Source of the DNA: Desulfobacteraceae bacterium
GTDB taxonomy: Bacteria; Desulfobacterota; Desulfobacteria; Desulfobacterales; JAABRJ01
DNA length: 54,216 bases
Assembly (NCBI GenBank): GCA_022340425.1
Contig: JAJDNY010000061.1
Coordinates: 1-54,216 of the forward strand
Direction: 5' to 3'
Shown here: positions 1 to 54,216 of the stretch, in pieces
How positions within the stretch are numbered: position 1 is the first letter of the stretch
How the letters are laid out: each line of letters starts with the position of its first letter
Translations under genes and position numbers: made by a program
The notes under the pieces: generated by a model
Database searches by the model: none
The model's input: the letters and a program-made list of their open reading frames with translations, nothing else
Told to the model about the DNA's origin: nothing

Positions 1-254
1 AACGCCTCCTGGGTTTGGATGAAGGCCCCGCCGATACTGATGTCTTTGACGGTGTTTCTGAAAGAGCCGTCCCGGGTGTCAAAATCCACGTCGATCTGGC
101 AGCGGCGGCGGGGGTGGGAGCGTTTCCAGTTGGCCTGCAACTTCTCCAGGTGCCGCAGATAGATCGTCTGCTGGGCGTCCGACATCCGTTCGAACAGCTC
201 CAGCAGGCGTTTTTTGTTTTGCTCCCGCTGCATGGACTGGGCCGCTAACGCCAT
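1..254 (-). CDS. PilZ-domain protein, C-terminus beyond the window
   Basis: About 84 N-terminal residues are visible; the rest lies before position 1. A basic helical lead (residues 1-45) is followed by the PilZ c-di-GMP signature: an Arg-rich switch (RRRCQIDV) and, further on, DISIGGAFI, the usual D/N-x-S-x-x-G core. PilZ proteins bind cyclic di-GMP and pass the signal to motility, pili or exopolysaccharide systems; the target here is unknown. The ATG at 252-254 has an AGGAGG ribosome site just upstream. An MSHA-like pilus locus lies about 10 kb away, but a link is only inference. The domain is clear, while full length and any fused module cannot be seen. Confidence 0.8.
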   Translation of the reverse strand, partial: MALAAQSMQREQNKKRLLELFERMSDAQQTIYLRHLEKLQANWKRSHPRRRCQIDVDFDTRDGSFRNTVKDISIGGAFIQTQEA

Positions 255-428
255 CGATCACCCTCCTTGCGAATCTTAAAAGCCTGCGCGGCTTGGCCGC
301 CGCCGGGCGCCAGCCGGCGCCCGCTTTGACACAGTCCTTATATCGTCTGCGGAGAGCAAAAGTTTACCCTGAACCCGGCTGCGCACCCAAAGGGCCGCAG
401 GGGACGCTGGCCGTCCGGGTTGCAGGCC

Positions 429-1370
429 TCACCCCAGGCGGGTTTTGGGGCAAACGGAGAGCACCGGGCAGGGGGCCCTGCGCGCCACCCGCTCCGTGGT
501 CGAGCCGACAAAGATCTTCTCCATCACCCCCTGGCCACGGGTTCCCAGAACGATCAGGTCGACCTGGCGCCTGAGGGCGTAGCGGGTGATCTCCTCATCG
601 GGCAGCCCTTCGAGCAGCGCAATTTGGGGGGCACACCAGTTGCAGGCCTCCTCGGGAAGCATCCGGTCGAGGCGTTTCTTCAGGCGTTCGTGCAGGCTTT
701 GGAACAACTCGCCGTCGGCGGCCGCCGGAAAGGCCTGCAGATCCTTGTAAATCGGGGGTTCGATGACGTGTACGAGGTGCAGTTCGGCTTCGAATTCCTG
801 CGCCAGACTGAGGGCGTTTTCAAAGGCCAGGGCGGCATTCGGCGAAAAGTCGCACCCCACCAGGATGCGCTTCAAGCGGAAGGCGGCCGGTGGGGCGTCT
901 GAGGACTCGGGCGAAGGGCTTTTGACAATCAGCAGGGGACAGGGCAGGGTCTGCATCAGCCTTGCGGTCACCGAGCCCAGAAGCAGGCGTCTGAGTCCGG
1001 AACGGCCGTGGGTGGCTGCGATCACAAGATCCACCTTCCGATCGGCGGCCAAACGGGTGATTTCCTCGGCCGGTTGGCCGGCGGCCACCAGAATTTCAGT
1101 GGCCACGCCGCTGTCGGCCAGCAGGGCTTTAAGCTGTTCGTGCGCCGCTTTGACAGCCCGCTCGCGCTGCGCCAGCGGATCGATATAGGCCGCGCCGTAT
1201 GCCAGGACCGCCGGCTCGCCGTAGACGGCTGCCGCCGGCAAATCCACCACGTGGCAACCGTAGAGGGTGCTGCCAAATTCGCGCGCCAGCGCGATGCCGT
1301 ATGGCAGGCTGCGGCCGGCAAAAGTAGAGAAGTCGGTGGTGCACAAGATGCGCTGGAGGCGGGGTCGCAT
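429..1370 (-). CDS. Tandem universal stress protein (two UspA domains)
   Basis: 313 residues carrying two UspA folds, roughly 1-145 and 160-313. The first opens RILCTTDFS and ends in a glycine loop, ATHGRSGLRRLLLGS, in which the usual first Gly is Ala. The second has RILVGCDFS and the full ATP-binding pattern GTRGQGVMEKIFVGST. Tandem USPs bind ATP/AMP and support survival under stress in the cytoplasm; the client is unknown. The reading frame runs open upstream to 1556, but the ATG at 1370 follows a GAGAGGA site and begins exactly at the conserved first strand, so that start is chosen. It is monocistronic and divergent from the HD-domain gene at 1607. Confidence 0.9.
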   Translation of the reverse strand: MRPRLQRILCTTDFSTFAGRSLPYGIALAREFGSTLYGCHVVDLPAAAVYGEPAVLAYGAAYIDPLAQRERAVKAAHEQLKALLADSGVATEILVAAGQPAEEITRLAADRKVDLVIAATHGRSGLRRLLLGSVTARLMQTLPCPLLIVKSPSPESSDAPPAAFRLKRILVGCDFSPNAALAFENALSLAQEFEAELHLVHVIEPPIYKDLQAFPAAADGELFQSLHERLKKRLDRMLPEEACNWCAPQIALLEGLPDEEITRYALRRQVDLIVLGTRGQGVMEKIFVGSTTERVARRAPCPVLSVCPKTRLG

Positions 1371-1606
1371 GGCGAATCCTCTCTTCTTGGGGCGGGGCTG
1401 GACGGGGGCGGCGGGCCAGGGGCTTTTCGTCGCCGCGGACCTTGCGGCCGAACTGCCGCCAAGTGGAGAATATCTTAGAGGAGGCGCCCGGGGCGTGTCA
1501 AAGCAATTCTGCCCGCCGGTTGCCTCGGACAGGGACGCTGCGCTAAAAAGAATCACGCTGGTATTTTGGAAATGAATCTGGTAGGAAAAATCAAGAGGGC
1601 GCCTTC

Positions 1607-2245
1607 ATGCGAATTCCCACCCAACGCGAATGCTTTCGGCTCATCGCCGAGATGCGGATGCTGGACCACATCGTGGCCCACTCGATCCAGGTCTGCCGGG
1701 TCGCCACCCTGCTGGTGGATCAGCTCAACGCCTGCCGGCTGGAGATCAACCGCGAACTGGTGCGGGCCTCCGCCCTGCTGCACGACATCACCAAAACCCG
1801 CAGCCTGACCACCGGCGAAAACCACGCTGCCACGGGGTGCGAATACGTGTCGCAGCGAGGCTACCCCGAGGTGGGCGAGGTCGTCGGCCAGCATGTCCAG
1901 CTGAAAGCCGCCCCGATCGACGCCACGCCCCTGGCAGCTGAGATCGTCAACTACGCCGACAAGCGGGTCTTGCACGACCGCGTGGTGCCCCTGGAGCAGC
2001 GCATGCGATACATTCTGGAGCGCTACGGCTGCAAAGCGGAGTTCAGGGAGCGCTGGCAGCGGCTCTGGTCCGATTACGTAACCATGGAAACCCGTATTTT
2101 TCGGGGCCTCCGGATTGCGCCCCGCGATCTGCCCGCCTTCCTGGATGGCGGCGGCCTGGCGGCCGACATCGCGGCCTACCGCAAAATCCTTGCGCGCACG
2201 GAACGCCCCCCCGAGAATCTCACCTGCGAGGAGACAGCGCCATGA
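1607..2245 (+). CDS. HD-domain phosphohydrolase family protein
   Basis: 212 residues. An HD metal-binding core is visible: a His in MLDHIVAHS, the HD pair in SALLHDITKTR near residue 60, and a later His in VVGQHVQLK. This matches small HDIG-type phosphohydrolases, which usually act on nucleotides or cyclic dinucleotides; the substrate cannot be told from sequence. The start ATG follows AAGAGGG. The stop overlaps the start of the next gene by four bases (ATGA, 2242-2245), so the two are translationally coupled. The family assignment is good; the function is open. Confidence 0.8.
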   Translation: MRIPTQRECFRLIAEMRMLDHIVAHSIQVCRVATLLVDQLNACRLEINRELVRASALLHDITKTRSLTTGENHAATGCEYVSQRGYPEVGEVVGQHVQLKAAPIDATPLAAEIVNYADKRVLHDRVVPLEQRMRYILERYGCKAEFRERWQRLWSDYVTMETRIFRGLRIAPRDLPAFLDGGGLAADIAAYRKILARTERPPENLTCEETAP

Positions 2246-2547
2246 AAAACGTTAAAGGTTTTTTTTGGGCACGCAAGGACATCGCCATTCGGTTTCTCTA
2301 CACCCTGCTTTTCATGGCGATTCTGGAGATCGTCAAACTGCTGGTCCAACTGACAGTGCTCTTTCAGTTTGTCTACCTTTTCTTCACCCTGAACCAAAGC
2401 CAACCGGCGGCCCGTTTCGCCAACCGCCTGGCCGCCTACCTCTACCGTCTGACGCGCTACATGAGCTTGAACGAACAGCAGCGCCCCTTTCCCTTCAGGG
2501 ATCTGCCGGATGCCATGGAACCCCCGGAGGGTGCCCCGCCCTTTTGA
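2242..2547 (+). CDS. DUF4389 small membrane protein
   Basis: 101 residues with one or two hydrophobic helices around residues 15-50 (FLYTLLFMAILEIVKLLVQL and then FQFVYLFFTL), followed by an amphipathic, Arg/Tyr-rich tail ending in Pro. The pattern matches DUF4389 proteins, which are small inner-membrane proteins of unknown role. The ATGA overlap with the HD-domain gene implies joint expression and possibly a shared function, for example membrane anchoring of the hydrolase, but that is inference. No signal peptide cleavage site is evident. Confidence 0.7.
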   Translation: MKNVKGFFWARKDIAIRFLYTLLFMAILEIVKLLVQLTVLFQFVYLFFTLNQSQPAARFANRLAAYLYRLTRYMSLNEQQRPFPFRDLPDAMEPPEGAPPF

Positions 2548-2641
2548 CCCCCCGCCTTTTCAGCGTCGCAGTGTCTTTCAAAGCCCGCCGCAGCCGGGAC
2601 CCCGCCCGGGGAGGCCTGCAGCCAGGAGGGTCCGGCCGCCG

Positions 2642-4762
2642 TCAGGAATCGTAGAAGGTCACCACCGGGTCGCGCAGAATGAGGTCGATGGCCTGCCCGG
2701 CGGCATCCGCGGCGGTCGGGAAGACACCCCGCAGGCTCCGGATATGGCGCAGGTTGTCGGCCGTTCGCAGGATCAGCATGGCCAAGTTTCCCTCCTCGAT
2801 TTCCGCCAGGGACACCACCTGTTCCCAGCTGTGGCCGCTCGCCCAGGTACTCAGCGCCACCGCCGGCCGAAAAAAGAGCGGGTTGACCACGAAACCGTGA
2901 TCCTGCATCTCCCGGGCAAACGGCCGCAGCCCGCGCTTGACCTTCAGAAAAGCACTCAGCAACCCCTTGGGGATCGCCTCCTTGGGGACCCGGTCATCGA
3001 CCTCGCGCTCGTTGACAAATGCGGCGATGATCCCCGCCAGAATCGACGCGTCGTTTTCGGGAAAGAGCGCCTCCCGGAAGCCTTCGGCGATCAGCAGGGG
3101 CTGGTCCACCCGCAGCTGCGAGGCCCACAGCCCGTCAGCGGTCAGCCCATCGGCGGCATCCACGTAGCCGTGGGTCTTGAGAAAACTCAGATGCCGCAGA
3201 AAGTCCTGCCACAAAACCGCTGTTCCCGTGGGCGCCTGACGCCCCCCGCCCTTGCGGCCGCGCGCCTGGGCTTGCTGGTAGGCCCCGAAGGACTTCTGCA
3301 GAAGTTCCTCGATCTGCCCGGGGCTGTGGGACAAGAGCAGGTTGAGCACCATCGAGAAGTTTATTTTGATCTGGCTGAGCACCGGCGAGGGGGCTGCGTC
3401 GATCAGTTTGGCGATGAAGCGCAGGTCCATGAACTTGGTGGGCACGGCCAGGGCAAAGCCGATCTGGTCCATTCCGCGGCGGCCGGCGCGGCCGGTCATC
3501 TGGTGGAATTCGGTCGCCGTCAGGGGCAGAAACTCAGTGCCGTTGAAGCGGTCGGAGTTCAGGAAGGCCACCGTGCGGGCCGGAAAATTGACACCCGCGG
3601 CCACTGTCGAGGTGGCAAAAACGGCGTCCAAAAGGCCTTCCAGCATGAGGGTCTCCACCAGAATTTTCCATGACGGCAGCTGGCCACTGTGATGCGCGGC
3701 CACCGCCATGTGCTCAAGCGCCCGCATCTGACGGTGGCCCGCCAGATGCGGGCTCTGGGCCACCAGGGCGGCGATCCGGCGGCTGAGGCGCTGCTGCCGT
3801 TCCGGGTTCCGGATCTGGTTCTGCCGGCAGAGATCGAGCGCGTTGTCGCAGTCGGCCCGCGATTTCAGAAAGAAAATCGCCGGCAGCAGGCGGAACTTGC
3901 GTAAAACCTTGAGCAGGTCGCCAAAGGGCGGCAGTCTGCCGGGCGGCGCGAGCCGGGGCGGGTGCTGACTGCCGATAAACTCCCGCACCTTTTTGTGGAG
4001 AACCATTTTTTTGGAAGCTCCGGCGGGCACCAGCAGCGGGTAGAGCGTCCCGGAGGGGTGCAGCAGCAGCGGGTAAAGCGGCACCGGCCGGCGGTTTTCG
4101 ACCACCACCCGGCAGGGCCTGGCACGCATGGCGGTCAGCCAGCCGGCTATCTGATCGGCATTGCCGATGGTAGCCGAGAGCAGCAGCAGCGGGATGCGCA
4201 GCGGCAGGTAGATCATCACCTCCTCCCAGACCACCCCGCGGTCGGGGTCGCCCAGGAAGTGGGCCTCGTCCAGAACCACGAAATCGGATGCCAAGTCCTC
4301 GCCCCGGTGCATGGCATCGTACAATTGATTGCGCAGGATTTCGGTGGTCCCGACGATGATGGCGGCGTCCGGATTTTCCTTGCGGTCGCCGGTGAGAATG
4401 CCCACCTGTTCGCGTCCGAAAATCTCCTTGAACTCGGCATATTTGGCGTTGGAGAGGGCCTTCAGGGGGGAGGCGTACCAGCACCGCCCGCCGGCATCGA
4501 AACGCTGCCGGATGGCTTCCACCGCTATCCAGGTTTTGCCGGCACCGGTGGGGGCGCTCACCAGGCAGTCGGAGTCGCCCACCGCCGCCACCGCTTCCAG
4601 TTGAAACGGATCCGGTTGAAAGGGGCGCGTTGCCGGTCTGCCGATGGTGGCGAAAACTTTCTTCAACCGGCTGTCGGCCCCGGGCCGGATGGCCGCCACG
4701 CGCGGTTTGCGGTGAGCCACGGTTTTGGAGCGGGGCGGGTATTTGCGGGGGGTGTAGATCAC
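2642..4762 (-). CDS. Ski2/Mtr4-like DEAD/DEAH-box helicase
   Basis: 706 residues from a GTG start at 4762 that shares the bases GTGA with the stop of the upstream CooC-like gene. Motifs run in order: Q-type FQPDPFQLEAV, Walker A APTGAGKT, PLKALSNAKY (Ia), a GTTEILRNQL patch (Ib/Ic region), DEAH Walker B in VVLDEAHFL, SATIGN (III), then TSTVAAGVNFPARTV and MTGRAGRRGMD (V and VI). The motif VI form is typical of superfamily-2 Ski2-like RNA helicases. A further roughly 250 C-terminal residues probably form the winged-helix/ratchet region. The open frame continues upstream but runs antisense-like through cooC, so the coupled GTG is preferred. Its substrate is unknown; RNA unwinding is inferred from the family. 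Confidence 0.85.
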   Translation of the reverse strand: MIYTPRKYPPRSKTVAHRKPRVAAIRPGADSRLKKVFATIGRPATRPFQPDPFQLEAVAAVGDSDCLVSAPTGAGKTWIAVEAIRQRFDAGGRCWYASPLKALSNAKYAEFKEIFGREQVGILTGDRKENPDAAIIVGTTEILRNQLYDAMHRGEDLASDFVVLDEAHFLGDPDRGVVWEEVMIYLPLRIPLLLLSATIGNADQIAGWLTAMRARPCRVVVENRRPVPLYPLLLHPSGTLYPLLVPAGASKKMVLHKKVREFIGSQHPPRLAPPGRLPPFGDLLKVLRKFRLLPAIFFLKSRADCDNALDLCRQNQIRNPERQQRLSRRIAALVAQSPHLAGHRQMRALEHMAVAAHHSGQLPSWKILVETLMLEGLLDAVFATSTVAAGVNFPARTVAFLNSDRFNGTEFLPLTATEFHQMTGRAGRRGMDQIGFALAVPTKFMDLRFIAKLIDAAPSPVLSQIKINFSMVLNLLLSHSPGQIEELLQKSFGAYQQAQARGRKGGGRQAPTGTAVLWQDFLRHLSFLKTHGYVDAADGLTADGLWASQLRVDQPLLIAEGFREALFPENDASILAGIIAAFVNEREVDDRVPKEAIPKGLLSAFLKVKRGLRPFAREMQDHGFVVNPLFFRPAVALSTWASGHSWEQVVSLAEIEEGNLAMLILRTADNLRHIRSLRGVFPTAADAAGQAIDLILRDPVVTFYDS

Positions 4763-5514
4763 AGCCGGGCGATCATCTCTTTGACCACCGCTTTGGCCGG
4801 GGAGGCCACGTCGAAGGGCGAAACGCCCGCCAGATCGGCCTCGATCAGGGCATTGTCGTAGGGCAGGAATCCCAGAAAGGCAAAGCCCGCGAGGTGCTCC
4901 CGCAGAAAGGCTTCGTCCCGCGGACTGCGGATCTTGTTGCCCACGACCGCGATATTGTCCAGGCCGATCTCGCCCGCCAGCTTGCGGATGTGCTCGGCGG
5001 TATCGATGCTGCGACGCCCCGGCTCGACGACCACCAGCAGGCGGTTGACCGCCCGGGCGGTGCCCCGGCCGAGGTGTTCGATCCCGGCCTCCATGTCCAT
5101 CACCACCACTTCGTTGCGGGCTAGGACGATGTGGGTGACCAGCGCGCGCAGCAGGGTGCTCTCGGGACAGATGCAACCCGACCCGCCCTTCTGAACCCCG
5201 CCGAGACGCATCAACTTGATGTTTTCCAACCGCACCGACAGGGCATCGGGCAAATCGTCGACTTTGGGGTTGAGCTTGAAAAATCCGCCGATACTGCCGG
5301 GTCTAGCCTCGGTGCGCTCGAAGATCAGCTCTTTCATTTCGGCGATGGGCGTGATGGCATCGGCCCCAGCAATGCCCAAAGCCGCGGCCAGGTTGGCATC
5401 GGGGTCGGCATCGATGGCCAGCACGTGCTTGCCCATTTCGTTCAGGTTGCGGATGAGAAGCGCGGAGAAGGTGGTTTTGCCGACACCCCCTTTGCCGCTG
5501 ATGGCCAGTTTCAT
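4759..5514 (-). CDS. cooC: CooC-like MinD/ParA-family ATPase (nickel insertion type)
   Basis: 251 residues. It starts MKLAISGKGGVGKTT with a deviant Walker A (GKGGVGKT, 7-14), has the switch I region DADPDANLA, a CxC pair (GCICPE, C114 and C116), and VVVMDMEAGIEHLGRGT. These features match CooC, the ATPase that binds nickel through the CxC pair of a dimer and helps mature carbon monoxide dehydrogenase. No CODH or acetyl-CoA synthase gene lies in the window, so the client is elsewhere or different. The ATG at 5514 follows AAAGGAAC. The stop overlaps the GTG of the helicase gene, an unusual partner. Confidence 0.85.
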   Translation of the reverse strand: MKLAISGKGGVGKTTFSALLIRNLNEMGKHVLAIDADPDANLAAALGIAGADAITPIAEMKELIFERTEARPGSIGGFFKLNPKVDDLPDALSVRLENIKLMRLGGVQKGGSGCICPESTLLRALVTHIVLARNEVVVMDMEAGIEHLGRGTARAVNRLLVVVEPGRRSIDTAEHIRKLAGEIGLDNIAVVGNKIRSPRDEAFLREHLAGFAFLGFLPYDNALIEADLAGVSPFDVASPAKAVVKEMIARL

Positions 5515-5659
5515 ATGACCGTTCCTTTCCCTTGCGTTGGTTGGCCCGGCCCGCTGCAAACGGCCGCCGGCGCTTGCCGGAATGGTGCAAAAAAAACAGG
5601 GCCGGTGGCCCCGACCGGGCTGAATTCAATCTGGCATCAATATAACACAGCCGGGAAAG

Positions 5660-5725
5660 CGGGCAAGGCGTTAATTCCGGCGGCCGCCACCGCGGCCATG
5701 AGGGGATCGCAAAACGCCTTGCCCG
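5660..5725. repeat. Nested inverted repeat between cooC and the U32 gene
   Basis: Perfect 13-bp arms CGGGCAAGGCGTT (5660-5672) and AACGCCTTGCCCG (5713-5725) enclose a second hairpin, GGCCGC-CACC-GCGGCC (5682-5697). It sits between two divergent genes. There is no T tract after either arm, so it is not a simple intrinsic terminator. Confidence 0.75.
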
Positions 5726-5854
5726 GCGCCGGCCTGTCGTGTTAGGAGGATGGCCCGTCCCGTAGTGCTTTTGACCGGGCGAGCGCGCCCAAGCCGCCCG
5801 GGCCCGCCCGCCCCGGATCTGGCCGAAAGCCCCCAGGACACGGAGGAGGCCCGT

Positions 5855-7846
5855 GTGGCACCAAACACGCCCCAAAACCCGCCGCAAGCGCTGCACGCCC
5901 CGCTGATCCTAGCTCCGGCCGGGAGCCGGGACGCTTTTCTGGCGGCCCTTGCGGCCGGTGCCGATGCGGTCTATTGCGGCCTGAAAGCCTTCTCGGCGCG
6001 GATGGCGGCCCAGAATTTCAGCGTCGCGGAATTGGCCGCCCTGACCCGTCTGGCGCATGCACGCGGCGTCCGGGTGCACGTGGCCTTGAACACCCTCCTC
6101 AGGCCGGGCGACCTGGACCCCGCCGGCAGCCTGCTGGTGCAGCTGGAAAAACAGGTTCAGCCCGACGCCCTGATCTTTCAGGACCCCGCCGTACCGGCCC
6201 TGGCGCACCAGGCCGGGCTGCGCGCCGAGCTGCACCTCTCCACCCTGGCCAACCTGAGCTTTCCCCTCGGCCTGGAAGGCGTCCACCGGCAGCTGGGGGT
6301 CTCGACGGTGGTCCTGCCGCGCGAGCTCAGCGTCGACGAGATCAAGGCCATGGCCCTGGTTTGCCCGCCGGGGCTGGCGCTGGAGGTCTTTGTCCACGGG
6401 GCCCTTTGCTACGCCGTGTCGGGGCGCTGTTACTGGAGCAGCTGGTTCGGCGGCAAAAGCGGACTGCGCGGGCGCTGCGTCCAACCCTGCCGGCGCTACT
6501 ACACCCAGGGCGGGGCGGGACGCAAATTTTTCTCCTGCCAGGACCTCAGCCTGGATGTACTCGTCAAGGTTTTGGCGGGCATCCCGGCCGTGCGCGTCTG
6601 GAAGATCGAGGGGCGCAAGAAAGGCCCCCACTACGTCTACTACACCACCCGGGCCTACCGCCTGCTGCGCGACCAGGGGCGCGACCCGCAGAGCAAGCGG
6701 ACCGCCCTGGCCCTGCTGGAGCGGTCCCTGGGCCGCAGGGGAACCCATTACCACTTTCTGCCCCAGCGCCCCCAGAACCCGATCCCGGCCGACGGCCGAA
6801 CCGGCTCGGGCCTCTTCGTGGGCAAGACCCGGACGGAGCAGCAAGCCCTCTCGCTGGCGCCCCGCGAGGCGCTGCTGCCGGGGGACGTGCTGCGCCTGGG
6901 CTTTGAGGACGAAACTGCCCACGCCATCCAGCGGGTCGGCAAATTCGTCCCCAAGGGCGGGCGTCTGATCCTCAAGAGCGGCAAGCCCGGCGCCGCCCAT
7001 AAGGGGCTGCCGGTATTTCTGATCGACCGCCGTGAAAAGGCCCTGGCCGACATGCTCGCCGAATTGGAGCGGGCCCTTGCGCCACCGCGGGCGGCGGCAG
7101 TTCCCGCCTTTCAAACCCGGCTGCCGACCGCACCTCGCGGCAAAACGGATGCCATCGAGATCCAGATTCACCGCCTGCCGGTGCGCCCCCCCAAAAAAGA
7201 AGCGGCCGGCTGCTGGATTTCGGCCGGCGCCCTCCAGGCCACCTCGCCGGGCGCGGCCAAGCGCCTGTGGTGGTGGCTGCCACCGGTGGTCTGGCCGGAC
7301 AGCGAAAAACTCCTCGGCCAACAGGTGGCCGAGCTGCTGGGCTGGGGGGCCGGGCACTTCGTGCTCAACGCGCCCTGGCAGACCGTTTTTTTCCCCCAAG
7401 GGGCGCGGCTGGAACTGTGGGCCGGCCCTTTCTGCAACATCGCCAACCCGCTGGCGCTGCAGACGCTGGCGGGGGCCGGTTTCAGCGGGGCGGTGGTCAG
7501 CCCCGAACTCTCCGGCCGGGAGTTTCTGAGGCTACCGCCGCTGAGCCCCCTGCCGCTGGGAATCGTGCTGGCGGGCCACTGGCCGCTTTGCATCTCGCGG
7601 GTGGTGGACGCAGGCCTCGCGCTGCAGCAGCCCTTTGAAAGCCCCAAGGGCGAGCAGGCCTGGGTCAAGCGTCATGAAGGACAATACTGGGTTTATCCGG
7701 GGTGGCGGCTGGACCTGACCGCCAAGAAAGCGGAACTGCGCCGGGCGGGCTACCGCCTGTTAATCCATTTAAACGAGCCCGTCCCCCAATCGGTGCACCT
7801 CAAGCAGCGCCCCGGCTTGTGGAACTGGGACCTGGGGCTTCAGTAG
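5855..7846 (+). CDS. Peptidase U32 family protein, RlhA-like
   Basis: 663 residues from a GTG at 5855 that follows GGAGGAGG (5842-5849) with good spacing. An upstream in-frame ATG at 5750 abuts its own AGGAGG and would add a low-complexity lead. The N-terminal U32 barrel shows LAPAGSRDAFLAALAAGADA and the family signature VFVHGALCYAVSGRCYWSS, followed by RGRCVQPCRR, the conserved cysteines. The length matches E. coli RlhA, which is needed for hydroxylation of 23S rRNA C2501, rather than the short U32 proteases. A role in tRNA or rRNA hydroxylation is therefore likely by family, with prephenate-derived chemistry known only for relatives. The radical-SAM gene begins 50 bases after its stop. Confidence 0.82.
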   Translation: MAPNTPQNPPQALHAPLILAPAGSRDAFLAALAAGADAVYCGLKAFSARMAAQNFSVAELAALTRLAHARGVRVHVALNTLLRPGDLDPAGSLLVQLEKQVQPDALIFQDPAVPALAHQAGLRAELHLSTLANLSFPLGLEGVHRQLGVSTVVLPRELSVDEIKAMALVCPPGLALEVFVHGALCYAVSGRCYWSSWFGGKSGLRGRCVQPCRRYYTQGGAGRKFFSCQDLSLDVLVKVLAGIPAVRVWKIEGRKKGPHYVYYTTRAYRLLRDQGRDPQSKRTALALLERSLGRRGTHYHFLPQRPQNPIPADGRTGSGLFVGKTRTEQQALSLAPREALLPGDVLRLGFEDETAHAIQRVGKFVPKGGRLILKSGKPGAAHKGLPVFLIDRREKALADMLAELERALAPPRAAAVPAFQTRLPTAPRGKTDAIEIQIHRLPVRPPKKEAAGCWISAGALQATSPGAAKRLWWWLPPVVWPDSEKLLGQQVAELLGWGAGHFVLNAPWQTVFFPQGARLELWAGPFCNIANPLALQTLAGAGFSGAVVSPELSGREFLRLPPLSPLPLGIVLAGHWPLCISRVVDAGLALQQPFESPKGEQAWVKRHEGQYWVYPGWRLDLTAKKAELRRAGYRLLIHLNEPVPQSVHLKQRPGLWNWDLGLQ

Positions 7847-7896
7847 CCCGACGGTCGCAGAGGCCGCCAAAAGGGCCTGGCAAGAGGATTTTCGGG

Positions 7897-9780
7897 ATGA
7901 CATCCGCCGCCGCACCACCGCAGTCAGGCTTTCAATCCGTGGCGCTGATATCCGCCCCCTGGCCGTTTTTCAGCCGCCCATCGATTCAGTTGGGCAGCCT
8001 CAAAGCCTATCTGAAACGCGCGCTGCCCGATCTCAGAATCGACGCCCACCACTTTTACCTCAAGCTGGCGGCCGAGATCGGCTACGACACCTACCACGGC
8101 ATCTCGGAGCGCAGCTGGCTGGCCGAGAGCGTCTATGCAACCCTGCTCTACCCCCAACGACAAGCGGCCGCCCGCAAGCTGTTCGAAAGCGAGGCGCGCA
8201 AGGTGGCCCGGCTGCGCGGGGTGAATTTCGAGGCCCTCTGTGGAAAGGTCAAAAAGCTCACGGATCACTGGATCACCAGTGTCGAGTGGCAAAAAACGGG
8301 GTTGGCCGGTTTTTCCCTCTGTCTCTGTCAGCTGACCGCCAGCCTTTACTGTATCCGCCGGATCAAGGCCCTGGCCCCGCAACTGCCCGTGGTGGCCGGC
8401 GGCTCGATGTTCGCGGGTCCGGCCCTCGCCGGGCTGATGGCCGCCTTTCCCGAGATCGACTTCATGGTCAACGGTGAAGGTGAACGCCCGTTGACCCGCC
8501 TGGTTCAACAGCTTAAATCAGCCGCCGGCCCGCAGGCGGTCCCCAGCCTGCCGGGCCTCGTGCGGCGCGCCGACCTGGCAGACAACCGGGAGCCGCTGCA
8601 GGACCAGCTGCCGTCTCTGGCCGCATTGCCGCCGCCGGATTACGACGACTACTTCCGCCTGCTGGGGGAGCTCGGGCCCGACAAGGCCTTTTTCCCGACC
8701 CTCTCGGCTGAAATCTCACGCGGCTGCTACTGGCGCAGTACCCGCCGCGACGGGGTGCCCGCGGGCTGCGCCTTTTGCAACCTCAACCGCCAGTGGCAGG
8801 GCTACCGCTTCAAACCCCCGCAGCAGGTGGCCAGCGAAATCGACGGCCTCACCCGGCGCTACCGGCTGCTTTCCGTGGCGTTGATGGACAACCTCCTGCC
8901 AGCCCGACAGTCCCCGGAGATCTTTGCCCGCCTGCAGGCCCTGAAGAAGGATCTCAGCCTCTTTGGCGAGATCCGGGCCACCACCCCGCTCGCCACCCTG
9001 GGGGTCATGCGGGCGGCCGGGGTCCAGGAGGTCCAGATCGGCATCGAAGCCCTCAGCACCCGGCTGTTACGCAAACTCAACAAGGGCACGACGGCCATCC
9101 AGAACCTGGAGATCATGAAGCACTGCGAGGCGCTGGGCATCGAAAACCGCGCCAACCTGATCTGCGGCTTTCCCGGCAGCGACGACCAGGATGTGGCCGA
9201 AACCCTGGCGACTCTGGACTTCGCCCTGCCCTTCCGGCCCCCCAAGACCGTTTATTTCTGGCTGGGAACGGGAAGCCCGGTGTGGCAGCACCCGGAGCGA
9301 TTCGGCATCCGGGGGGTGGCCAACCACCCGCGCTACAGGGCGCTTTTCCCGCCCGAGACGCTGCGCCGGATCACTTTCATCACCCAATGCTACCGCGGGG
9401 ACCAGGGCCGCCAGCGGGCCCGCTGGCGACCGGTTGAGAAGAAGGTCCGGGGCTGGGCGGCGGCCTACGCCGCGCTGCACCGCGCACCGGCCAGCCCGCC
9501 GATTCTCGGCTACCGGGACGGCGGGGATTTCCTGATCATCCGCCAGCGTCGCCCGGGAGCCGATACTCAGACCCATCGGCTGTTGAACACGTCGCGCGCC
9601 ATCTACCTTTTCTGCGAACAGAACCGGAGCCTGGCGGCCATCACCCGACGCTTTTGCGCTCCGGGAGAAGCCGAAATCAGGGCTTTTTTAAGCGTGATGG
9701 TGGCCAAGCGGCTGATGTTTGCGGAAGGGGACCGCTATTTGAGCCTGGCGGTGCCGGCCGGCCGCCAACGGGGCGCATGA
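7897..9780 (+). CDS. B12-binding radical SAM protein, RiPP-maturation type
   Basis: 627 residues. An N-terminal cobalamin-binding-like domain (14-225: VALISAPWPFF, RPSIQLGSLK, VVAGGS, NGEGER) is followed by a radical-SAM domain. The cluster cysteines are C277, C291 and C294 (CX13CX2C) in SRGCYWRS...GCAFCNLN. The layout, the PDYDDYF linker and the IQIGIE/TTAIQNLEIMKHC-like stretches resemble the rSAM_ocin/'RiPP maturation radical SAM protein 1' family, whose usual cluster spacing is shorter. The C-terminal RLLNTSRAIYLFCEQ segment looks like a PqqD/RRE-type peptide-binding fold. No precursor peptide or export gene is adjacent, so the substrate is unknown. The start ATG follows AGAGGA; alternative upstream starts lie in the U32 gene. 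Confidence 0.78.
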   Translation: MTSAAAPPQSGFQSVALISAPWPFFSRPSIQLGSLKAYLKRALPDLRIDAHHFYLKLAAEIGYDTYHGISERSWLAESVYATLLYPQRQAAARKLFESEARKVARLRGVNFEALCGKVKKLTDHWITSVEWQKTGLAGFSLCLCQLTASLYCIRRIKALAPQLPVVAGGSMFAGPALAGLMAAFPEIDFMVNGEGERPLTRLVQQLKSAAGPQAVPSLPGLVRRADLADNREPLQDQLPSLAALPPPDYDDYFRLLGELGPDKAFFPTLSAEISRGCYWRSTRRDGVPAGCAFCNLNRQWQGYRFKPPQQVASEIDGLTRRYRLLSVALMDNLLPARQSPEIFARLQALKKDLSLFGEIRATTPLATLGVMRAAGVQEVQIGIEALSTRLLRKLNKGTTAIQNLEIMKHCEALGIENRANLICGFPGSDDQDVAETLATLDFALPFRPPKTVYFWLGTGSPVWQHPERFGIRGVANHPRYRALFPPETLRRITFITQCYRGDQGRQRARWRPVEKKVRGWAAAYAALHRAPASPPILGYRDGGDFLIIRQRRPGADTQTHRLLNTSRAIYLFCEQNRSLAAITRRFCAPGEAEIRAFLSVMVAKRLMFAEGDRYLSLAVPAGRQRGA

Positions 9781-9790
9781 CACGCCGCCC

Positions 9791-9823
9791 GGCCCGCGGT
9801 GGCGCCGGCGGGGGCCTTTTTTT
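9791..9823 (+). terminator. Intrinsic terminator of the radical-SAM gene
   Basis: A GC-rich hairpin, GGCCCGC (9791-9797) against GCGGGGGCC (9808-9816) with a small bulge, is followed at once by seven T. It lies 10 bases after the stop codon and in front of the convergent map gene. Confidence 0.75.
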
Positions 9824-9835
9824 GCGGGAGGGGCC

Positions 9836-10720
9836 TCAATCGAAGGGCGTCAGGCTTTCACAGCCGGTGGGGGTGACCAGCAGGGTCTGTTCGAACTGGG
9901 CTGAAAGCGAGCCGTCGGCGGTAACCGCCGTCCACCGGTCGTCCAGGACGCGCAGCTCCTTGCGCCCCAGGTTGATCATCGGCTCGATGGTGAACACCAT
10001 CCCCGGCACCAGCACCACCCCCTGCCCCTTGCGGCCGTAATGCGGAATTTGCGGGGCTTCGTGGAAATCAAAGCCCACCCCGTGCCCGACGAACTCGCGG
10101 ACCACCGAGCAGCCCTGACCCTCGGCATACTGCTGAATCGCCCAGCCGATGTCGCCGACGGTGTTGCCGGGGCGCACCGCTGCCATCCCCCGGCGCAGGC
10201 ACTCGCGGCTGACGGCCACGATCTTGCGGGCATCGGGGCCGGCGGTGCCCACGAAGAAGGTTTTGTTGCAGTCGGCATAGTAGCCGTTGAGAATCGGGGT
10301 CACATCGACGTTGACGATGTCCCCGTCGTTGAGCACGCGCGGCCCGGGGATGCCGTGGCAGATGACCTCGTTGACCGAAACGCAGACGCTCTTGGGATAG
10401 CCCCGGTAGTTGAGGGGTGCGGAAACGGCGCCGGCGGCCGAAGTGAGCGCATCCACCAGGGTATTGATCTCGTCGGTGGCGATGCCGGGCCGGATCATGG
10501 TCTCCACCCGATTCAGGATATCCAGCGCCAGCCGACCGGCTTGCTTGATGGCCGCGATGTCCTCCGGTGCCTTCAGCCGAATCTGGTATTTTTTGAAATA
10601 AAGCTGCTTCAGGTCCACTGCCCGGGCAGCCTCTTTGCCCAGGCAGCATTTCTTGTATTTCAGACCGCTGCCGCAGGGGCAGGGGTCGTTTCGTCCAACC
10701 CGCTGGTGTTTCATGATCAT
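9836..10720 (-). CDS. map: Methionine aminopeptidase type I with SEC-C zinc motif
   Basis: 294 residues. The N-terminus carries a SEC-C zinc-binding motif ([17 protein letters not shown]), which in other proteins binds zinc and can contact ribosomes or SecB. The catalytic pita-bread domain follows, with all five metal ligands visible: two Asp in [17 protein letters not shown], His in [12 protein letters not shown], Glu in [10 protein letters not shown] and Glu in SAQFEQTLL. It removes N-terminal Met from nascent proteins in the cytoplasm. The ATG at 10720 is preferred over an ATG two codons later because AGGA lies 8 bases upstream of it. It appears monocistronic. Confidence 0.95.
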
Positions 10721-10949
10721 GCGCTCTTTCCTGGGAGAATTAAGGGCCCCGGCAGGATTGCTGTAGCACATGCCGCCGCCTTTTTGAATGCCTAATCGGC
10801 CAGCCGCCCAGCGGTCCCGGGCCCGCCGTCATGGCCTTGACGATGAGCGCCGGTGATCGCTGTCAAAAATCCGCTGGAAATCCTTTCGAATCCTCCGCCC
10901 CGGCCCGGCTGCAGCGCCAGCCGGCGGCGGGCCCCCCTATTGTTTCCGG

Positions 10950-10965
10950 TGGCATCATATTTGCT
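10950..10965 (+). promoter_or_regulatory. Sigma-54 (RpoN) promoter for the pilus operon
   Basis: TGGCATCATATTTGCT fits the -24/-12 consensus (TGGCAC-N5-TTGCW), with GG and GC exactly 10 bases apart and only position 6 weak. The expected start is near 10977, giving a roughly 250-nt leader before the ATG at 11226. RpoN control is common for type IV pilin genes, and an NtrC-type activator is encoded at 24890. Confidence 0.7.
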
Positions 10966-11073
10966 TTAAGCCTCTTCAACCCGTGGGCGCGGCAGACCTC
11001 ACCCCCTGGGTTATCACTTGGAAAAAACCATTCCACGACCAAACTTGATGAAGCGGTAAAAAGTCAAAATCCA

Positions 11074-11198
11074 GACGGTTTCGCCAAAAGTCCAAGTTTA
11101 AGGCGCGCAAATCTCAGCGGCGTGAGGCGTACTAATGTACGCCGCAGCGACTTCGAGATGCGGCGCAACGCAGAAATTGGACTTTTTGCGGAACCGTC
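11074..11198. repeat. 125-nt imperfect inverted repeat (Desulfobacterales-type hairpin element)
   Basis: The outer arms, GACGGTTTCGCCAAAAGTCC at 11074 and its counterpart ending GGAACCGTC at 11198, match at about 20 of 22 positions. The centre is a perfect hairpin, GGCGTAC-TAAT-GTACGCC (11126-11143), and the arms pair loosely between. From memory, similar 'AAAAAGTCCAATTTCTGCG' elements are dispersed in related genomes; I cannot verify copy number here. Confidence 0.8.
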
Positions 11199-11225
11199 AA
11201 ACTTCGCGCGGCGAACCCGCACCCC

Positions 11226-12785
11226 ATGACCCGATCCTGCGACATACCGGCCGATCCGGCGCGACCCGGACAATCGCCCCCCCACCTTCAGCGGGTATAC
11301 CTCGAATTTTACCGCCTGCGCGAGCCGCCCTTTGCCATCACGCCCGACCCAGAGTTCCTCTTCCTTTCCCAGACCCACTTGAGCGCCATCGACAAGATCC
11401 TCTACGGCATCCAGAGCCGGATGGGGGTGATCTTGCTGAGCGGCGAGGTAGGGACCGGCAAAACCACCCTCTGCCGGGTGCTGCTGGACCGCCTGGAGGA
11501 CCGCGCGGTCACCGTATATCTGATCAATCCCTCTTTTTCCGGCCGGGAGCTGATCGCGGCGATCCTGGAGGACCTCGGCCGCCCCTGCCCCGCGGACGCC
11601 ACCAAAAAGGACCTGATCGACGCCCTCAACCGCTTCCTGCTGGCCGCCGACCCGCAGCGGCCGGTGGTGATTCTGATCGACGACGCCCAGAGCCTCCCGT
11701 TGGAAACCATGGAGGATCTGCGCCTGCTGTCGAACCTGGAGACCGACAAGCAAAAGCTGCTGCAAGTGATTCTCGCCGGACAGCCTGAGCTGGAAAGCCG
11801 GATTGGGCAGCCGGCCCTGCGCCAGCTGGCGCAGCGGGTGGCAATCCACTGCCGCCTGGAGCGCCTGGCGCCGGATGAAATCCAGGCCTATATCGCACGG
11901 CGCCTGTTCGTCGCTGGCGACCAGGGGCAGATCCGCTTCCCTCCCCGGGTGGCCGCCAAAATCCACCGGATCACCGACGGCATCCCGCGCATGATCAACA
12001 AGGTCTGTGACCTGGCCCTGACGGCGGCTTACACCCAAGGTGCCCACTGCGTCACAGCGGGGCATCTGCGGGCCGCGGCAACCGAGCTGGTCGGCCCCCA
12101 GGCCAAGAACCACCGCCGGCGCCGGATGGCAGCGCTGCGCCCCGCAGCCGCCTGCGCCGCGGCGGCCCTGCTGTTGGCCGGGGTCTGCGGCTTGCCGGCT
12201 TTCCCGCCCCCCAGCAGCGAAAAACCCGCGCCGATGGCCGCCCCCCAGGCGGCTGCGGCGGCCGGGGCGCCGGAAACTGCCCCAGCCCCTGGGGACACCA
12301 CAGCCCCCGACAGCGGGGATGAGGCGGCGGCGCTTGCCGCGGGCCGCGGGGCCTTCGTGCTCCTCTTGGGTTCTTCCCGGTCGCTGGCCCACACCCGAGG
12401 CGCGGTCCTGGAATTGCGCCGCCAGGGCGTCACGGCGCACTGGAACCCCGTCGATATGGGCAAACGCGGCCTTTGGTACCGCATATTTACCGGGCGCTTC
12501 GAGGACCGCGCGGCAGCCGAACGATTCAAGAACGTCCACGGTCTCACGGAGTCCCTGGTGCTGAAAGCCCCCCTGACCCTTGTGCTCGGGGAGGCCGAAC
12601 GGCCGGAGGCGTTCGCGCCGATCATGGCCCTGCTGGACGAAAATCGGTATGACGCCTTTGTCGTGGCGGCAGGTCCAAACCGTTACCGGCTGGCCTCGGG
12701 AGCCTATGTCAGCTCCCAGCAGGCCGCCCAAGGCGCGGCGGAATTGTCGCGCTACGGGCTGAACCCGCGGGTGGTGCCGGGATGA
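11226..12785 (+). CDS. mshM: MshM/ExeA-like AAA ATPase with C-terminal SPOR repeats
   Basis: 519 residues. The N-terminal AAA domain (about 24-290) shows the ExeA/GspA opening VYLEFYRLREPPF, Walker A GEVGTGKT (73-80), Walker B VVILIDDAQ and DGIPRMINKVCD. A membrane helix follows (307-326), then an Ala/Pro linker and two SPOR-like stretches (about 377-450 and 475-519). ExeA-type ATPases with periplasmic peptidoglycan-binding tails help place secretin rings in the wall, and MshM does this for MSHA pili. The ATG at 11226 has no clear ribosome site; no other start precedes the conserved domain. It is the first gene of mshM-N-E-G-like, behind the sigma-54 promoter. Confidence 0.82.
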   Translation: MTRSCDIPADPARPGQSPPHLQRVYLEFYRLREPPFAITPDPEFLFLSQTHLSAIDKILYGIQSRMGVILLSGEVGTGKTTLCRVLLDRLEDRAVTVYLINPSFSGRELIAAILEDLGRPCPADATKKDLIDALNRFLLAADPQRPVVILIDDAQSLPLETMEDLRLLSNLETDKQKLLQVILAGQPELESRIGQPALRQLAQRVAIHCRLERLAPDEIQAYIARRLFVAGDQGQIRFPPRVAAKIHRITDGIPRMINKVCDLALTAAYTQGAHCVTAGHLRAAATELVGPQAKNHRRRRMAALRPAAACAAAALLLAGVCGLPAFPPPSSEKPAPMAAPQAAAAAGAPETAPAPGDTTAPDSGDEAAALAAGRGAFVLLLGSSRSLAHTRGAVLELRRQGVTAHWNPVDMGKRGLWYRIFTGRFEDRAAAERFKNVHGLTESLVLKAPLTLVLGEAERPEAFAPIMALLDENRYDAFVVAAGPNRYRLASGAYVSSQQAAQGAAELSRYGLNPRVVPG

Positions 12786-12852
12786 GCGCGCCCGACGCCC
12801 GGGGCCCGCAGCGATCGGCCCGCAGCGATCAAGCGGTCCAGGGGAGGACCGA

Positions 12853-13932
12853 GTGAGCCTGCTCAATGACGCCCTGCGCAAACGCCGGCAAGAGAACGCA
12901 GGCCACCAGCAACGGCCGGCAACGCCAGCGCCGATTGCTGTTTCCGGACACCGGCGGCCGCGGGCCACCTGGTTGGCCGCCGTGGCACTGGCGGCCGGCG
13001 GCCTGTCCATTCCCCTCTGGCAGACCGCCGGAACCCACGAACTCTCGCCGCCGCCCCTGAAAACGGTTGCAAACCCACCGTCCGGACTACTTTCCCAGGC
13101 CCTGTCGGCCCCCGCCGGACCGCCGCCAGCGGCGCTCCCGCCCTCGGCAGCGAATGCCCCATCAGTTCCCACGGCAACGGACGCGCCCCCGGCGAGCGCC
13201 GCGGCCGAGGGGGTGCCGAAGCCCAAGCCGGCCGCCGCGCGCCCCCCCCGGCCGGCCCGTACACGGCCGGCAAAACCGGCGGCTGAAGAGAGCCCCTTTT
13301 ACACCAAAGCCAAAGCCCTGCACCGCCAGCAGCGCTATCGCGAGGCCATCGGCTTTTATCGCCAGGCGCTGGCGCTCAACCCGGATCACGCGGCCTGCCG
13401 TTTTAATCTGGCCACCGCCTACCTGGCCAGCGACGCTTTCGGGGACGCCTACCCGCTTCTCATGGCCTTGGCGGCCAGCGCGCCGTCAAACCCCGACATC
13501 CAGTTGAACCTGGCCATCGCCGAAATCGGGGCCGGGCGCCTTGAGGCCGCGGCCGTCAGCCTGGAGACGGCCCAGGGGCTGCCGGCGGCGCCGCTATTTG
13601 AGATTCATTTTCACCACGGCATTCTGCACGGCCGTTGCGGCCGCCCCCAGGCCGCCATCGCCAGCTACCGGCGGGCCATGGCGCTCAAGCCGGGGCACAG
13701 CGGGGTGCTCCTCAACCTGGCGCTGACCTATGATCGGCTGGCGCACTACCCGGAGGCGCTGGACTACTACCTGCGCTCGCTTGCGGCCGGGGACGGTCTT
13801 ACCGCGCAGGAAAGCGACCAGATCCGCCGGCGGATTCGGCAACTCCAGAGCTACCTCAGCACAGCGGCCGAAGCCGCGCCGGATCGGCATCTATCGTCGG
13901 CCGCGGGCCGGCCGCAACCGGAGGGGCGCTGA
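12853..13932 (+). CDS. mshN: MshN-like TPR membrane protein
   Basis: 359 residues from a GTG preceded by GGGGAGGACCGA. The N-terminus MSLLNDALRKRRQE is the short conserved cytoplasmic tag seen in MshN/GspB-like proteins. A single membrane helix lies near 37-56, then a Pro/Ala-rich spacer to about 145, then at least four TPR-like repeats (for example YREAIGFYRQALALNPDHAA, PQAAIASYRRAMALKPGHSG and PEALDYYLRSLAAG). The TPR part is predicted to be periplasmic and probably supports secretin or pilus assembly. It lies between the MshM-like and GspE-like genes, in the same order as in Vibrio MSHA loci. Confidence 0.75.
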   Translation: MSLLNDALRKRRQENAGHQQRPATPAPIAVSGHRRPRATWLAAVALAAGGLSIPLWQTAGTHELSPPPLKTVANPPSGLLSQALSAPAGPPPAALPPSAANAPSVPTATDAPPASAAAEGVPKPKPAAARPPRPARTRPAKPAAEESPFYTKAKALHRQQRYREAIGFYRQALALNPDHAACRFNLATAYLASDAFGDAYPLLMALAASAPSNPDIQLNLAIAEIGAGRLEAAAVSLETAQGLPAAPLFEIHFHHGILHGRCGRPQAAIASYRRAMALKPGHSGVLLNLALTYDRLAHYPEALDYYLRSLAAGDGLTAQESDQIRRRIRQLQSYLSTAAEAAPDRHLSSAAGRPQPEGR

Positions 13933-13935
13933 CGC

Positions 13936-15585
13936 ATGAAAAAACGGATTGGCGACATCCTGACCGAAATGGGCTTCATCGGCGCCGACCAGCTGGAAAT
14001 GGCGCTCATGGAGACCCGCAAAACCGGCCTTATGCTGGGCGACGTCCTCCTGCGGCTGGACTGGGTCACCGAAGAGCAGCTCCAGATGGCCATCGCCGTA
14101 CAGAGCGGGGCCCAAATCCTGGATACCAGCAGTGTCGGCATCGATCCGGCTCTGCTGACCGAAATCCCCCAGGAGTTCGTCAACGAACACGGCATCTTCC
14201 CCTTCGAGAAGGACGGCCAGACCCTCAAAGCCGCCACCAGCAATCCCTTCGACGTCATTGCGCGCGACAAGCTGGCGCGCCTGACCGGCTATCGGGTGGT
14301 CACCTTCATCGCCCCCAAGACCTGGATCGCCAGGGCCATCGCCCTCTATTACCAGACCGCCCAGACCATCGACAACGAGATCGAGGCCATCACCCGCGCC
14401 GGCCTCTCCGAGCGCGCCGCGGAGCAGAACCAGATCGTCACCCTGGCCGATCTCTTGGTCGACAAGGGCTACGTCATAGGCGCCAGCGACATCCACGTGG
14501 TGCCCGACACCAACCTGGTGCGGGTGTACTACCGCATCGACGGCGTGCTTCACCAGACCTATCTCTTCGCCAAAACCTTTCAACAGAGCCTGATCACGCG
14601 CTTCAAGATCATGGCCGACATGGATATCTCCAACCCCAACATCCCCCACGACGGCCGGATTCGCTACAACGGCAAGGTCGGCACCTTCGACATGCGGGTT
14701 TCAACCTTTCCTACCCAGCTCGGGGAAACCGTCGTGATGCGCCTGCTGGTGTATGACAAGGTCGTGGGCGAGCTGAACAATCTCGGCTTGGAGGAAGACG
14801 ATTTGGCCCGCTTCCGGGAAGGCATTCGCCGGCCCTACGGCCTGATTTTGACCACCGGCCCCACCGGCTCGGGCAAGACCACCACTCTCTACACGGCCCT
14901 GATGGCCATCAACAGTCCCCACATCAACGTCATGACGGTCGAGGACCCCATCGAGTATGCCATTCCCACCATCCGCCAGACGGCCGTCAACCCCAAGGCC
15001 GGACTGAGCTTCAGCAATGCGCTGCGCTCGGCCATGCGCCAGGACCCGGACGTGATTCTGGTGGGGGAGATCCGCGACCGGGAAACGGCGGACTTGGCCC
15101 TGCAGGCGGCCTTGACCGGCCACCTGGTGCTCTCCACCCTGCACACCAATGACGCCGCCTCGGCCATCAACCGCCTCCTGGACCTTGGGGTCAACACCAG
15201 CATCCTGACCGCATCCCTCTCGATGGTGGTCGCCCAGCGGCTGGTGCGGCGGGTCTGCCCCCACTGCGTCCAACACGCGGCGCCAACCGCCGAGGAGGCT
15301 GCGCTGTTCGCCCGCCAGGGTCTCACGGCCCCGCCCCTGCTGGCCCGGCCGGTGGGCTGCGGAAGCTGCTACCAGTCGGGATACCGGGGACGGACCGGCA
15401 TCTATGAGGTTCTGCGGGTGGACCGCGCAATCGGCGAACTGATCTTTGGCGGGGCGCTCCACAGCACCATCGAAGACGCGGCCGTCAAGGCCGGAACGAG
15501 CCTGATGTACCGCCAGGCACTGAAAAAAGCCGTCCGGGGGGTCACGACCCTCGAGGAGGTCTTCCGGGTGGCGGCCGATGCCTGA
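13936..15585 (+). CDS. mshE: GspE/PilB-family pilus assembly ATPase (MshE-like)
   Basis: 549 residues. An N-terminal MshEN-like domain (KKRIGDILTEMGFI..., 1-140), a type known in relatives to bind c-di-GMP, is followed by the motor domain. That domain has Walker A GPTGSGKT (308-315), Asp box VEDPIEY, Walker B VILVGEIRDRET, His box TLHTNDAASAINRLLDLG, and a zinc tetracysteine (C441, C444, C475, C478). It powers pilin polymerisation at the inner membrane. The start lies three bases after the preceding stop, and the end overlaps the GspF gene by eight bases, so the operon is tightly coupled. Confidence 0.92.
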   Translation: MKKRIGDILTEMGFIGADQLEMALMETRKTGLMLGDVLLRLDWVTEEQLQMAIAVQSGAQILDTSSVGIDPALLTEIPQEFVNEHGIFPFEKDGQTLKAATSNPFDVIARDKLARLTGYRVVTFIAPKTWIARAIALYYQTAQTIDNEIEAITRAGLSERAAEQNQIVTLADLLVDKGYVIGASDIHVVPDTNLVRVYYRIDGVLHQTYLFAKTFQQSLITRFKIMADMDISNPNIPHDGRIRYNGKVGTFDMRVSTFPTQLGETVVMRLLVYDKVVGELNNLGLEEDDLARFREGIRRPYGLILTTGPTGSGKTTTLYTALMAINSPHINVMTVEDPIEYAIPTIRQTAVNPKAGLSFSNALRSAMRQDPDVILVGEIRDRETADLALQAALTGHLVLSTLHTNDAASAINRLLDLGVNTSILTASLSMVVAQRLVRRVCPHCVQHAAPTAEEAALFARQGLTAPPLLARPVGCGSCYQSGYRGRTGIYEVLRVDRAIGELIFGGALHSTIEDAAVKAGTSLMYRQALKKAVRGVTTLEEVFRVAADA

Positions 15586-16795
15586 TTTCCGTTACCGGGC
15601 CATCGACGACAGCGGCCGCCTGTGCCGGGGAAGCGCCACGGCCCTGAGCGAAGGGGAGGTGGCGCAGATCCTGTTGGACAGGGGCCTGAACCTGATCGAC
15701 TGCCGCAAGTCCCGGAGAACCGGCCTGACCCGGGCCTTTTCATCCGGACGGATCCCGCCGCGGCTGCTGATCGAATTCTACCACCGCCTTTCACAGGCGC
15801 TGAGGCTGGGACTGCCGATGCTGGCGGCCCTGGAGGAGAACGCCAGCACACTGCCCTCCCCGATGCTGAAAAAAATCATCGGCGAAATGCGTCTTGCCAT
15901 CGCCGGCGGCCAGAGCCTGCAAGCCGCCGCCGCCCGCTTCGGCCGGATCTTCCCCAAGCTGGACCTGGCGGTCATCGGGATGGGCGAAAAAACCGGTGAG
16001 CTACCCAAATCGCTGCAAGAGCTCGCCGATTTCCGCGAATGGAAGGAAGACATCCGCGCGACCCTGCGACGGGCGACCGTTTACCCGGCCTTTGTGCTAA
16101 CCGCCGTCACGGCCGTTCTGGGGGTATGGGTGGGCTACGTCCTGCCCCAAATGGCCAAAGTGCTGGCCGAAATGGGGGTTATCCTGCCCCAGGCAACCCG
16201 CTGGGTGTTGGGGGTCAGCGGGTTTCTTCGCCAGCAGTGGGTGCCGCTGGGCGCCGGGCTGGGGCTGTTGGCGGTAGCCTTTTTGCTGGCACGGAAAAGC
16301 GCCCGGGGCGCCGTCTGCCTCGACCGCCTGCTACTCGGGCTGCCACTGGCGGGCCCGATTGCGGTCAATATCGTCATGGCGCGCCTGAGCCACAATTTCG
16401 CCACGATGTACCACGCCGGCTTGAACATCCATCAAATTTTCGAGATTCTCAGCCGCGACGTCCTGGGCAACCGCTTTGTGGAAAAGCGCGTGGGCCGAGT
16501 CTACAGCGAGGTTCAGGGCGGCAAGCCTTTGGCGGCCGCCTTCGAGGGCGCGGGCGGGTTTCCGCCGCTGCTGTTGGGGGCGATTCGCAACGGGGAATCC
16601 ACCGGCACCCTGGACGAGGCCTTCAACCGACTGGGGGATTACTACAACGGCGAGGTCAAGCGCACGATGCAACTTCTGGTCAACGCCTTGGAGCCGATTT
16701 CGATTTTGGCACTGGGAGGGATTTTCGGACTGATTCTGCTCTCGATCCTGCTGCCGCTCTACGACGTCATCGGCGAGTTCGGCAAAGCCTATTGA
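15578..16795 (+). CDS. mshG: GspF/PilC-family inner-membrane platform protein (MshG-like)
   Basis: 405 residues with the two-lobed T2SSF architecture. The cytoplasmic helical domains (about 55-165 and 255-370) each precede membrane helices: VLTAVTAVLGVWVGYVLPQM, PLGAGLGLLAVAFLLA and, at the end, LALGGIFGLILLSILLPLY. The N-terminus, PDFRYRAIDDSGRLCRGSAT, is typical of GspF. It anchors the assembly ATPase and the pilin pool. Its start lies inside the end of the GspE gene. It is the last gene of the plus block; the next genes are convergent, 34 bases away. Confidence 0.9.
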   Translation: MPDFRYRAIDDSGRLCRGSATALSEGEVAQILLDRGLNLIDCRKSRRTGLTRAFSSGRIPPRLLIEFYHRLSQALRLGLPMLAALEENASTLPSPMLKKIIGEMRLAIAGGQSLQAAAARFGRIFPKLDLAVIGMGEKTGELPKSLQELADFREWKEDIRATLRRATVYPAFVLTAVTAVLGVWVGYVLPQMAKVLAEMGVILPQATRWVLGVSGFLRQQWVPLGAGLGLLAVAFLLARKSARGAVCLDRLLLGLPLAGPIAVNIVMARLSHNFATMYHAGLNIHQIFEILSRDVLGNRFVEKRVGRVYSEVQGGKPLAAAFEGAGGFPPLLLGAIRNGESTGTLDEAFNRLGDYYNGEVKRTMQLLVNALEPISILALGGIFGLILLSILLPLYDVIGEFGKAY

Positions 16796-16829
16796 GGATG
16801 CAACCGCCCAAGACCTGCGCTAAGGGGCC

Positions 16830-17702
16830 TCAGGGCACGATGACCAGCTGGTCGTCGGCAAGTGTCAGGGGGCTGGCAGGCGCGGAGCCCACCACCGAGC
16901 CGGCCCCGGCGGCGGCGCTGCCCAGGCGCACACGGCTGCCCGGCACCATTTCAAAGGCCGCCGTTGCCCCCGGGGCCAGCATGCCGGCATCGGTGGCACG
17001 GTTCATGTCATAGACATAGACGGCCGCGGCCGAGCGATTGCTGACCGTCAGGCGCGCCACCTGACCGCAGACCGCGGCGAAAAGTTCCGTCCCACCCACA
17101 TAGGTGGTAAGATCGTCGAACCCGCCGGCCGGCGGATGGCGCAGATAGTTGGGGGCGCCGTCACTGTTGTCGCCCCGGTGGGGGCCGGCGGCGACCGCAT
17201 CGAACACGCTGCCGTTTGAATCCGCGTCCATGGGCCCCGCACTGACCAAAACCGCGGCCACTGAAAAACCCGCCGCCGCACCGTCGGCGTCGACCATCAG
17301 CGGACCGCCGCTCAGACCGCCGTGAAGCGCGCTGCAGCTGCCGGCACGGTCGGCCCCCAGGCTGCTGTTGAGGGCGTACTTGAGCGGCCGTTTGTAGGTG
17401 TCCGCGGGGCTGATCTGAAGTTCGCGGCAGGGCAGGTTCCCCACGAGGGCATGGCTGTTGCCCTGACCGTCGCCATCGGTGTCGGCCCAGGGCAGACGCC
17501 CGTTGACCACCGCGTAGGTCACCAACGCGTTTTTGGCCTGGATCAGATACTGCTGACTGTCACTGCGGGCCTTGCGTGCGGCCAGCATCCCCATGAGAGA
17601 CACCCCGCCGCCGGCCAAGAGGCCGACAATCACCATCACGATGGCGATTTCCAGCAGGGTGAATCCGTTTTGCCCCCGCAGGGGTGAAGGCCTCATTTCC
17701 AT
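16830..17702 (-). CDS. Type IV prepilin-like protein, larger minor pilin
   Basis: 290 residues. A short basic leader ends in Gly before the prepilin peptidase site, with mature N-terminus FTLLEIAIVMVIVGLLAGG and Glu at +5, a class III signal and the N-terminal helix. The rest is a globular domain with several Cys and Gly/Asp-rich loops, ending in an Ala/Gly-rich stretch. It is longer than a usual major pilin, so it is probably a minor or tip pilin, perhaps like MshO/P/Q in role. ATGs at 17702 and 17696 are both possible and neither has a strong ribosome site. It lies downstream of the shorter prepilin on the same strand. Confidence 0.72.
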   Translation of the reverse strand: MEMRPSPLRGQNGFTLLEIAIVMVIVGLLAGGGVSLMGMLAARKARSDSQQYLIQAKNALVTYAVVNGRLPWADTDGDGQGNSHALVGNLPCRELQISPADTYKRPLKYALNSSLGADRAGSCSALHGGLSGGPLMVDADGAAAGFSVAAVLVSAGPMDADSNGSVFDAVAAGPHRGDNSDGAPNYLRHPPAGGFDDLTTYVGGTELFAAVCGQVARLTVSNRSAAAVYVYDMNRATDAGMLAPGATAAFEMVPGSRVRLGSAAAGAGSVVGSAPASPLTLADDQLVIVP

Positions 17703-17817
17703 GAACGGCACGCGGTTTGAGGGTGACTGAGGTTCACCGGGGGGGCCGTCAGACAGGAAGAGGACACCCCGCCGGGGCGCGTCCTCTCCTGCCCAGGTCA
17801 AACCGACCGGTCCCGAA

Positions 17818-18402
17818 TCAGAACCGCATGTAAAGGGTCGGGACGCTGGTTCCGGTGGTGTAGGCCGTGCTGCCAACGATGCTGCCGGTATTGCTGTTGC
17901 CGTCGTCATACTTGCTGTCGATCTCCTGGCAGACCTCGCCCGGCAGGTTGAGAAAGTAAAAATAGTGATCCGGCGGGGTGGTGTTACCCGGCGGATTGAC
18001 ATGCCCCAAATAGACATTGCCGGCGAAGGCGTGTTTGGGAAGATCACTGGTGCCGTTGTAGGTGCCGGTTATCAGCCCGTCAATGCCGAGATCGTTGAAA
18101 ACCTCATAGATCTCGGCACCAGCGATCTGCCCGTTGCCGTTGCCTTCCAGGTCCGCCCCGCCGGCCGGAACCGCGCCCAGGTTTTCATCCCCCGGGTAAA
18201 CCCCGTAGCGGTCGAAGAAGGTCATCACCGCCGCCCGCAGTTCGTCGGCCTGTTTGACCACCCGCTTGGTTTTGGCGTTGTGGACCATGGCCTGCCCCTT
18301 GAGCACGCCACCGATGAGCAGACCGATGATCACCATCACGATGGCAATTTCGACGAGGGTGAAGCCGGCCTGACCGGCCAAGGTTTTTCTTAAGCTGCGC
18401 AT
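17818..18402 (-). CDS. Type IV prepilin, probable major pilin (MshA-like)
   Basis: 194 residues starting MRSLRKTLAGQAG, cut before FTLVEIAIVMVIIGLLIGG with Glu at +5. The mature form has the long hydrophobic helix, then charged residues (KTKRVVKQADELRAAV) and a globular domain with FFDRYGVYPGDE, which recalls T2SS pseudopilin and MSHA-type pilins with a Ca-binding-like loop. A strong GGAGG site precedes the ATG. An AT-rich stretch with TAAAAT (around 18433-18438) may be its -10 element. No prepilin peptidase is in the window, so PilD must act from elsewhere. Confidence 0.8.
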   Translation of the reverse strand: MRSLRKTLAGQAGFTLVEIAIVMVIIGLLIGGVLKGQAMVHNAKTKRVVKQADELRAAVMTFFDRYGVYPGDENLGAVPAGGADLEGNGNGQIAGAEIYEVFNDLGIDGLITGTYNGTSDLPKHAFAGNVYLGHVNPPGNTTPPDHYFYFLNLPGEVCQEIDSKYDDGNSNTGSIVGSTAYTTGTSVPTLYMRF

Positions 18403-18492
18403 GACAATCCTCCATAATGGGCTAATGTCTATTTTAACTGACGCGTAAAAACAAAATCGGTGGAACCACCCAACAACTTTATAACCTCTGTC

Positions 18493-20016
18493 CTATGCCC
18501 CCTTGCCGGGGGCCAACGGGAGCGACTTGATATAGGGGGTGATGAAAATGACCAGCTCCCTGTTTTCCTCCGATTCTTGGATTTGCCGAAACAGCTGCCC
18601 GAGGTAGGGCAAATCCCCCAGCAGCGGCAGCCCCCGATGATTCAACTGTTTGATTTCGCTGATCAGCCCGGCCAGAATAAAAGACTGGCCCTCCCGCACG
18701 CGCACCATGGTGGCCAGTTCCTGCAGGTCGATGACGGGGTTGGATATGGTCTGGGTGAAAAAGGAATCGGTGGGAATCTCCAGTTCAACCTCGCGCTGAA
18801 TCCGGGTGATGGTGGGCACCACGTGCAGGGTCACGATGCCCTCTTGGGAAATCTGGGGGGTGAGACCCAGCTGAAGCCCCAGGATCACCCGCTTGATGGA
18901 GGAGCCGATGGTGGTGACGCCGGTATCGAAATCCCGATCGACGCCATCGATATCGGTGAAGGGAAACTGCGACCCGACGGTGAGCACCGCCGATTGACGG
19001 TTCATCACGGAAAGGTGCGGATTGGAGAGGACCGACACGTCCCCCTGGGTGCGCAGAAAATCGAGAACCGCGCTGAAGCGCGACTGGTCGGCCAGCGCGA
19101 TCACCCCGTTGCTGTTGAAACCAAGGTCGAACTGGTCCGGCAGGGCCCCCCAGCTGGAGGTGAATTCCACCTGGAGGTTGGTCCAGTCGATGCCGTATTT
19201 GTGTTCGTCATTTAAGACCACCTCCATGATCCGGGCTTCGATGAACACCTGGCGGTGCAGGCTTTCCGAAAGCGAATCGAGAAACCCGACCATGGTGGCC
19301 ACCCGCCGCGGGAGGTCGGCGATGTAGATCAGCCCGGCGTTGCGGTTGAGCCGCAAAACCCCTTCTTCGGACTTCAGCCCCTCCAGGGTTTCGGCGATGC
19401 TGGTCCACAAATCGGTATTTTCGCCGCTGCGCCTGGCCTTGACCTGATATTTTCCGGCGACCCCCGAGTTCTCGACGCTGGATGCCAGCATGTCCCCGCC
19501 CACCTCGATGTCGGTCTCACCCACCAGGTCCAGGATGTCCAGCTGATAGACCCGCTCCTGGAAGCGCTTGAGGTGCAGGCAGCCGCCCTGAACCTGCCAG
19601 GCGTAGCCGGCCCCCTGGACGATGACGATATCCAGCGCCTCCTCCAGGGTGGCCTGCTTCAGATGCACGGTGACCGGCCGGGTGAGATCGACGTTGGCAT
19701 CCACCGAGAGGCTCAGGTCGCCGTTCCCGATGAGCGCCGCGATGACCTCCGAGAGCGGCGCGCGGTCAAACACGAGGCTGTAGAGACGCGCCTCCGGGGC
19801 GAGCCCCCGGGTCAGGGGAGCCATTTTTTCGGTCAACGGCGGCGGCCCCGGCGGCAGTCGGGGCTTTGCCTGGGCCAGGATGGCCCTGGGGGTGATCGAT
19901 TCGAGTTCACCGAGGGTTACCGGGCGCGGCTGCTGCACGCTGCACCCGCCGACCGCGAAAACCCCGCCAAGCATCGCCATTGCCAGCAGATGCCTGATCC
20001 TGACCGCTGCGCTCAT
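18493..20016 (-). CDS. mshL: Secretin, MshL-like outer-membrane channel lipoprotein
   Basis: 507 residues. The ATG at 20016 follows GAGGA and opens a lipoprotein signal: a hydrophobic run to FAVGGC, where Cys would be lipidated. The N-terminal region carries an STN/secretin N0-like segment (about 85-160: LSEVIAALIGNGDLSLSVDA, ATLEEALDIVIVQGAG). The C-terminal secretin core has RQVFIEARIMEVVLND, LSNPHLSVMNRQSAVLTVG and a final LVIFITPYI. It forms the gated channel for the pilus. Upstream in the same direction are MshK-, MshJ- and MshI-like genes, as in MSHA loci. Confidence 0.88.
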   Translation of the reverse strand: MSAAVRIRHLLAMAMLGGVFAVGGCSVQQPRPVTLGELESITPRAILAQAKPRLPPGPPPLTEKMAPLTRGLAPEARLYSLVFDRAPLSEVIAALIGNGDLSLSVDANVDLTRPVTVHLKQATLEEALDIVIVQGAGYAWQVQGGCLHLKRFQERVYQLDILDLVGETDIEVGGDMLASSVENSGVAGKYQVKARRSGENTDLWTSIAETLEGLKSEEGVLRLNRNAGLIYIADLPRRVATMVGFLDSLSESLHRQVFIEARIMEVVLNDEHKYGIDWTNLQVEFTSSWGALPDQFDLGFNSNGVIALADQSRFSAVLDFLRTQGDVSVLSNPHLSVMNRQSAVLTVGSQFPFTDIDGVDRDFDTGVTTIGSSIKRVILGLQLGLTPQISQEGIVTLHVVPTITRIQREVELEIPTDSFFTQTISNPVIDLQELATMVRVREGQSFILAGLISEIKQLNHRGLPLLGDLPYLGQLFRQIQESEENRELVIFITPYIKSLPLAPGKGA

Positions 20017-20098
20017 CGATTCGATCCTCGCCTCGAAATCCGTTCCAACCCGCTTCGGCCCCGGCCCCGCATAGCCAGGGAAATCCGCGGCGGGGCTT

Positions 20099-20626
20099 CT
20101 AGTGTCCCCGGTCAACCGAGAATGGCACCTGCGGTGCCGGGGCGAACCAGCTCTGGCCGCCCCGACCCAGCGCCACCCCAGCGGCCGTGATGCGTTCAAC
20201 AGTGAAGCCTGAGATCTGATCGCGTTCGCCCCGCAGCCGTCCCCCGATCAGGGCGAGGGTGCGCGGCGCGCCTCCCGGCTGGGCGATCTGCAGAATGCCG
20301 CTGACCTTCGGCAGGGTCACATCGACCGCCGCCGCGGCAGGCGCCTGCCGCGCTGCCAGCTTTGCCGGCCGGCTTTGCCGGCGGGGTTCCGGGATCGGCC
20401 AGCGGGCCAACAGAACACCGGCCGCCGCCTCCCTGCGCGCCAGGCGCTCTTCAGCCGCCTGATAGGCGTGCCAATGGGCCGCAGCGGTCTTGACCGCGGC
20501 CGAATTCTCCGGCAGCGACGGATTTAAGAGACGCGTCAGCCAGGCGGCATTGAAGCCGATCAGCAGCAGCCCTGCCAGAATGAAGGCCCCCAGGGCCAGC
20601 CGTCTCGAATCGCCGAAAATCTGCAT
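20099..20626 (-). CDS. MshK/PilP-like pilus assembly protein
   Basis: 175 residues with one N-terminal membrane helix (LALGAFILAGLLLIGFNAAW), an Ala/Arg-rich coil, and a C-terminal beta domain (VSGILQIAQPGG, ALIGGRLRGERDQISGFTVE). The beta domain recalls the PilP/GspC homology region that docks to secretins. Sequence identity to known MshK is not obvious; the call rests on size, topology and position between MshJ-like and MshL-like genes. The ATG follows GAGGAAG. Confidence 0.6.
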   Translation of the reverse strand: MQIFGDSRRLALGAFILAGLLLIGFNAAWLTRLLNPSLPENSAAVKTAAAHWHAYQAAEERLARREAAAGVLLARWPIPEPRRQSRPAKLAARQAPAAAAVDVTLPKVSGILQIAQPGGAPRTLALIGGRLRGERDQISGFTVERITAAGVALGRGGQSWFAPAPQVPFSVDRGH

Positions 20627-20666
20627 AGATGGACTTCCTCAGGGGCAGCATTTTACCGCAGCAGGC

Positions 20667-21215
20667 TCAAATCGCATCGGCCGAGGAAGCGGCTGGGCCC
20701 TGAGGCGCCGCGACCACCCGAAAGCGGTAGTGCAGGCTGATGTCGAACTGCGCGCTGCCGCCGGCACCATCGACAGCGATCGTGACCGCCGCCAGCGGCA
20801 GATAAGGGCAACGCCGCTCCACGAGGGCCAGAAAGGCCGCCCCGGCCGTCAGGGGCCCTGCCAGCCGCAGGGCAAGGGGGACCCCGGCCTCCGACAGGGG
20901 CTGATCGGCCCCGGTCTCGATCCTTGAAAGGTTCACGCCCTGGCTGAGCGCCAGCCCGTGCAACGTTTCCCAGACCGCCAGGAGGCCGAGGTTCGCGGAG
21001 GCCACCGCGTGGTAATGGTCCTCGTGCTTGGCGACGACCTCGGCAATCCGGGCCGCCTGCCGGCGGCAGTAATCGGCCTCCATGCGGGCCTGCGCGCGCA
21101 CCGTCTGCAAGGGCGCCAGGCGGTTGACGGCCGCCGTGTTGCCCAGGGTCAAAAGCCCGGCCGCACCCCACAGCACGACCACCAGCAGCCAGCGTTTGGT
21201 GAAACGATCGTTCAT
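20667..21215 (-). CDS. MshJ/PilO-like inner-membrane protein
   Basis: 182 residues: an N-terminal membrane helix (WLLVVVLWGAAGLLTLG), a helical coil (about 35-70) and a ferredoxin-like C-terminal fold of the PilO/GspM kind (FLALVERRCPYLPLAAVTIA, FDISLHYRFRV). It should sit in the inner-membrane alignment complex between the cytoplasmic ring and the secretin. Its start overlaps the end of the MshI-like gene by four bases (21212-21215). The family call rests on topology and synteny. Confidence 0.62.
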   Translation of the reverse strand: MNDRFTKRWLLVVVLWGAAGLLTLGNTAAVNRLAPLQTVRAQARMEADYCRRQAARIAEVVAKHEDHYHAVASANLGLLAVWETLHGLALSQGVNLSRIETGADQPLSEAGVPLALRLAGPLTAGAAFLALVERRCPYLPLAAVTIAVDGAGGSAQFDISLHYRFRVVAAPQGPAASSADAI

Positions 21216-22621
21216 GGCAGACCGAACTCCAGCCTGAAGGCATAGGCGCGCTGCCCGTCGGCAGCAGGGCCATCGACCCCATTTTCGGCCGGCTGGCAGA
21301 CCACATCCTGCAGGCCCAGCGGCGGGCGGAGGGCAAACCCGTGGCTTAGGCGCTCCAGAAAAGCCGTCAACTGCACTTCGAACGCTTCGTGTCCGGCAGC
21401 CGTGATAACACCCTCAAGCCGCATCCCCGGCTGCTCCGCGATCGCCAGCGCCAGGGTCTTGATTCGGGTTGCGGCCGGCAGGCTGCGCATCACGAGCGCC
21501 ACCGCTTCCGCCGCCGATGGCTTGCTGGCCTCAGCACTGATGAACGCCAGGGCGTCGCTGAAAACCGCCAACGTTTCGGCTGCCGACGCATCCGAAACCA
21601 CCACCGGGAGATCCCTGCCCGCGCCTTTGGCATAGAAACCCCGCAGGAAGAGGCTTTCAGCCGCAATGGTCAGCAGCGTGACTGCCCCCACCACGGCCGC
21701 GGCGATCTGAACCGGCTTCCAGTCCAGCTCGCGTTTCAATTGTCGATGGGCAATGCCCCGAAAGCCGGTGCGAAGATGGCGGGCCTGGGCCATGAAACCG
21801 GCGACGGGCGAATCCGAATCCCGGGGAGCATAAACCGCCTCCCTCTGCACCAGGGGCCTTACCTCCCGCCCCAGCAGATCGGTGAGCAGGGTGGGGTCCT
21901 CGGCGTGGGGCGCGACCAGATGAATTCGGGCGACATCCGCCCTGGCCTTCTGGGCGAAAAGATAGAAGCTCTGGTTGAGTTCATAGACCAGCACCCCGAA
22001 ACGGTCATCAGGGCCTGAGGCGCCATCCGGCAGGGTGATGGCGCGGGAAAACAGAAACCAGCCGGCGACGAAAAAATAAAAAAAGCAGCGCCGGCCGACC
22101 ACCTGGATCAGGCATTGGCCGCCGTCGGCAAAACCGGCCAGGCTGCTTCGCAGGGCATACTCCCAGAGCAGCGCGGGCGTGGTGATCAGGTGGGGGGCAA
22201 ACCCACTGTCTTCGAGGCGTTGGTAAAGCTGGTAGCCCTTCGGCTCCTGAAGGTAGGTGACGGTCAGGCGCTGATTTTCGTCCTCTCCCCGGGTGAAGCG
22301 GTAGGCGTAGAAGGCCGCGATCGAAGGGAGCTCGGGATGCGCCGCCAGCAGCTGCCGTTGAGTAAAAGCTTCCACCAGGCTGCGTTTGCGGGACTGAAAG
22401 GCATATGCCGCCTGCCCCAACCAGTGGTCCGGGACGATCAGCAAACGCACCCCCCGTGGACCGGCTTCCGCGGCCGGTAGCGCGGCAAAAGGGCGGCCAG
22501 CGAGAAAATCCGCCAACCCGAGAGTGGCCGACGTGCTTTGCATCGCCTCCGGCCGATCGTCGTCAAAGCGAATTTCGTCATCGTGGACGACGATGATCTG
22601 AAGGTGTTTGTGTGAAGCCAT
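21212..22621 (-). CDS. MshI-like protein (PilM/PilN-type)
   Basis: 469 residues. The N-terminal 300 residues resemble an actin-like PilM/GspL cytoplasmic domain (VRLLIVPDHWLGQAAYAF, LLWEYALRSSLAGFADGG, FGVLVYELNQSFYLF). A membrane helix follows (about 308-330), then a PilN-like periplasmic region. A fused PilM-PilN layout is what MshI has. The ATG at 22621 is taken because the sequence from MASHKHLQIIVV onward is protein-like and CAGGA lies just upstream; a longer frame to 22807 looks non-coding. It is first in the minus-strand pilus block, and I see no convincing promoter for it. Confidence 0.65.
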   Translation of the reverse strand: MASHKHLQIIVVHDDEIRFDDDRPEAMQSTSATLGLADFLAGRPFAALPAAEAGPRGVRLLIVPDHWLGQAAYAFQSRKRSLVEAFTQRQLLAAHPELPSIAAFYAYRFTRGEDENQRLTVTYLQEPKGYQLYQRLEDSGFAPHLITTPALLWEYALRSSLAGFADGGQCLIQVVGRRCFFYFFVAGWFLFSRAITLPDGASGPDDRFGVLVYELNQSFYLFAQKARADVARIHLVAPHAEDPTLLTDLLGREVRPLVQREAVYAPRDSDSPVAGFMAQARHLRTGFRGIAHRQLKRELDWKPVQIAAAVVGAVTLLTIAAESLFLRGFYAKGAGRDLPVVVSDASAAETLAVFSDALAFISAEASKPSAAEAVALVMRSLPAATRIKTLALAIAEQPGMRLEGVITAAGHEAFEVQLTAFLERLSHGFALRPPLGLQDVVCQPAENGVDGPAADGQRAYAFRLEFGLP

Positions 22622-23087
22622 TTCCTGATTGTGACCAGTAGTGCAGGCGTCGTGTCTTATGGCCGCAGGGGCGATGAACCCCGCCGGGTGTCCCAGCGGC
22701 TGCTGTGCCGGAAACCACAGAATCGGACCTGAAGTGTGCCCTTCGCCAGCGAGGCCTTCCCAAAGGGTGGGGCGGCCTGCCAAAGCGCAGGGGTGACCGG
22801 CAAGCATTGCTGCGGATGAAAAAACCGACCTATTGCCGAATGGCGTCCTTCGGTTGAGGGTATCAAGACGGCAGCCAAAAAACGCGGCCGTGAGCGGAAA
22901 AAATGCGCCTGGTCAGTGTTTATCTGAAAAGAACACAGCGGCGGGCGCTCCAGGAGGGGGCAGCCGCCAGTTGCGACTCTATGGCCCCTAAGATCGACTC
23001 AGGAGGCGGATGACTTGATTATTTTTTCCAATTTTATTAAAAATTTATTCTATATCTCGGCAAACCTGAAGCAAAAGGGAGGGCTGA
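22622..23087. other. 466-bp divergent intergenic region
   Basis: It separates the minus pilus block from the kinase operon. No gene is seen. The right end (23011-23070) turns sharply AT-rich and may hold the kinase promoter. Confidence 0.6.
23015..23043 (+). promoter_or_regulatory. Possible sigma-70 promoter of the kinase operon
   Basis: TTGATT (23015-23020), 17 bases, then TAAAAA (23038-23043). Both hexamers are imperfect, and the region is AT-rich unlike its surroundings. Confidence 0.35.
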
Positions 23088-24893
23088 ATGCCAAAAGCCC
23101 TGACCGGCCTTGGCGCTTTCTTGGGCGGGGCCTTTGTTCTCTGCCTCCTGGTGGGGGCCATGCGATCGGCTGACAGCGGGTTCGACGGTCTGGCCATCTA
23201 CGGGGTGGCGGCGCTGGTGGGCGGTCTAATAGGGATCGGCGCCGGGCTGGGGGCTGTTCACAGGGCGGCCGACCGACGCCGGATCACGCGCCTGGCCCGC
23301 ATTCAGGTGGCGCTGGGGCGGATCACGCGCCTGGTCGCGGAGGTGAACCACCCGGAGGAGCTGTTGCAGCCGGTGTGCAGCTATCTGCGACAATACTTCG
23401 GCTACCGCCACGCCTGGGCGGCCATTTTGGACAAAGCCAACCAGAGCGCCCTGACGACCCAAGAAGGCCTGCAGGCCTCGCTGGAGCCCCTGCGAGGGGG
23501 ATTCCGTAACGGCGGCAAACTGCCCGATTGCGTCCGCCGCGCGTTGTCGCACCCCAATCCGATCCTGATCGCAGCCCCCCGCATGGATTGCCGCAACTGC
23601 CCGCTTACCGACGGGTGCGCCCAGGGGAGCGTCATGACCAGCCGCCTGGCCTATCGGGACAAGACCTTTGGGATCCTCTCGGTGGGCGCCCCCACGGAAG
23701 CCCTGACCGACCCGAACGAACGGGATCTTTTCCAGGCCGTGGCCCAGGACATCGCCTTCGGCCTCTACCAGCTGGATCTCAAAACCCTCCGGCGCCGCAC
23801 AGGCGCGGCCCTCAAGCGCAGCGAGGCGCGGTTCCGCAATCTGGTGGAAAACGCCCTGACCGGTATCTTCATTCTCCAGGACAACAAGGTCGTCTACCGC
23901 AACCCGGAGCAGAAAAGGGCGTTCGCCTCGCTGCCCAAGCTCTTCAAACTGCAGGAAATGCGGCTGGTCCACCCGGAAGACGTGGAAAAGGTGCGCCACT
24001 TCCAGGGACAAATCACATCCCGCCAAAAGTCGGTCCTGGACATCGATTTCCGCTTCTACCCCGACAAGCCGCCCGCCAAGGGCGGTGAGATCAAGTGGGC
24101 CTTCTGCCGGGTCAGCCGGATCGAGTACCTGGAACGTGAGGCCTTCTTGTTTTACGCCATGGATATCACCCGCGCCCGCGAGATGGAGCACCTCCTGCGC
24201 ATCCAGGACAAGATGGCCTCGCTGGGGCGCGTGGCCGCCGGCATCGCCCACGAGATCCGCAATCCGCTCTCCGGGATCAACATCTACCTCAACACCCTGG
24301 AAAAAATCCATGACCGCCCCGACTGCCAGGAGAGGGTGCGGGAGATCATCGAACGCCTCCAGTCGGCCTCGGGTAAAATCGAAACCGTCATCCGCCGCGT
24401 CATCGATTTTTCACGGCCCACCACCCCCAAGTTGGCCGCCACCCAAATCAACCACCCCGTCGAGGAAGCGCTCAAGCTCTGCGCCAGCACCCTGGGCAAG
24501 AGCGGCATCCAAATCGAACGCCAGCTCAGTCCGGATCTGCCCGTCTGCCAGGCCGACCCGCAGCTCATCGAGCAGGTCATGTTGAACCTGATCACCAACG
24601 CCGCAGAGGCCATGAAACACCAGGAGGGCGCCAAGATCGTCAGGGTATCCTCGACCTTGGCCGGCGACTTTCTGCGGGTGGTGGTCGATGATTGCGGGCC
24701 GGGAGTTCCCGCCGGTGACGAGGAGCGGATTTTCACCCCCTTTTTCACCACCAAAAAAGTCAGCACCGGCATCGGTCTGAGTCTGAGCCGCCGCATCATC
24801 TCGGATCACGGGGGCAGCCTGAGCGTCGCCGCCAGCCCGCTGGGCGGGGCCAGGTTTACCATCCAACTGCCGCTGAGGGGCGGCAAGCCATGA
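23088..24893 (+). CDS. GAF-PAS sensor histidine kinase with Cys motif
   Basis: 601 residues. Two N-terminal membrane helices (about 5-25 and 34-57) precede a GAF-like domain (70-230) with a clustered cysteine motif, DCRNCPLTDGC (C168, C171, C177), then a PAS domain (245-365). The HisKA site is at H388 (AAGIAHEIRNPLSGI), and the HATPase domain has NLITNAAEAM, DCGPGVP, FFTTKKVSTGIGLSLS and GG loops. It is an NtrB-like transmitter that would phosphorylate the NtrC-type regulator whose ATG overlaps its stop (ATGA, 24890-24893). The cysteines could bind a metal, a cluster or sense redox; this is inference. GGGAGGG precedes the start. Confidence 0.88.
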   Translation: MPKALTGLGAFLGGAFVLCLLVGAMRSADSGFDGLAIYGVAALVGGLIGIGAGLGAVHRAADRRRITRLARIQVALGRITRLVAEVNHPEELLQPVCSYLRQYFGYRHAWAAILDKANQSALTTQEGLQASLEPLRGGFRNGGKLPDCVRRALSHPNPILIAAPRMDCRNCPLTDGCAQGSVMTSRLAYRDKTFGILSVGAPTEALTDPNERDLFQAVAQDIAFGLYQLDLKTLRRRTGAALKRSEARFRNLVENALTGIFILQDNKVVYRNPEQKRAFASLPKLFKLQEMRLVHPEDVEKVRHFQGQITSRQKSVLDIDFRFYPDKPPAKGGEIKWAFCRVSRIEYLEREAFLFYAMDITRAREMEHLLRIQDKMASLGRVAAGIAHEIRNPLSGINIYLNTLEKIHDRPDCQERVREIIERLQSASGKIETVIRRVIDFSRPTTPKLAATQINHPVEEALKLCASTLGKSGIQIERQLSPDLPVCQADPQLIEQVMLNLITNAAEAMKHQEGAKIVRVSSTLAGDFLRVVVDDCGPGVPAGDEERIFTPFFTTKKVSTGIGLSLSRRIISDHGGSLSVAASPLGGARFTIQLPLRGGKP

Positions 24894-26284
24894 TCTCTTA
24901 CAGCCTGTTTATCATCGATGACGAGCCGGCCGTGCGGGAGAGTATCGCGATGGCCTTTGGAGAAACTTACGCGGTGGCGGGTTTTGCCGACGCCGAAAGC
25001 GCCCTGGCGGCCATGCCCGAGCAGCCGCCGGACCTCGTGCTGCTGGATATCGGCCTTCCCGGTATGAACGGCATCGAGGCCCTGCGCCGGATCAAGGCCC
25101 AGCACCCGGATGTGCTGGTGATCATCGTGACCGCCTTCGAGGACCTCCACACGGTGGTGACGGCCATGAAGCTCGGGGCTCAGGATTACGTCACCAAACC
25201 CCTGCACCTGGACACCCTGGAAGTCACGGTGACCAACGCGCTGGAAAAAATCCGGCTGCGCAAGGAGGTCCGCACCCTGCAGGAAACCTATCTGCGGGAG
25301 AACCTTCCGGTTTTCATCACTGAAAGCAACGCCCTGCAGGACGTCATCGCCTTTGTGGGACGGGTGGCCAAAAGCCCGGACACACCGGTCCTCATCCTGG
25401 GGGAAACCGGAACCGGCAAGGAACTGATCGCCCAGGCGGTCCATTACCGCAGCCCCAACTTCGCCCACGCCCTGATCACCGTGAACTGTGCCGCCATTCC
25501 GCGCGAGCTGATCGAAAGCGAGCTTTTCGGCTACGAAAAGGGCGCCTTCAGCGGCGCCAGTCCCAGCGGCAAAAAGGGGCTGATCGAGGAGGCCGAAAAC
25601 GGCACCCTCTTCCTGGATGAAATCGGCGACCTGAGCCTGGAATCCCAGGCGAAGCTGCTGCGATTTCTGGAAAACGGACAGTTTTACCGTCTCGGCGGCA
25701 CCCGCCCGGTCCGGGTCAAGACCCGGCTGGTTTCGGCCACCAACCAGGATCTGGAAAAAATGATGGCCGCCGGGCGTTTCCGCAAGGATCTCTTCTACCG
25801 TTTGGGGGTGATCCAAGTCAGGGTGCCTTCGCTGAACGACCGGCGCGACGGGATCATGCCGCTGGCCAACTACTTTCTGGATGCCTTCAGTCGAAAATTC
25901 AAGCGCTCCCTGACCGGCCTGACCGCCGAGGCCCGGGAAGCCGTTCTGACCCACCACTGGGCGGGGAATGTCCGCGAGTTGAAAAACCGGATCGAGCGCG
26001 CGGCCCTGACGGCCCAAGGCCCCCAGATCACGCCGGCCGATCTGGGCCTTGCACCGGAGAACGCCATGGGGATGCAGGGGGTTGCGGCGGGGGACACAGC
26101 GCCTCATATTGCCCCCCTGCCGCCGGAGGGCCTTGACCTGTCGGCGGTGCTGAGCGCCGCCGAAGGCCACTACATCCGGGAGGCCCTGCGGATGGCGGAG
26201 GGCAATGAAAGCCGGGCCGCCAAATTGCTCCGGATGAACCACCACACCTTCCGCTATCGCCGCAAAAAACTCGGCATCACCTGA
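24890..26284 (+). CDS. Sigma-54-dependent response regulator (NtrC family)
   Basis: 464 residues. Receiver domain with phosphoacceptor D53 (LVLLDIGLPGMNG) and KPL at the end; AAA+ domain with Walker A GETGTGK (171-177), the sigma-54-contacting loop GAFSGA (218-223; GAFTGA is usual), Walker B TLFLDEIGD (239-247) and RKDLFYRLGV; C-terminal Fis-type helix-turn-helix (SRAAKLLRMNHHTFRYRRKK). It activates RpoN promoters after phosphorylation by the adjacent kinase. The only clear RpoN promoter I see in the window is before the pilus operon at 10950, so pilus control is a testable inference. Confidence 0.92.
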   Translation: MISYSLFIIDDEPAVRESIAMAFGETYAVAGFADAESALAAMPEQPPDLVLLDIGLPGMNGIEALRRIKAQHPDVLVIIVTAFEDLHTVVTAMKLGAQDYVTKPLHLDTLEVTVTNALEKIRLRKEVRTLQETYLRENLPVFITESNALQDVIAFVGRVAKSPDTPVLILGETGTGKELIAQAVHYRSPNFAHALITVNCAAIPRELIESELFGYEKGAFSGASPSGKKGLIEEAENGTLFLDEIGDLSLESQAKLLRFLENGQFYRLGGTRPVRVKTRLVSATNQDLEKMMAAGRFRKDLFYRLGVIQVRVPSLNDRRDGIMPLANYFLDAFSRKFKRSLTGLTAEAREAVLTHHWAGNVRELKNRIERAALTAQGPQITPADLGLAPENAMGMQGVAAGDTAPHIAPLPPEGLDLSAVLSAAEGHYIREALRMAEGNESRAAKLLRMNHHTFRYRRKKLGIT

Positions 26285-26306
26285 GAGGGCCCTTGCGAGG
26301 GACCGT

Positions 26307-26343
26307 AAAAAAAATGGCCCGGCAACTCGAAAGAAGCCGGACC
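26307..26343 (-). terminator. Intrinsic terminator of the ferritin gene
   Basis: Read on the minus strand, GGTCCGGC pairs with GCCGGGCC around a 12-base loop and is followed by A and eight T (26307-26314). It lies about 130 bases after the ferritin stop. Confidence 0.72.
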
Positions 26344-26470
26344 GTGGGTAGGCATTTCAGGAAACGCCAGCCGCAGGCTAGATATGGTCAGAGAGCCCGG
26401 CCGCCTGGCTGACTCACTGCAGCAGAGCCGGCGGACTGCCGGGGGAGCGAAGCGACCGCCGCGGCGGGGT

Positions 26471-27022
26471 TCAGTCCCCGCCCGCGGCTTTGGCCTGCGC
26501 CGCGACGCCCTTGCTGAAGTCCAGCGGCACCGTCACCGCCCGCTGGGCCAAATCGCGGTCGATCATCATCATCCCGTGCGGATGGCCCTCCACCCGTTTG
26601 AGCTGGGCGATGATCTCGTTGTCGTTTTCCTCCTCCTCCACCTGCTCGGTCACAAACCACTGCAGAAAGATCTGGGTGGCGTGATCCTTCTCGGATATGG
26701 CGGTGTCCATCAGGTTGTTGATGGACCGGGTGACGAACTGTTCGTGTTTGAGGGTTTTCTCGAACATGTCCAGGGGGGAGGCAAAATCGCGGGGGGGCTC
26801 CTCGATGGCCTTCAGGTGGACTTCACCGCCCTGGCGCAGGATGTATTCGTAGATCTTCATCGCGTGGTACATCTCTTCATGGTACTGGGCCATGAACCAG
26901 TTGGCGAAGCCTTTCAGGCCGAGTGTTTCGGAGTGCACCGACATCGCCATGTAGAGATAGGCGGAATACATTTCACGGTTTACCTGCTCGTTGAGCTCGG
27001 TTCTCATCTTAGCGCTGAGCAT
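26471..27022 (-). CDS. ftn: Ferritin
   Basis: 183 residues of the non-heme bacterial ferritin type. Ferroxidase ligands are visible in QVNREMYSAYLYMAM (first Glu), QYHEEMYHAMK (Glu and His) and later the acidic EQVEEEEND segment. It oxidises and stores iron in a 24-subunit cytoplasmic shell and guards against Fenton chemistry. The ATG at 27022 follows AAAGGAG; an in-frame ATG at 27091 lies in non-conserved sequence. It has its own terminator and seems monocistronic. No Fur box was convincing. Confidence 0.92.
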   Translation of the reverse strand: MLSAKMRTELNEQVNREMYSAYLYMAMSVHSETLGLKGFANWFMAQYHEEMYHAMKIYEYILRQGGEVHLKAIEEPPRDFASPLDMFEKTLKHEQFVTRSINNLMDTAISEKDHATQIFLQWFVTEQVEEEENDNEIIAQLKRVEGHPHGMMMIDRDLAQRAVTVPLDFSKGVAAQAKAAGGD

Positions 27023-27175
27023 CGCAACTTCTCCTTTGCAAATCTGGGTTAAAGTTGGCTTACAGGGATTCCTCGGCTCGCACCGCAACACTAATCACTG
27101 CAGCGCGGAAAAACAAGCGTGCCGCCCGACCTGAAATCCGGACAATCTCTGACAAGGGCCGGGCCCGAAAGCGCA

Positions 27176-27217
27176 AAACGGCGGGCCAGCCTGTTTCCAA
27201 GCCTAAGCCCGCCGTTT
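27176..27217 (-). terminator. Hairpin after etfA, weak terminator
   Basis: Perfect 11-bp arms AAACGGCGGGC and GCCCGCCGTTT flank a 20-base loop. On the minus strand the stem ends in TTTT, a short T tract, 51 bases after the etfA stop. It could work in both directions. Confidence 0.5.
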
Positions 27218-27229
27218 CGCGTCAAGCGT

Positions 27230-27260
27230 CACCCCGGGGGTTTTGAAAACCCCCGGGGTG
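27230..27260. repeat. 31-bp perfect palindrome beside the etfA stop
   Basis: CACCCCGGGGGTTTT and AAAACCCCCGGGGTG surround a single G at 27245, giving 15-bp perfect arms. It lies eight bases beyond the etfA stop and may stabilise the mRNA 3' end. Confidence 0.85.
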
Positions 27261-27267
27261 TATCGCG

Positions 27268-28242
27268 TTACCTGCTTTCTTTGATCTTTTCGGTCAGCTC
27301 GGGAACGAATTCGAGGATATCGGCCACCACCCCGACGTCAGCCGCCTGGAAGATCGGTGCCTTGGGATTCTTGTTGACGGCCACCATAAAGGGCGCCCCC
27401 TTGATGCCGCCCATGTGCTGAAACGACCCGCTGATACCCAGCGCCAGGTAGACCTTGGGTTTCACCGTCTGACCCGAGGTGCCCACCTGGCGGGCTTTTT
27501 CGAGCCACTTGGCGTCCACGATGGGCCGTGAGCAGGAAACTTCGCCGCCGACCGCCTCGGCCAGTTCGTGGATGAGTTCGAGGTTGTCCTGGTCCTCGAT
27601 CCCCCGCCCCACGGAGACCAGGATCTCGGACTTGGTGATGTCCACATCGCCGACCTCGGCAGCCACCGTCTCCAGGTAGCGCCGCCGCGGCTCCGCAGCA
27701 CCGGCCTCGCCGCTTTTATCCACCACCTGCCCGCCGGCCGCCTGGCCTTCCTGGGGCTGAAAGGCGCCGGGGCGCACCGTGATCACCGCCCCCCCGCTCA
27801 GATCACAGTTCACGTGGGTGCTCACCTGACCGGAAAACTCCTCGCGCACCGCCCTGAGCCTGCCGCCTTCGACCCCCTCAAAGCCCACCACATCCGGCAG
27901 GTAGGCGGCATTCAGCTTGATGGACAGCCCGGGGGCCAGGTCCATCCCGAAATGCTCGTGGGGCACCAGGGTGATCGCCCCGGCGGGGATGATCCGGGCC
28001 AGCATCGGCCGGATCACCTCGGCGTTGATGTAGGCCAGCGCGGGGTTGTCGATCTTCCAGACCTCGGGATAAATCGCCGCTGCCTGCTGGCAGGCCTGGG
28101 CCAGCTGCTCGCCGGCACCACCCACCACGGCCGTCACCGCGGCCTCGGGATCCAGTTTGCGGGCGGCAACGATCAACTCCTGGGCCGAATCGTCCACCAC
28201 CCCGTCCTTGTGCAGGATATATGCAAATATCTGTTGCGCCAT
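27268..28242 (-). CDS. etfA: Electron transfer flavoprotein alpha subunit
   Basis: 324 residues. The C-terminal FAD domain is clear: VSVGRGIEDQDN, VGTSGQTVKPKVYLALGISG (the FAD-binding Ser/Thr-Gly-Gln and GISG loop) and AVNKNPKAPIFQAADVGVVAD. With the beta subunit it accepts electrons from acyl-CoA dehydrogenases in the cytoplasm. It is the last gene of etfD-etfB-etfA; its start overlaps the etfB stop by one base (28242). The adjacent membrane Fe-S protein indicates delivery to the quinone pool rather than bifurcation. Confidence 0.94.
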   Translation of the reverse strand: MAQQIFAYILHKDGVVDDSAQELIVAARKLDPEAAVTAVVGGAGEQLAQACQQAAAIYPEVWKIDNPALAYINAEVIRPMLARIIPAGAITLVPHEHFGMDLAPGLSIKLNAAYLPDVVGFEGVEGGRLRAVREEFSGQVSTHVNCDLSGGAVITVRPGAFQPQEGQAAGGQVVDKSGEAGAAEPRRRYLETVAAEVGDVDITKSEILVSVGRGIEDQDNLELIHELAEAVGGEVSCSRPIVDAKWLEKARQVGTSGQTVKPKVYLALGISGSFQHMGGIKGAPFMVAVNKNPKAPIFQAADVGVVADILEFVPELTEKIKESR

Positions 28243-29033
28243 TATTTTATCCCTCCTTTGGCCTTGAGTATTTCAACCAGCTTCTCGATGATTTCCTCGG
28301 TGCTGCCCTCCAGCATTTCGGCCCCTTCGCCCAGTTCCGGCACGAAGTAGTCCAGCCGGTCGACCTTGGCGCCGGCCTTGCCCGCCGCGTCAGCGGCAAG
28401 CCCCAGATCGGCGGCGCCCTTCACCGGGATCTCCACCGAGGCCACCTTGCGAATGCCCCGGATACCCACGTAGCGCGGCTCGTTGATCCCCGTCTGAATC
28501 GAGAGCACGCAGGGCAGGTCCATCTCGTTCATCTCCTGGTTGCCGCCGGCAATCTCGCGCCCCACCTTGATCTTCTTGTCATCGATAATCTCCACCAGGT
28601 TGACCAGCGAGGCATACGGCCAGTCCAGCATGGCCGCCAGCATGCCGCCCACCTGCCCGGCGCCGTCGTCGGCCTGGGCGCCGGTGAGGATCAAATCGAA
28701 GTTGCCCTTTTCGACAGCCGCTTTCAAAATCGTGGCCAGCCCCTTGCCGTCGGAGCCTGTGAAAGCGTCATCGCAGAGCAGCAGACCGTTATCGGCCCCC
28801 ATGGCCATCTCGCGGCGCACCACCTCTTCGGCCTCATCATCTCCCACCGACACCACCGTCACCGTGCCGCCCACCTTGTCGCGGATCTGAATGGCCTCTT
28901 CCACGGCGTAGTTGTCCCACTCGTTGACGGAATAGACCAGGTCGTCACGGTCGATGTCCGTTCCGGCCTTGTTCACCGCGATCTCGTTTTCGGCGGTGTC
29001 GGGCACCCGTTTCACACAAACCAGAATTTCCAT
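28242..29033 (-). CDS. etfB: Electron transfer flavoprotein beta subunit
   Basis: 263 residues. It opens MEILVCVKRVPDTAEN and shows GTVTVVSVGDDEAEEVVRRE (AMP/FAD pocket region), LILTGAQADDGAGQVGGML and the LPCVLSIQTGINEPRYVGIR signature of EtfB. The ATG at 29033 follows GGAGGG; an in-frame ATG at 29063 lacks conservation. It forms the heterodimer with EtfA for beta-oxidation electrons. It lies 107 bases after the EtfD-like gene in one operon. Confidence 0.94.
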   Translation of the reverse strand: MEILVCVKRVPDTAENEIAVNKAGTDIDRDDLVYSVNEWDNYAVEEAIQIRDKVGGTVTVVSVGDDEAEEVVRREMAMGADNGLLLCDDAFTGSDGKGLATILKAAVEKGNFDLILTGAQADDGAGQVGGMLAAMLDWPYASLVNLVEIIDDKKIKVGREIAGGNQEMNEMDLPCVLSIQTGINEPRYVGIRGIRKVASVEIPVKGAADLGLAADAAGKAGAKVDRLDYFVPELGEGAEMLEGSTEEIIEKLVEILKAKGGIK

Positions 29034-29140
29034 GTTTTCCCTCCAAGGTTGATGTTGTTCCAAATCCGTTGCGTAAGGTCATCCGGCAAGCTGGGCGCAA
29101 GGGCAAGGTCATCGCGGCCGCAGCCCCCGGCAGGCGGCGT

Positions 29141-31252
29141 TCAGGCGGCAGCCGCCGCGGCGTTTTGCACCGCCGCCGGCTGGTCGCCTAACATCTGACG
29201 CTCGACCAGTTCACAGAGGTCGATGGCTTCCAGCTGGCCTTCAAGCCCGGCCACCTTGATGGCATCCTCGATATTGGCCAGGCAGAAGGGGCAGGCGGTG
29301 ACGATCACCGCGGCCCCGGCTTTCTTGGCCATCTCCACCCGCATCACGCCCATGCGCTGCTCCTCCTCGGGTTCGTAGAAGAGGTTCAACCCGCCGCCGC
29401 CGCAGCAGAAAGACCGGTCGCGGCTCTTGAGCATCTCCACCCGTCGCAGCCCCGGAATGGCGTCCAGCACCCGCCGCGGGTCGTCGTAGAGGCCATTGTG
29501 GCGCCCAAGATAGCAGGGGTCATGGTAGGTGTAGAGTTTTCCGGGGTCCGCCAGGGGCCGGAGCTGCAGCTTGCCGCCAGCGACCGCGCGGACGATGATC
29601 TGGCTGATGTGTTCCACCGGCGGCAGGTCGCGGTAGTCGTGTTTGAGGGCGTTGTATGCGTGGGGGTCGGAGGTCACGATGCGTTTCACTCCGGCGGCCT
29701 GAATGGCCGCGGTGTTCTGGTCGCGCATGTCCTGGAAGAGCATTTCCTCGCCGAAACGGCGGATCTCATGGCCGCTGTCCTTTTCGTCCTTGCCCAGGAT
29801 GCCGAAGTCGATCCCGGCCGCACTCAAAATCTTGGCGGTGGCCCGCCCGATGGCCTGCATGCGGTCATCGTAGGAGGTGAAGCTGTCGACGAAATAGAGG
29901 ACCCCGACCCCGTTGCGGCTGCCGTCCAGAACCGGCACATCGAGCCCGGCCGGCAGGTCCTTGGTCCAATCGGCCCGCTTCTTTTCCATCTTACCCCAGG
30001 GGTTGCCGCGTTTTTCCAGGGCCCGCAGGGGCTTTTGAAGCGATTGGGGCACCATCCCCTCGTCAACCATCCCACGGCGCAGATCGACGATCTTGTCGAT
30101 GTACTCGATCCCCAGGGGACACTCCTCCTCGCAGGCGCCGCAGGTGGTGCACGACCAGATCTCATCTTCGCTGTAGATGCTGCCGATCAAGGGTTCATCG
30201 GCCTTGAGAAACGCGCCCCGCAGGGGGTAGTGTTTGAAGGCGAAGTCGCGCCCCTTGATGGAGATGAAACGCGGCGAGAGGGGGCGCCTGACGGCATTGG
30301 CCGGGCACTGGTCGGAGCACCGGCCGCAGTCCGCGCAGGAGTAGAAGTCGAGAATATGCTTCCAGGTGAAATCTTTGTAGGTTTTGACCCCGAAGGAGGG
30401 CAGCTCGTCGAGCTTTGCGGCGCTCACCCCGTGGCGCACGGGTTTGACGTTGCCCTTCTCCAAGCGCATGAAAAAGGTGTTGGGCAGCGAGGTGATCACG
30501 TGAAAATGCTTGCCCAGCGGCAAAAAACAGAGGAAAAAGAAAAACGTCAGGTCATGGATGTAGTAAGCCGCCAGATGCAGCCCCTGCAGCCGGTGGGGGG
30601 GGGTGTCGTGCAGCATGTTTTTAAGGAACCAGACCAGTGTCCCCGGGGCGAGGAATTCGGCGTGGAGGTCCTGCTGCACCCGGGCGGCCACGGCGGTGGC
30701 CTCAAAGAGGCTTTCGGAGACCATCAGGGTGGCGATCAGCCCCAGGACCAGAACCGCCTCGGCGGTGTGATCCTTGCCGTAGCGGACCGGAACGGCGTAG
30801 CGCTCGGGCCGGAAAATCCCCCGCCGCACGGCGGCGATCACCACGGCGAGAAACACCGCGGTGGCCGCATAGTCCTTGAGGACATTGTAGACATCGCCCA
30901 TCCGGCCGCCGAAACCGGGTACCACGAAATCCGGGTCAAGACCGATGACCACCAGCGAAATCGAGCGGATCGATAGGATGATAAAGCCGGCGAAGACCAG
31001 GATGTGCAAAACGCCGCCCATCATGTAGCGGGGCTGACGGTATTGGCCGAAGCCGATTTTGAGGAGATTGGCGATCCGCTCGGGGATCCGGTCAAAACGC
31101 GGATCCGCCTGGGATTTGACCAGGGGGGCGAGCCTTTTGGCCATGATATAGGTGAAAACGGCGACCCCGACGACAGGGATCAGCAGGGAAAAAACCACCG
31201 TGGGGATGCCCAGAAATGTGGCCTGGGCCGGGGGAATCAGGACTGTCTCCAT
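29141..31252 (-). CDS. Membrane Fe-S ETF:quinone oxidoreductase (EtfD/FadF-like)
   Basis: 703 residues. Membrane helices fill about 15-260 (nitrate reductase gamma-like, a b-heme type fold with several His). Two [4Fe-4S] ferredoxin motifs follow, CADCGRCSDQCP (C306-C316) and CTTCGACEEECPLG, then two CCG domains as in heterodisulfide reductase HdrD (YHDPCYLGRHN, SFCCGGGGLN, TACPFCLANIEDA). Such proteins pass electrons from EtfAB to menaquinone in syntrophs and sulfate reducers that oxidise fatty or aromatic acids. It is the first gene of the etf operon, divergent from the acyl-CoA ligase across a TetR operator. Confidence 0.88.
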   Translation of the reverse strand: METVLIPPAQATFLGIPTVVFSLLIPVVGVAVFTYIMAKRLAPLVKSQADPRFDRIPERIANLLKIGFGQYRQPRYMMGGVLHILVFAGFIILSIRSISLVVIGLDPDFVVPGFGGRMGDVYNVLKDYAATAVFLAVVIAAVRRGIFRPERYAVPVRYGKDHTAEAVLVLGLIATLMVSESLFEATAVAARVQQDLHAEFLAPGTLVWFLKNMLHDTPPHRLQGLHLAAYYIHDLTFFFFLCFLPLGKHFHVITSLPNTFFMRLEKGNVKPVRHGVSAAKLDELPSFGVKTYKDFTWKHILDFYSCADCGRCSDQCPANAVRRPLSPRFISIKGRDFAFKHYPLRGAFLKADEPLIGSIYSEDEIWSCTTCGACEEECPLGIEYIDKIVDLRRGMVDEGMVPQSLQKPLRALEKRGNPWGKMEKKRADWTKDLPAGLDVPVLDGSRNGVGVLYFVDSFTSYDDRMQAIGRATAKILSAAGIDFGILGKDEKDSGHEIRRFGEEMLFQDMRDQNTAAIQAAGVKRIVTSDPHAYNALKHDYRDLPPVEHISQIIVRAVAGGKLQLRPLADPGKLYTYHDPCYLGRHNGLYDDPRRVLDAIPGLRRVEMLKSRDRSFCCGGGGLNLFYEPEEEQRMGVMRVEMAKKAGAAVIVTACPFCLANIEDAIKVAGLEGQLEAIDLCELVERQMLGDQPAAVQNAAAAAA

Positions 31253-31602
31253 CTCTTTTTTTCCGTCTCCCTTCTTGGTTGAGTTAAACCTTTGAAAATT
31301 ATTGAAACTGTGTTAATAAAAATGAATGAGTATTCATTCATCAATTAGCCGCAGAAAGCCCGGCTGTCAAGGCAAAAATACGCCGCTGCGGCCGCCCCCG
31401 CTGCCGGCGGGTGGGCCCGGCAGCACGGTCCTGCCCATGCCGGGGATAGCGTTCCGGCAAAGGACCGTCCGCGGCCCAAATATTTGGCAACTGGTTTATT
31501 TCATGCGTATTTTTCGGATATCCGATTGAGGGTGGCCGCTTTCGGCCGAAGGGTGACCATAACATGAATCAGGGTCTTGAACAAACAAAAAAGGAGGCTC
31601 CC
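31253..31602. other. 350-bp divergent control region of the fatty-acid regulon
   Basis: It is AT-rich near 31280-31345, around the operator at 31322-31341, and GC-rich beyond. An 8-bp inverted repeat GCTGCCGG/CCGGCAGC lies at 31400-31424. TTGATG and TTTTAT on the minus strand flank or overlap the operator and may be the etfD promoter. No gene is seen. Confidence 0.6.
31322..31341. promoter_or_regulatory. TetR-family operator 1
   Basis: ATGAATGAGTATTCATTCAT: perfect 8-bp arms ATGAATGA/TCATTCAT with a 4-base centre. The same arms recur at 35901-35920 before the TetR gene. It lies between the divergent etfD and acyl-CoA ligase genes. Confidence 0.85.
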
Positions 31603-33297
31603 GTGACGCAACACAGCCGCTCCCTGCAAGCCCCGTGGTTGTCCCACTACGAACAAGGGGTCCCCGCGACCATCGACTACGAAGAGACCTGCCTGCCCGG
31701 GTTTTTGGAGCAGACCGCGGCACACTATCCGGAGCGCACGGCGCTTGTCTTCCAGGGCTACCGGATCACCTTCCGGCAGCTCAACGCGATGGTCGATCGG
31801 TTTGCCGCCAGCCTGCATGCCTTGGGCATCGGGCGCGGCGACAGTGTGGCCATCCTGCTGCCCAACACCATCCCATGCGTGGCCGCCTACTTCGGCATCC
31901 TCAAGCTGGGGGCCGTTGTCGTGATGAACAACCCCCTCTACTCGGACCGCGAGCTCGAGCACCAGTTCAACGATTCCGGCGCCAGGGCGCTGGTCACCTT
32001 GGATCTGCTGGCCAACCGGATGGTGGCCCTGCGCGCCAAGACCGGCATCCGCGAAATCATCTACACCACCCTCGGGGATTACCTGCCGTTTCCCAAAAAC
32101 CTTCTCTTTCCCCTGGTGGCCAAGAAGAAAAAGCTCGCCGCCGATGTGGCTCCGGCCGAAAACCTCCACCGCTGGAAATCCCTGCTGGCCGCTGCGACCC
32201 CGCCGCCGCCGCAAGTGGCGCTGGCCTTCGAGGACATCGCCATGTACCAGTACACCGGCGGCACCACCGGGGTTTCAAAAGGCGTCATGCTGACCCACGG
32301 CAACCTGAGCAAGCAGGTCCAGCAGCTCAAGGCCTGGTTCCCCGGCTTCGACGCCGGGGGTGAAACCATGCTGGGGGCCCTGCCCTTTTTTCACGTTTTC
32401 GGGCTCTCCACCGCCATGAACCTGGCCATTTACATGGGCTGGGGCAATATTTTGGTGCCCAAACCCCAGCCCCAGCAGCTGCTGGAAGCGATCCGCAAGT
32501 ATCGCCCGACATTCGCGCCGCTGGTGCCCACCATGTACATCGGCATCCTCAACCACCCCGACGTCGCCAAGACCGACCTGACCTCCATCAAGGGCTGCTT
32601 CTCCGGCAGTGCGCCCCTGCCGGTGGAGGTTATCAGCGATTTCGAGAAAAAGACCGGCGCCATCATCGTCGAAGGCTACGGCCTGACCGAAACCACCCCG
32701 GTCACCCACGTCAACCCCTTTCGCGGCACCCGCAAGATCGGCAGCATCGGCGTCCCCATCCCGGATACCGCCTGTCGCATCGTCGACATCAACGATGGCG
32801 CCACCGATCTGCCGGCCGGGGAAACCGGCGAGCTGCTGATCAAGGGCCCGCAGGTGATGAAAGGCTACTGGAACCGCCCCGAGGAAACCGCGGAAGTCCT
32901 CAGCGACGGCTGGCTGCACACCGGCGACATCGCCAAGATGGACCCAGACGGCTACTTCTACATCGTCGACCGGAAAAAGGACATGATCATCTCCAGCGGT
33001 TTCAACGTCTACCCGCGGGATATCGAGGAGGTTTTCTTCGAGCATCCCAAGGTCCTGGAAGCCACCGCGATCGGTGTTCCGCACCCCACCCGCGGGGAGC
33101 AGGTCAAGGTTTTCGTGGTCCTCAAAGCCGGGGAGACCGCCAGAACCGAGGAGCTCCTGGCCTTCTGCCAAAACAAGCTGGCGCGCTACAAATGGCCGAC
33201 ATCGATCGAAGTCCGCGGCGAACTGCCCAAGACCAACGTGGGAAAAATTTTGAAGAAGGAACTGCGGGCCGAAGTGCTAAAAACCGCTTCAAAGTGA
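31603..33297 (+). CDS. fadD: Long-chain acyl-CoA synthetase (AMP-forming)
   Basis: 564 residues from a GTG that follows AAGGAGG (31591-31597) by five bases; an ATG 13 codons earlier has no ribosome site. Adenylate-forming motifs are visible: YTGGTTGVSKGVMLTHGN (P-loop), EGYGLTETTPVTH, and the FadD-like region WLHTGDIAKMDPDGYFYIVD...KDMIISSGFNVYPRDIEE, with the C-terminal catalytic Lys in PKTNVGKILKKELR. It activates fatty acids to acyl-CoA with ATP. It is divergent from etfD across the TetR operator, so induction by acyl-CoA is likely. Chain length cannot be read from sequence. Confidence 0.9.
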   Translation: MTQHSRSLQAPWLSHYEQGVPATIDYEETCLPGFLEQTAAHYPERTALVFQGYRITFRQLNAMVDRFAASLHALGIGRGDSVAILLPNTIPCVAAYFGILKLGAVVVMNNPLYSDRELEHQFNDSGARALVTLDLLANRMVALRAKTGIREIIYTTLGDYLPFPKNLLFPLVAKKKKLAADVAPAENLHRWKSLLAAATPPPPQVALAFEDIAMYQYTGGTTGVSKGVMLTHGNLSKQVQQLKAWFPGFDAGGETMLGALPFFHVFGLSTAMNLAIYMGWGNILVPKPQPQQLLEAIRKYRPTFAPLVPTMYIGILNHPDVAKTDLTSIKGCFSGSAPLPVEVISDFEKKTGAIIVEGYGLTETTPVTHVNPFRGTRKIGSIGVPIPDTACRIVDINDGATDLPAGETGELLIKGPQVMKGYWNRPEETAEVLSDGWLHTGDIAKMDPDGYFYIVDRKKDMIISSGFNVYPRDIEEVFFEHPKVLEATAIGVPHPTRGEQVKVFVVLKAGETARTEELLAFCQNKLARYKWPTSIEVRGELPKTNVGKILKKELRAEVLKTASK

Positions 33298-33298
33298 G

Positions 33299-33334
33299 GC
33301 GGGCGGGGGAGAGGGACCCCCGCCCGCTGGTTTT
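33299..33334 (+). terminator. Terminator of the acyl-CoA ligase gene
   Basis: GCGGGCGGGGG pairs perfectly with CCCCCGCCCGC (33317-33327) around a 7-base loop, followed by TGGTTTT. A second GC hairpin with TTT lies at 33351-33370. Both are in the convergent gap before the acyl-CoA dehydrogenase stop. Confidence 0.7.
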
Positions 33335-33395
33335 CCTTGGAAATGCCGCACCCCCGGCGGCCGGGGGTTTGCTGCGGTGCCGGCGCGGCCGCCGG

Positions 33396-35210
33396 CTACT
33401 TGCCGCCGAAGGCGTCTTCGGAAATTTCCACCGCGGCCGAACAGCCGTTTAGAATGGCGATCATCTTGCCGGTGGTGATGGGCAGGATGGCGTTGATGAA
33501 ATAATCCGCACTTTTGATCTGACCCTCATAGAAGGCGGCGTCCTTCTTCTTGGCCCCGGCCAGTTGGCGCGCGGCGATGGTGGCGCGCCACAGCAGCATC
33601 CAAGCCATGACGACGTCGCCGGTCACCTCCAGGAAGGGATGCGCGGCGGCAAAGGCGCTCATCACCTTGGGCGACATGGCCGTCGCGCCCATGTACATTC
33701 CCACCTCGCCCAGCTTGTTGACCGCCTTTTCAACGCGCGCGGCAAAAGCCTCCAGGCCGGCGGTGGCCTTGGCGGCCGCGATGGCCGTGTTCATTTCTCC
33801 CAGCAGGTCCATGACCGGCTTGCCTTTGTTCATGCCGAGCTTGCGGCCCAGCAGATCCATGGCCTGGATGCCGTTGGTCCCCTCGTAGATCAGGGTGATC
33901 CGGCAATCCCGCAGAAGCTGCTCCTGGGGGTATTCGCGGATGTAGCCGTATCCGCCGTAGACCTGCATCCCGTCGCTGCAGACCTCGAAGGCCCGGTCGG
34001 TGACGTAGCCCTTGGCCACCGGGGTCAGCACCTCGATCAGCCCTTGGTACTTGTCTTTTTCGGCGGGGTCGTCGCTGGTGTGGATCTTGTCTTCGCAGAA
34101 GGCCACGAAGTAGAGCAGGCTGCGCATGCCCTCGACGTAGGCTTTCATCTTGACCAGCATCCGCCGCACATCGGGGTGCTGGATGATGGGCACCGAGGGG
34201 GCGGCGGGGTCGCGCATCTGCAGCAGGTTTTTGCCCTGAACCCGCTCGCGGGCGTAATTGAGCGCGTTTAAGTAGGAACTCGAGGCGCAAGCGAAGCCCT
34301 GCAGGCCAACCAGCAGGCGGGCCTCGTTCATCATCAGAAACATCTCGCTCATGCCCTTGTTTTCTTCGCCCAGCAACAGCCCGCGGCAACGCCCCTTGCT
34401 GCCCAGGGCAATCGAACAGGTGACATTGCCGTGGATGCCCATTTTCTCCTCGATGCCGGTGCAAACGACATCGTTGAAGTCCCCCAGGCTGCCGTCCGGG
34501 TTGACCCACAGCTTGGGGACGATAAAAAGCGAGATGCCCTTGGTGCCGGCCGGGGCGCCCTCGATGCGGGCGAGCACGGGGTGGATGATGTTCTCGGCCA
34601 GGTCGTGCTCACCGCTGGAGATGAAAATCTTGTTGCCGCTGATCGTGTAAGTGCCGTCGTCGTTTTTGACCGCCGTGGTGGTCAGCGCGCCGACATCCGA
34701 GCCGGCCTCCGGCTCGGTCAGCAGCATGGTGCCGGTCCACTTACCCGAATACATATTGCGCAAAAAAAGCCGCTTCTGCTCCGGGGTGCCGAAAGCCTCG
34801 ATCAGTTTGCCGGCGCCGTGGGTCAAGCCCGCATACATCATGAGGGCGTAGTTGGCGCCGTTGAGGTAGTCGCTGGCCGCCAGCGCCACGGTTTTGGGCA
34901 TGCCCTGGCCGCCCCACTCGGGGTCTTCGGACATGGCCAGCCATTCCCCTTCCCGAAACAACGCGTAGGGCCGGTGAAAGCTCTCCGGAACGGCAACCTG
35001 ACCGTTTTCCAGCCTGCAGCCCTCGACGTCCCCGATTTTCTGGGTCGGCAGGACTTCCTTGATGGCGAAGTTGCGCGCCTCCGAGACGATCATGTCGACG
35101 GTTTTCTTGGTGAACTCGGCGTAGCGTTCATGTTGGCTCAGTTGCGCCACCTGAAGCTGCTCGTGAAGCACAAAATCAACATCCCTGCGATCCGCAATTA
35201 CCTGTGCCAT
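33396..35210 (-). CDS. Acyl-CoA dehydrogenase, FadE/DmdC-like
   Basis: 604 residues, the long ACAD class with an extra C-terminal helical domain. Motifs include TGTMLLTEPEAGSDVGALTT (flavin/substrate loop), GTYTISGNKIFISSGEHD, and QVYGGYGYIREYPQEQLLRD...IYEGTNGIQAMDLLGRKL, which carries the usual catalytic-region Glu. It performs the alpha-beta dehydrogenation of acyl-CoA and passes electrons to EtfAB. The ATG follows AAGGAG. It starts 19 bases after the TetR stop, so the two form an operon under the second operator. Substrate range is unknown. Confidence 0.9.
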   Translation of the reverse strand: MAQVIADRRDVDFVLHEQLQVAQLSQHERYAEFTKKTVDMIVSEARNFAIKEVLPTQKIGDVEGCRLENGQVAVPESFHRPYALFREGEWLAMSEDPEWGGQGMPKTVALAASDYLNGANYALMMYAGLTHGAGKLIEAFGTPEQKRLFLRNMYSGKWTGTMLLTEPEAGSDVGALTTTAVKNDDGTYTISGNKIFISSGEHDLAENIIHPVLARIEGAPAGTKGISLFIVPKLWVNPDGSLGDFNDVVCTGIEEKMGIHGNVTCSIALGSKGRCRGLLLGEENKGMSEMFLMMNEARLLVGLQGFACASSSYLNALNYARERVQGKNLLQMRDPAAPSVPIIQHPDVRRMLVKMKAYVEGMRSLLYFVAFCEDKIHTSDDPAEKDKYQGLIEVLTPVAKGYVTDRAFEVCSDGMQVYGGYGYIREYPQEQLLRDCRITLIYEGTNGIQAMDLLGRKLGMNKGKPVMDLLGEMNTAIAAAKATAGLEAFAARVEKAVNKLGEVGMYMGATAMSPKVMSAFAAAHPFLEVTGDVVMAWMLLWRATIAARQLAGAKKKDAAFYEGQIKSADYFINAILPITTGKMIAILNGCSAAVEISEDAFGGK

Positions 35211-35229
35211 GATGCCAGTCTCCTTGATT

Positions 35230-35868
35230 CTATGGTTTTGGCGTCGATTGCGGTGACGCCTGCCCCGCGGTTGCCGCCGCGCTCCCGATTCCCCGAAAAA
35301 TCAAATCCACCAGGGGTTCAGCCATGGAAACGAGGTCGTACTTCCCGCCGGAAAGCACCCAGGTGTTGATGACCTCCTCCACGGCGCCGAGAATGAAGCG
35401 CTTGACCAGGCTGACGTAGAGGTCCTTGCGGATCTGCCCCTCTTCCTGGCCCTGTTCGATGATTTCGGCGGTGATGTCCAGGTACATCTTGGACATCTCC
35501 TGAAGCTGTTTTTCCACCAGCCGGCTGTTGCTGCGCGCTTCGGCCTGGTAGACCACCGCCATGTTCTTGTCGTTTTGAAACTCTTCCAGATGCCGCCGGA
35601 TCAGGTTGCGGAGCTTGTCGCGGGCGGTGTCAGCCTTGTCGAGCTCCTCGCGGAAGGATTGAAACACCTGCTTGGTTTTGTAACCGAAGAACTGCAGCAG
35701 GATGTCGTCCTTGTTTTTGAAGTAAAGGTAGATGGTGCCATCGGCGACGCCGGCCTCGCGGGCGATCTGGGAGATGGTGGACTGGAAGAAGCCCTGCTCG
35801 GCGAAGACCTTCACCGCGGCTTCGAGAATCAGATGGTACTTGGGTTTATTTATTTCTTTCTTGGAAAT
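35230..35868 (-). CDS. TetR/AcrR regulator of fatty-acid oxidation, probable ATT start
   Basis: 212 residues if translated from ATT at 35866-35868. The HTH is clear: KYHLILEAAVKVFAEQGF, TISQIAREAGVADGTIYLYF. The first in-frame GTG (35814) would remove most of helix 1. Upstream of the ATT there is only non-start sequence back to an in-frame TAA in the operator. GGGAGG (35876-35881) sits seven bases before the ATT, so initiation there fits. The ligand domain is FadR-like in length. It likely represses its own operon (operator 2) and the etfD/fadD divergon (operator 1), released by acyl-CoA. A sequence error at the start codon cannot be excluded. Confidence 0.82.
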   Translation of the reverse strand: MSKKEINKPKYHLILEAAVKVFAEQGFFQSTISQIAREAGVADGTIYLYFKNKDDILLQFFGYKTKQVFQSFREELDKADTARDKLRNLIRRHLEEFQNDKNMAVVYQAEARSNSRLVEKQLQEMSKMYLDITAEIIEQGQEEGQIRKDLYVSLVKRFILGAVEEVINTWVLSGGKYDLVSMAEPLVDLIFRGIGSAAATAGQASPQSTPKP

Positions 35869-36195
35869 GGCGGCGCCTCCCGGTCGGTGGTCGAAAAATT
35901 ATGAATGAATGTTCATTCATTTACCAGAGGCCCCTTTTCCCTGTCAAGCAAAAACGACCGCCCGCGGGAGGCACCCGAGCGACAGGGGCTTGCTTAAGAC
36001 CCCAAAGCCAGCCCGGACCGGCGCTCTGCCCGGCGGCGTTCCCCGGGGAATTAGGATTTGTTTTTTTGGGTCGCTTATGGTTTACTGACCGGAAAATTCC
36101 ATGCCGCACGTGCCGCCGCCTGCCGGATTACACACCGGCAGCCAACTAGGCCACCGACTGATGGGTTCGCCACCTGCCTGCCAAACGGGGGAACC
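35869..36195. other. 327-bp divergent gap between the TetR and kinase genes
   Basis: Only the operator at 35901-35920 and the TetR ribosome site are recognisable. The kinase gene has no clear promoter here; a GT/TT-rich run lies near 36055-36090. Confidence 0.6.
35901..35920. promoter_or_regulatory. TetR-family operator 2
   Basis: ATGAATGAATGTTCATTCAT: the same 8-bp arms as the site at 31322-31341 with a different 4-base centre. It lies about 20 bases upstream of the TetR ribosome site, which suggests autoregulation. Confidence 0.85.
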
Positions 36196-37689
36196 ATGCA
36201 CACGGAGACCGAAAAAGCCTATCTCTTAAAGGCCCTGGAGCATTTCAACCGCAAAATCATCGTGATTTCACCCGATTTCAAAATCCTGGCGGCCTGTGGA
36301 CGGGAGAGCGCGGCGGTGGTGAAAACCCCCAACCCATCCGTTTGCCACGAAACGATTTACAATCGGCTTGCGCCCTGCGATGCCTGCCCCGCCAAGAAAA
36401 CCCTCCAGACCCACGAGCCGACCCTGCGCGAAATCGAAAATGACCGTGCCCACTCCGGGCGCATGACCTGTTTGTATTCATACCCGTTGCTCAAAGAGGG
36501 TGTCCTGGAGGCCATCGCGGTGGTGGATTTCGATCTGCCGATGTTGGAGAAGCTTGAGGATCGCCTCAAGCGCTCCAACGCCTTTTTCCGCAACCTGATC
36601 CGCAGCGCCGTCGACGGGGTGGTCGCCGCCGACAGAACCGGCAAGGTCTTCATATTCAACGACGCGGCCGCCGAAATCACCGGCTATTCGGTCGCCGAGG
36701 CCCTCAACCACCTGGATATCCGCCAAATCTACCCCGAGGGCGAGGCCTACGAGATCATGCGCAAGCTGCGCAGCGAGGCGTATGGCGGCCGGCGCAAGTT
36801 GAAGTTCTACGCCACCCGGGCGGTCCGCAAGGACGGCGCGGTGATTCCCATCAACCTCAACGCAGCCCTGGTCTGCGACGGCGACCAGGAGGTCGCCACC
36901 ATCGGGTTTTTCCACGACCGCCGTGAAGAGCTGCGGATCAAACGCGAGTTGGAAAAGACCCAGGTGCAGCTGCTGCAGGCCGAGAAAATGGCCTCCCTGG
37001 GCAAACTCGCCGCCGGTGTCGCCCACCAGCTCAACAACCCGCTTTCCGGCATCACCCTCTTCAGCAAGATCGTCTTGGAGGACTACGAGCTGCCGGCCGA
37101 GGCGCGCGAAGACCTGGAGCGAATTCTGCGGGACGCTCAGCGCTGCCGCGACACGGTCAAGGAACTGCTGGAGTTCGCCCGCCAGACCCGCCAGCTGATG
37201 AAACCCAACGATATCAACAAGGCCATCTCACGAACCCTTTTTCTCCTGCAAAACCAAACACTTTTCCAGAACATTGAAATCCAGGCCGATCTGGCCCCCG
37301 ATCTGCCACCGGTCCAAAGTGACATCCAGCAGATCAACCATCTGTTCATGAACATTATCCTGAACGCCGCCGAGGCCATGGAGGGCAAGGGCCGGCTCAG
37401 CATCAAAACCGCCGCTGCGCCAACCGGCGACCGCGCCTTGATCGAAATCCGCGACTCCGGCCCGGGTATTCCCGAAAATGTCCTGCCCCACATCTTCGAG
37501 CCCTTCTTCACCACCAAGGAGGAGGGTAAGGGCACCGGCCTGGGGCTCAGCCTGGTCTACGGGATTGTCGAAAACCACGGCGGCACAATTCGGGCCAGCA
37601 GCCGCGTGGGTGAGGGCACGAACTTTTTCATCGAACTGTTTTTTGCCGGAAGGGAGGGGAATGAAGGCAAGCCCGAAGCAAAGCCCTGA
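36196..37689 (+). CDS. PAS histidine kinase with Cys-containing sensor
   Basis: 497 residues with no signal or membrane helix, so cytoplasmic. The first PAS-like domain (1-115) holds a Cys group (C50, C61, C64: CHETIYNRLAPCDACP), as seen in many sulfate-reducer PAS proteins. A second PAS spans 125-245 (GVVAADRTGKVFIFNDAAAE). HisKA has H277 (AGVAHQLNNPLSGI), and the HATPase has NIILNAAEAM, DSGPGIP, FFTTKEEGKGTGLGLSL. The ATG at 36196 follows GGGGGAA. The next gene starts inside its last 29 bases, giving a translationally coupled pair. Confidence 0.86.
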   Translation: MHTETEKAYLLKALEHFNRKIIVISPDFKILAACGRESAAVVKTPNPSVCHETIYNRLAPCDACPAKKTLQTHEPTLREIENDRAHSGRMTCLYSYPLLKEGVLEAIAVVDFDLPMLEKLEDRLKRSNAFFRNLIRSAVDGVVAADRTGKVFIFNDAAAEITGYSVAEALNHLDIRQIYPEGEAYEIMRKLRSEAYGGRRKLKFYATRAVRKDGAVIPINLNAALVCDGDQEVATIGFFHDRREELRIKRELEKTQVQLLQAEKMASLGKLAAGVAHQLNNPLSGITLFSKIVLEDYELPAEAREDLERILRDAQRCRDTVKELLEFARQTRQLMKPNDINKAISRTLFLLQNQTLFQNIEIQADLAPDLPPVQSDIQQINHLFMNIILNAAEAMEGKGRLSIKTAAAPTGDRALIEIRDSGPGIPENVLPHIFEPFFTTKEEGKGTGLGLSLVYGIVENHGGTIRASSRVGEGTNFFIELFFAGREGNEGKPEAKP

Positions 37690-39160
37690 AAACGCGATCC
37701 GCATCCTGGTGGTCGACGACGAGCCCGACATCCGCGACGGTTGCGAACGCATCCTGCGCCGCATGGACTTCGAAGTGCTCAAGGCCCAGGAAGGCGAGGA
37801 GGCCCTCGCCAAGGTCCACGCGCACGCCCCGGCCATCGTCCTGCTGGATCTCAAGATGCCCGGCATCGACGGCATGGAGGTCCTGGCCCGCATCCGCGAG
37901 CACGACCCTGCCGTGATGGTGATCGTCATCACCGGCTACGCAACCGTGGAGACCGCCATCGAGGCGATGAAAAAGGGCGCCTACGATTTCATCCCCAAGC
38001 CGTTCGAACCCGATCAGCTGCGCATCGTGGTCAACCGGGCGCGCGAAAAACTACGGCTGACCTGGGAAACCGAAAAGCTGGCGGCCGAGCGGCGCAAAAC
38101 CCTGGCGGACCTGGGGACCGAAAAAAGCCGGATCCGGACCATCGTCGAATCCCTTCCCAGCGGGGTGGTGGTGACCAACGCCCTGGGACAGGTGGTGCTG
38201 ATGAACCCGGCTTTTCGCCACCAGCTCGGGCTGACCGAGGAAGTGGCGCCTGGGCAGCCCATCGAGGCCTACATCCCCGACGAGGGGTTTGCCCAGCTGG
38301 TGCGGGAAAGCTCGGCGGGACGCCACTGCAGCTCCGGCAGCGCCCCGACCTACGAATTCGCCCTCTCCGACGACCGCTACCTGCAGGCCCGCGGCCGCTC
38401 GGTGATCAGCGAGGACAACGAATGCTTAGGCGCGGTGGTGACCGTCGTGGACATCACCACCATGAAAATCTTGGACCGCCTCAAGTCGGAATTCGTGGCC
38501 ACGGTCTCCCATGAGCTGCGCTCGCCGCTTTCCACCATCCACGAGCAGATCGCGCTGGTCCTGCGAGACATGGTCCAGGGCGACTCCGAGCGCGAACAGT
38601 ACCTGCTGGCGCGCGCCAAGGAAAAGACCCAGGGGCTGATCTCCCTGATCGGCGACCTGTTGGACCTCTCGCGGATCGAGTCGGGCAGTGTCTGCCAGGA
38701 ACTCAAGCCGGTTCAGTTGGAAGATTTGCTGCGCAGCATCGTCGATTTTCTCAGCACCCGCAGCAGCAGCCGCAGCCAGAGACTCACCCTGGAGGTCCCC
38801 CAAACCCCCCTGCCGCCGCTGACGGCCGACCCACTGGCGCTGGAGAGCATCTTCGGCAACCTGATCACCAACGCCATCAATTACACGCCGGATGGCGGGG
38901 AGATCCGGGTCGTGGCCGAAGTGGCCGGCGACCGGGTGCAGGTCCGGGTGAGCGACACCGGCTTCGGCATCGAGGCCGAGAAGCTCGAGCGGATTTTTGA
39001 GCGCTTCTACCGGGTCAAAAACGAAAAGACGCGCTTCATCACCGGCACCGGGCTGGGGCTCTCGATTGTCAAGGGCCTGGTCCAGACGCTGGGCGGCACC
39101 ATCACGGTGGCCAGCGAACCCGGCAAGGGCAGCACCTTTACGGTGGCCCTGCCTTACTGA
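37661..39160 (+). CDS. Receiver-PAS-histidine kinase hybrid
   Basis: 499 residues. An N-terminal receiver with D63 (IVLLDLKMPGIDG) and KPF (113-115) is followed by a coil, a PAS domain (155-265: VVVTNALGQVVLMNPAF), HisKA with H284 (VATVSHELRSPLSTI), and a HATPase with NLITNAINYTP, DTGFGI, FYRVKN and GTGLGLSIVKG. The receiver at the N-terminus of a kinase is a relay design: the upstream kinase may phosphorylate D63 and tune this kinase's output. No output regulator lies next to it. AGGGAGGGG precedes the ATG. Confidence 0.86.
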   Translation: MKASPKQSPENAIRILVVDDEPDIRDGCERILRRMDFEVLKAQEGEEALAKVHAHAPAIVLLDLKMPGIDGMEVLARIREHDPAVMVIVITGYATVETAIEAMKKGAYDFIPKPFEPDQLRIVVNRAREKLRLTWETEKLAAERRKTLADLGTEKSRIRTIVESLPSGVVVTNALGQVVLMNPAFRHQLGLTEEVAPGQPIEAYIPDEGFAQLVRESSAGRHCSSGSAPTYEFALSDDRYLQARGRSVISEDNECLGAVVTVVDITTMKILDRLKSEFVATVSHELRSPLSTIHEQIALVLRDMVQGDSEREQYLLARAKEKTQGLISLIGDLLDLSRIESGSVCQELKPVQLEDLLRSIVDFLSTRSSSRSQRLTLEVPQTPLPPLTADPLALESIFGNLITNAINYTPDGGEIRVVAEVAGDRVQVRVSDTGFGIEAEKLERIFERFYRVKNEKTRFITGTGLGLSIVKGLVQTLGGTITVASEPGKGSTFTVALPY

Positions 39161-39191
39161 GCGCCTCCGCCCGGGTTTGACCCAAAAGGAC

Positions 39192-39220
39192 GAGGCCGCC
39201 CGCGGGCGGCCTCTTTTTTT
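39192..39220 (+). terminator. Strong intrinsic terminator of the two-kinase operon
   Basis: GAGGCCGCCC-GC-GGGCGGCCTC (39192-39213) is followed by seven T. The arms are perfect. Confidence 0.9.
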
Positions 39221-39280
39221 GCAGCAGGCGGCGGCACCCCCCGGCCCTGCCGATCTGGGGTGCGGGGCCGGGGACGTTTT

Positions 39281-40864
39281 TCAGCCGTCGATGATCTCCA
39301 GCGCCTCTTTGCGATAGGCGTCCATGATATAGGGGATGCCGGTCACCTTGGCGCACTCCTCGGTCAGGGAGGCCAGCTCGGCGCGGGTGATCAGGTGCAC
39401 CCGCCACTTGCGGGAGCCGGCCATCAGCTGCTGCAATCCCACCCGCAGCTTTTCACTGGCGCTGTAAAGCCCCACGGCCCCCAGCGGGATGTTGGCCATA
39501 TCCTTGCCGTACTTGCTCTGCAGTTTCTCGTAGTTGACGAAGATCTCCTCCTTCTTGGTGCCGTACTGGGAGACCGTCGTGGGCAGACCGCCGTCCTCGC
39601 CGCGCAGCCAGCGCTCGACATTTTTTCCCACCATGCCGGGGATCATCAGCGCCCGCCCCATGCAGACCGCCTTGCAATAAGGCGCCCCGAGGGCGATGGC
39701 CTTGAAGATGTGGTCCTCGGAGGAGAACCCGCCGGCCAGGGCGATGTCCGGCACCCAGGCCCCCTTGCGCGCCAGCCGCAGACACAGCTCGTAGGTCATG
39801 GCGTGCAGGTAAATGGCGGGGACGCCCCATTCGGCCATCATCCGCCACGGGCTCATGCCGGTGCCGCCCGGCGCCCCGTCGATGGTGAGCAGATCGATCT
39901 TGGCGTCCGACGACCAGCGAATCGCCATGGCCAGCTCGCGCATGGGATAGGCGCCGGTTTTGAGGGTCACCCGTTTGGCGCCGATTTTGCGGACCCGGTC
40001 CACCTCGCGCATGAACTCCTCCTGATCGATGAACCCCAGCCGCGAGTGGCGCTCGAACTCCTTGATGGCCCCGTCGCGGTAGGCCTTCTGGTTGGCCTTG
40101 CTCTCCGGATTGGGGGTCACGATGTAGCCCCGGCGCTGCAACTCCAGGGCCCGTTCGAGCTCCTTGACCTTGATTTCGCCGCCGATGCTCTTGGCACCCT
40201 GGCCCCACTTGAGCTCGATGGTCTCCACCCCGAGCTTCTCCACGACGTATTCGGCCACCCCCAGGCGGGTGTCCTCCACGTTGAGCTGCACCATGATGTC
40301 GCCGTAGCCCTCGTGAAAACGGCGGTACTGCTCCAGCCGTCGGATCATCTCCGGGGATTTCTTGACCTTGCCGTGCTGGTCGATCTCAAGCGCCGGGTCC
40401 ACGCCGCAGACGTTTTCACCGCAGACCAGGCTGATCCCGGAAATCGCCGCCCCGACGGCGAAATGCTCCCAGTTGTTGCGGGCCACATCGGTGCTGCCGA
40501 GAGCGCCGGTGAAAATCGGAATCTTCATGTGCACCTTTTCGGTGGCCCCGTACCAGGTGTCGGTGTCGACCACCGGGAAAACGGCATGGTCGGGATCGGC
40601 CTCGATGCCGGCCGCCCCCAGGGCGTAGCCCATGATGTTGAGATGGGAGTAATCCACCGGGTAGTCTTTGTCGCCGCCGGCGGTGATGTCCCCGAACGGG
40701 GTGGGATAGAGCAGCTCGCGGCCCCGGAAAGTGGCCTTGAAAAGGTCGCAGTTGCCGCGACAGCCGTCGATACAACGGCTGCAGATGCCCGATTGGGGCG
40801 CAATACTGCGGGAGCGGTTTTTGGTCTGCAGGGCGTCGTTGGCATTGGGTCGCTGTAAATTCAT
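39281..40864 (-). CDS. FMN-binding glutamate synthase-like protein
   Basis: 527 residues. A Cys group, CSRCIDGCRGNC (C28, C31, C35, C39), opens the protein and may hold a cluster or metal. The rest is the GltB-type FMN/synthase barrel: IELKWGQGAKSIGGEIKV, DLLTIDGAPGGTGMSPWRMM, IALAGGFSSEDHIFKAIALGA. It lacks the glutaminase domain of full GltB (about 1500 residues), like archaeal-type GltS units. Whether it makes glutamate is unknown. GGAGGAG precedes the ATG. It has its own promoter and an ANTAR-type attenuator leader, which indicates control at transcript elongation, probably by nitrogen state. Confidence 0.85.
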   Translation of the reverse strand: MNLQRPNANDALQTKNRSRSIAPQSGICSRCIDGCRGNCDLFKATFRGRELLYPTPFGDITAGGDKDYPVDYSHLNIMGYALGAAGIEADPDHAVFPVVDTDTWYGATEKVHMKIPIFTGALGSTDVARNNWEHFAVGAAISGISLVCGENVCGVDPALEIDQHGKVKKSPEMIRRLEQYRRFHEGYGDIMVQLNVEDTRLGVAEYVVEKLGVETIELKWGQGAKSIGGEIKVKELERALELQRRGYIVTPNPESKANQKAYRDGAIKEFERHSRLGFIDQEEFMREVDRVRKIGAKRVTLKTGAYPMRELAMAIRWSSDAKIDLLTIDGAPGGTGMSPWRMMAEWGVPAIYLHAMTYELCLRLARKGAWVPDIALAGGFSSEDHIFKAIALGAPYCKAVCMGRALMIPGMVGKNVERWLRGEDGGLPTTVSQYGTKKEEIFVNYEKLQSKYGKDMANIPLGAVGLYSASEKLRVGLQQLMAGSRKWRVHLITRAELASLTEECAKVTGIPYIMDAYRKEALEIIDG

Positions 40865-40898
40865 TCATCTCCTCCGTAAAGTTCGGGCGTTAAGACGC

Positions 40899-40977
40899 AA
40901 AAAGGCGCCAGCCCCCTTGGGGCGATGACGCCTTTGTCCCATTTCCGACGTGACCCCGCACGCCATTGTGCGGGACC
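40899..40977 (-). promoter_or_regulatory. ANTAR-type two-hairpin antiterminator leader with terminator
   Basis: On the minus strand, P1 (40952-40977) is a 10-bp stem (two G-U pairs) closing loop AAUGGC (40962-40967). P2 (40923-40941) is a short bulged stem closing loop AAAGGC (40930-40935). Both loops have A at position 1 and G at position 4, the known ANTAR target feature. An intrinsic terminator (40899-40935) begins with the P2 loop bases AAAGGCG, pairs them with CGCCTTT and ends in five T, so P2 and the terminator exclude each other. The GAF-ANTAR gene lies directly upstream. The P2 stem is weak (3 bp + bulge + 3 bp). Confidence 0.8.
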
Positions 40978-41004
40978 GTGTCATTTCTCATTGTCAGCTT
41001 CGGT

Positions 41005-41033
41005 CTAATACTTGAAGCGCGCCGGTCTGTCAA
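41005..41033 (-). promoter_or_regulatory. Sigma-70 promoter of the glutamate synthase-like gene
   Basis: On the minus strand a perfect TTGACA (41028-41033), exactly 17 bases, then TATTAG (41005-41010). The start should fall near 40998, just before hairpin P1, giving a leader of about 130 nt. It lies between the ANTAR stop and the leader. Confidence 0.75.
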
Positions 41034-41058
41034 GCCGCCGGATGATCGGCGCCCGGGG

Positions 41059-41769
41059 TTAGAGCTCCTCGGAGAGCAGGATCGCCTCCGCCACCCAGCG
41101 CATGGATTTGCGGGTGTCCATGCTGCGCTTCTGGATCCAGCGGTAGGCTTCGGATCCGCTCAACTGTCGCCGGCGCATGAGCACCTCCTTGGCCCGCTCG
41201 GTCAGCTTGCGGGTTTCCAGCTCCTCCTGGATGACCCGGGTCTGGACCATCAACTCGGTGTTCAGGATCGCCACCGTCGCCTGGTTGGCCACGGTGGTGA
41301 TCAGGTTGATTTCGTCCTCCGAAAAACGGTACGGCCGCGAGGTGAAGCAGTTGAGCACGCCGCAGACCCGATCGGCGTTGGCGCGCAGGGGAACCCCCAG
41401 CATGGAGACCAGCCCCATCCGACGGGCCATCTCCTTTTCCTTGAAACGCTCGTCTTTGAGAACGTTTTCGATCTGCAGGGGGCGCTGATGGTCGACGACC
41501 CAGCCGACGACGCCCTCGTTGAGCCCCAAGCGGCGGTCTTTCACGTAGGCCGGTTCGATGGCCTGGGTGGCCTTGAGACGCATGATGGGGGGGCTGACGG
41601 TCTCATCCACCAGCCACAGGGAGCAGATCTCGACGTTCATCACCCGTGCCGTGACCATCACGATCAGCTTGAGAATGTCCTCGATATACAAATCGGAAGT
41701 GATGGCCTGACTGATGTTCATCAAGGCCTTGAGGTAGGCATGGTAGGTTTCCGGTTTGTTCTGATCCAT
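41059..41769 (-). CDS. GAF-ANTAR transcription antiterminator
   Basis: 236 residues. A GAF domain fills about 15-170 (EDILKLIVMVTARVM, LGVPLRANADRVCGVLNCFT). The C-terminal ANTAR domain (180-236) shows LETRKLTERAKEVLMRRRQL and SGSEAYRWIQKRSMDTRKSM, the three-helix RNA-binding pattern. ANTAR proteins bind a pair of hexaloop hairpins in nascent leader RNA and prevent a terminator from forming. Such a leader occurs just downstream, before the glutamate synthase-like gene, so that is the likely target. The GAF ligand is unknown and there is no receiver domain. The ATG follows AAAGG. Confidence 0.88.
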   Translation of the reverse strand: MDQNKPETYHAYLKALMNISQAITSDLYIEDILKLIVMVTARVMNVEICSLWLVDETVSPPIMRLKATQAIEPAYVKDRRLGLNEGVVGWVVDHQRPLQIENVLKDERFKEKEMARRMGLVSMLGVPLRANADRVCGVLNCFTSRPYRFSEDEINLITTVANQATVAILNTELMVQTRVIQEELETRKLTERAKEVLMRRRQLSGSEAYRWIQKRSMDTRKSMRWVAEAILLSEEL

Positions 41770-41939
41770 CCGCGCAGCCTTTTTTTATCACGACCCCTGC
41801 AGCCCCGCGCAGCCGCCGGCACGCGGGTTTCCAGCGGCCCGGCAAGGGGCTTCATCTTAAAGATTTCGCTTGACCAAATCAACAATACAATTTAAAAGGC
41901 CACTTTTCAAATAAATCACATTCAGGCATTGTGGCGCGC

Positions 41940-42581
41940 ATGGGCATCCAGGAGAGAAAAGAGCGGGAGCGGGAAAGACGCCGCCAGCAGATCATCGTGG
42001 CGGCCAAACGGGTGTTTTCGGAAAAAGGGTTCAGCCGGGCGACCATGGAGGATATCGCCAAGGCGGCGGAGTTGAGCCCGGGAACGCTCTACCTCTATTT
42101 CAAGAACAAGGACGAACTCTATGCCTCGCTTTCCATCCGGATCCTGCACTACCTTTTGATCCGCCTGGAGCACGTCGCCAAAGAGGCCAGCACCGACCTG
42201 GAGGCCCGCATGGCGAGTCTCAAAAAGGCCCTGCTGGATGTCTACGATTTCGATCCCCTGATGATCATCAACATGTTCCACCTGCAGTCCAGCGAAACCC
42301 TGCGCAACCTGTCGCTGGATCTTATGGCGGAAATCGAGGCCCTGTCGCGCAAATCCCTCGGCACCATGGCCCGGATCTTGGAAATGGGCATCCGCGAAGG
42401 CGTTTTCATCGACCGCCATCCCGTCGCCTTGGCCGATATCCTGTGGGCCCTTTTCTCTGGGGTTATCCTCTGGGAGGAGAGCAAGAAGGTCATCAATGCC
42501 GAAAAGGACTTCGTCCGCCCCACCTTCGAGCTGGCCTTTGATATCTTCGCCCGGGGCCTGCGGGCACCTCAACGGCACTAA
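41940..42581 (+). CDS. TetR/AcrR family regulator
   Basis: 213 residues. The basic lead GIQERKERERERRRQQIIVA runs into the HTH (KRVFSEKGFSRATMEDIAKA, ELSPGTLYLYFKNKDELY). The C-terminal domain resembles regulators of lipid or efflux genes but its ligand is not recognisable. The ATG at 41940 gives the usual N-terminus of this subgroup; a GTG nine bases earlier is also possible. Neither has a strong ribosome site. It ends against the convergent HAD-AIRS gene with a four-base overlap (42578-42581). No operator copy of the fatty-acid type is found near it, so its target is different. Confidence 0.82.
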   Translation: MGIQERKERERERRRQQIIVAAKRVFSEKGFSRATMEDIAKAAELSPGTLYLYFKNKDELYASLSIRILHYLLIRLEHVAKEASTDLEARMASLKKALLDVYDFDPLMIINMFHLQSSETLRNLSLDLMAEIEALSRKSLGTMARILEMGIREGVFIDRHPVALADILWALFSGVILWEESKKVINAEKDFVRPTFELAFDIFARGLRAPQRH

Positions 42582-44194
42582 AAGAGCCGGGTTATCTCAT
42601 CGACTTCGAAACACGGCCAGGAAACCGGCCGCCCGTCATAAAGCGCCTCGATTCCCTCGCCGGCCGCCAGCACCTCCCCGATAACGGCCACTGCAACGCC
42701 GGCCGAGCGGATGGCCGCCGCCAGGCCATCGGCGGCCGCGGCGGCGCAGGTGATTAGAAGGCTGCCGGAGCCGATCAGCCCCAGCGGGTTGAGCCCCAGG
42801 AGATCGGTCAGCTTGCGGGTTTCGGGCAATATCGGGATCCGCTCCATGTCCACCCGGATGCGATGCCCGCCCGCCTCCCCCAGTTCCTTGAGCGCTGCCG
42901 CCAGCCCCCCCTCGGTGACGTCGTGCATGGCGCTGACCCCCGGCGTGTCGGCGGCGATGCGGGCTTCGGTGATGATGCTGATCTGCTCCAGAAACTGCCG
43001 GCAGGCCTCGATTTCATCGGCGCCCACGCCCAGCGCCGCCAGCCGCCGCCCGAACTCGCGGGCGATGATGGCGGTGCCTTCCACCGCAACACCCTTGGTG
43101 AGCAGCACCTGGTCGCCGGGGGCCATGTTGCGTTTGTCCACCAGCGCGGCGCACGCGACGGTGCCGGCCAGCATCCCGATCACCACCGGGCGGGTGACCG
43201 CATCGGTGATTTCGGTGTGCCCGCCGCAAAGCGTGATCCCCCAACGCTGGCAGGTGGCCCGCAGCTCGTTCATCACCCGCCAGATTTCGGCGCCGGTGAC
43301 CCCCCGCGGAAACAACAGGGTGGTCAGCAGCCAGCGCGGCACGGCCCCAGAGGTGGCAATGTCGTTGGCGTTGACAACCACCGCATACTGGCCGATGGCA
43401 TCGGTGGCGAAGGTGATCGGATCGGATTTCAGCACCAGCACCTCATCGGAGGTCACGTCCACCGCGGCCGTGTCCTCACCGACGCCCGGTTTGACGATCA
43501 TGGCGGGATCCTCGAAGGGCAGCTGGGTGAAAAAGGCCCGCAAAAGGGCGTTGGGCAGCTTACCGCAGGGCAGCACGCGCCCCATGCCCAGGATCGGCAT
43601 CAGTTCCCCGAGGCTTGCGATGGTGAAGTCGCTCTGCAGGCGAATGGCCGCGGAATGCTCGCGGTTGTCCAGGAAAACGGTCACGGCTCCGGCCCGCTGA
43701 CCGGCCTCCACGTCGAACACATAATCCCCCACCATCAGGATTTCCTGGGGCGCCACGGCCAGCGTCCGGGCCGCCAGCAGAATGCCGTCGGCACTGGGTT
43801 TGGGGCGCACAGGAGCATCGCGGGAAACGATCAGGTCGAAATCCGTCACGCCGAGCCCGCTGAAATTCTCCAGCGCACGGGCCACCGAGCGGGCGCAGTT
43901 GCGGGTCACGATGCCCACCTTGAGGCCCCGCCGGCGCAGCTCACGCAGGATCTGCTCGGCCTCGGGGTTGGGCAGCGAGCGTGCGGCGGCCGCCATCTCG
44001 AAGCACTCCAGATCAGCGGCGGCGGCCTCACGCTGGCCGCCGACCGGCAGAGCCTCGAGAAACTCGAGCACCGGCATGTCGGCCGGGCAGCCGATGGCCG
44101 CCTTGAAGGTGCCAAAATCCAGGGCACCGGGCAGGGTCAGGGTGCCGTCAAAATCAAAGAGTACCGCCCGGATCACAAAGGGGATCGGGATCAT
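42578..44194 (-). CDS. HAD phosphatase fused to a PurM/AIRS-like domain
   Basis: 538 residues. The N-terminal HAD part (1-200) has motif I DFDGTLT (14-20), motif II VTRN (97-100), Lys in RPKPSADGI (K132) and motif IV VGDYVFDVEAG (155-165). The C-terminal part (about 207-538) is a HypE/SelD/ThiL-type AIR synthase fold: GVGEDTAAVDV, LKSDPITFATDAIGQYAVVV, NANDIATSGA, LCGGHTEITDAV, AMHDVTEGGLAAAL. It lacks the HypE C-terminal PRxC tail, so it is not a hydrogenase maturation HypE. The joint activity (ATP-dependent phosphorylation paired with phosphate removal) is unknown. The ATG at 44194 follows GGAAAG; it lies 73 bases after lysA. Confidence 0.82.
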   Translation of the reverse strand: MIPIPFVIRAVLFDFDGTLTLPGALDFGTFKAAIGCPADMPVLEFLEALPVGGQREAAAADLECFEMAAAARSLPNPEAEQILRELRRRGLKVGIVTRNCARSVARALENFSGLGVTDFDLIVSRDAPVRPKPSADGILLAARTLAVAPQEILMVGDYVFDVEAGQRAGAVTVFLDNREHSAAIRLQSDFTIASLGELMPILGMGRVLPCGKLPNALLRAFFTQLPFEDPAMIVKPGVGEDTAAVDVTSDEVLVLKSDPITFATDAIGQYAVVVNANDIATSGAVPRWLLTTLLFPRGVTGAEIWRVMNELRATCQRWGITLCGGHTEITDAVTRPVVIGMLAGTVACAALVDKRNMAPGDQVLLTKGVAVEGTAIIAREFGRRLAALGVGADEIEACRQFLEQISIITEARIAADTPGVSAMHDVTEGGLAAALKELGEAGGHRIRVDMERIPILPETRKLTDLLGLNPLGLIGSGSLLITCAAAAADGLAAAIRSAGVAVAVIGEVLAAGEGIEALYDGRPVSWPCFEVDEITRLF

Positions 44195-44267
44195 ATCGGA
44201 TCGCTTTCCGGAAAGGGCGCCAGCGCCCCTGCCTGCAGCTTGGAATGCGGGACTATCGGGGCTGCGA

Positions 44268-45536
44268 TCACCCGGCGCCGGGCCGCAAGACCCTGGGCGC
44301 AAAGGTCAGGGTCGCGAAATAATCCGCCGGCGTCTCCTCCCGCCGTATCAGTTCCACCGTGCCGTCGCTACGTAGCAGCAGTTCCTTGGGACGCAGCTTG
44401 CCGTTGTAGTTGAAGCCCATGGAATGCCCGTGCGCACCGGTATCCTGAATCAGCAGCAGATCCCCGGGAACGATGTCCGGCAGCGGGCGCTGGACAGCGA
44501 ACTTGTCGTTGTTCTCGCACAGCGATCCCACCACATCCACCACCCGCTCGTTTTTACCCTGGGGTTTGCCCACGACCTCGATGTGGTGGTAGGCGCCGTA
44601 CATTCCCGGGCGCATCAGTGCCGACATGCAGGCGTCCACGCCGATATAGCGCCGGTAAATGTTCTTTTCATTGATGGCGGTGGTCACCAGAACCCCGTGG
44701 GGCCCGGTCACGTAGCGCCCGCTTTCGAGAAAGAGCTTGGGCTGATACCCGTGCTGGTCTTCAAAGGCCGCCAGCAGGGCCGTGATCTGAAGCCCCATCC
44801 CGGCGAGGTCCAGGGGTGTTTCTTCAGGCCGGTAGGGTATCCCCAGGCCGCCGCCGATGTTGATGAACTCGAAGACAATCCCCAGTTCGGCGCTGATGCG
44901 CTCCACCTCTTGGAGCAGCATACGGGTGGTTTCCACCATATAATCCGCCTGAAGTTCGTTGGAAACCAGCATCGTGTGGAGCCCGAAGCGGCGGGCGCCG
45001 CGCTCCCGCGCCAATCGGTAGGCATCCACCAGCTGTTCGTGACTGACCCCGTACTTGGCCTCTTCGGGCTTGCCAATGATCGCGTTGCCGCCCCGACGGG
45101 GGCCGGGGTTGTAGCGAAAACAGATCAGTTCGGGCATCTGCGGGACCTTGGGCACCAGAGTGATGTCGTCCAGGTTGAGCAGGCAGCCGCCCTCGGCCGC
45201 GGCCAGTTGGAACTCCTCGCGGGTGGTGTTGTTGGAGGTGAACATGATCTCCTCACCCCGGGCGCCCACATCCCGGCTGAGGGTCAACTCGGTGCTCGAA
45301 CTGCAGTCGAAACCGAAACCGACTTGGCGGATCAGCGCCAGCACCGCAGGGTTGGGCAGCGCCTTGACGGCGTAATATTCTTGGAAAAAGCTTGCCCCGG
45401 CAAAGGCCTTTTTGAGGGTCTGACAGGTGTTTAGGATTCCCTTTTCGTCGTAGATGTGAAACGGGGTGCCGAAGAAATCGACGATCTTCGCCAGCCGAGG
45501 GGTCAGGCGGTTTTTGAAATCAGCGGACATGGGCAT
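44268..45536 (-). CDS. lysA: Diaminopimelate decarboxylase family protein
   Basis: 422 residues of fold III PLP decarboxylases. PLP Lys is K58 in YYAVKALPNP. Phosphate-loop FINIGGGLGIPYRPEE, ESGRYVTGPHG and the intersubunit Cys region VGSLCENNDKFA (usually CESxD) are present. It most likely decarboxylates meso-diaminopimelate to lysine, though related enzymes act on other D-amino acids. The ATG at 45536 follows AGGAGG with nine-base spacing. It lies downstream of the Lrp gene across a hairpin-rich gap, so lysine- or Lrp-dependent control is plausible. Confidence 0.85.
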   Translation of the reverse strand: MPMSADFKNRLTPRLAKIVDFFGTPFHIYDEKGILNTCQTLKKAFAGASFFQEYYAVKALPNPAVLALIRQVGFGFDCSSSTELTLSRDVGARGEEIMFTSNNTTREEFQLAAAEGGCLLNLDDITLVPKVPQMPELICFRYNPGPRRGGNAIIGKPEEAKYGVSHEQLVDAYRLARERGARRFGLHTMLVSNELQADYMVETTRMLLQEVERISAELGIVFEFINIGGGLGIPYRPEETPLDLAGMGLQITALLAAFEDQHGYQPKLFLESGRYVTGPHGVLVTTAINEKNIYRRYIGVDACMSALMRPGMYGAYHHIEVVGKPQGKNERVVDVVGSLCENNDKFAVQRPLPDIVPGDLLLIQDTGAHGHSMGFNYNGKLRPKELLLRSDGTVELIRREETPADYFATLTFAPRVLRPGAG

Positions 45537-45577
45537 GGGGCGGTACCTCCTGGCGGGTGCCAAAGGGCGGCGATGAG

Positions 45578-45660
45578 GCCAAAGTCCAGCTTCCGGGAGG
45601 CGCTGCGGCTTCAGGCCGCTGCGACGTTGTTTGGCAACGTCCGGTTTCGGGCGCTTTGGC
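45578..45660. repeat. Multi-hairpin region between lrp and lysA
   Basis: GCCAAAG (45578) and CTTTGGC (ending 45660) enclose two further hairpins: GCGGC-TTCAG-GCCGC (45605-45619) and GACGTTG-TTTGG-CAACGTC (45623-45641). No T tract follows. It falls in the likely lysA leader. Confidence 0.65.
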
Positions 45661-45672
45661 GGTTCTTAGAGG

Positions 45673-46134
45673 TTAAGCCGGGGCTTCCGGCGGAATCTGA
45701 AAGGTTTCCTTGTAGGTGGTCAGGGCGATGCGGGTGCGGGTGGCGCCAATACCTTCCAGCGGGGCGATCTGCTCCCGCAGGACCTGCCCCAGCTCGCGGG
45801 TCCCGCCGACCCGCAGCTTGAGAAAAAAGCCGTCCTCGCCTGAAAGGTAATGGACTTCCTGGACCGCCGGGATGGCCGCCAGGCGACGGCCAAGGGCGTC
45901 GTCGCCGCCGGGGCGGGCGCTGCCCACCGAGACGAATGCCACCATTTCGCGGCCGAAGCGCGCCGGGTTCAGGCGCACCTCGTAGCCGTCGATGATCCCC
46001 AGCTTCTCCAACTTGCGGATGCGCTCCAGCACGGCCGAGGGTGCCATGCCCACCTTGCGTGCGACCTCCACGTTGGGGATGCGGGCCTTTTTCTGCAAGA
46101 TCCGGATAATCTGAAGACTAATTTCGTCAATCAT
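45673..46134 (-). CDS. Lrp/AsnC family transcriptional regulator
   Basis: 153 residues. The HTH is at 1-55 (ISLQIIRILQKKARIPNVEV, APSAVLERIRKLEKLGII). The RAM/ligand domain follows (VAFVSVGSARPGG, VQEVHYLSGEDGFFLKLRV, TRIALTTYKE). Such proteins bind amino acids and regulate their metabolism. The adjacent lysA suggests a lysine or other amino-acid role. A palindrome TTTACGTAAA (46196-46205) and an AT-rich stretch with TTGACA upstream fit an autoregulated promoter. Confidence 0.9.
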   Translation of the reverse strand: MIDEISLQIIRILQKKARIPNVEVARKVGMAPSAVLERIRKLEKLGIIDGYEVRLNPARFGREMVAFVSVGSARPGGDDALGRRLAAIPAVQEVHYLSGEDGFFLKLRVGGTRELGQVLREQIAPLEGIGATRTRIALTTYKETFQIPPEAPA

Positions 46135-46440
46135 TCTTTATTCCAAGTTTTTTTTCAGCTATTATTCGTATTATACCTCCTTGTCAAGACTATTATTTAC
46201 GTAAAGCAATCAATTAAAGAATAATATCCGCCGCGCCGTCTGCATGCCCGGCTGGTGCACCGGTCAATTTTCACTTTACATTTCGGGGGTGATCCACTAT
46301 GAGCTTAACATATCGAATATTTTCATAAACCTACCCAATAGAGCCGCTCGGCCGCGGCCGCACCAGGGGGTGGAAGCAGCTCCGGGGGTTGCAGCCCTGA
46401 TCCGAAACCGCCAAAGCAAACCACAAGGAGGAGACCCATT
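46135..46440. promoter_or_regulatory. 306-bp divergent control region of lrp and the TAXI gene
   Basis: AT-rich at 46135-46230. For lrp (minus), TTGACA (46179-46184) precedes TAATAG-like -10 sequence, and the perfect palindrome TTTACGTAAA (46196-46205) lies just upstream. No firm promoter for the TAXI gene is seen. Confidence 0.5.
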
Positions 46441-47433
46441 ATGGACGCAATCAGACGCATTTTGTTGGTAGTCTTCCTGGCGCTGCCCCTGACGGGCGTT
46501 TTCACGGCCATGGCAATGGAACCCATCGGCATGGGGATCATCACCGGCGGCACCAAGGGCACCTATTTTCAGTTTGGCCTGGATATGCAAAAGCTGCTGA
46601 AGCCCCAAGGGTTCGATCTCAGCGTTTACGATTCCTCCGGGTCGGTGGAAAACATCTTCGCCGTTTACCAGCGGCCGCGCACCCAGATGGGGATCGTGCA
46701 GTCCGACGTCCTGGCCTTTGTGGCCAAAGTGCAGACGGACCCGGTATTGCAGCGCATCGCCAACCGCATCAAGATGGTCTTTCCCCTCTACAACGAGGAA
46801 ATTCACCTCCTGGGGCGCAGCGACATCAGCGAGTTTGACGATCTCGCCGGGCGCCGGGTGGCCATCGGACAGGACGGCAGCGGCACCTATCTCACCGCCA
46901 AGCTGCTCTTCGAGGTGTCCGAGGTGGCCCCGGCGGAGATGGTCAATATCGGCACCGACGAGGCCCTGGCCGAACTCAAGGCGGGCCGCATCGACGCCAT
47001 GTTCTACGTGGCGGGCTTTCCGGTGAAACTTTTCCGGGAGGGGGTTACGGCCGCAGACGAGCTGGCCCTGGTGCCCATTTTGAACAAGAACATTCTCGAG
47101 TTTTACCCGGCGGGCGAGATACCGGCCGGCACCTATGAATGGCAAGCTGCCGCGGTCAGCACCGCAGCGGTCAAGGCCGTGCTGATTTCCTACGACTTCC
47201 GCAGGGCCAACTGTGAATATGTCGGGCGCGTGGCCCGCATCATCGCCGACAACCTGGCCTGGTTGCGCCAAAACGGCCACCCCAAATGGCAGGCGGTGGA
47301 TATCGACTACCCCCTCAAGGGGTGGGAGCAGTATGATTGCGTCCGGAACTACCTGGACCGCAGCCTCCCCCAGGAAACCAAGCCCCCGGCCGAAATCAAC
47401 CCGGTTCTGGACGCCATCAAACGCATGCTCTAA
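46441..47433 (+). CDS. TAXI-family TRAP solute-binding protein, orphan
   Basis: 330 residues. A Sec signal peptide (RRILLVVFLALPLTGVFTAMAM) precedes a TAXI fold: GMGIITGGTKGTYFQFGLDM, RTQMGIVQSDVLAFV, LAGRRVAIGQDGSGTYLTA, and a C-terminal helix-rich end. TAXI proteins bind carboxylates or similar solutes for tripartite DctQM-type importers. No QM permease gene is present, so it must share a distant partner or act as a sensor. AAGGAGGAG precedes the ATG. The ExeA-like gene begins 76 bases after its stop. Confidence 0.86.
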   Translation: MDAIRRILLVVFLALPLTGVFTAMAMEPIGMGIITGGTKGTYFQFGLDMQKLLKPQGFDLSVYDSSGSVENIFAVYQRPRTQMGIVQSDVLAFVAKVQTDPVLQRIANRIKMVFPLYNEEIHLLGRSDISEFDDLAGRRVAIGQDGSGTYLTAKLLFEVSEVAPAEMVNIGTDEALAELKAGRIDAMFYVAGFPVKLFREGVTAADELALVPILNKNILEFYPAGEIPAGTYEWQAAAVSTAAVKAVLISYDFRRANCEYVGRVARIIADNLAWLRQNGHPKWQAVDIDYPLKGWEQYDCVRNYLDRSLPQETKPPAEINPVLDAIKRML

Positions 47434-47509
47434 TGCCGGCAGGTCCTGCCGGCAGTCGTCTGGAACGGCTTCCCCGGTTTTATAGCCGCAAGCGAGGATC
47501 ATCCGCGTC

Positions 47510-49213
47510 ATGTACCTGGCCTACTACAACCTCAGCGCCAAGCCGTTTCAGATCAGCACCGACCCGGCCTTCCTGTGGCTGGGCCCCAAACACCGCGAAG
47601 CCCTGTCCACCCTGAGATACGGGGTGATGGACAACCGCGGTTTTCTGCTGCTGACCGGGGATGTCGGCACCGGCAAGACAACCCTGATTCATGCGCTGCT
47701 CAAAAGCCTCTCCCAGGAGGTGGTGGCGGCCAGCGTGCCGGACCCCGGGCTGTCACCACTGGACTTTTTCAACTATATCTCGCGGGGGTTTCATTTCGGC
47801 ACGCGCTTCGCCTCCAAAGGCGATTTTTTGGATCATTTCATCGATTTTCTGGAAAGATCGCATGCGGCCCACAAAAAGGTACTGCTGATCATCGACGAGT
47901 CCCAGCGCCTGACCTCCGAACTGCTGGAGGAAATCCGGCTGCTGTCCAATATCGAGAAGTACGAAAACAAGCTGCTCAACATTTTTTTTGTGGGCCAAAA
48001 CGAATTCAATCAGTTTCTGATGCTGCCGGAACACAAAGCCATCCGTCAGCGGATCACCATCAACTATCACATCACCCCGTTAACCGAAATCGAAACCGGG
48101 GCCTACGTCCGCCATCGGCTCAAGGTGGCCGGCGCCCGGATGGAGATCTTCGATGAGGGCGGCATCGGCGAGGTCTTTCGTTTTTCCAGCGGCTACCCCC
48201 GGCTGATCAACATCATTTGCGACCATGCGCTGCTTTCCGGGTTTATCAAAAGCGCGGAGGTCGTGACGGCGGCGATTGTGAGCGACTGCGCCGCCGATCT
48301 GACCCTGCCGCAACGCGACGTTCTGCAAGCCGAGATCGCCAAGACCGAGCGGCCGGAGCCCCCCCTGCCGGCCGCCGTGCGGGAGTCGGGCCCGGCCGCA
48401 CCAGCCCCGCAGCGAAACCGCTGGCAGCGTTCCGCCCTGCTGGTGGCGCTTCTCGCAGCGCTGCTGCTGGGCCTTTTCGGGCTTTACCCCCAGGGCTTCG
48501 AACGCCTGAAGACATTGTGGCACAGCCAGTTTCAGGGGATGACGGCCGGCACCGGGGCCCCCCCGCCGACCCAAGTCGCCCCGGAACCGCCCCCCCCGGC
48601 TGGGGCGCCCGGCACCCCGCCGCTTCCCTCCCCGAAACCGCCGGCGACACCCGCCCCGGAAACCCCAAAGCCTCCGGCCGCAACAGCCGCCGCGCCACAA
48701 ACCGCAACTCCTTTGAAGCCGGTTGCAGCAACGCCACCCGCCGAGCCCGTTTCAGCGACACCCGCAGCGCCCGCCGAAACCGCCGCCGGCACCCCGCCGG
48801 TTTCCCCCGTGAAACCTCCGGCGACGCCCACTCCGAAGACCCCAAAGCCGCCGGCCGCAACAGCCGCCGCTCCCCAAACCGCAGCCCCCCGGAAGCCGGT
48901 TGCAGCACCCCCACCCGCCGAGACCGTTACAGCGGCACCCGCAGCGCCCGCCGAAACCGCCGCCGGCACCCCGGCACCCGACGGAGACCCGGATAAACCG
49001 CTGCCGACTGTCCCGATGGAACCGCAGCCTCCGCCCGCTGGGCTCGAAGACCAGCGAGGCGCGCAAAATTTCGAACAAAAAGACGCACGAAAGCCGCTTC
49101 CGGCCAAGGCTGCAACCGAGGAGCTGCGGCAAGAAGACGCCGACGCCGACGCCGGTTCGGATCCGGGGGACATCATTGATTGGGTGCTGGAAAAAAACAA
49201 ACGGCGGCAATAG
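47510..49213 (+). CDS. ExeA-like AAA ATPase with Pro/Ala repeat tail
   Basis: 567 residues. An AAA domain of the ExeA/GspA type (MYLAYYNLSAKPF, Walker A GDVGTGKT at 50-57, VLLIIDESQRL, SGYPRLINIICDHALL) is followed by a membrane helix (about 306-326) and a long Pro/Ala/Thr-rich tail. The tail contains a 59-residue tandem repeat. It is a paralogue of the MshM-like protein at 11226 but has no SPOR domain. The tail would lie in the periplasm and may span to the wall. The link to a secretion or pilus system cannot be shown from neighbours. Confidence 0.8.
   Translation: MYLAYYNLSAKPFQISTDPAFLWLGPKHREALSTLRYGVMDNRGFLLLTGDVGTGKTTLIHALLKSLSQEVVAASVPDPGLSPLDFFNYISRGFHFGTRFASKGDFLDHFIDFLERSHAAHKKVLLIIDESQRLTSELLEEIRLLSNIEKYENKLLNIFFVGQNEFNQFLMLPEHKAIRQRITINYHITPLTEIETGAYVRHRLKVAGARMEIFDEGGIGEVFRFSSGYPRLINIICDHALLSGFIKSAEVVTAAIVSDCAADLTLPQRDVLQAEIAKTERPEPPLPAAVRESGPAAPAPQRNRWQRSALLVALLAALLLGLFGLYPQGFERLKTLWHSQFQGMTAGTGAPPPTQVAPEPPPPAGAPGTPPLPSPKPPATPAPETPKPPAATAAAPQTATPLKPVAATPPAEPVSATPAAPAETAAGTPPVSPVKPPATPTPKTPKPPAATAAAPQTAAPRKPVAAPPPAETVTAAPAAPAETAAGTPAPDGDPDKPLPTVPMEPQPPPAGLEDQRGAQNFEQKDARKPLPAKAATEELRQEDADADAGSDPGDIIDWVLEKNKRRQ
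48635..48974 (+). repeat. 177-bp tandem coding repeat (about two copies)
   Basis: Unit 1 runs 48635-48811 and unit 2 begins at 48812, encoding KPPATPxPxTPKPPAATAAA and following residues twice, with about 80% identity by eye. It lies in the periplasmic tail of the ExeA-like protein and keeps the frame. Confidence 0.8.
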
Positions 49214-49482
49214 CGAGGGGATGCCGCCATACGGCTTGGGCAGCGGCGGAGCGTTTGGGGGGAAGATTCCCGAGGGTGGAATTTTTTTTGCTGCGGCAAC
49301 GCAGCCGCCAGGTGCCGGGAAACGTCACCAGCGGGCGGGACCGATACGGACGCGAACCATGGCTGAAAGCACTTGGGAATTGCCGGGGCGGCGGGGTCAG
49401 CGGTGATATGCGCCTTGCCCAAACCGGCGGCCGGGAGAGCGACTATCCTGGAAGCGTTCCGATGCCCATCGGGTCGGGGCCG

Positions 49483-51822
49483 TCAGCGGCGAACGGCTCT
49501 CACCGCCCCGCACTGCCAGTCGGCCATCTGGTCCACCTGCCAATCGGTTTCGCTGCGGGCCGAGACCACATCCACCACCCGACTCCAACCGTCCGAATAG
49601 CGGGTATAGTTTTTGGAGGTCCAGTACCAGACCGCGCCACCGGGGGTCGGAAAGCGCGGCGCTTTTTCGTGAATCCCGGCCAATTCTTCGACGGTGGGCA
49701 GGCGCCAGTCCGAAAAACCGCCGACGGCGAGATTCTCCACATATCTCGCGGCGGCCGTGTAATCCAGGCATTGGCCGGTGTCGGCACGCGAGTCCAGCAG
49801 ACACCAGGTGAGACCGGTTTGGGTGTCCAGCACGGTCCCGGGCTGTTTTTCCTGGAACCGGCCGCCGGTTGCCGCCAGCTGGCTGCGAAGGGCGCCGGCA
49901 ATCACCTGCCGCTTGCGCTCCAGTGCCTGTTGCTCCAGCCGGGCGATTTTTTCATCGATCACCGGCCGCAGACTGCTGTTGGGATAGGCTTTGAGATAAT
50001 CGACATAGACGGCCCGGGCGCCGGCCAGGTCATCACCGGCGGCCGCCGCCTTGGCGCTCAGACGGGCCAGGATCTCTTCGCCTCGCTGGTTGCGCCGAGC
50101 GGTTTCCTGCAGCTCTTCAACGACGGCGGTGCGGGGGTTTTCGGGGTATAGATCGATGAAGCGCTGGCAGAGGGAGATCGCCGCGGCCCAGTGGCCTTGG
50201 GCACGAAGTACGCCAAGCTGTTTTTCCAGGGCCAGAAAATACTCCGCGCTCATATCGTCCAAACGCCTGCGAACCTCATCGCGGTGACGGCCCCGGGGGT
50301 GGGCGTCTAAGTATGTCCGACAGGCGGCAATACGCTCTTCGACCTCCGCCGGGGCCGCGGCCTCGACGGCTCTGAAATCCGCATCATCGAGGGCCTCTGC
50401 GGCCGCGCGGGTGCGCTCCGCGACAATTTTGGCGCACGGAGTCGCGGCATACTGCTGACCGAGGGCCTGGTAGTGCGCGAGAGCCTCCGCGGGCCGCGCC
50501 GCTTCCGCCTGGGCGTCGGCCTCGGCAAGGGCTTGACGGCACGCCACCTCCTCCAGGGCCTGTCTTACGGACAGCAGTTTTTCCCGGATCTCGGCGGTGT
50601 ATTTGGCCCCTTCATGGGCGGCCAGATAATCCTGGAGAAGCATTTCTTTCTTGCCGAGATCCGGCTGCCCATCGACCTGCGCCATCAGCTGGCCGAAATC
50701 GGCCTTGGCGCGGCTGACCCCCAGCATCCAGGCCGAAGCAGCGCCCAGCACCACCAGCAGCGCCAGCACCATGAAGGACATGGCCAACCTGCGCTTCAAG
50801 TTGGTGGCGGCTTTTTTGGGCCCCAGGATCGCCCAGTTTTTCTGCCGGCAGTAGTCCTCGATATAGGCGCGGGCCTCATCGCCGTCCATGCCGTAATCCA
50901 CGGCGGCCTTGACCAGCACCTCGAAATACTCCGGCTTGATTTCACCGTCCAGACCGGCGACGTCGATGTCGGCGTTCAGGGCCGTCAGCTTCGAGCGCGC
51001 CCGGGAATAGTCGTAAGACTGGCGGCTTTCCTCGCTTTTGAAAATCTGCAGACACTGCCCGGCGAGAACCTCGCCGGCGGTTGTAACGGCATCCTTGCGG
51101 GCGACCTGACGGTAATGGGCCTCAACGGTCCGCGCCTTGACCTGCAACTCCTCCAGCCGCGCCCCGTTGGAAGCGTCGAGAAACGCGTAGAGGGATTTCT
51201 TGCCAACGACCTTGAGGTTGGCGTTGATGACCTTTTCGATGGCCTTGTCCAGCGGTTTGGCCCGCCCCTTTTCGTTGACGCCGCCTTTGCGAACCGGCAC
51301 CTTGAGCCGTTTGCGGACCGCCTCCTCGCTGACCGCCAGCATCTTGGCCAGCTTGGCGACCTCTTCGGCGGTGACGTAGCCTTTGCTGGCCCGAATGCTG
51401 AGATGTTTGTCGAGCTGGGCGATCTTTTCCTTCTGCTTCAGCCGGATGCGGTTGCGAATCTCGGTCTCTTGGATCCCGTGCAACTCGGCCAGCTTGAAAA
51501 CCTCCTCTTTCGTGATGTAGCCCTTGCTCATCCGGATCTCGAGATGGCGGTCGATGGCGGCAAATTTTTTGGCGTCGCGCTGGCGCGTCAGTTCGAGGGC
51601 CGCTCGGGCTTCTTTATCGCGGAGTTCGGGGTCTGACATGACCCGTCGAATTTCGGGGATCAGGCCGATGTATTTCTTGGCCAGAATGGCCTTGGTGGGG
51701 TGATTGCGAAATTGGCTCCAGCGGGCCTGCATCTTCTTGATGGCGGTTTCGATCCGGTGCAGATCCGTCTCGGGCGGATCCACCGCAAGCTCCAGCAGCA
51801 AATAAAAATTTTCCCGCTCCAT
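49483..51822 (-). CDS. Membrane-anchored Hsp70-partner-like protein with DUF1566 domain
   Basis: 779 residues. N-terminal residues 1-75 (NFYLLLELAVDPPETDLHRI...IPEIRRVMSDPELRDKEA) and 208-275 (SLYAFLDASNG...QIFKSEESRQSYDYSRA) look like degenerate J-type segments without an HPD. Between them a 45-residue repeat occurs twice (84-128, 131-175; RMSKGYITKEEV and RASKGYVTAEEV). After a basic stop-transfer side (NLKRRLA) comes a membrane helix (348-367), then helical TPR-like periplasmic segments and a C-terminal DUF1566/Lcl domain (about 640-779; FSDWRLPTVEEL, YWTSKNYTRYSDGW). The ATG at 51822 follows GAGG; a TTG six codons earlier is less likely. It is downstream of grpE-like and hsp70-like genes on the same strand. 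Confidence 0.75.
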   Translation of the reverse strand: MERENFYLLLELAVDPPETDLHRIETAIKKMQARWSQFRNHPTKAILAKKYIGLIPEIRRVMSDPELRDKEARAALELTRQRDAKKFAAIDRHLEIRMSKGYITKEEVFKLAELHGIQETEIRNRIRLKQKEKIAQLDKHLSIRASKGYVTAEEVAKLAKMLAVSEEAVRKRLKVPVRKGGVNEKGRAKPLDKAIEKVINANLKVVGKKSLYAFLDASNGARLEELQVKARTVEAHYRQVARKDAVTTAGEVLAGQCLQIFKSEESRQSYDYSRARSKLTALNADIDVAGLDGEIKPEYFEVLVKAAVDYGMDGDEARAYIEDYCRQKNWAILGPKKAATNLKRRLAMSFMVLALLVVLGAASAWMLGVSRAKADFGQLMAQVDGQPDLGKKEMLLQDYLAAHEGAKYTAEIREKLLSVRQALEEVACRQALAEADAQAEAARPAEALAHYQALGQQYAATPCAKIVAERTRAAAEALDDADFRAVEAAAPAEVEERIAACRTYLDAHPRGRHRDEVRRRLDDMSAEYFLALEKQLGVLRAQGHWAAAISLCQRFIDLYPENPRTAVVEELQETARRNQRGEEILARLSAKAAAAGDDLAGARAVYVDYLKAYPNSSLRPVIDEKIARLEQQALERKRQVIAGALRSQLAATGGRFQEKQPGTVLDTQTGLTWCLLDSRADTGQCLDYTAAARYVENLAVGGFSDWRLPTVEELAGIHEKAPRFPTPGGAVWYWTSKNYTRYSDGWSRVVDVVSARSETDWQVDQMADWQCGAVRAVRR

Positions 51823-51930
51823 AGACTGCCTCTGTTTCAACTTCGCTCACTCAGCCGGCCGCTCCGGGGTTGCCGGTTGTCACAAGATAAAAACAAGCCC
51901 CGCCGTGCCCCCCCGGTGATGGTCGCGGCT

Positions 51931-53592
51931 TTAATAGACCACCAGGCTCTGGCTGCGCATCTTGGCCGCTGCCAGCTCCTCGCCCTGGATGACGGAGGCG
52001 GTCTCGATGGAGGCGTCCACCTGGCGGCCCTCGGTGGATTCCACCGCCTTGATCTTCAAGCGCCCCTCCTTGTTCAGATTGAAGGAGATATCCACGGGGG
52101 TGTCGGCGGCCAGGCCGCGCGGAAGCCGCATAACGGCCGTGCCGATTTCGATGGCATACTCCGGCGGGATGCTCTTTTCACTGGTCTCGGCCTCCATGAT
52201 GCGAATCAGGACCGTTTCCTGGTCATCCACCGCGGTGAAGAACCGTTTGGCAGCCTCCACCGGCACACCGGTGTTGCGCAAAATCACGCTGTAGACGATC
52301 TCCTCGTTTTGGGCGTTGTTGACGACGATGCCGAAGCTCTTGCTGGTGACGTCCTTTACCTTGACCAGCGAACTTTTGACCGACGGCAGGGTGTAGCCCT
52401 CTTCGTCGGCTATCTCCTGGGCGGCCGCTTCGACCTCTTCGGGGTTGAGTGCGACATCCCCTTGCAGTTCCTCCACCTTGCGATTGGTTTTGGCCGCAAT
52501 GCGGCGCACCAGACCATCGTTCAGGGAGAGTTTCCAGCCGAAAATCGCCGCCCCCTTGGCCACCGCCTCATCCGGATCGAAGATCTTGGGTTCTTTGCCG
52601 AACTCTTGCTGGATACGCGCGGCGACCTGGGGCATTCGGGTGGAGCCGCCGACGAGGATGATCTCATCAAAATTATTATAACCTTTTTTCTTGGCCTCCT
52701 CCAGCATCTCATGGGTCAGATGGACGGTGCGCTCCAGCAGATCCGAAGTGATCTCCTCGAACTTGCTGCGCTGCAGCTCGACTTTGACCCGCTCACCGCC
52801 GTGGGTGATTGAAATAGGCGTTTTTTCTCGCTGAGAAAGAACCTTTTTGGCTTTTTCAGCGGAAAGCTGCAGGTCCTGACAGGTGTCCGGGTCCTCCAGG
52901 ATTTCCTCATCGCTGCCGGTCTGGCTCTGAAATTCCTGTACCAGGTAGGCCACGATACGATCGTCCCAGTCCTTGCCGCCGAGGTTGTGATCGCCACCGG
53001 TGCAGATCACCTGGATGGCGTCGGGCTGGATATCGATCAGGGTGATATCGAAGGTGCCGCCGCCAAGGTCATAGACCATCACCACCCGTTTGTCGGAAAT
53101 CGCAACAGTGCCATAGGCGATGGCCGCCGCGGTGGGTTCGTTGATGATCTGGCGGACATTGAAGCCCGCAATCTCACCGGCCATGCGGGTGGCTTCGCGT
53201 TCGTTGATACCGAAATAGGCCGGGCAGGTGATGACCACGTCGGTGATCTTCGACCCCAGGCTCTGCTCGGCGTCCTGGGCGACCTTGCGCAGGATGTAAC
53301 TGGAAATTTCCTCGGCGCGATAGGTCTTGTCGTCGTAGCTGAACAGATAGTCAGGTTCACCCATGGAGCGTTTGATGAAGCTGACCACCTCATTGGGGTA
53401 GATCTTGCTGCTTTCCTTGGCCACGTCGCCGACGACGATATTGCCCCCGTCGAAAAACACAACGGAGGGGGTAACCCGCTGGTTTTCGGCATTGGGCACC
53501 ACCACCGCCTTGCCGTACTCGTCCACATAGGCGATGGAGGTATAGGTGGTGCCGAGGTCGATCCCGAAAATCCTCTTCATCTGATCACTCAT
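51931..53592 (-). CDS. Short Hsp70 family protein without a helical lid
   Basis: 553 residues. The nucleotide-binding domain is intact: GIDLGTTYTSIAYVDE, VYDLGGGTFDITLIDI, EPTAAAIAYG and LVGGSTRMPQV. The substrate part (about 375-553) has a beta-sandwich-like pattern (VTSKSFGIVV, NTGVPVEAAKRFFTAVDDQE) and then ends; the roughly 80-residue alpha-helical lid of DnaK and its EEVD-like tail are missing. It is therefore a divergent, probably dedicated chaperone rather than the housekeeping DnaK. GAGGG precedes the ATG. It lies between grpE-like and the DUF1566 protein. Confidence 0.88.
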   Translation of the reverse strand: MSDQMKRIFGIDLGTTYTSIAYVDEYGKAVVVPNAENQRVTPSVVFFDGGNIVVGDVAKESSKIYPNEVVSFIKRSMGEPDYLFSYDDKTYRAEEISSYILRKVAQDAEQSLGSKITDVVITCPAYFGINEREATRMAGEIAGFNVRQIINEPTAAAIAYGTVAISDKRVVMVYDLGGGTFDITLIDIQPDAIQVICTGGDHNLGGKDWDDRIVAYLVQEFQSQTGSDEEILEDPDTCQDLQLSAEKAKKVLSQREKTPISITHGGERVKVELQRSKFEEITSDLLERTVHLTHEMLEEAKKKGYNNFDEIILVGGSTRMPQVAARIQQEFGKEPKIFDPDEAVAKGAAIFGWKLSLNDGLVRRIAAKTNRKVEELQGDVALNPEEVEAAAQEIADEEGYTLPSVKSSLVKVKDVTSKSFGIVVNNAQNEEIVYSVILRNTGVPVEAAKRFFTAVDDQETVLIRIMEAETSEKSIPPEYAIEIGTAVMRLPRGLAADTPVDISFNLNKEGRLKIKAVESTEGRQVDASIETASVIQGEELAAAKMRSQSLVVY

Positions 53593-53616
53593 TGATGGCC
53601 CTCATTGCGAAAGAAA

Positions 53617-54213
53617 TTAATTGCCCTTGTAATCGTAGACTGCGACCATTTCCGGCCGAATCACCTTTCCCTCCCACTCGTAGCCGCAGCGCAGGCTCTC
53701 AGCGACCCTTTTGTCCTTTTCGGGATCGGCTGTGGCGACTTTTTTGGCCGCCCGCTGGCGAGTGGGATCAAACCCATCCCCCGGGCAGATGAAGGATTTC
53801 ACCCCCTGCCAGTAAAAGATGTCCTCCAGGTCGGATGGAATGGTTTCCAGAAACTTGAAGATCTTGACCGGATCGCGGACTTCGGAATCCAGTGAGCGGT
53901 AGTGCCGCAGCCACTTGCGGATGTCGTCGATGACCTTGATCACGTCCATCAGCACCGACATCAGATGCTTCTTGACGATATCGTTTTTGTATTCCTGCAA
54001 CTCCTGGTGGAGGGTGTCGATGATGTGCTCTTTGTGGGCATCGTACTTGAGTTTGGCCTGAAACTCGCCCACCAGATGGTCCATGCCGGCCTGCAGCCCG
54101 TCCAGCCGGTTTAGCAGTCCCCCCATGCCCTCGGCAGCGACCGCCTCCGGCCCAGACTCGGCCGCATCCCGCGGCGGCAGCGCAGCCCCTGCCGGCGCGT
54201 CCTGAATCGCCAT
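53617..54213 (-). CDS. GrpE-like nucleotide exchange factor
   Basis: 198 residues visible. A helical region (about 50-110: KEHIIDTLHQELQEYKNDIV) and an end, YEWEGKVIRPEMVAVYDYKG, match the GrpE pattern (helix plus beta wing), but with a longer middle (YRSLDSEVRDPVKIFKFLET). GrpE releases ADP from Hsp70. Its stop lies 24 bases before the hsp70-like gene on the same strand, which supports pairing. The ATG at 54213 is near the window edge, so an earlier start or more of the operon may lie outside. Confidence 0.75.
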   Translation of the reverse strand: MAIQDAPAGAALPPRDAAESGPEAVAAEGMGGLLNRLDGLQAGMDHLVGEFQAKLKYDAHKEHIIDTLHQELQEYKNDIVKKHLMSVLMDVIKVIDDIRKWLRHYRSLDSEVRDPVKIFKFLETIPSDLEDIFYWQGVKSFICPGDGFDPTRQRAAKKVATADPEKDKRVAESLRCGYEWEGKVIRPEMVAVYDYKGN

Positions 54214-54216
54214 ATC

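Follow-up and report, generated by a model that had tools for sequence, protein, structure and literature searches.

A gene in the window, i.e., the whole stretch of 54,216 nucleotides of Desulfobacteraceae DNA that was analysed, encodes a HAD-IA phosphatase domain and a complete AIRS (PurM) superfamily domain in one chain. The fusion is real, conserved, and widespread, being neither an artefact nor private to the source genome. It is encoded in 45 of the 96 genomes searched, that of the window included, which excludes chance as its source. The explanation tentatively preferred here is a bifunctional enzyme, of which the AIRS half would phosphorylate or activate a small metabolite with ATP and the tethered HAD half would serve as an accessory phosphatase acting on the same or a linked phosphometabolite. 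To our knowledge, few reactions of the AIRS superfamily have been characterised, and the HAD-AIRS architecture offers a way into an orphan branch of this superfamily. Moreover, a natural fusion names the activity of its partner, and thereby narrows the search for the substrate to a small phosphorylated compound. Literature searches, to which subscription papers were mostly out of reach, yielded no description of a HAD-AIRS fusion.

Domain composition of the fusion protein

Translation of the fusion gene gave an uninterrupted frame of 538 residues from its ATG (Table 1). The preliminary description had reported complete HAD and AIRS motifs in one chain, and this was borne out by the presence of the motifs that it named and by Pfam scores above cut-off for both halves. 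The HAD half matched Hydrolase (PF00702; 73.8 bits, cut-off 26.4) and HAD_2 (68.1 bits, cut-off 23.8), and passed the NCBIfam model of the HAD-IA group (TIGR01509; 36.7 bits, cut-off 29.4), with the residues of HAD-IA motifs I to IV all present (DFDGT at 14-18, T97, K132, D157, and D161). The AIRS half matched AIRS (62.0 bits, cut-off 24) and AIRS_C (67.7 bits, cut-off 23.1), which places it in the AIRS (PurM) superfamily, and it contains G239/D241, D258, N277-D278, GGHTE (324-328), and HDVTEGG (424-430). One paper gives DX4GAXP as the ATP motif of the PurM superfamily and PR(I/V)C as the C-terminal motif of HypE (PMC4506123). The former, as worded there, is found in the AIRS half as D278-IATS-GA-V-P286. 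The named ATP-site positions, D278 included, were identical in 54 of 54 aligned sequences (44 fused, including the query, and 10 standalone). A G-K pair lies close to the AIRS start in 50 of 51 family rows, and a tail resembling DE-x3-[LI]-F closes the family rows shown, L203 being among the exceptions.

Table 1. Coordinates of the fusion gene, its domains, and adjacent genes in the window
Feature	Position	Strand	Remarks
HAD-AIRS fusion gene	42578..44194	-	538 aa + stop; ATG at 44194, stop TAG 42578-42580
HAD-IA phosphatase domain	43580..44173	-	residues ~8-205; D14, D16, T97, K132, D157, D161 intact
AIRS/PurM-fold ATP-dependent domain (predicted)	42581..43582	-	residues 205-538; G211-K212, D241, D258, N277-D278, GGHTE, HDVTEGG, C-terminal DExxxLF tail
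LysA-type decarboxylase gene	44268..45563	-	directly upstream of the fusion, same strand; PF02784, PF00278; lineage-specific context
Lrp/AsnC-type regulator	45673..46134	-	upstream of lysA; context
TetR-type regulator	41931..42581	+	convergent with the fusion gene; the two stop codons overlap

An AlphaFold2 model built from the 54-row alignment had a mean pLDDT of 93.2 and a pTM of 0.85. The structure matches (VIA-align) lay mostly over the AIRS half, for which HypE ranked first (3wjp; Z 36.9, 2.4 A over 317 residues), followed by selenophosphate synthetase (Z 30.0), ThiL (Z 29.6), and PurM (Z 26.9); the HAD half reached a Z of ~23 with phosphoglycolate-phosphatase-like chains. The nearest solved sequence relative of the HAD half, and the known system that it resembles best, is the HAD-IA hydrolase 2ybd/3m9l (E 1.1e-22 by sequence, 6.5e-27 by profile), a chain of 205 aa that differs from the fusion in having no AIRS domain. 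The literature search found no paper that names either of these two entries as a structure.

Taken with the fold and the ATP-site residues, as seen in sequence and model, the AIRS half is predicted to be an ATP-binding member of a broad group within the AIRS (PurM) superfamily, and it most likely phosphorylates or ATP-activates a small metabolite, as ThiL, SelD, and HypE do. Kinase and dehydratase chemistry look alike by sequence; the G-K pair corresponds in the alignment to the Lys in the loop of SelD, and the chemistry of the AIRS half therefore leans weakly towards a kinase-like one. The HAD half, in which the motifs are observed, would be a HAD-IA phosphomonoesterase that probably dephosphorylates the same or a closely linked phosphometabolite, in an accessory, recycling, or clean-up role rather than as an obligatory next step.

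Relation of the AIRS half to known AIRS enzymes

Among the best 25 of 52 NCBIfam models compared with the fusion, the nearest curated AIRS-type family was HypE (TIGR02124), which scored 117.1 bits, i.e., less than half of its cut-off of 251.6. ThiL (TIGR01379; 85.8 bits, cut-off 184.15) and SelD (TIGR00476; 75.7 bits, cut-off 125) stayed below their cut-offs as well, and PurM (TIGR00878; cut-off 236.35) was absent from these best 25 models, the top score being 117 bits. The genome of the window holds seven AIRS-domain matches in six genes, the fusion included, and encodes separate enzymes that pass their own models, namely SelD (359.5 bits), ThiL (295.8 bits), PurM (427.7 bits), and HypE (444 bits); the fifth other gene contains two AIRS domains and is PurL-like by eye. 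No NCBIfam model was matched at cut-off by any of five standalone AIRS members scanned, and none of six group members scanned (the fusion and standalone genes) reached the cut-off of an AIRS-type model. Judged by these comparisons, the AIRS half is none of the known AIRS enzymes.

The nearest fold (Z 36.9), the nearest curated family, and the DX4GAXP motif are shared with HypE, and would be in line with a HypE-like carbamoyl dehydratase that serves hydrogenase maturation or another nitrile-forming route. The occurrence of HypD in 40 of the 45 fusion genomes versus 26 of the 51 others points in the same direction (Fisher p 6e-5, kinship ignored). However, the unrelated marker CdhC was associated with the fusion as well, albeit more weakly (41 of 45 versus 34 of 51, p 0.006, kinship ignored), and lineage may thus explain the HypD association; in addition, five fusion genomes, three of which are at least 92% complete, have no HypD match. 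The HypD co-occurrence is accordingly not taken as evidence of a role with hydrogenases, although it alone among the results leans towards one. Furthermore, a true HypE adjoins HypD on contig C129 of the window's own genome, and the fusion differs from HypE in its joined HAD half and in having neither the GSGG loop nor the PR(I/V)C tail. The absence of a HypE tail had been noticed in the preliminary description and was confirmed: the protein ends in DEITRLF, and the HypE proteins of its own genome and of E. coli end in PRIC. A HypE-like role is considered very improbable.

A Cys or Sec residue in the N-terminal loop is a trait of SelD. In the alignment, neither the query nor the family rows shown have a counterpart of this residue, which argues against the fusion being a redundant paralogue of thiamine-phosphate kinase or selenophosphate synthetase, as do the scores below both cut-offs and the presence of separate ThiL and SelD genes in the same genome. 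Such a paralogue would agree with the 85.8 and 75.7 bits scored against the two models, the AIRS fold shared with both enzymes (Z ~30), the GGH motif shared with SelD, and the alignment of the family G-K with the Lys in the N-terminal loop of SelD, but it is held to be hardly likely at all. A literature search on the SelD residues gave nothing. As a separate observation, the SelD gene of the window's own genome (L001:919-2001, minus strand, contig C8) has an in-frame stop in the N-terminal loop (GAG*ASK) at the position of the E. coli SelD Cys, a pattern as in selenocysteine-containing SelD, for which it is a candidate.

Distribution and separability of the two halves

Matches at E 1e-20 were obtained in 55 of the 96 genomes, comprising 45 with fusion-type matches over the AIRS half, six with the HAD alone (G006, G012, G019, G045, G077, and G080), one with a contig-edge fragment (G034), and three with only HypE-like matches. 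Forty of the 45 fusion matches align from residue 1-8; of the other five, one is cut by a contig end (G075) and four align only from residue 64-87 (G031, G054, G088, and G090). Among named genomes, at least 585 stretches encode a relative, and the best 80 of these were kept as the locus set, which consists of 60 fused genes or pieces of them, one HAD-only gene, and 19 standalone AIRS genes. Within these best 80 loci, the fused type carries labels of Desulfobacterales and other deltaproteobacteria, Actinomycetota/Thermoleophilia, and Acidobacteriota, mostly from metagenome-assembled genomes in which contamination is possible; Desulfonema magnum and Desulfatitalea alkaliphila also carry the fused type.

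The AIRS group as a whole extends over Desulfobacterales, Actinomycetota, Acidobacteriota, Poribacteria, Lachnospiraceae, a cyanobacterium, and archaea. In a wider phylum sample 70 of 297 genomes gave a match, mostly to standalone AIRS genes at 27-48% identity, and matches were found in 17 of 40 genomes from the family of one Lachnospiraceae genome, the weakest of which may be other AIRS enzymes. Standalone relatives on Haloferax and Acaryochloris plasmids are annotated as 'AIR synthase family protein', and genes similar to these occur in Lachnospiraceae, Poribacteria, and others. The proteins of this name have no HAD half. In most rows seen they share 35-48% identity with the AIRS half, and, apart from a few exceptions, they have the same ATP-site residues, the GK motif, and the DE tail. 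The existence of separate HAD and AIRS genes of known role in relatives had been named in advance as an outcome that could explain the fusion away; such separate genes do exist, but no role was found for the standalone genes that would account for the fusion.

In the 60 fused-type loci among the best 80 of at least 585, the six-position HAD site (D14, D16, T/S97, K132, D157, and D161) is intact in 45 and damaged in 10, and in the other five it is truncated by a contig end; one of these five (L076) also looks damaged in its HAD. At 16 AIRS-site positions, 58 of the same 60 loci are identical to the query, the exceptions being L091, which is cut and starts after the Lys, and L093, which has lost its frame in the AIRS half through an assembly error or as a pseudogene. 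The first alignment, with 38 intact HADs out of 44, did not include 17 of the 60 fused-type loci, and in several of these 17 the HAD is short or damaged; in the six damaged rows of this alignment D14, K132, D157, and D161 are all replaced, D16 is replaced in five, and T/S97 is kept, and the HADs of these six rows form one clade (98). Several HAD-site positions are also missing from each of L127 (G031), L128 (G054), and L129 (G088). Inactivated motifs, the other outcome foreseen as adverse, are thus absent from the query itself but present in the HAD site of 10 of the 60 fused-type loci of this set. Ten genomes in which the HAD is damaged or unrecognisable were searched for a close HAD relative elsewhere, and none was found; the best matches outside the fusion gene scored 25-41 bits, compared with 29 bits for a generic HAD in the window's own genome, and a short frame in G438 (35% identical) is the least clear of them. 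The lineages with a damaged HAD provide a natural control for the task of each half.

The preliminary description had proposed consecutive steps on one metabolite or a proofreading design. Conservation of the fusion in a single chain in 45 of 96 genomes, the second HAD-AIRS linkage described below, and the presence of two intact sites in 45 of the 60 fused-type loci among the best 80 of at least 585 (less L093, with its broken AIRS frame) are consistent with two interdependent activities that act with substrate channelling. Nevertheless, the HAD decays in 10 of these 60 loci, and in L127 and L129, with the AIRS site kept and no close HAD to replace it in the 10 genomes searched, and the HAD occurs without a fused AIRS half in six of 96 genomes, among which only G080 has another AIRS-family match (E 1e-20); an obligatory cascade and proofreading are therefore weakened. 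Moreover, among the 24 loci L135 to L158, a set to which L134 does not belong, L135 is a second fusion and a separate HAD match lies within ~1.5 kb of the AIRS gene only in L143, L152, and L156. Obligatory coupling of the two steps is thus rather unlikely, even though the conservation and recurrence of the link stood up.

The same decay of the HAD next to an unchanged AIRS site, together with the widespread AIRS relatives without a HAD, would fit an AIRS half that works alone, with the HAD as a tethered bystander or a structural or regulatory cap that is decaying in some lineages. However, once the loci cut by a contig end are set aside, 45 of the remaining 55 (within the best 80 of at least 585) have an intact HAD site, a pattern that speaks for selection on catalysis. 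HAD-only genes with motifs that are intact by eye also persist, and the linkage recurs. A HAD without catalytic task is regarded as unlikely, and the bifunctional enzyme with an accessory phosphatase is retained as the preferred reading.

Evolution of the linkage and gene neighbourhoods

The AIRS part was placed in a quick tree of 59 rows that gave long-branch warnings. The 21 fused AIRS halves in it form one clade (SH-aLRT 99), the PurM, ThiL, and SelD rows fall outside this family, and HypE sits on a long branch in an unresolved fork with several standalone rows. This phylogeny had been suggested at the outset, as had an architecture search, which showed the conserved fusion and a second linkage of the two families. 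In this second linkage the HAD and AIRS genes are separate neighbours in G105, G145, and G180 and are joined in a fusion of their own in G365. The HAD and AIRS genes overlap by 4 bases in L152, abut in L143 with a DUF763 gene in front, and are separated by a gap in L156, where the HAD lies upstream of the AIRS gene and a member of a DUF763-like cluster lies in front; L135 encodes the separate fusion, of 564 aa. The HADs of the four second-link loci form one clade (99), and their AIRS partners form one clade (91) outside the main fusion clade. In a quick HAD tree with long-branch warnings and only four outside HADs (E. coli Gph and three others), the second-link HADs group with those of the main fusion and with two from plasmids (96), and the four comparison HADs stay separate. 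They appear related to the fusion HADs as members of the same HAD subgroup, on the basis of this quick tree and of 28-37% identity. The HAD and AIRS families are thus linked in at least two groups, and the two linkages may either descend from a single HAD-AIRS operon or have arisen twice.

A broader interpretation is possible but doubtful, namely that the group represents a further AIRS class beside PurM, PurL, ThiL, SelD, and HypE, whose members would act throughout bacteria and archaea on a cellular metabolite, as a kinase or an ATP-dependent dehydratase. The HAD would complete a kinase/phosphatase cycle on this metabolite; fusion would have brought the two together on two or more occasions, and decay of the HAD would have freed the AIRS half again in some lineages.

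The HAD-only genes were suggested as fission products because they are placed among the fused HADs in the tree and share neighbours with the fusion (an MFS gene before L118 and L120, TetR beside L119). Such an origin is not claimed, since the fused HADs as one clade were not rejected (AU p 0.198). The DUF763 gene that precedes the HAD-AIRS pair (L143:3207-4328, minus strand) occurs in two genera of one family, assigned by Pfam in L143 and by cluster in L156.

In the window, lysA is separated from the fusion gene by 73 bases. Six neighbours were scanned, encoding a glutamate-synthase-domain protein, a GAF-ANTAR protein, and TetR on one side, and LysA, Lrp/AsnC, and an NMT1-like protein on the other. 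None of these six is a hydrogenase, selenium, thiamine, or purine gene, in agreement with what had been remarked from the sequence. The position of the fusion gene behind lysA, also remarked upon, holds for this locus but does not generalise: the immediate neighbours at the 60 fused-type loci (best 80 of at least 585) include TetR at 13, B12-radical SAM at seven, LysA at five, MEMO at three, MFS at two, and ABC at one, as counted from rough clusters (blastp on simple ORF calls, at most one member of each Pfam-scanned, contig ends counted uncorrected). TetR is the commonest neighbour cluster, no neighbour is general, and the lysA link is local. Genomic context was rejected as a guide to the pathway because the neighbours differ between lineages.

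Neighbours of the standalone AIRS genes include aldehyde ferredoxin oxidoreductase (AOR), FolE2 with PTPS, DUF763, VanW, Lrp, and aminotransferase. PTPS and FolE2 (GTP cyclohydrolase) lie directly upstream of the standalone AIRS gene in L158 (2495-3680, minus strand) and L151, with FolE2 overlapping, in two genomes of one family; this adjacency is a pterin lead for the AIRS substrate. In eight loci (L137-L142, L144, and L145) the standalone AIRS gene is preceded by a member of the AOR cluster, identified by Pfam for L138 only. In five of these eight, a gene that by eye resembles a molybdopterin-type oxidoreductase lies behind the AIRS gene, in most cases with a small protein in between, which in L138 had no Pfam match. 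In the Lachnospiraceae-type loci L191-L202, an Lrp-type regulator and then a class I aminotransferase follow the standalone AIRS gene in seven of 12 (by eye), and a VanW gene often precedes AIRS genes of this type, VanW and the aminotransferase being identified by Pfam for L109. A MEMO gene lies just before the fusion in L018, L026, L044, L071, and L092 (by Pfam for L026), some of which may be one genome represented twice, and in L153, L155, and L157 the standalone AIRS gene is followed by a radical SAM gene that is AmmeMemoRadiSam-like by eye; co-occurrence with Memo is uninformative, as 92 of the 96 genomes have it. Finally, an AAA ATPase gene at 47510-49213 of the window (plus strand) encodes a product whose second half has long Pro/Ala-rich, partly repeated segments.

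Follow-up and report, generated by a model that had tools for sequence, protein, structure and literature searches.

A GrpE, lidless Hsp70 and J-like membrane protein trio of Desulfobacterales as a candidate sensor or switch at the inner membrane

According to textbooks, Hsp70 machines are triggered by the contact between the HPD motif of J domains and R167 of Hsp70. In mitochondria, Hsp70 is recruited by Pam18/Pam16, with Pam16 being a degenerate, inner-membrane-associated J-like domain that lacks HPD. Mechanistically, the HPD aspartate acts by pulling R167 away from aspartates of the linker and of the SBD (PMC7289447), and in E. coli the DnaK exchange R167H suppresses DnaJ D35N (PMC5519331). 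Genes for all three kinds of component also occur in the HSP70/GrpE/DnaJ-FNIII theme of GAP1-N2 GTPase systems, which Kaur et al. 2020 (eLife, PMC7159879) grouped with conflict systems, and this theme is the closest known kind to the gene trio described here. CoCoNuT systems, which comprise Hsp70-like domains as well, were set aside as a match, since the text describing them (PMC11090510) mentions neither GrpE nor DnaJ.

The DNA analyzed (the window) corresponds to an entire contig (54216 bases), and the trio represents its last three genes, all encoded on the minus strand in the order GrpE-like gene, Hsp70 gene, and the gene for a protein of 779 residues that we label P1. This co-directional arrangement had been proposed from a sequence-only reading and was confirmed by ORF and Pfam analysis as follows.

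53617 to contig end (ORF 53617-54213), minus strand: GrpE-like nucleotide exchange factor (Pfam GrpE, 8.1e-15, residues 60-192)
51931..53592, minus strand: Hsp70 of 553 aa, NBD and SBD-beta, no helical lid (Pfam HSP70 (PF00012), 4e-109; PDB alignments; AlphaFold2; VIA-align)
49483..51822, minus strand, ATG at 51822: P1, an inner-membrane J-like / TPR / Lcl_C protein of 779 aa (ORF, Pfam, hydropathy)

A scan of GTDB genomes revealed 80 P1-type loci, a number from which divergent P1 forms may be missing because the scan pattern favors WSxxRNHP, and all but a handful of these loci belong to Desulfobacterales or deltaproteobacterial MAGs. According to BLAST counts, an Hsp70 gene is located directly upstream of P1 in 64 of the 67 testable loci (i.e., those with at least 2.9 kb of sequence upstream of P1), with the adjacent Hsp70 being absent in the other 3, and the full GrpE-Hsp70-P1 trio is present in 60/67. 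The P1 N-terminus was found in 63/241 Desulfobacterales genomes, and the 6 P1-type matches among 297 genomes of the phylum all fall within Desulfobacterales. The trio is a private three-part Hsp70 machine carried by many sulfate-reducing members of this order. The co-occurrence of the three genes, for which the sequence-only reading had suggested a genome-neighborhood survey, together with the predicted J-like folds described below, lends good support to its proposal of a dedicated chaperone system at the inner membrane.

Neighboring genes are mostly housekeeping genes, which disfavors a mobile or defense island, and no conserved gene for a cytoplasmic output was detected beside the trio among the loci surveyed. 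Among them, hypAB (20 and 16 loci), EF-G, and dxs were judged to be lineage-specific and rejected as members of the system. Furthermore, the downstream region contains an S49 peptidase gene in locus L085 and, in 16 loci, a related gene cluster.

The GrpE-like protein passes the GrpE (PF01025) profile cut-off (55.3 bits compared to 25.8). Its ORF runs off the contig end, and the match to the homologue from the same genus (L040, 276 aa) starts at residue 79 of the latter. The apparent start at 54213 is therefore untrustworthy and probably an artefact, with about 78 N-terminal residues located outside the contig. In three loci (L104, L127, and L152), a PAS domain is fused to GrpE.

P1 combines the following parts, all of them encoded on the minus strand.

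51583..51822, minus strand: J-like region 1 (residues 1-80), motif WSxxRNHPTK (VIA-align Z 8.4 to 6rzy, 69 residues)
51694..51705, minus strand: NHPT at residues 40-43, within the loop joining helices II and III, the HPD site of J domains (motif count in 76 P1 relatives)
51436..51573, minus strand: first 45-residue module (residues 84-129; match between the M1 and M2 profiles, E 9e-18)
51295..51432, minus strand: second 45-residue module (residues 131-176; same M1-M2 profile match, E 9e-18)
50968..51210, minus strand: J-like region 2, lacking an HP motif (residues 205-285; VIA-align Z 8.2 to 2dn9, 7.0 to 5nro_B)
50713..50787, minus strand: single membrane helix, near residues 346-370 (hydropathy of 2.38 at residue 346)
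49873..50700, minus strand: TPR-like helical region, predicted to be periplasmic (weak matches to TPR_6 and BamD; common to DUF4388 proteins)
49543..49839, minus strand: Lcl_C / DUF1566 domain (residues 662-760; PF07603, 4.5e-13)

The two degenerate J-like regions described in the sequence-only reading are not found by Pfam, which reports no DnaJ match in P1, and a J profile derived from the window's genome yielded marginal scores. The comparison of a predicted N-terminal structure with J domains, which had been proposed as a check, points to a J-like fold for both. An AlphaFold2 model of residues 1-319 (50 sequences, mean pLDDT 85), the single model underlying the J-like call, contains two helical units, residues 1-80 and 205-285, and a J-domain fold is predicted for both. 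The VIA-align spans cover whole J domains (residues 2-73 with Z 8.4 and residues 204-282 with Z 8.2), with unrelated three-helix or homeodomain-like rows reaching Z 7 on the same model. The top Foldseek matches of both regions are mostly J domains with probabilities of 0.9-1.0, at E values of 0.4-3, which are not significant, and profile-profile comparison with J domains from the same genome gave a weak similarity (P 1.6e-4 for region 1 and 1.3e-5 for region 2). Within region 1, the model places helix II at residues 21-37 and helix III at residues 45-63, connected by a loop (residues 38-44) that corresponds to the HPD site. The HPD tripeptide itself is absent from all 76 P1 relatives, which carry HP-T/S/I/Q or HAT instead (T in 71, S in 3, I in 1, Q in 1, and D in none at the position of the aspartate), and P1 is therefore called J-like and not a J protein. 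The duplicated 45-residue module noted earlier proved genuine (profile-profile E 9e-18; 45% identity between the copies), and longer P1 variants contain three copies. A homeodomain-like match of residues 82-136 obtained with VIA-align was rejected as a generic three-helix match.

The membrane helix and the C-terminal DUF1566 domain (PF07603, Lcl_C; 49.9 bits compared to a cut-off of 34.9) of the earlier reading both held up. Since lysine and arginine residues are found mainly N-terminal to the helix across most of the family, the first 340 residues of P1 are probably cytoplasmic and the rest would be periplasmic. Lcl-CTD of Legionella binds sulphated glycosaminoglycans (PMC11162425), and by analogy the outer end of P1 looks sugar-binding, with carbohydrate binding having been shown for Legionella Lcl only. 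In a trio from SAR324 (L149), PEGA and pentapeptide repeats form the outer part.

The second gene encodes an Hsp70 whose AlphaFold2 model (pLDDT 86) superimposes on ATP-state DnaK (4b9q) with Z 46.8 and 2.4 A over 484 residues (VIA-align). Its catalytic ATPase signatures are kept, with GIDLGTT, K74, NEPTAAA, and DLGGGTFD being invariant or nearly so in 35 Hsp70s of the family. As the earlier reading had noticed for this one sequence, the protein ends just before the helical lid; alignment bore this out, and the lid is missing from all family members. Because SBD-beta is present with no lid after it, we refer to the protein as a lidless Hsp70 homologue. The short Hsp70s form one clade in the Hsp70 tree, separate from DnaK and from the VWA forms, with the order of the GAP1-N2 form and the membrane form being left undecided by this tree. 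The parts of the protein that differ from DnaK are the following.

53149..53151, minus strand: Gln148, at the DnaK Arg167 position (HPD contact; Q/H/G in 69/69 family members)
52366..52527, minus strand: helix-rich insert of about 50-54 residues separating NBD from linker (residues 356-409; aligned to DnaK of the same genome, model secondary structure)
52351..52365, minus strand: interdomain linker VKVKD replacing VLLLD (alignment)
51994..52362, minus strand: SBD-beta, with N507 at the DnaK D481 position (second stretch of the 2v7y alignment; N 31, D 4 of 35)

At the R167 position, 69 family Hsp70s carry Q (56), H (12), or G (1) and never R, whereas R is found in 29/29 other Hsp70s from Desulfobacterales genomes. 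Likewise, the VLLLD linker occurs in 28/28 control Hsp70s compared to 0/35 family members, which have VKVK[DN] instead, and the D481 position is N in 31/35 and D in 4/35, in contrast to D.D in all 23 matched controls. Thus, all members of the network formed by the HPD aspartate, R167, the linker aspartate, and the SBD aspartate are altered in the trio, which is the most informative finding of this study.

Taken together, the trio probably works as a membrane signaling switch rather than as an ordinary protein folder, and the specific proposal of a dedicated Hsp70 system at the inner membrane that is used as a sensor or switch stands, in our judgment, an even chance of being correct. The periplasmic TPR and Lcl_C part of P1 would bind a ligand of the envelope or surface that is probably a carbohydrate, and the state of this part would alter how P1 presents its J-like regions in the cytoplasm. 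Since the aspartate-arginine contact of DnaJ and DnaK is gone on both sides, these regions may dock on the trio Hsp70 and not on the housekeeping DnaK. The Hsp70 would respond by ATP-driven docking and undocking; because it has no lid, its contacts are presumably short-lived and long-lived clamping of clients is unlikely, so that the output might consist of a change of partner or complex instead of client refolding. GrpE would reset the Hsp70, and in some species a further signal could enter via the fused PAS domain.

The best candidates for an output partner would be DUF4388 proteins. In other Desulfobacterales genomes, the membrane-TPR-Lcl_C chassis is fused to DUF4388, which replaces the J-like part. 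These proteins share the membrane, TPR, and Lcl_C parts with P1 (18-54% identity over matched stretches) but differ in having DUF4388 as their cytoplasmic part and in showing no Hsp70 match within the surrounding stretch examined. Strong DUF4388 forms were found in 60 and P1 in 63 of 241 genomes, and both in only 3 compared to 15.7 expected (P 2.6e-6), or 1 compared to 6.2 when counted by family (P 0.002), values that are inflated by common descent, and this near-exclusion may in part follow lineage. Furthermore, a DUF4388 gene adjoins the trio in seven loci (L078, L079, L080, L082, L120, L144, and L154); in L079, which belongs to the genome of Desulfatibacillum alkenivorans, a cNMP-binding/PilZ protein is encoded between the two, and similar ORFs are found in L080 and L082.

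A further-reaching version of the switch proposal, which we hold only tentatively, is that the joint loss of the network reflects an orthogonal cycle of a lidless Hsp70, with P1 as a transmembrane transducer for an envelope ligand and PAS-GrpE as a second input. The altered contacts would fit such a cycle; it should be noted that loss of the aspartate does not prove a different cycle, since HP-T could still stimulate an Hsp70.

Somewhat less probable, and in our opinion doubtful, is a specialized membrane J-protein system in which a chaperone that is otherwise normal would be recruited to the inner membrane by P1 to fold or assemble particular envelope proteins or lipoproteins. The trio is complete, its Hsp70 keeps the ATPase signature motifs and SBD-beta, and the S49 peptidase gene of L085 as well as the gene cluster of the 16 loci would suit such a role. 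However, the missing lid, HP-T, the altered linker, and the neutralized R167 and D481 positions remove parts that are used in canonical client clamping, and Lcl_C and PEGA resemble ligand binders, not clients.

The relation to GAP1-N2 GTPase systems raises the question whether the trio is a conflict or defense module derived from them, in which P1 would detect an attack on the envelope and an effector would be triggered by the Hsp70. A locus from Aminicenantes (L147) encodes GrpE, a short Hsp70, an Hsp70-VWA protein, a P1-type N-terminus followed by a double zinc ribbon (DZR) and fn3, and a GAP1-N2 protein (2.7e-39), together with DO-GTPase-like proteins whose matches are below cut-off, and the same gene order is seen in L146, a second locus in a Desulfobacterales genome. 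A Clostridium locus (L150) comprises GrpE, both Hsp70s, and a P1-type protein. The P1 N-termini of L146 and L147 are homologous to that of the window, as are the short Hsp70s of L146, L147, L149, and L150 (59-64% identity). These homologous loci and the placement of GAP1-N2 systems among conflict systems by Kaur et al. speak for a defense role. Nevertheless, GAP1-N2 (PF20013) was not found in the window's genome and is present in only 2/58 relatives, one of them being the genome of L146; no effector is encoded beside the Desulfobacterales trio, a PADLOC defense search gave no match of weight, viral contigs contained no trio matches, phage libraries yielded only generic Hsp70/GrpE/Lcl_C matches, and many loci have housekeeping neighbors. 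We therefore regard a defense module as unlikely. The same loci qualify the earlier statement that no named system has this layout: the GrpE/Hsp70/FNIII-DnaJ core has been published (PMC7159879), while a published description of the layout with a membrane-TPR-Lcl_C partner was not found, and the main text of PMC7159879 does not mention DUF1566, Lcl, or DUF4388.

Least probable is a translocation motor, i.e., an Hsp70 recruited as by Pam18/Pam16 that moves a protein through the inner membrane by pulling or pushing, as the idea of the trio driving something across the membrane had implied: an inner-membrane HPD-less J-like protein with adjacent Hsp70 and GrpE would fit, but no gene for a channel or translocase was recognized as a recurrent neighbor of the trio, the cytoplasmic Hsp70 could merely push or hold, and the outer domain of P1 is a putative ligand binder.

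Returning to the sensor or switch, the trio suggests a role for Hsp70 as a signaling switch. Since the HPD-R167 contact is neutralized on both sides, akin to the laboratory pair DnaJ D35N / DnaK R167H, the family offers a natural test of J-type control without this contact, and possibly an orthogonal Hsp70/co-chaperone set. In comparison with DnaK-DnaJ-GrpE, the three roles and folds would be the same, with the J-like fold of P1 being predicted, and the window's genome encodes a separate DnaK and GrpE (contig C63) as well as canonical J-domain proteins. The trio differs from this machine in its missing lid, the insert before the linker, R167->Q, VLLLD->VKVKD, D481->N, HPD->HPT, and a partner in the membrane. 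P1 resembles Pam16-type proteins in being an inner-membrane-associated protein with an HPD-less J-like domain, but differs in that one polypeptide contains two J-like regions and a ligand-type domain predicted to lie in the periplasm, the HP-T loop is conserved, and there is no channel for import. With GAP1-N2 systems, the trio shares GrpE, Hsp70, and a protein whose N-terminus is of the DnaJ type and in P1 is predicted to be J-like, whereas GAP1, the GTPase, the second Hsp70, and FNIII are all absent from it; Pfam found no fn3 match in P1, where the membrane-TPR-Lcl_C chassis takes the place of the FNIII part. The trio thereby extends the chaperone theme of GAP1-N2 systems to a GTPase-free membrane form.

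Among the loci compared with the window (designated by L-numbers), the genes directly upstream of the trio, which encodes the GrpE-like protein, the lidless Hsp70 and the 779-aa inner-membrane protein P1, were also recorded. A DUF4388-type gene occupies this position in L078, L079, L080, L082, L120, L144 and L154, with a cNMP-binding/PilZ protein encoded between it and the trio in L079. Furthermore, hypA and hypB-like genes immediately precede the trio at 16 and 20 loci, including L085, L087, L088, L089, L092 and L093.

Within the trio, the GrpE genes of L104, L127 and L152 carry an N-terminal PAS domain fusion, and similar GrpE N-termini occur in L118 and, as judged by eye, in L113, L121 and L124. 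P1 itself varies as well: forms of 606–662 aa without Lcl_C are encoded in L125, L126 and L130, short P1s are also present in the three genomes harboring both chassis types (the membrane-TPR-Lcl_C part joined to J-like regions or to DUF4388), and the outer part of the SAR324 form (L149:10001-12106) consists of PEGA and pentapeptide repeats.

Elsewhere in the window's genome (G000), GrpE and Hsp70 genes are paired a second time, close to a J-domain ORF (L074, contig C175), and two large, divergent Hsp70-like ORFs of 926 and 645 aa lie in tandem (L073:14285-19095, contig C192); pairs resembling this tandem are present in several relatives.

Two other ORFs of the window deserve mention:

42578-44302, (-) strand: 574-aa ORF in which, by eye, a HAD-like phosphatase and a HypE/AIR-synthase-like part are joined; its start resembles that of an ORF in another locus (L055:9937-11556).

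47510-49213, (+) strand: ATPase with a long Pro/Ala-rich tail, its gene convergent with that of P1; it resembles the PEP-CTERM-associated family TIGR03015 (4e-76, under the family cut-off).
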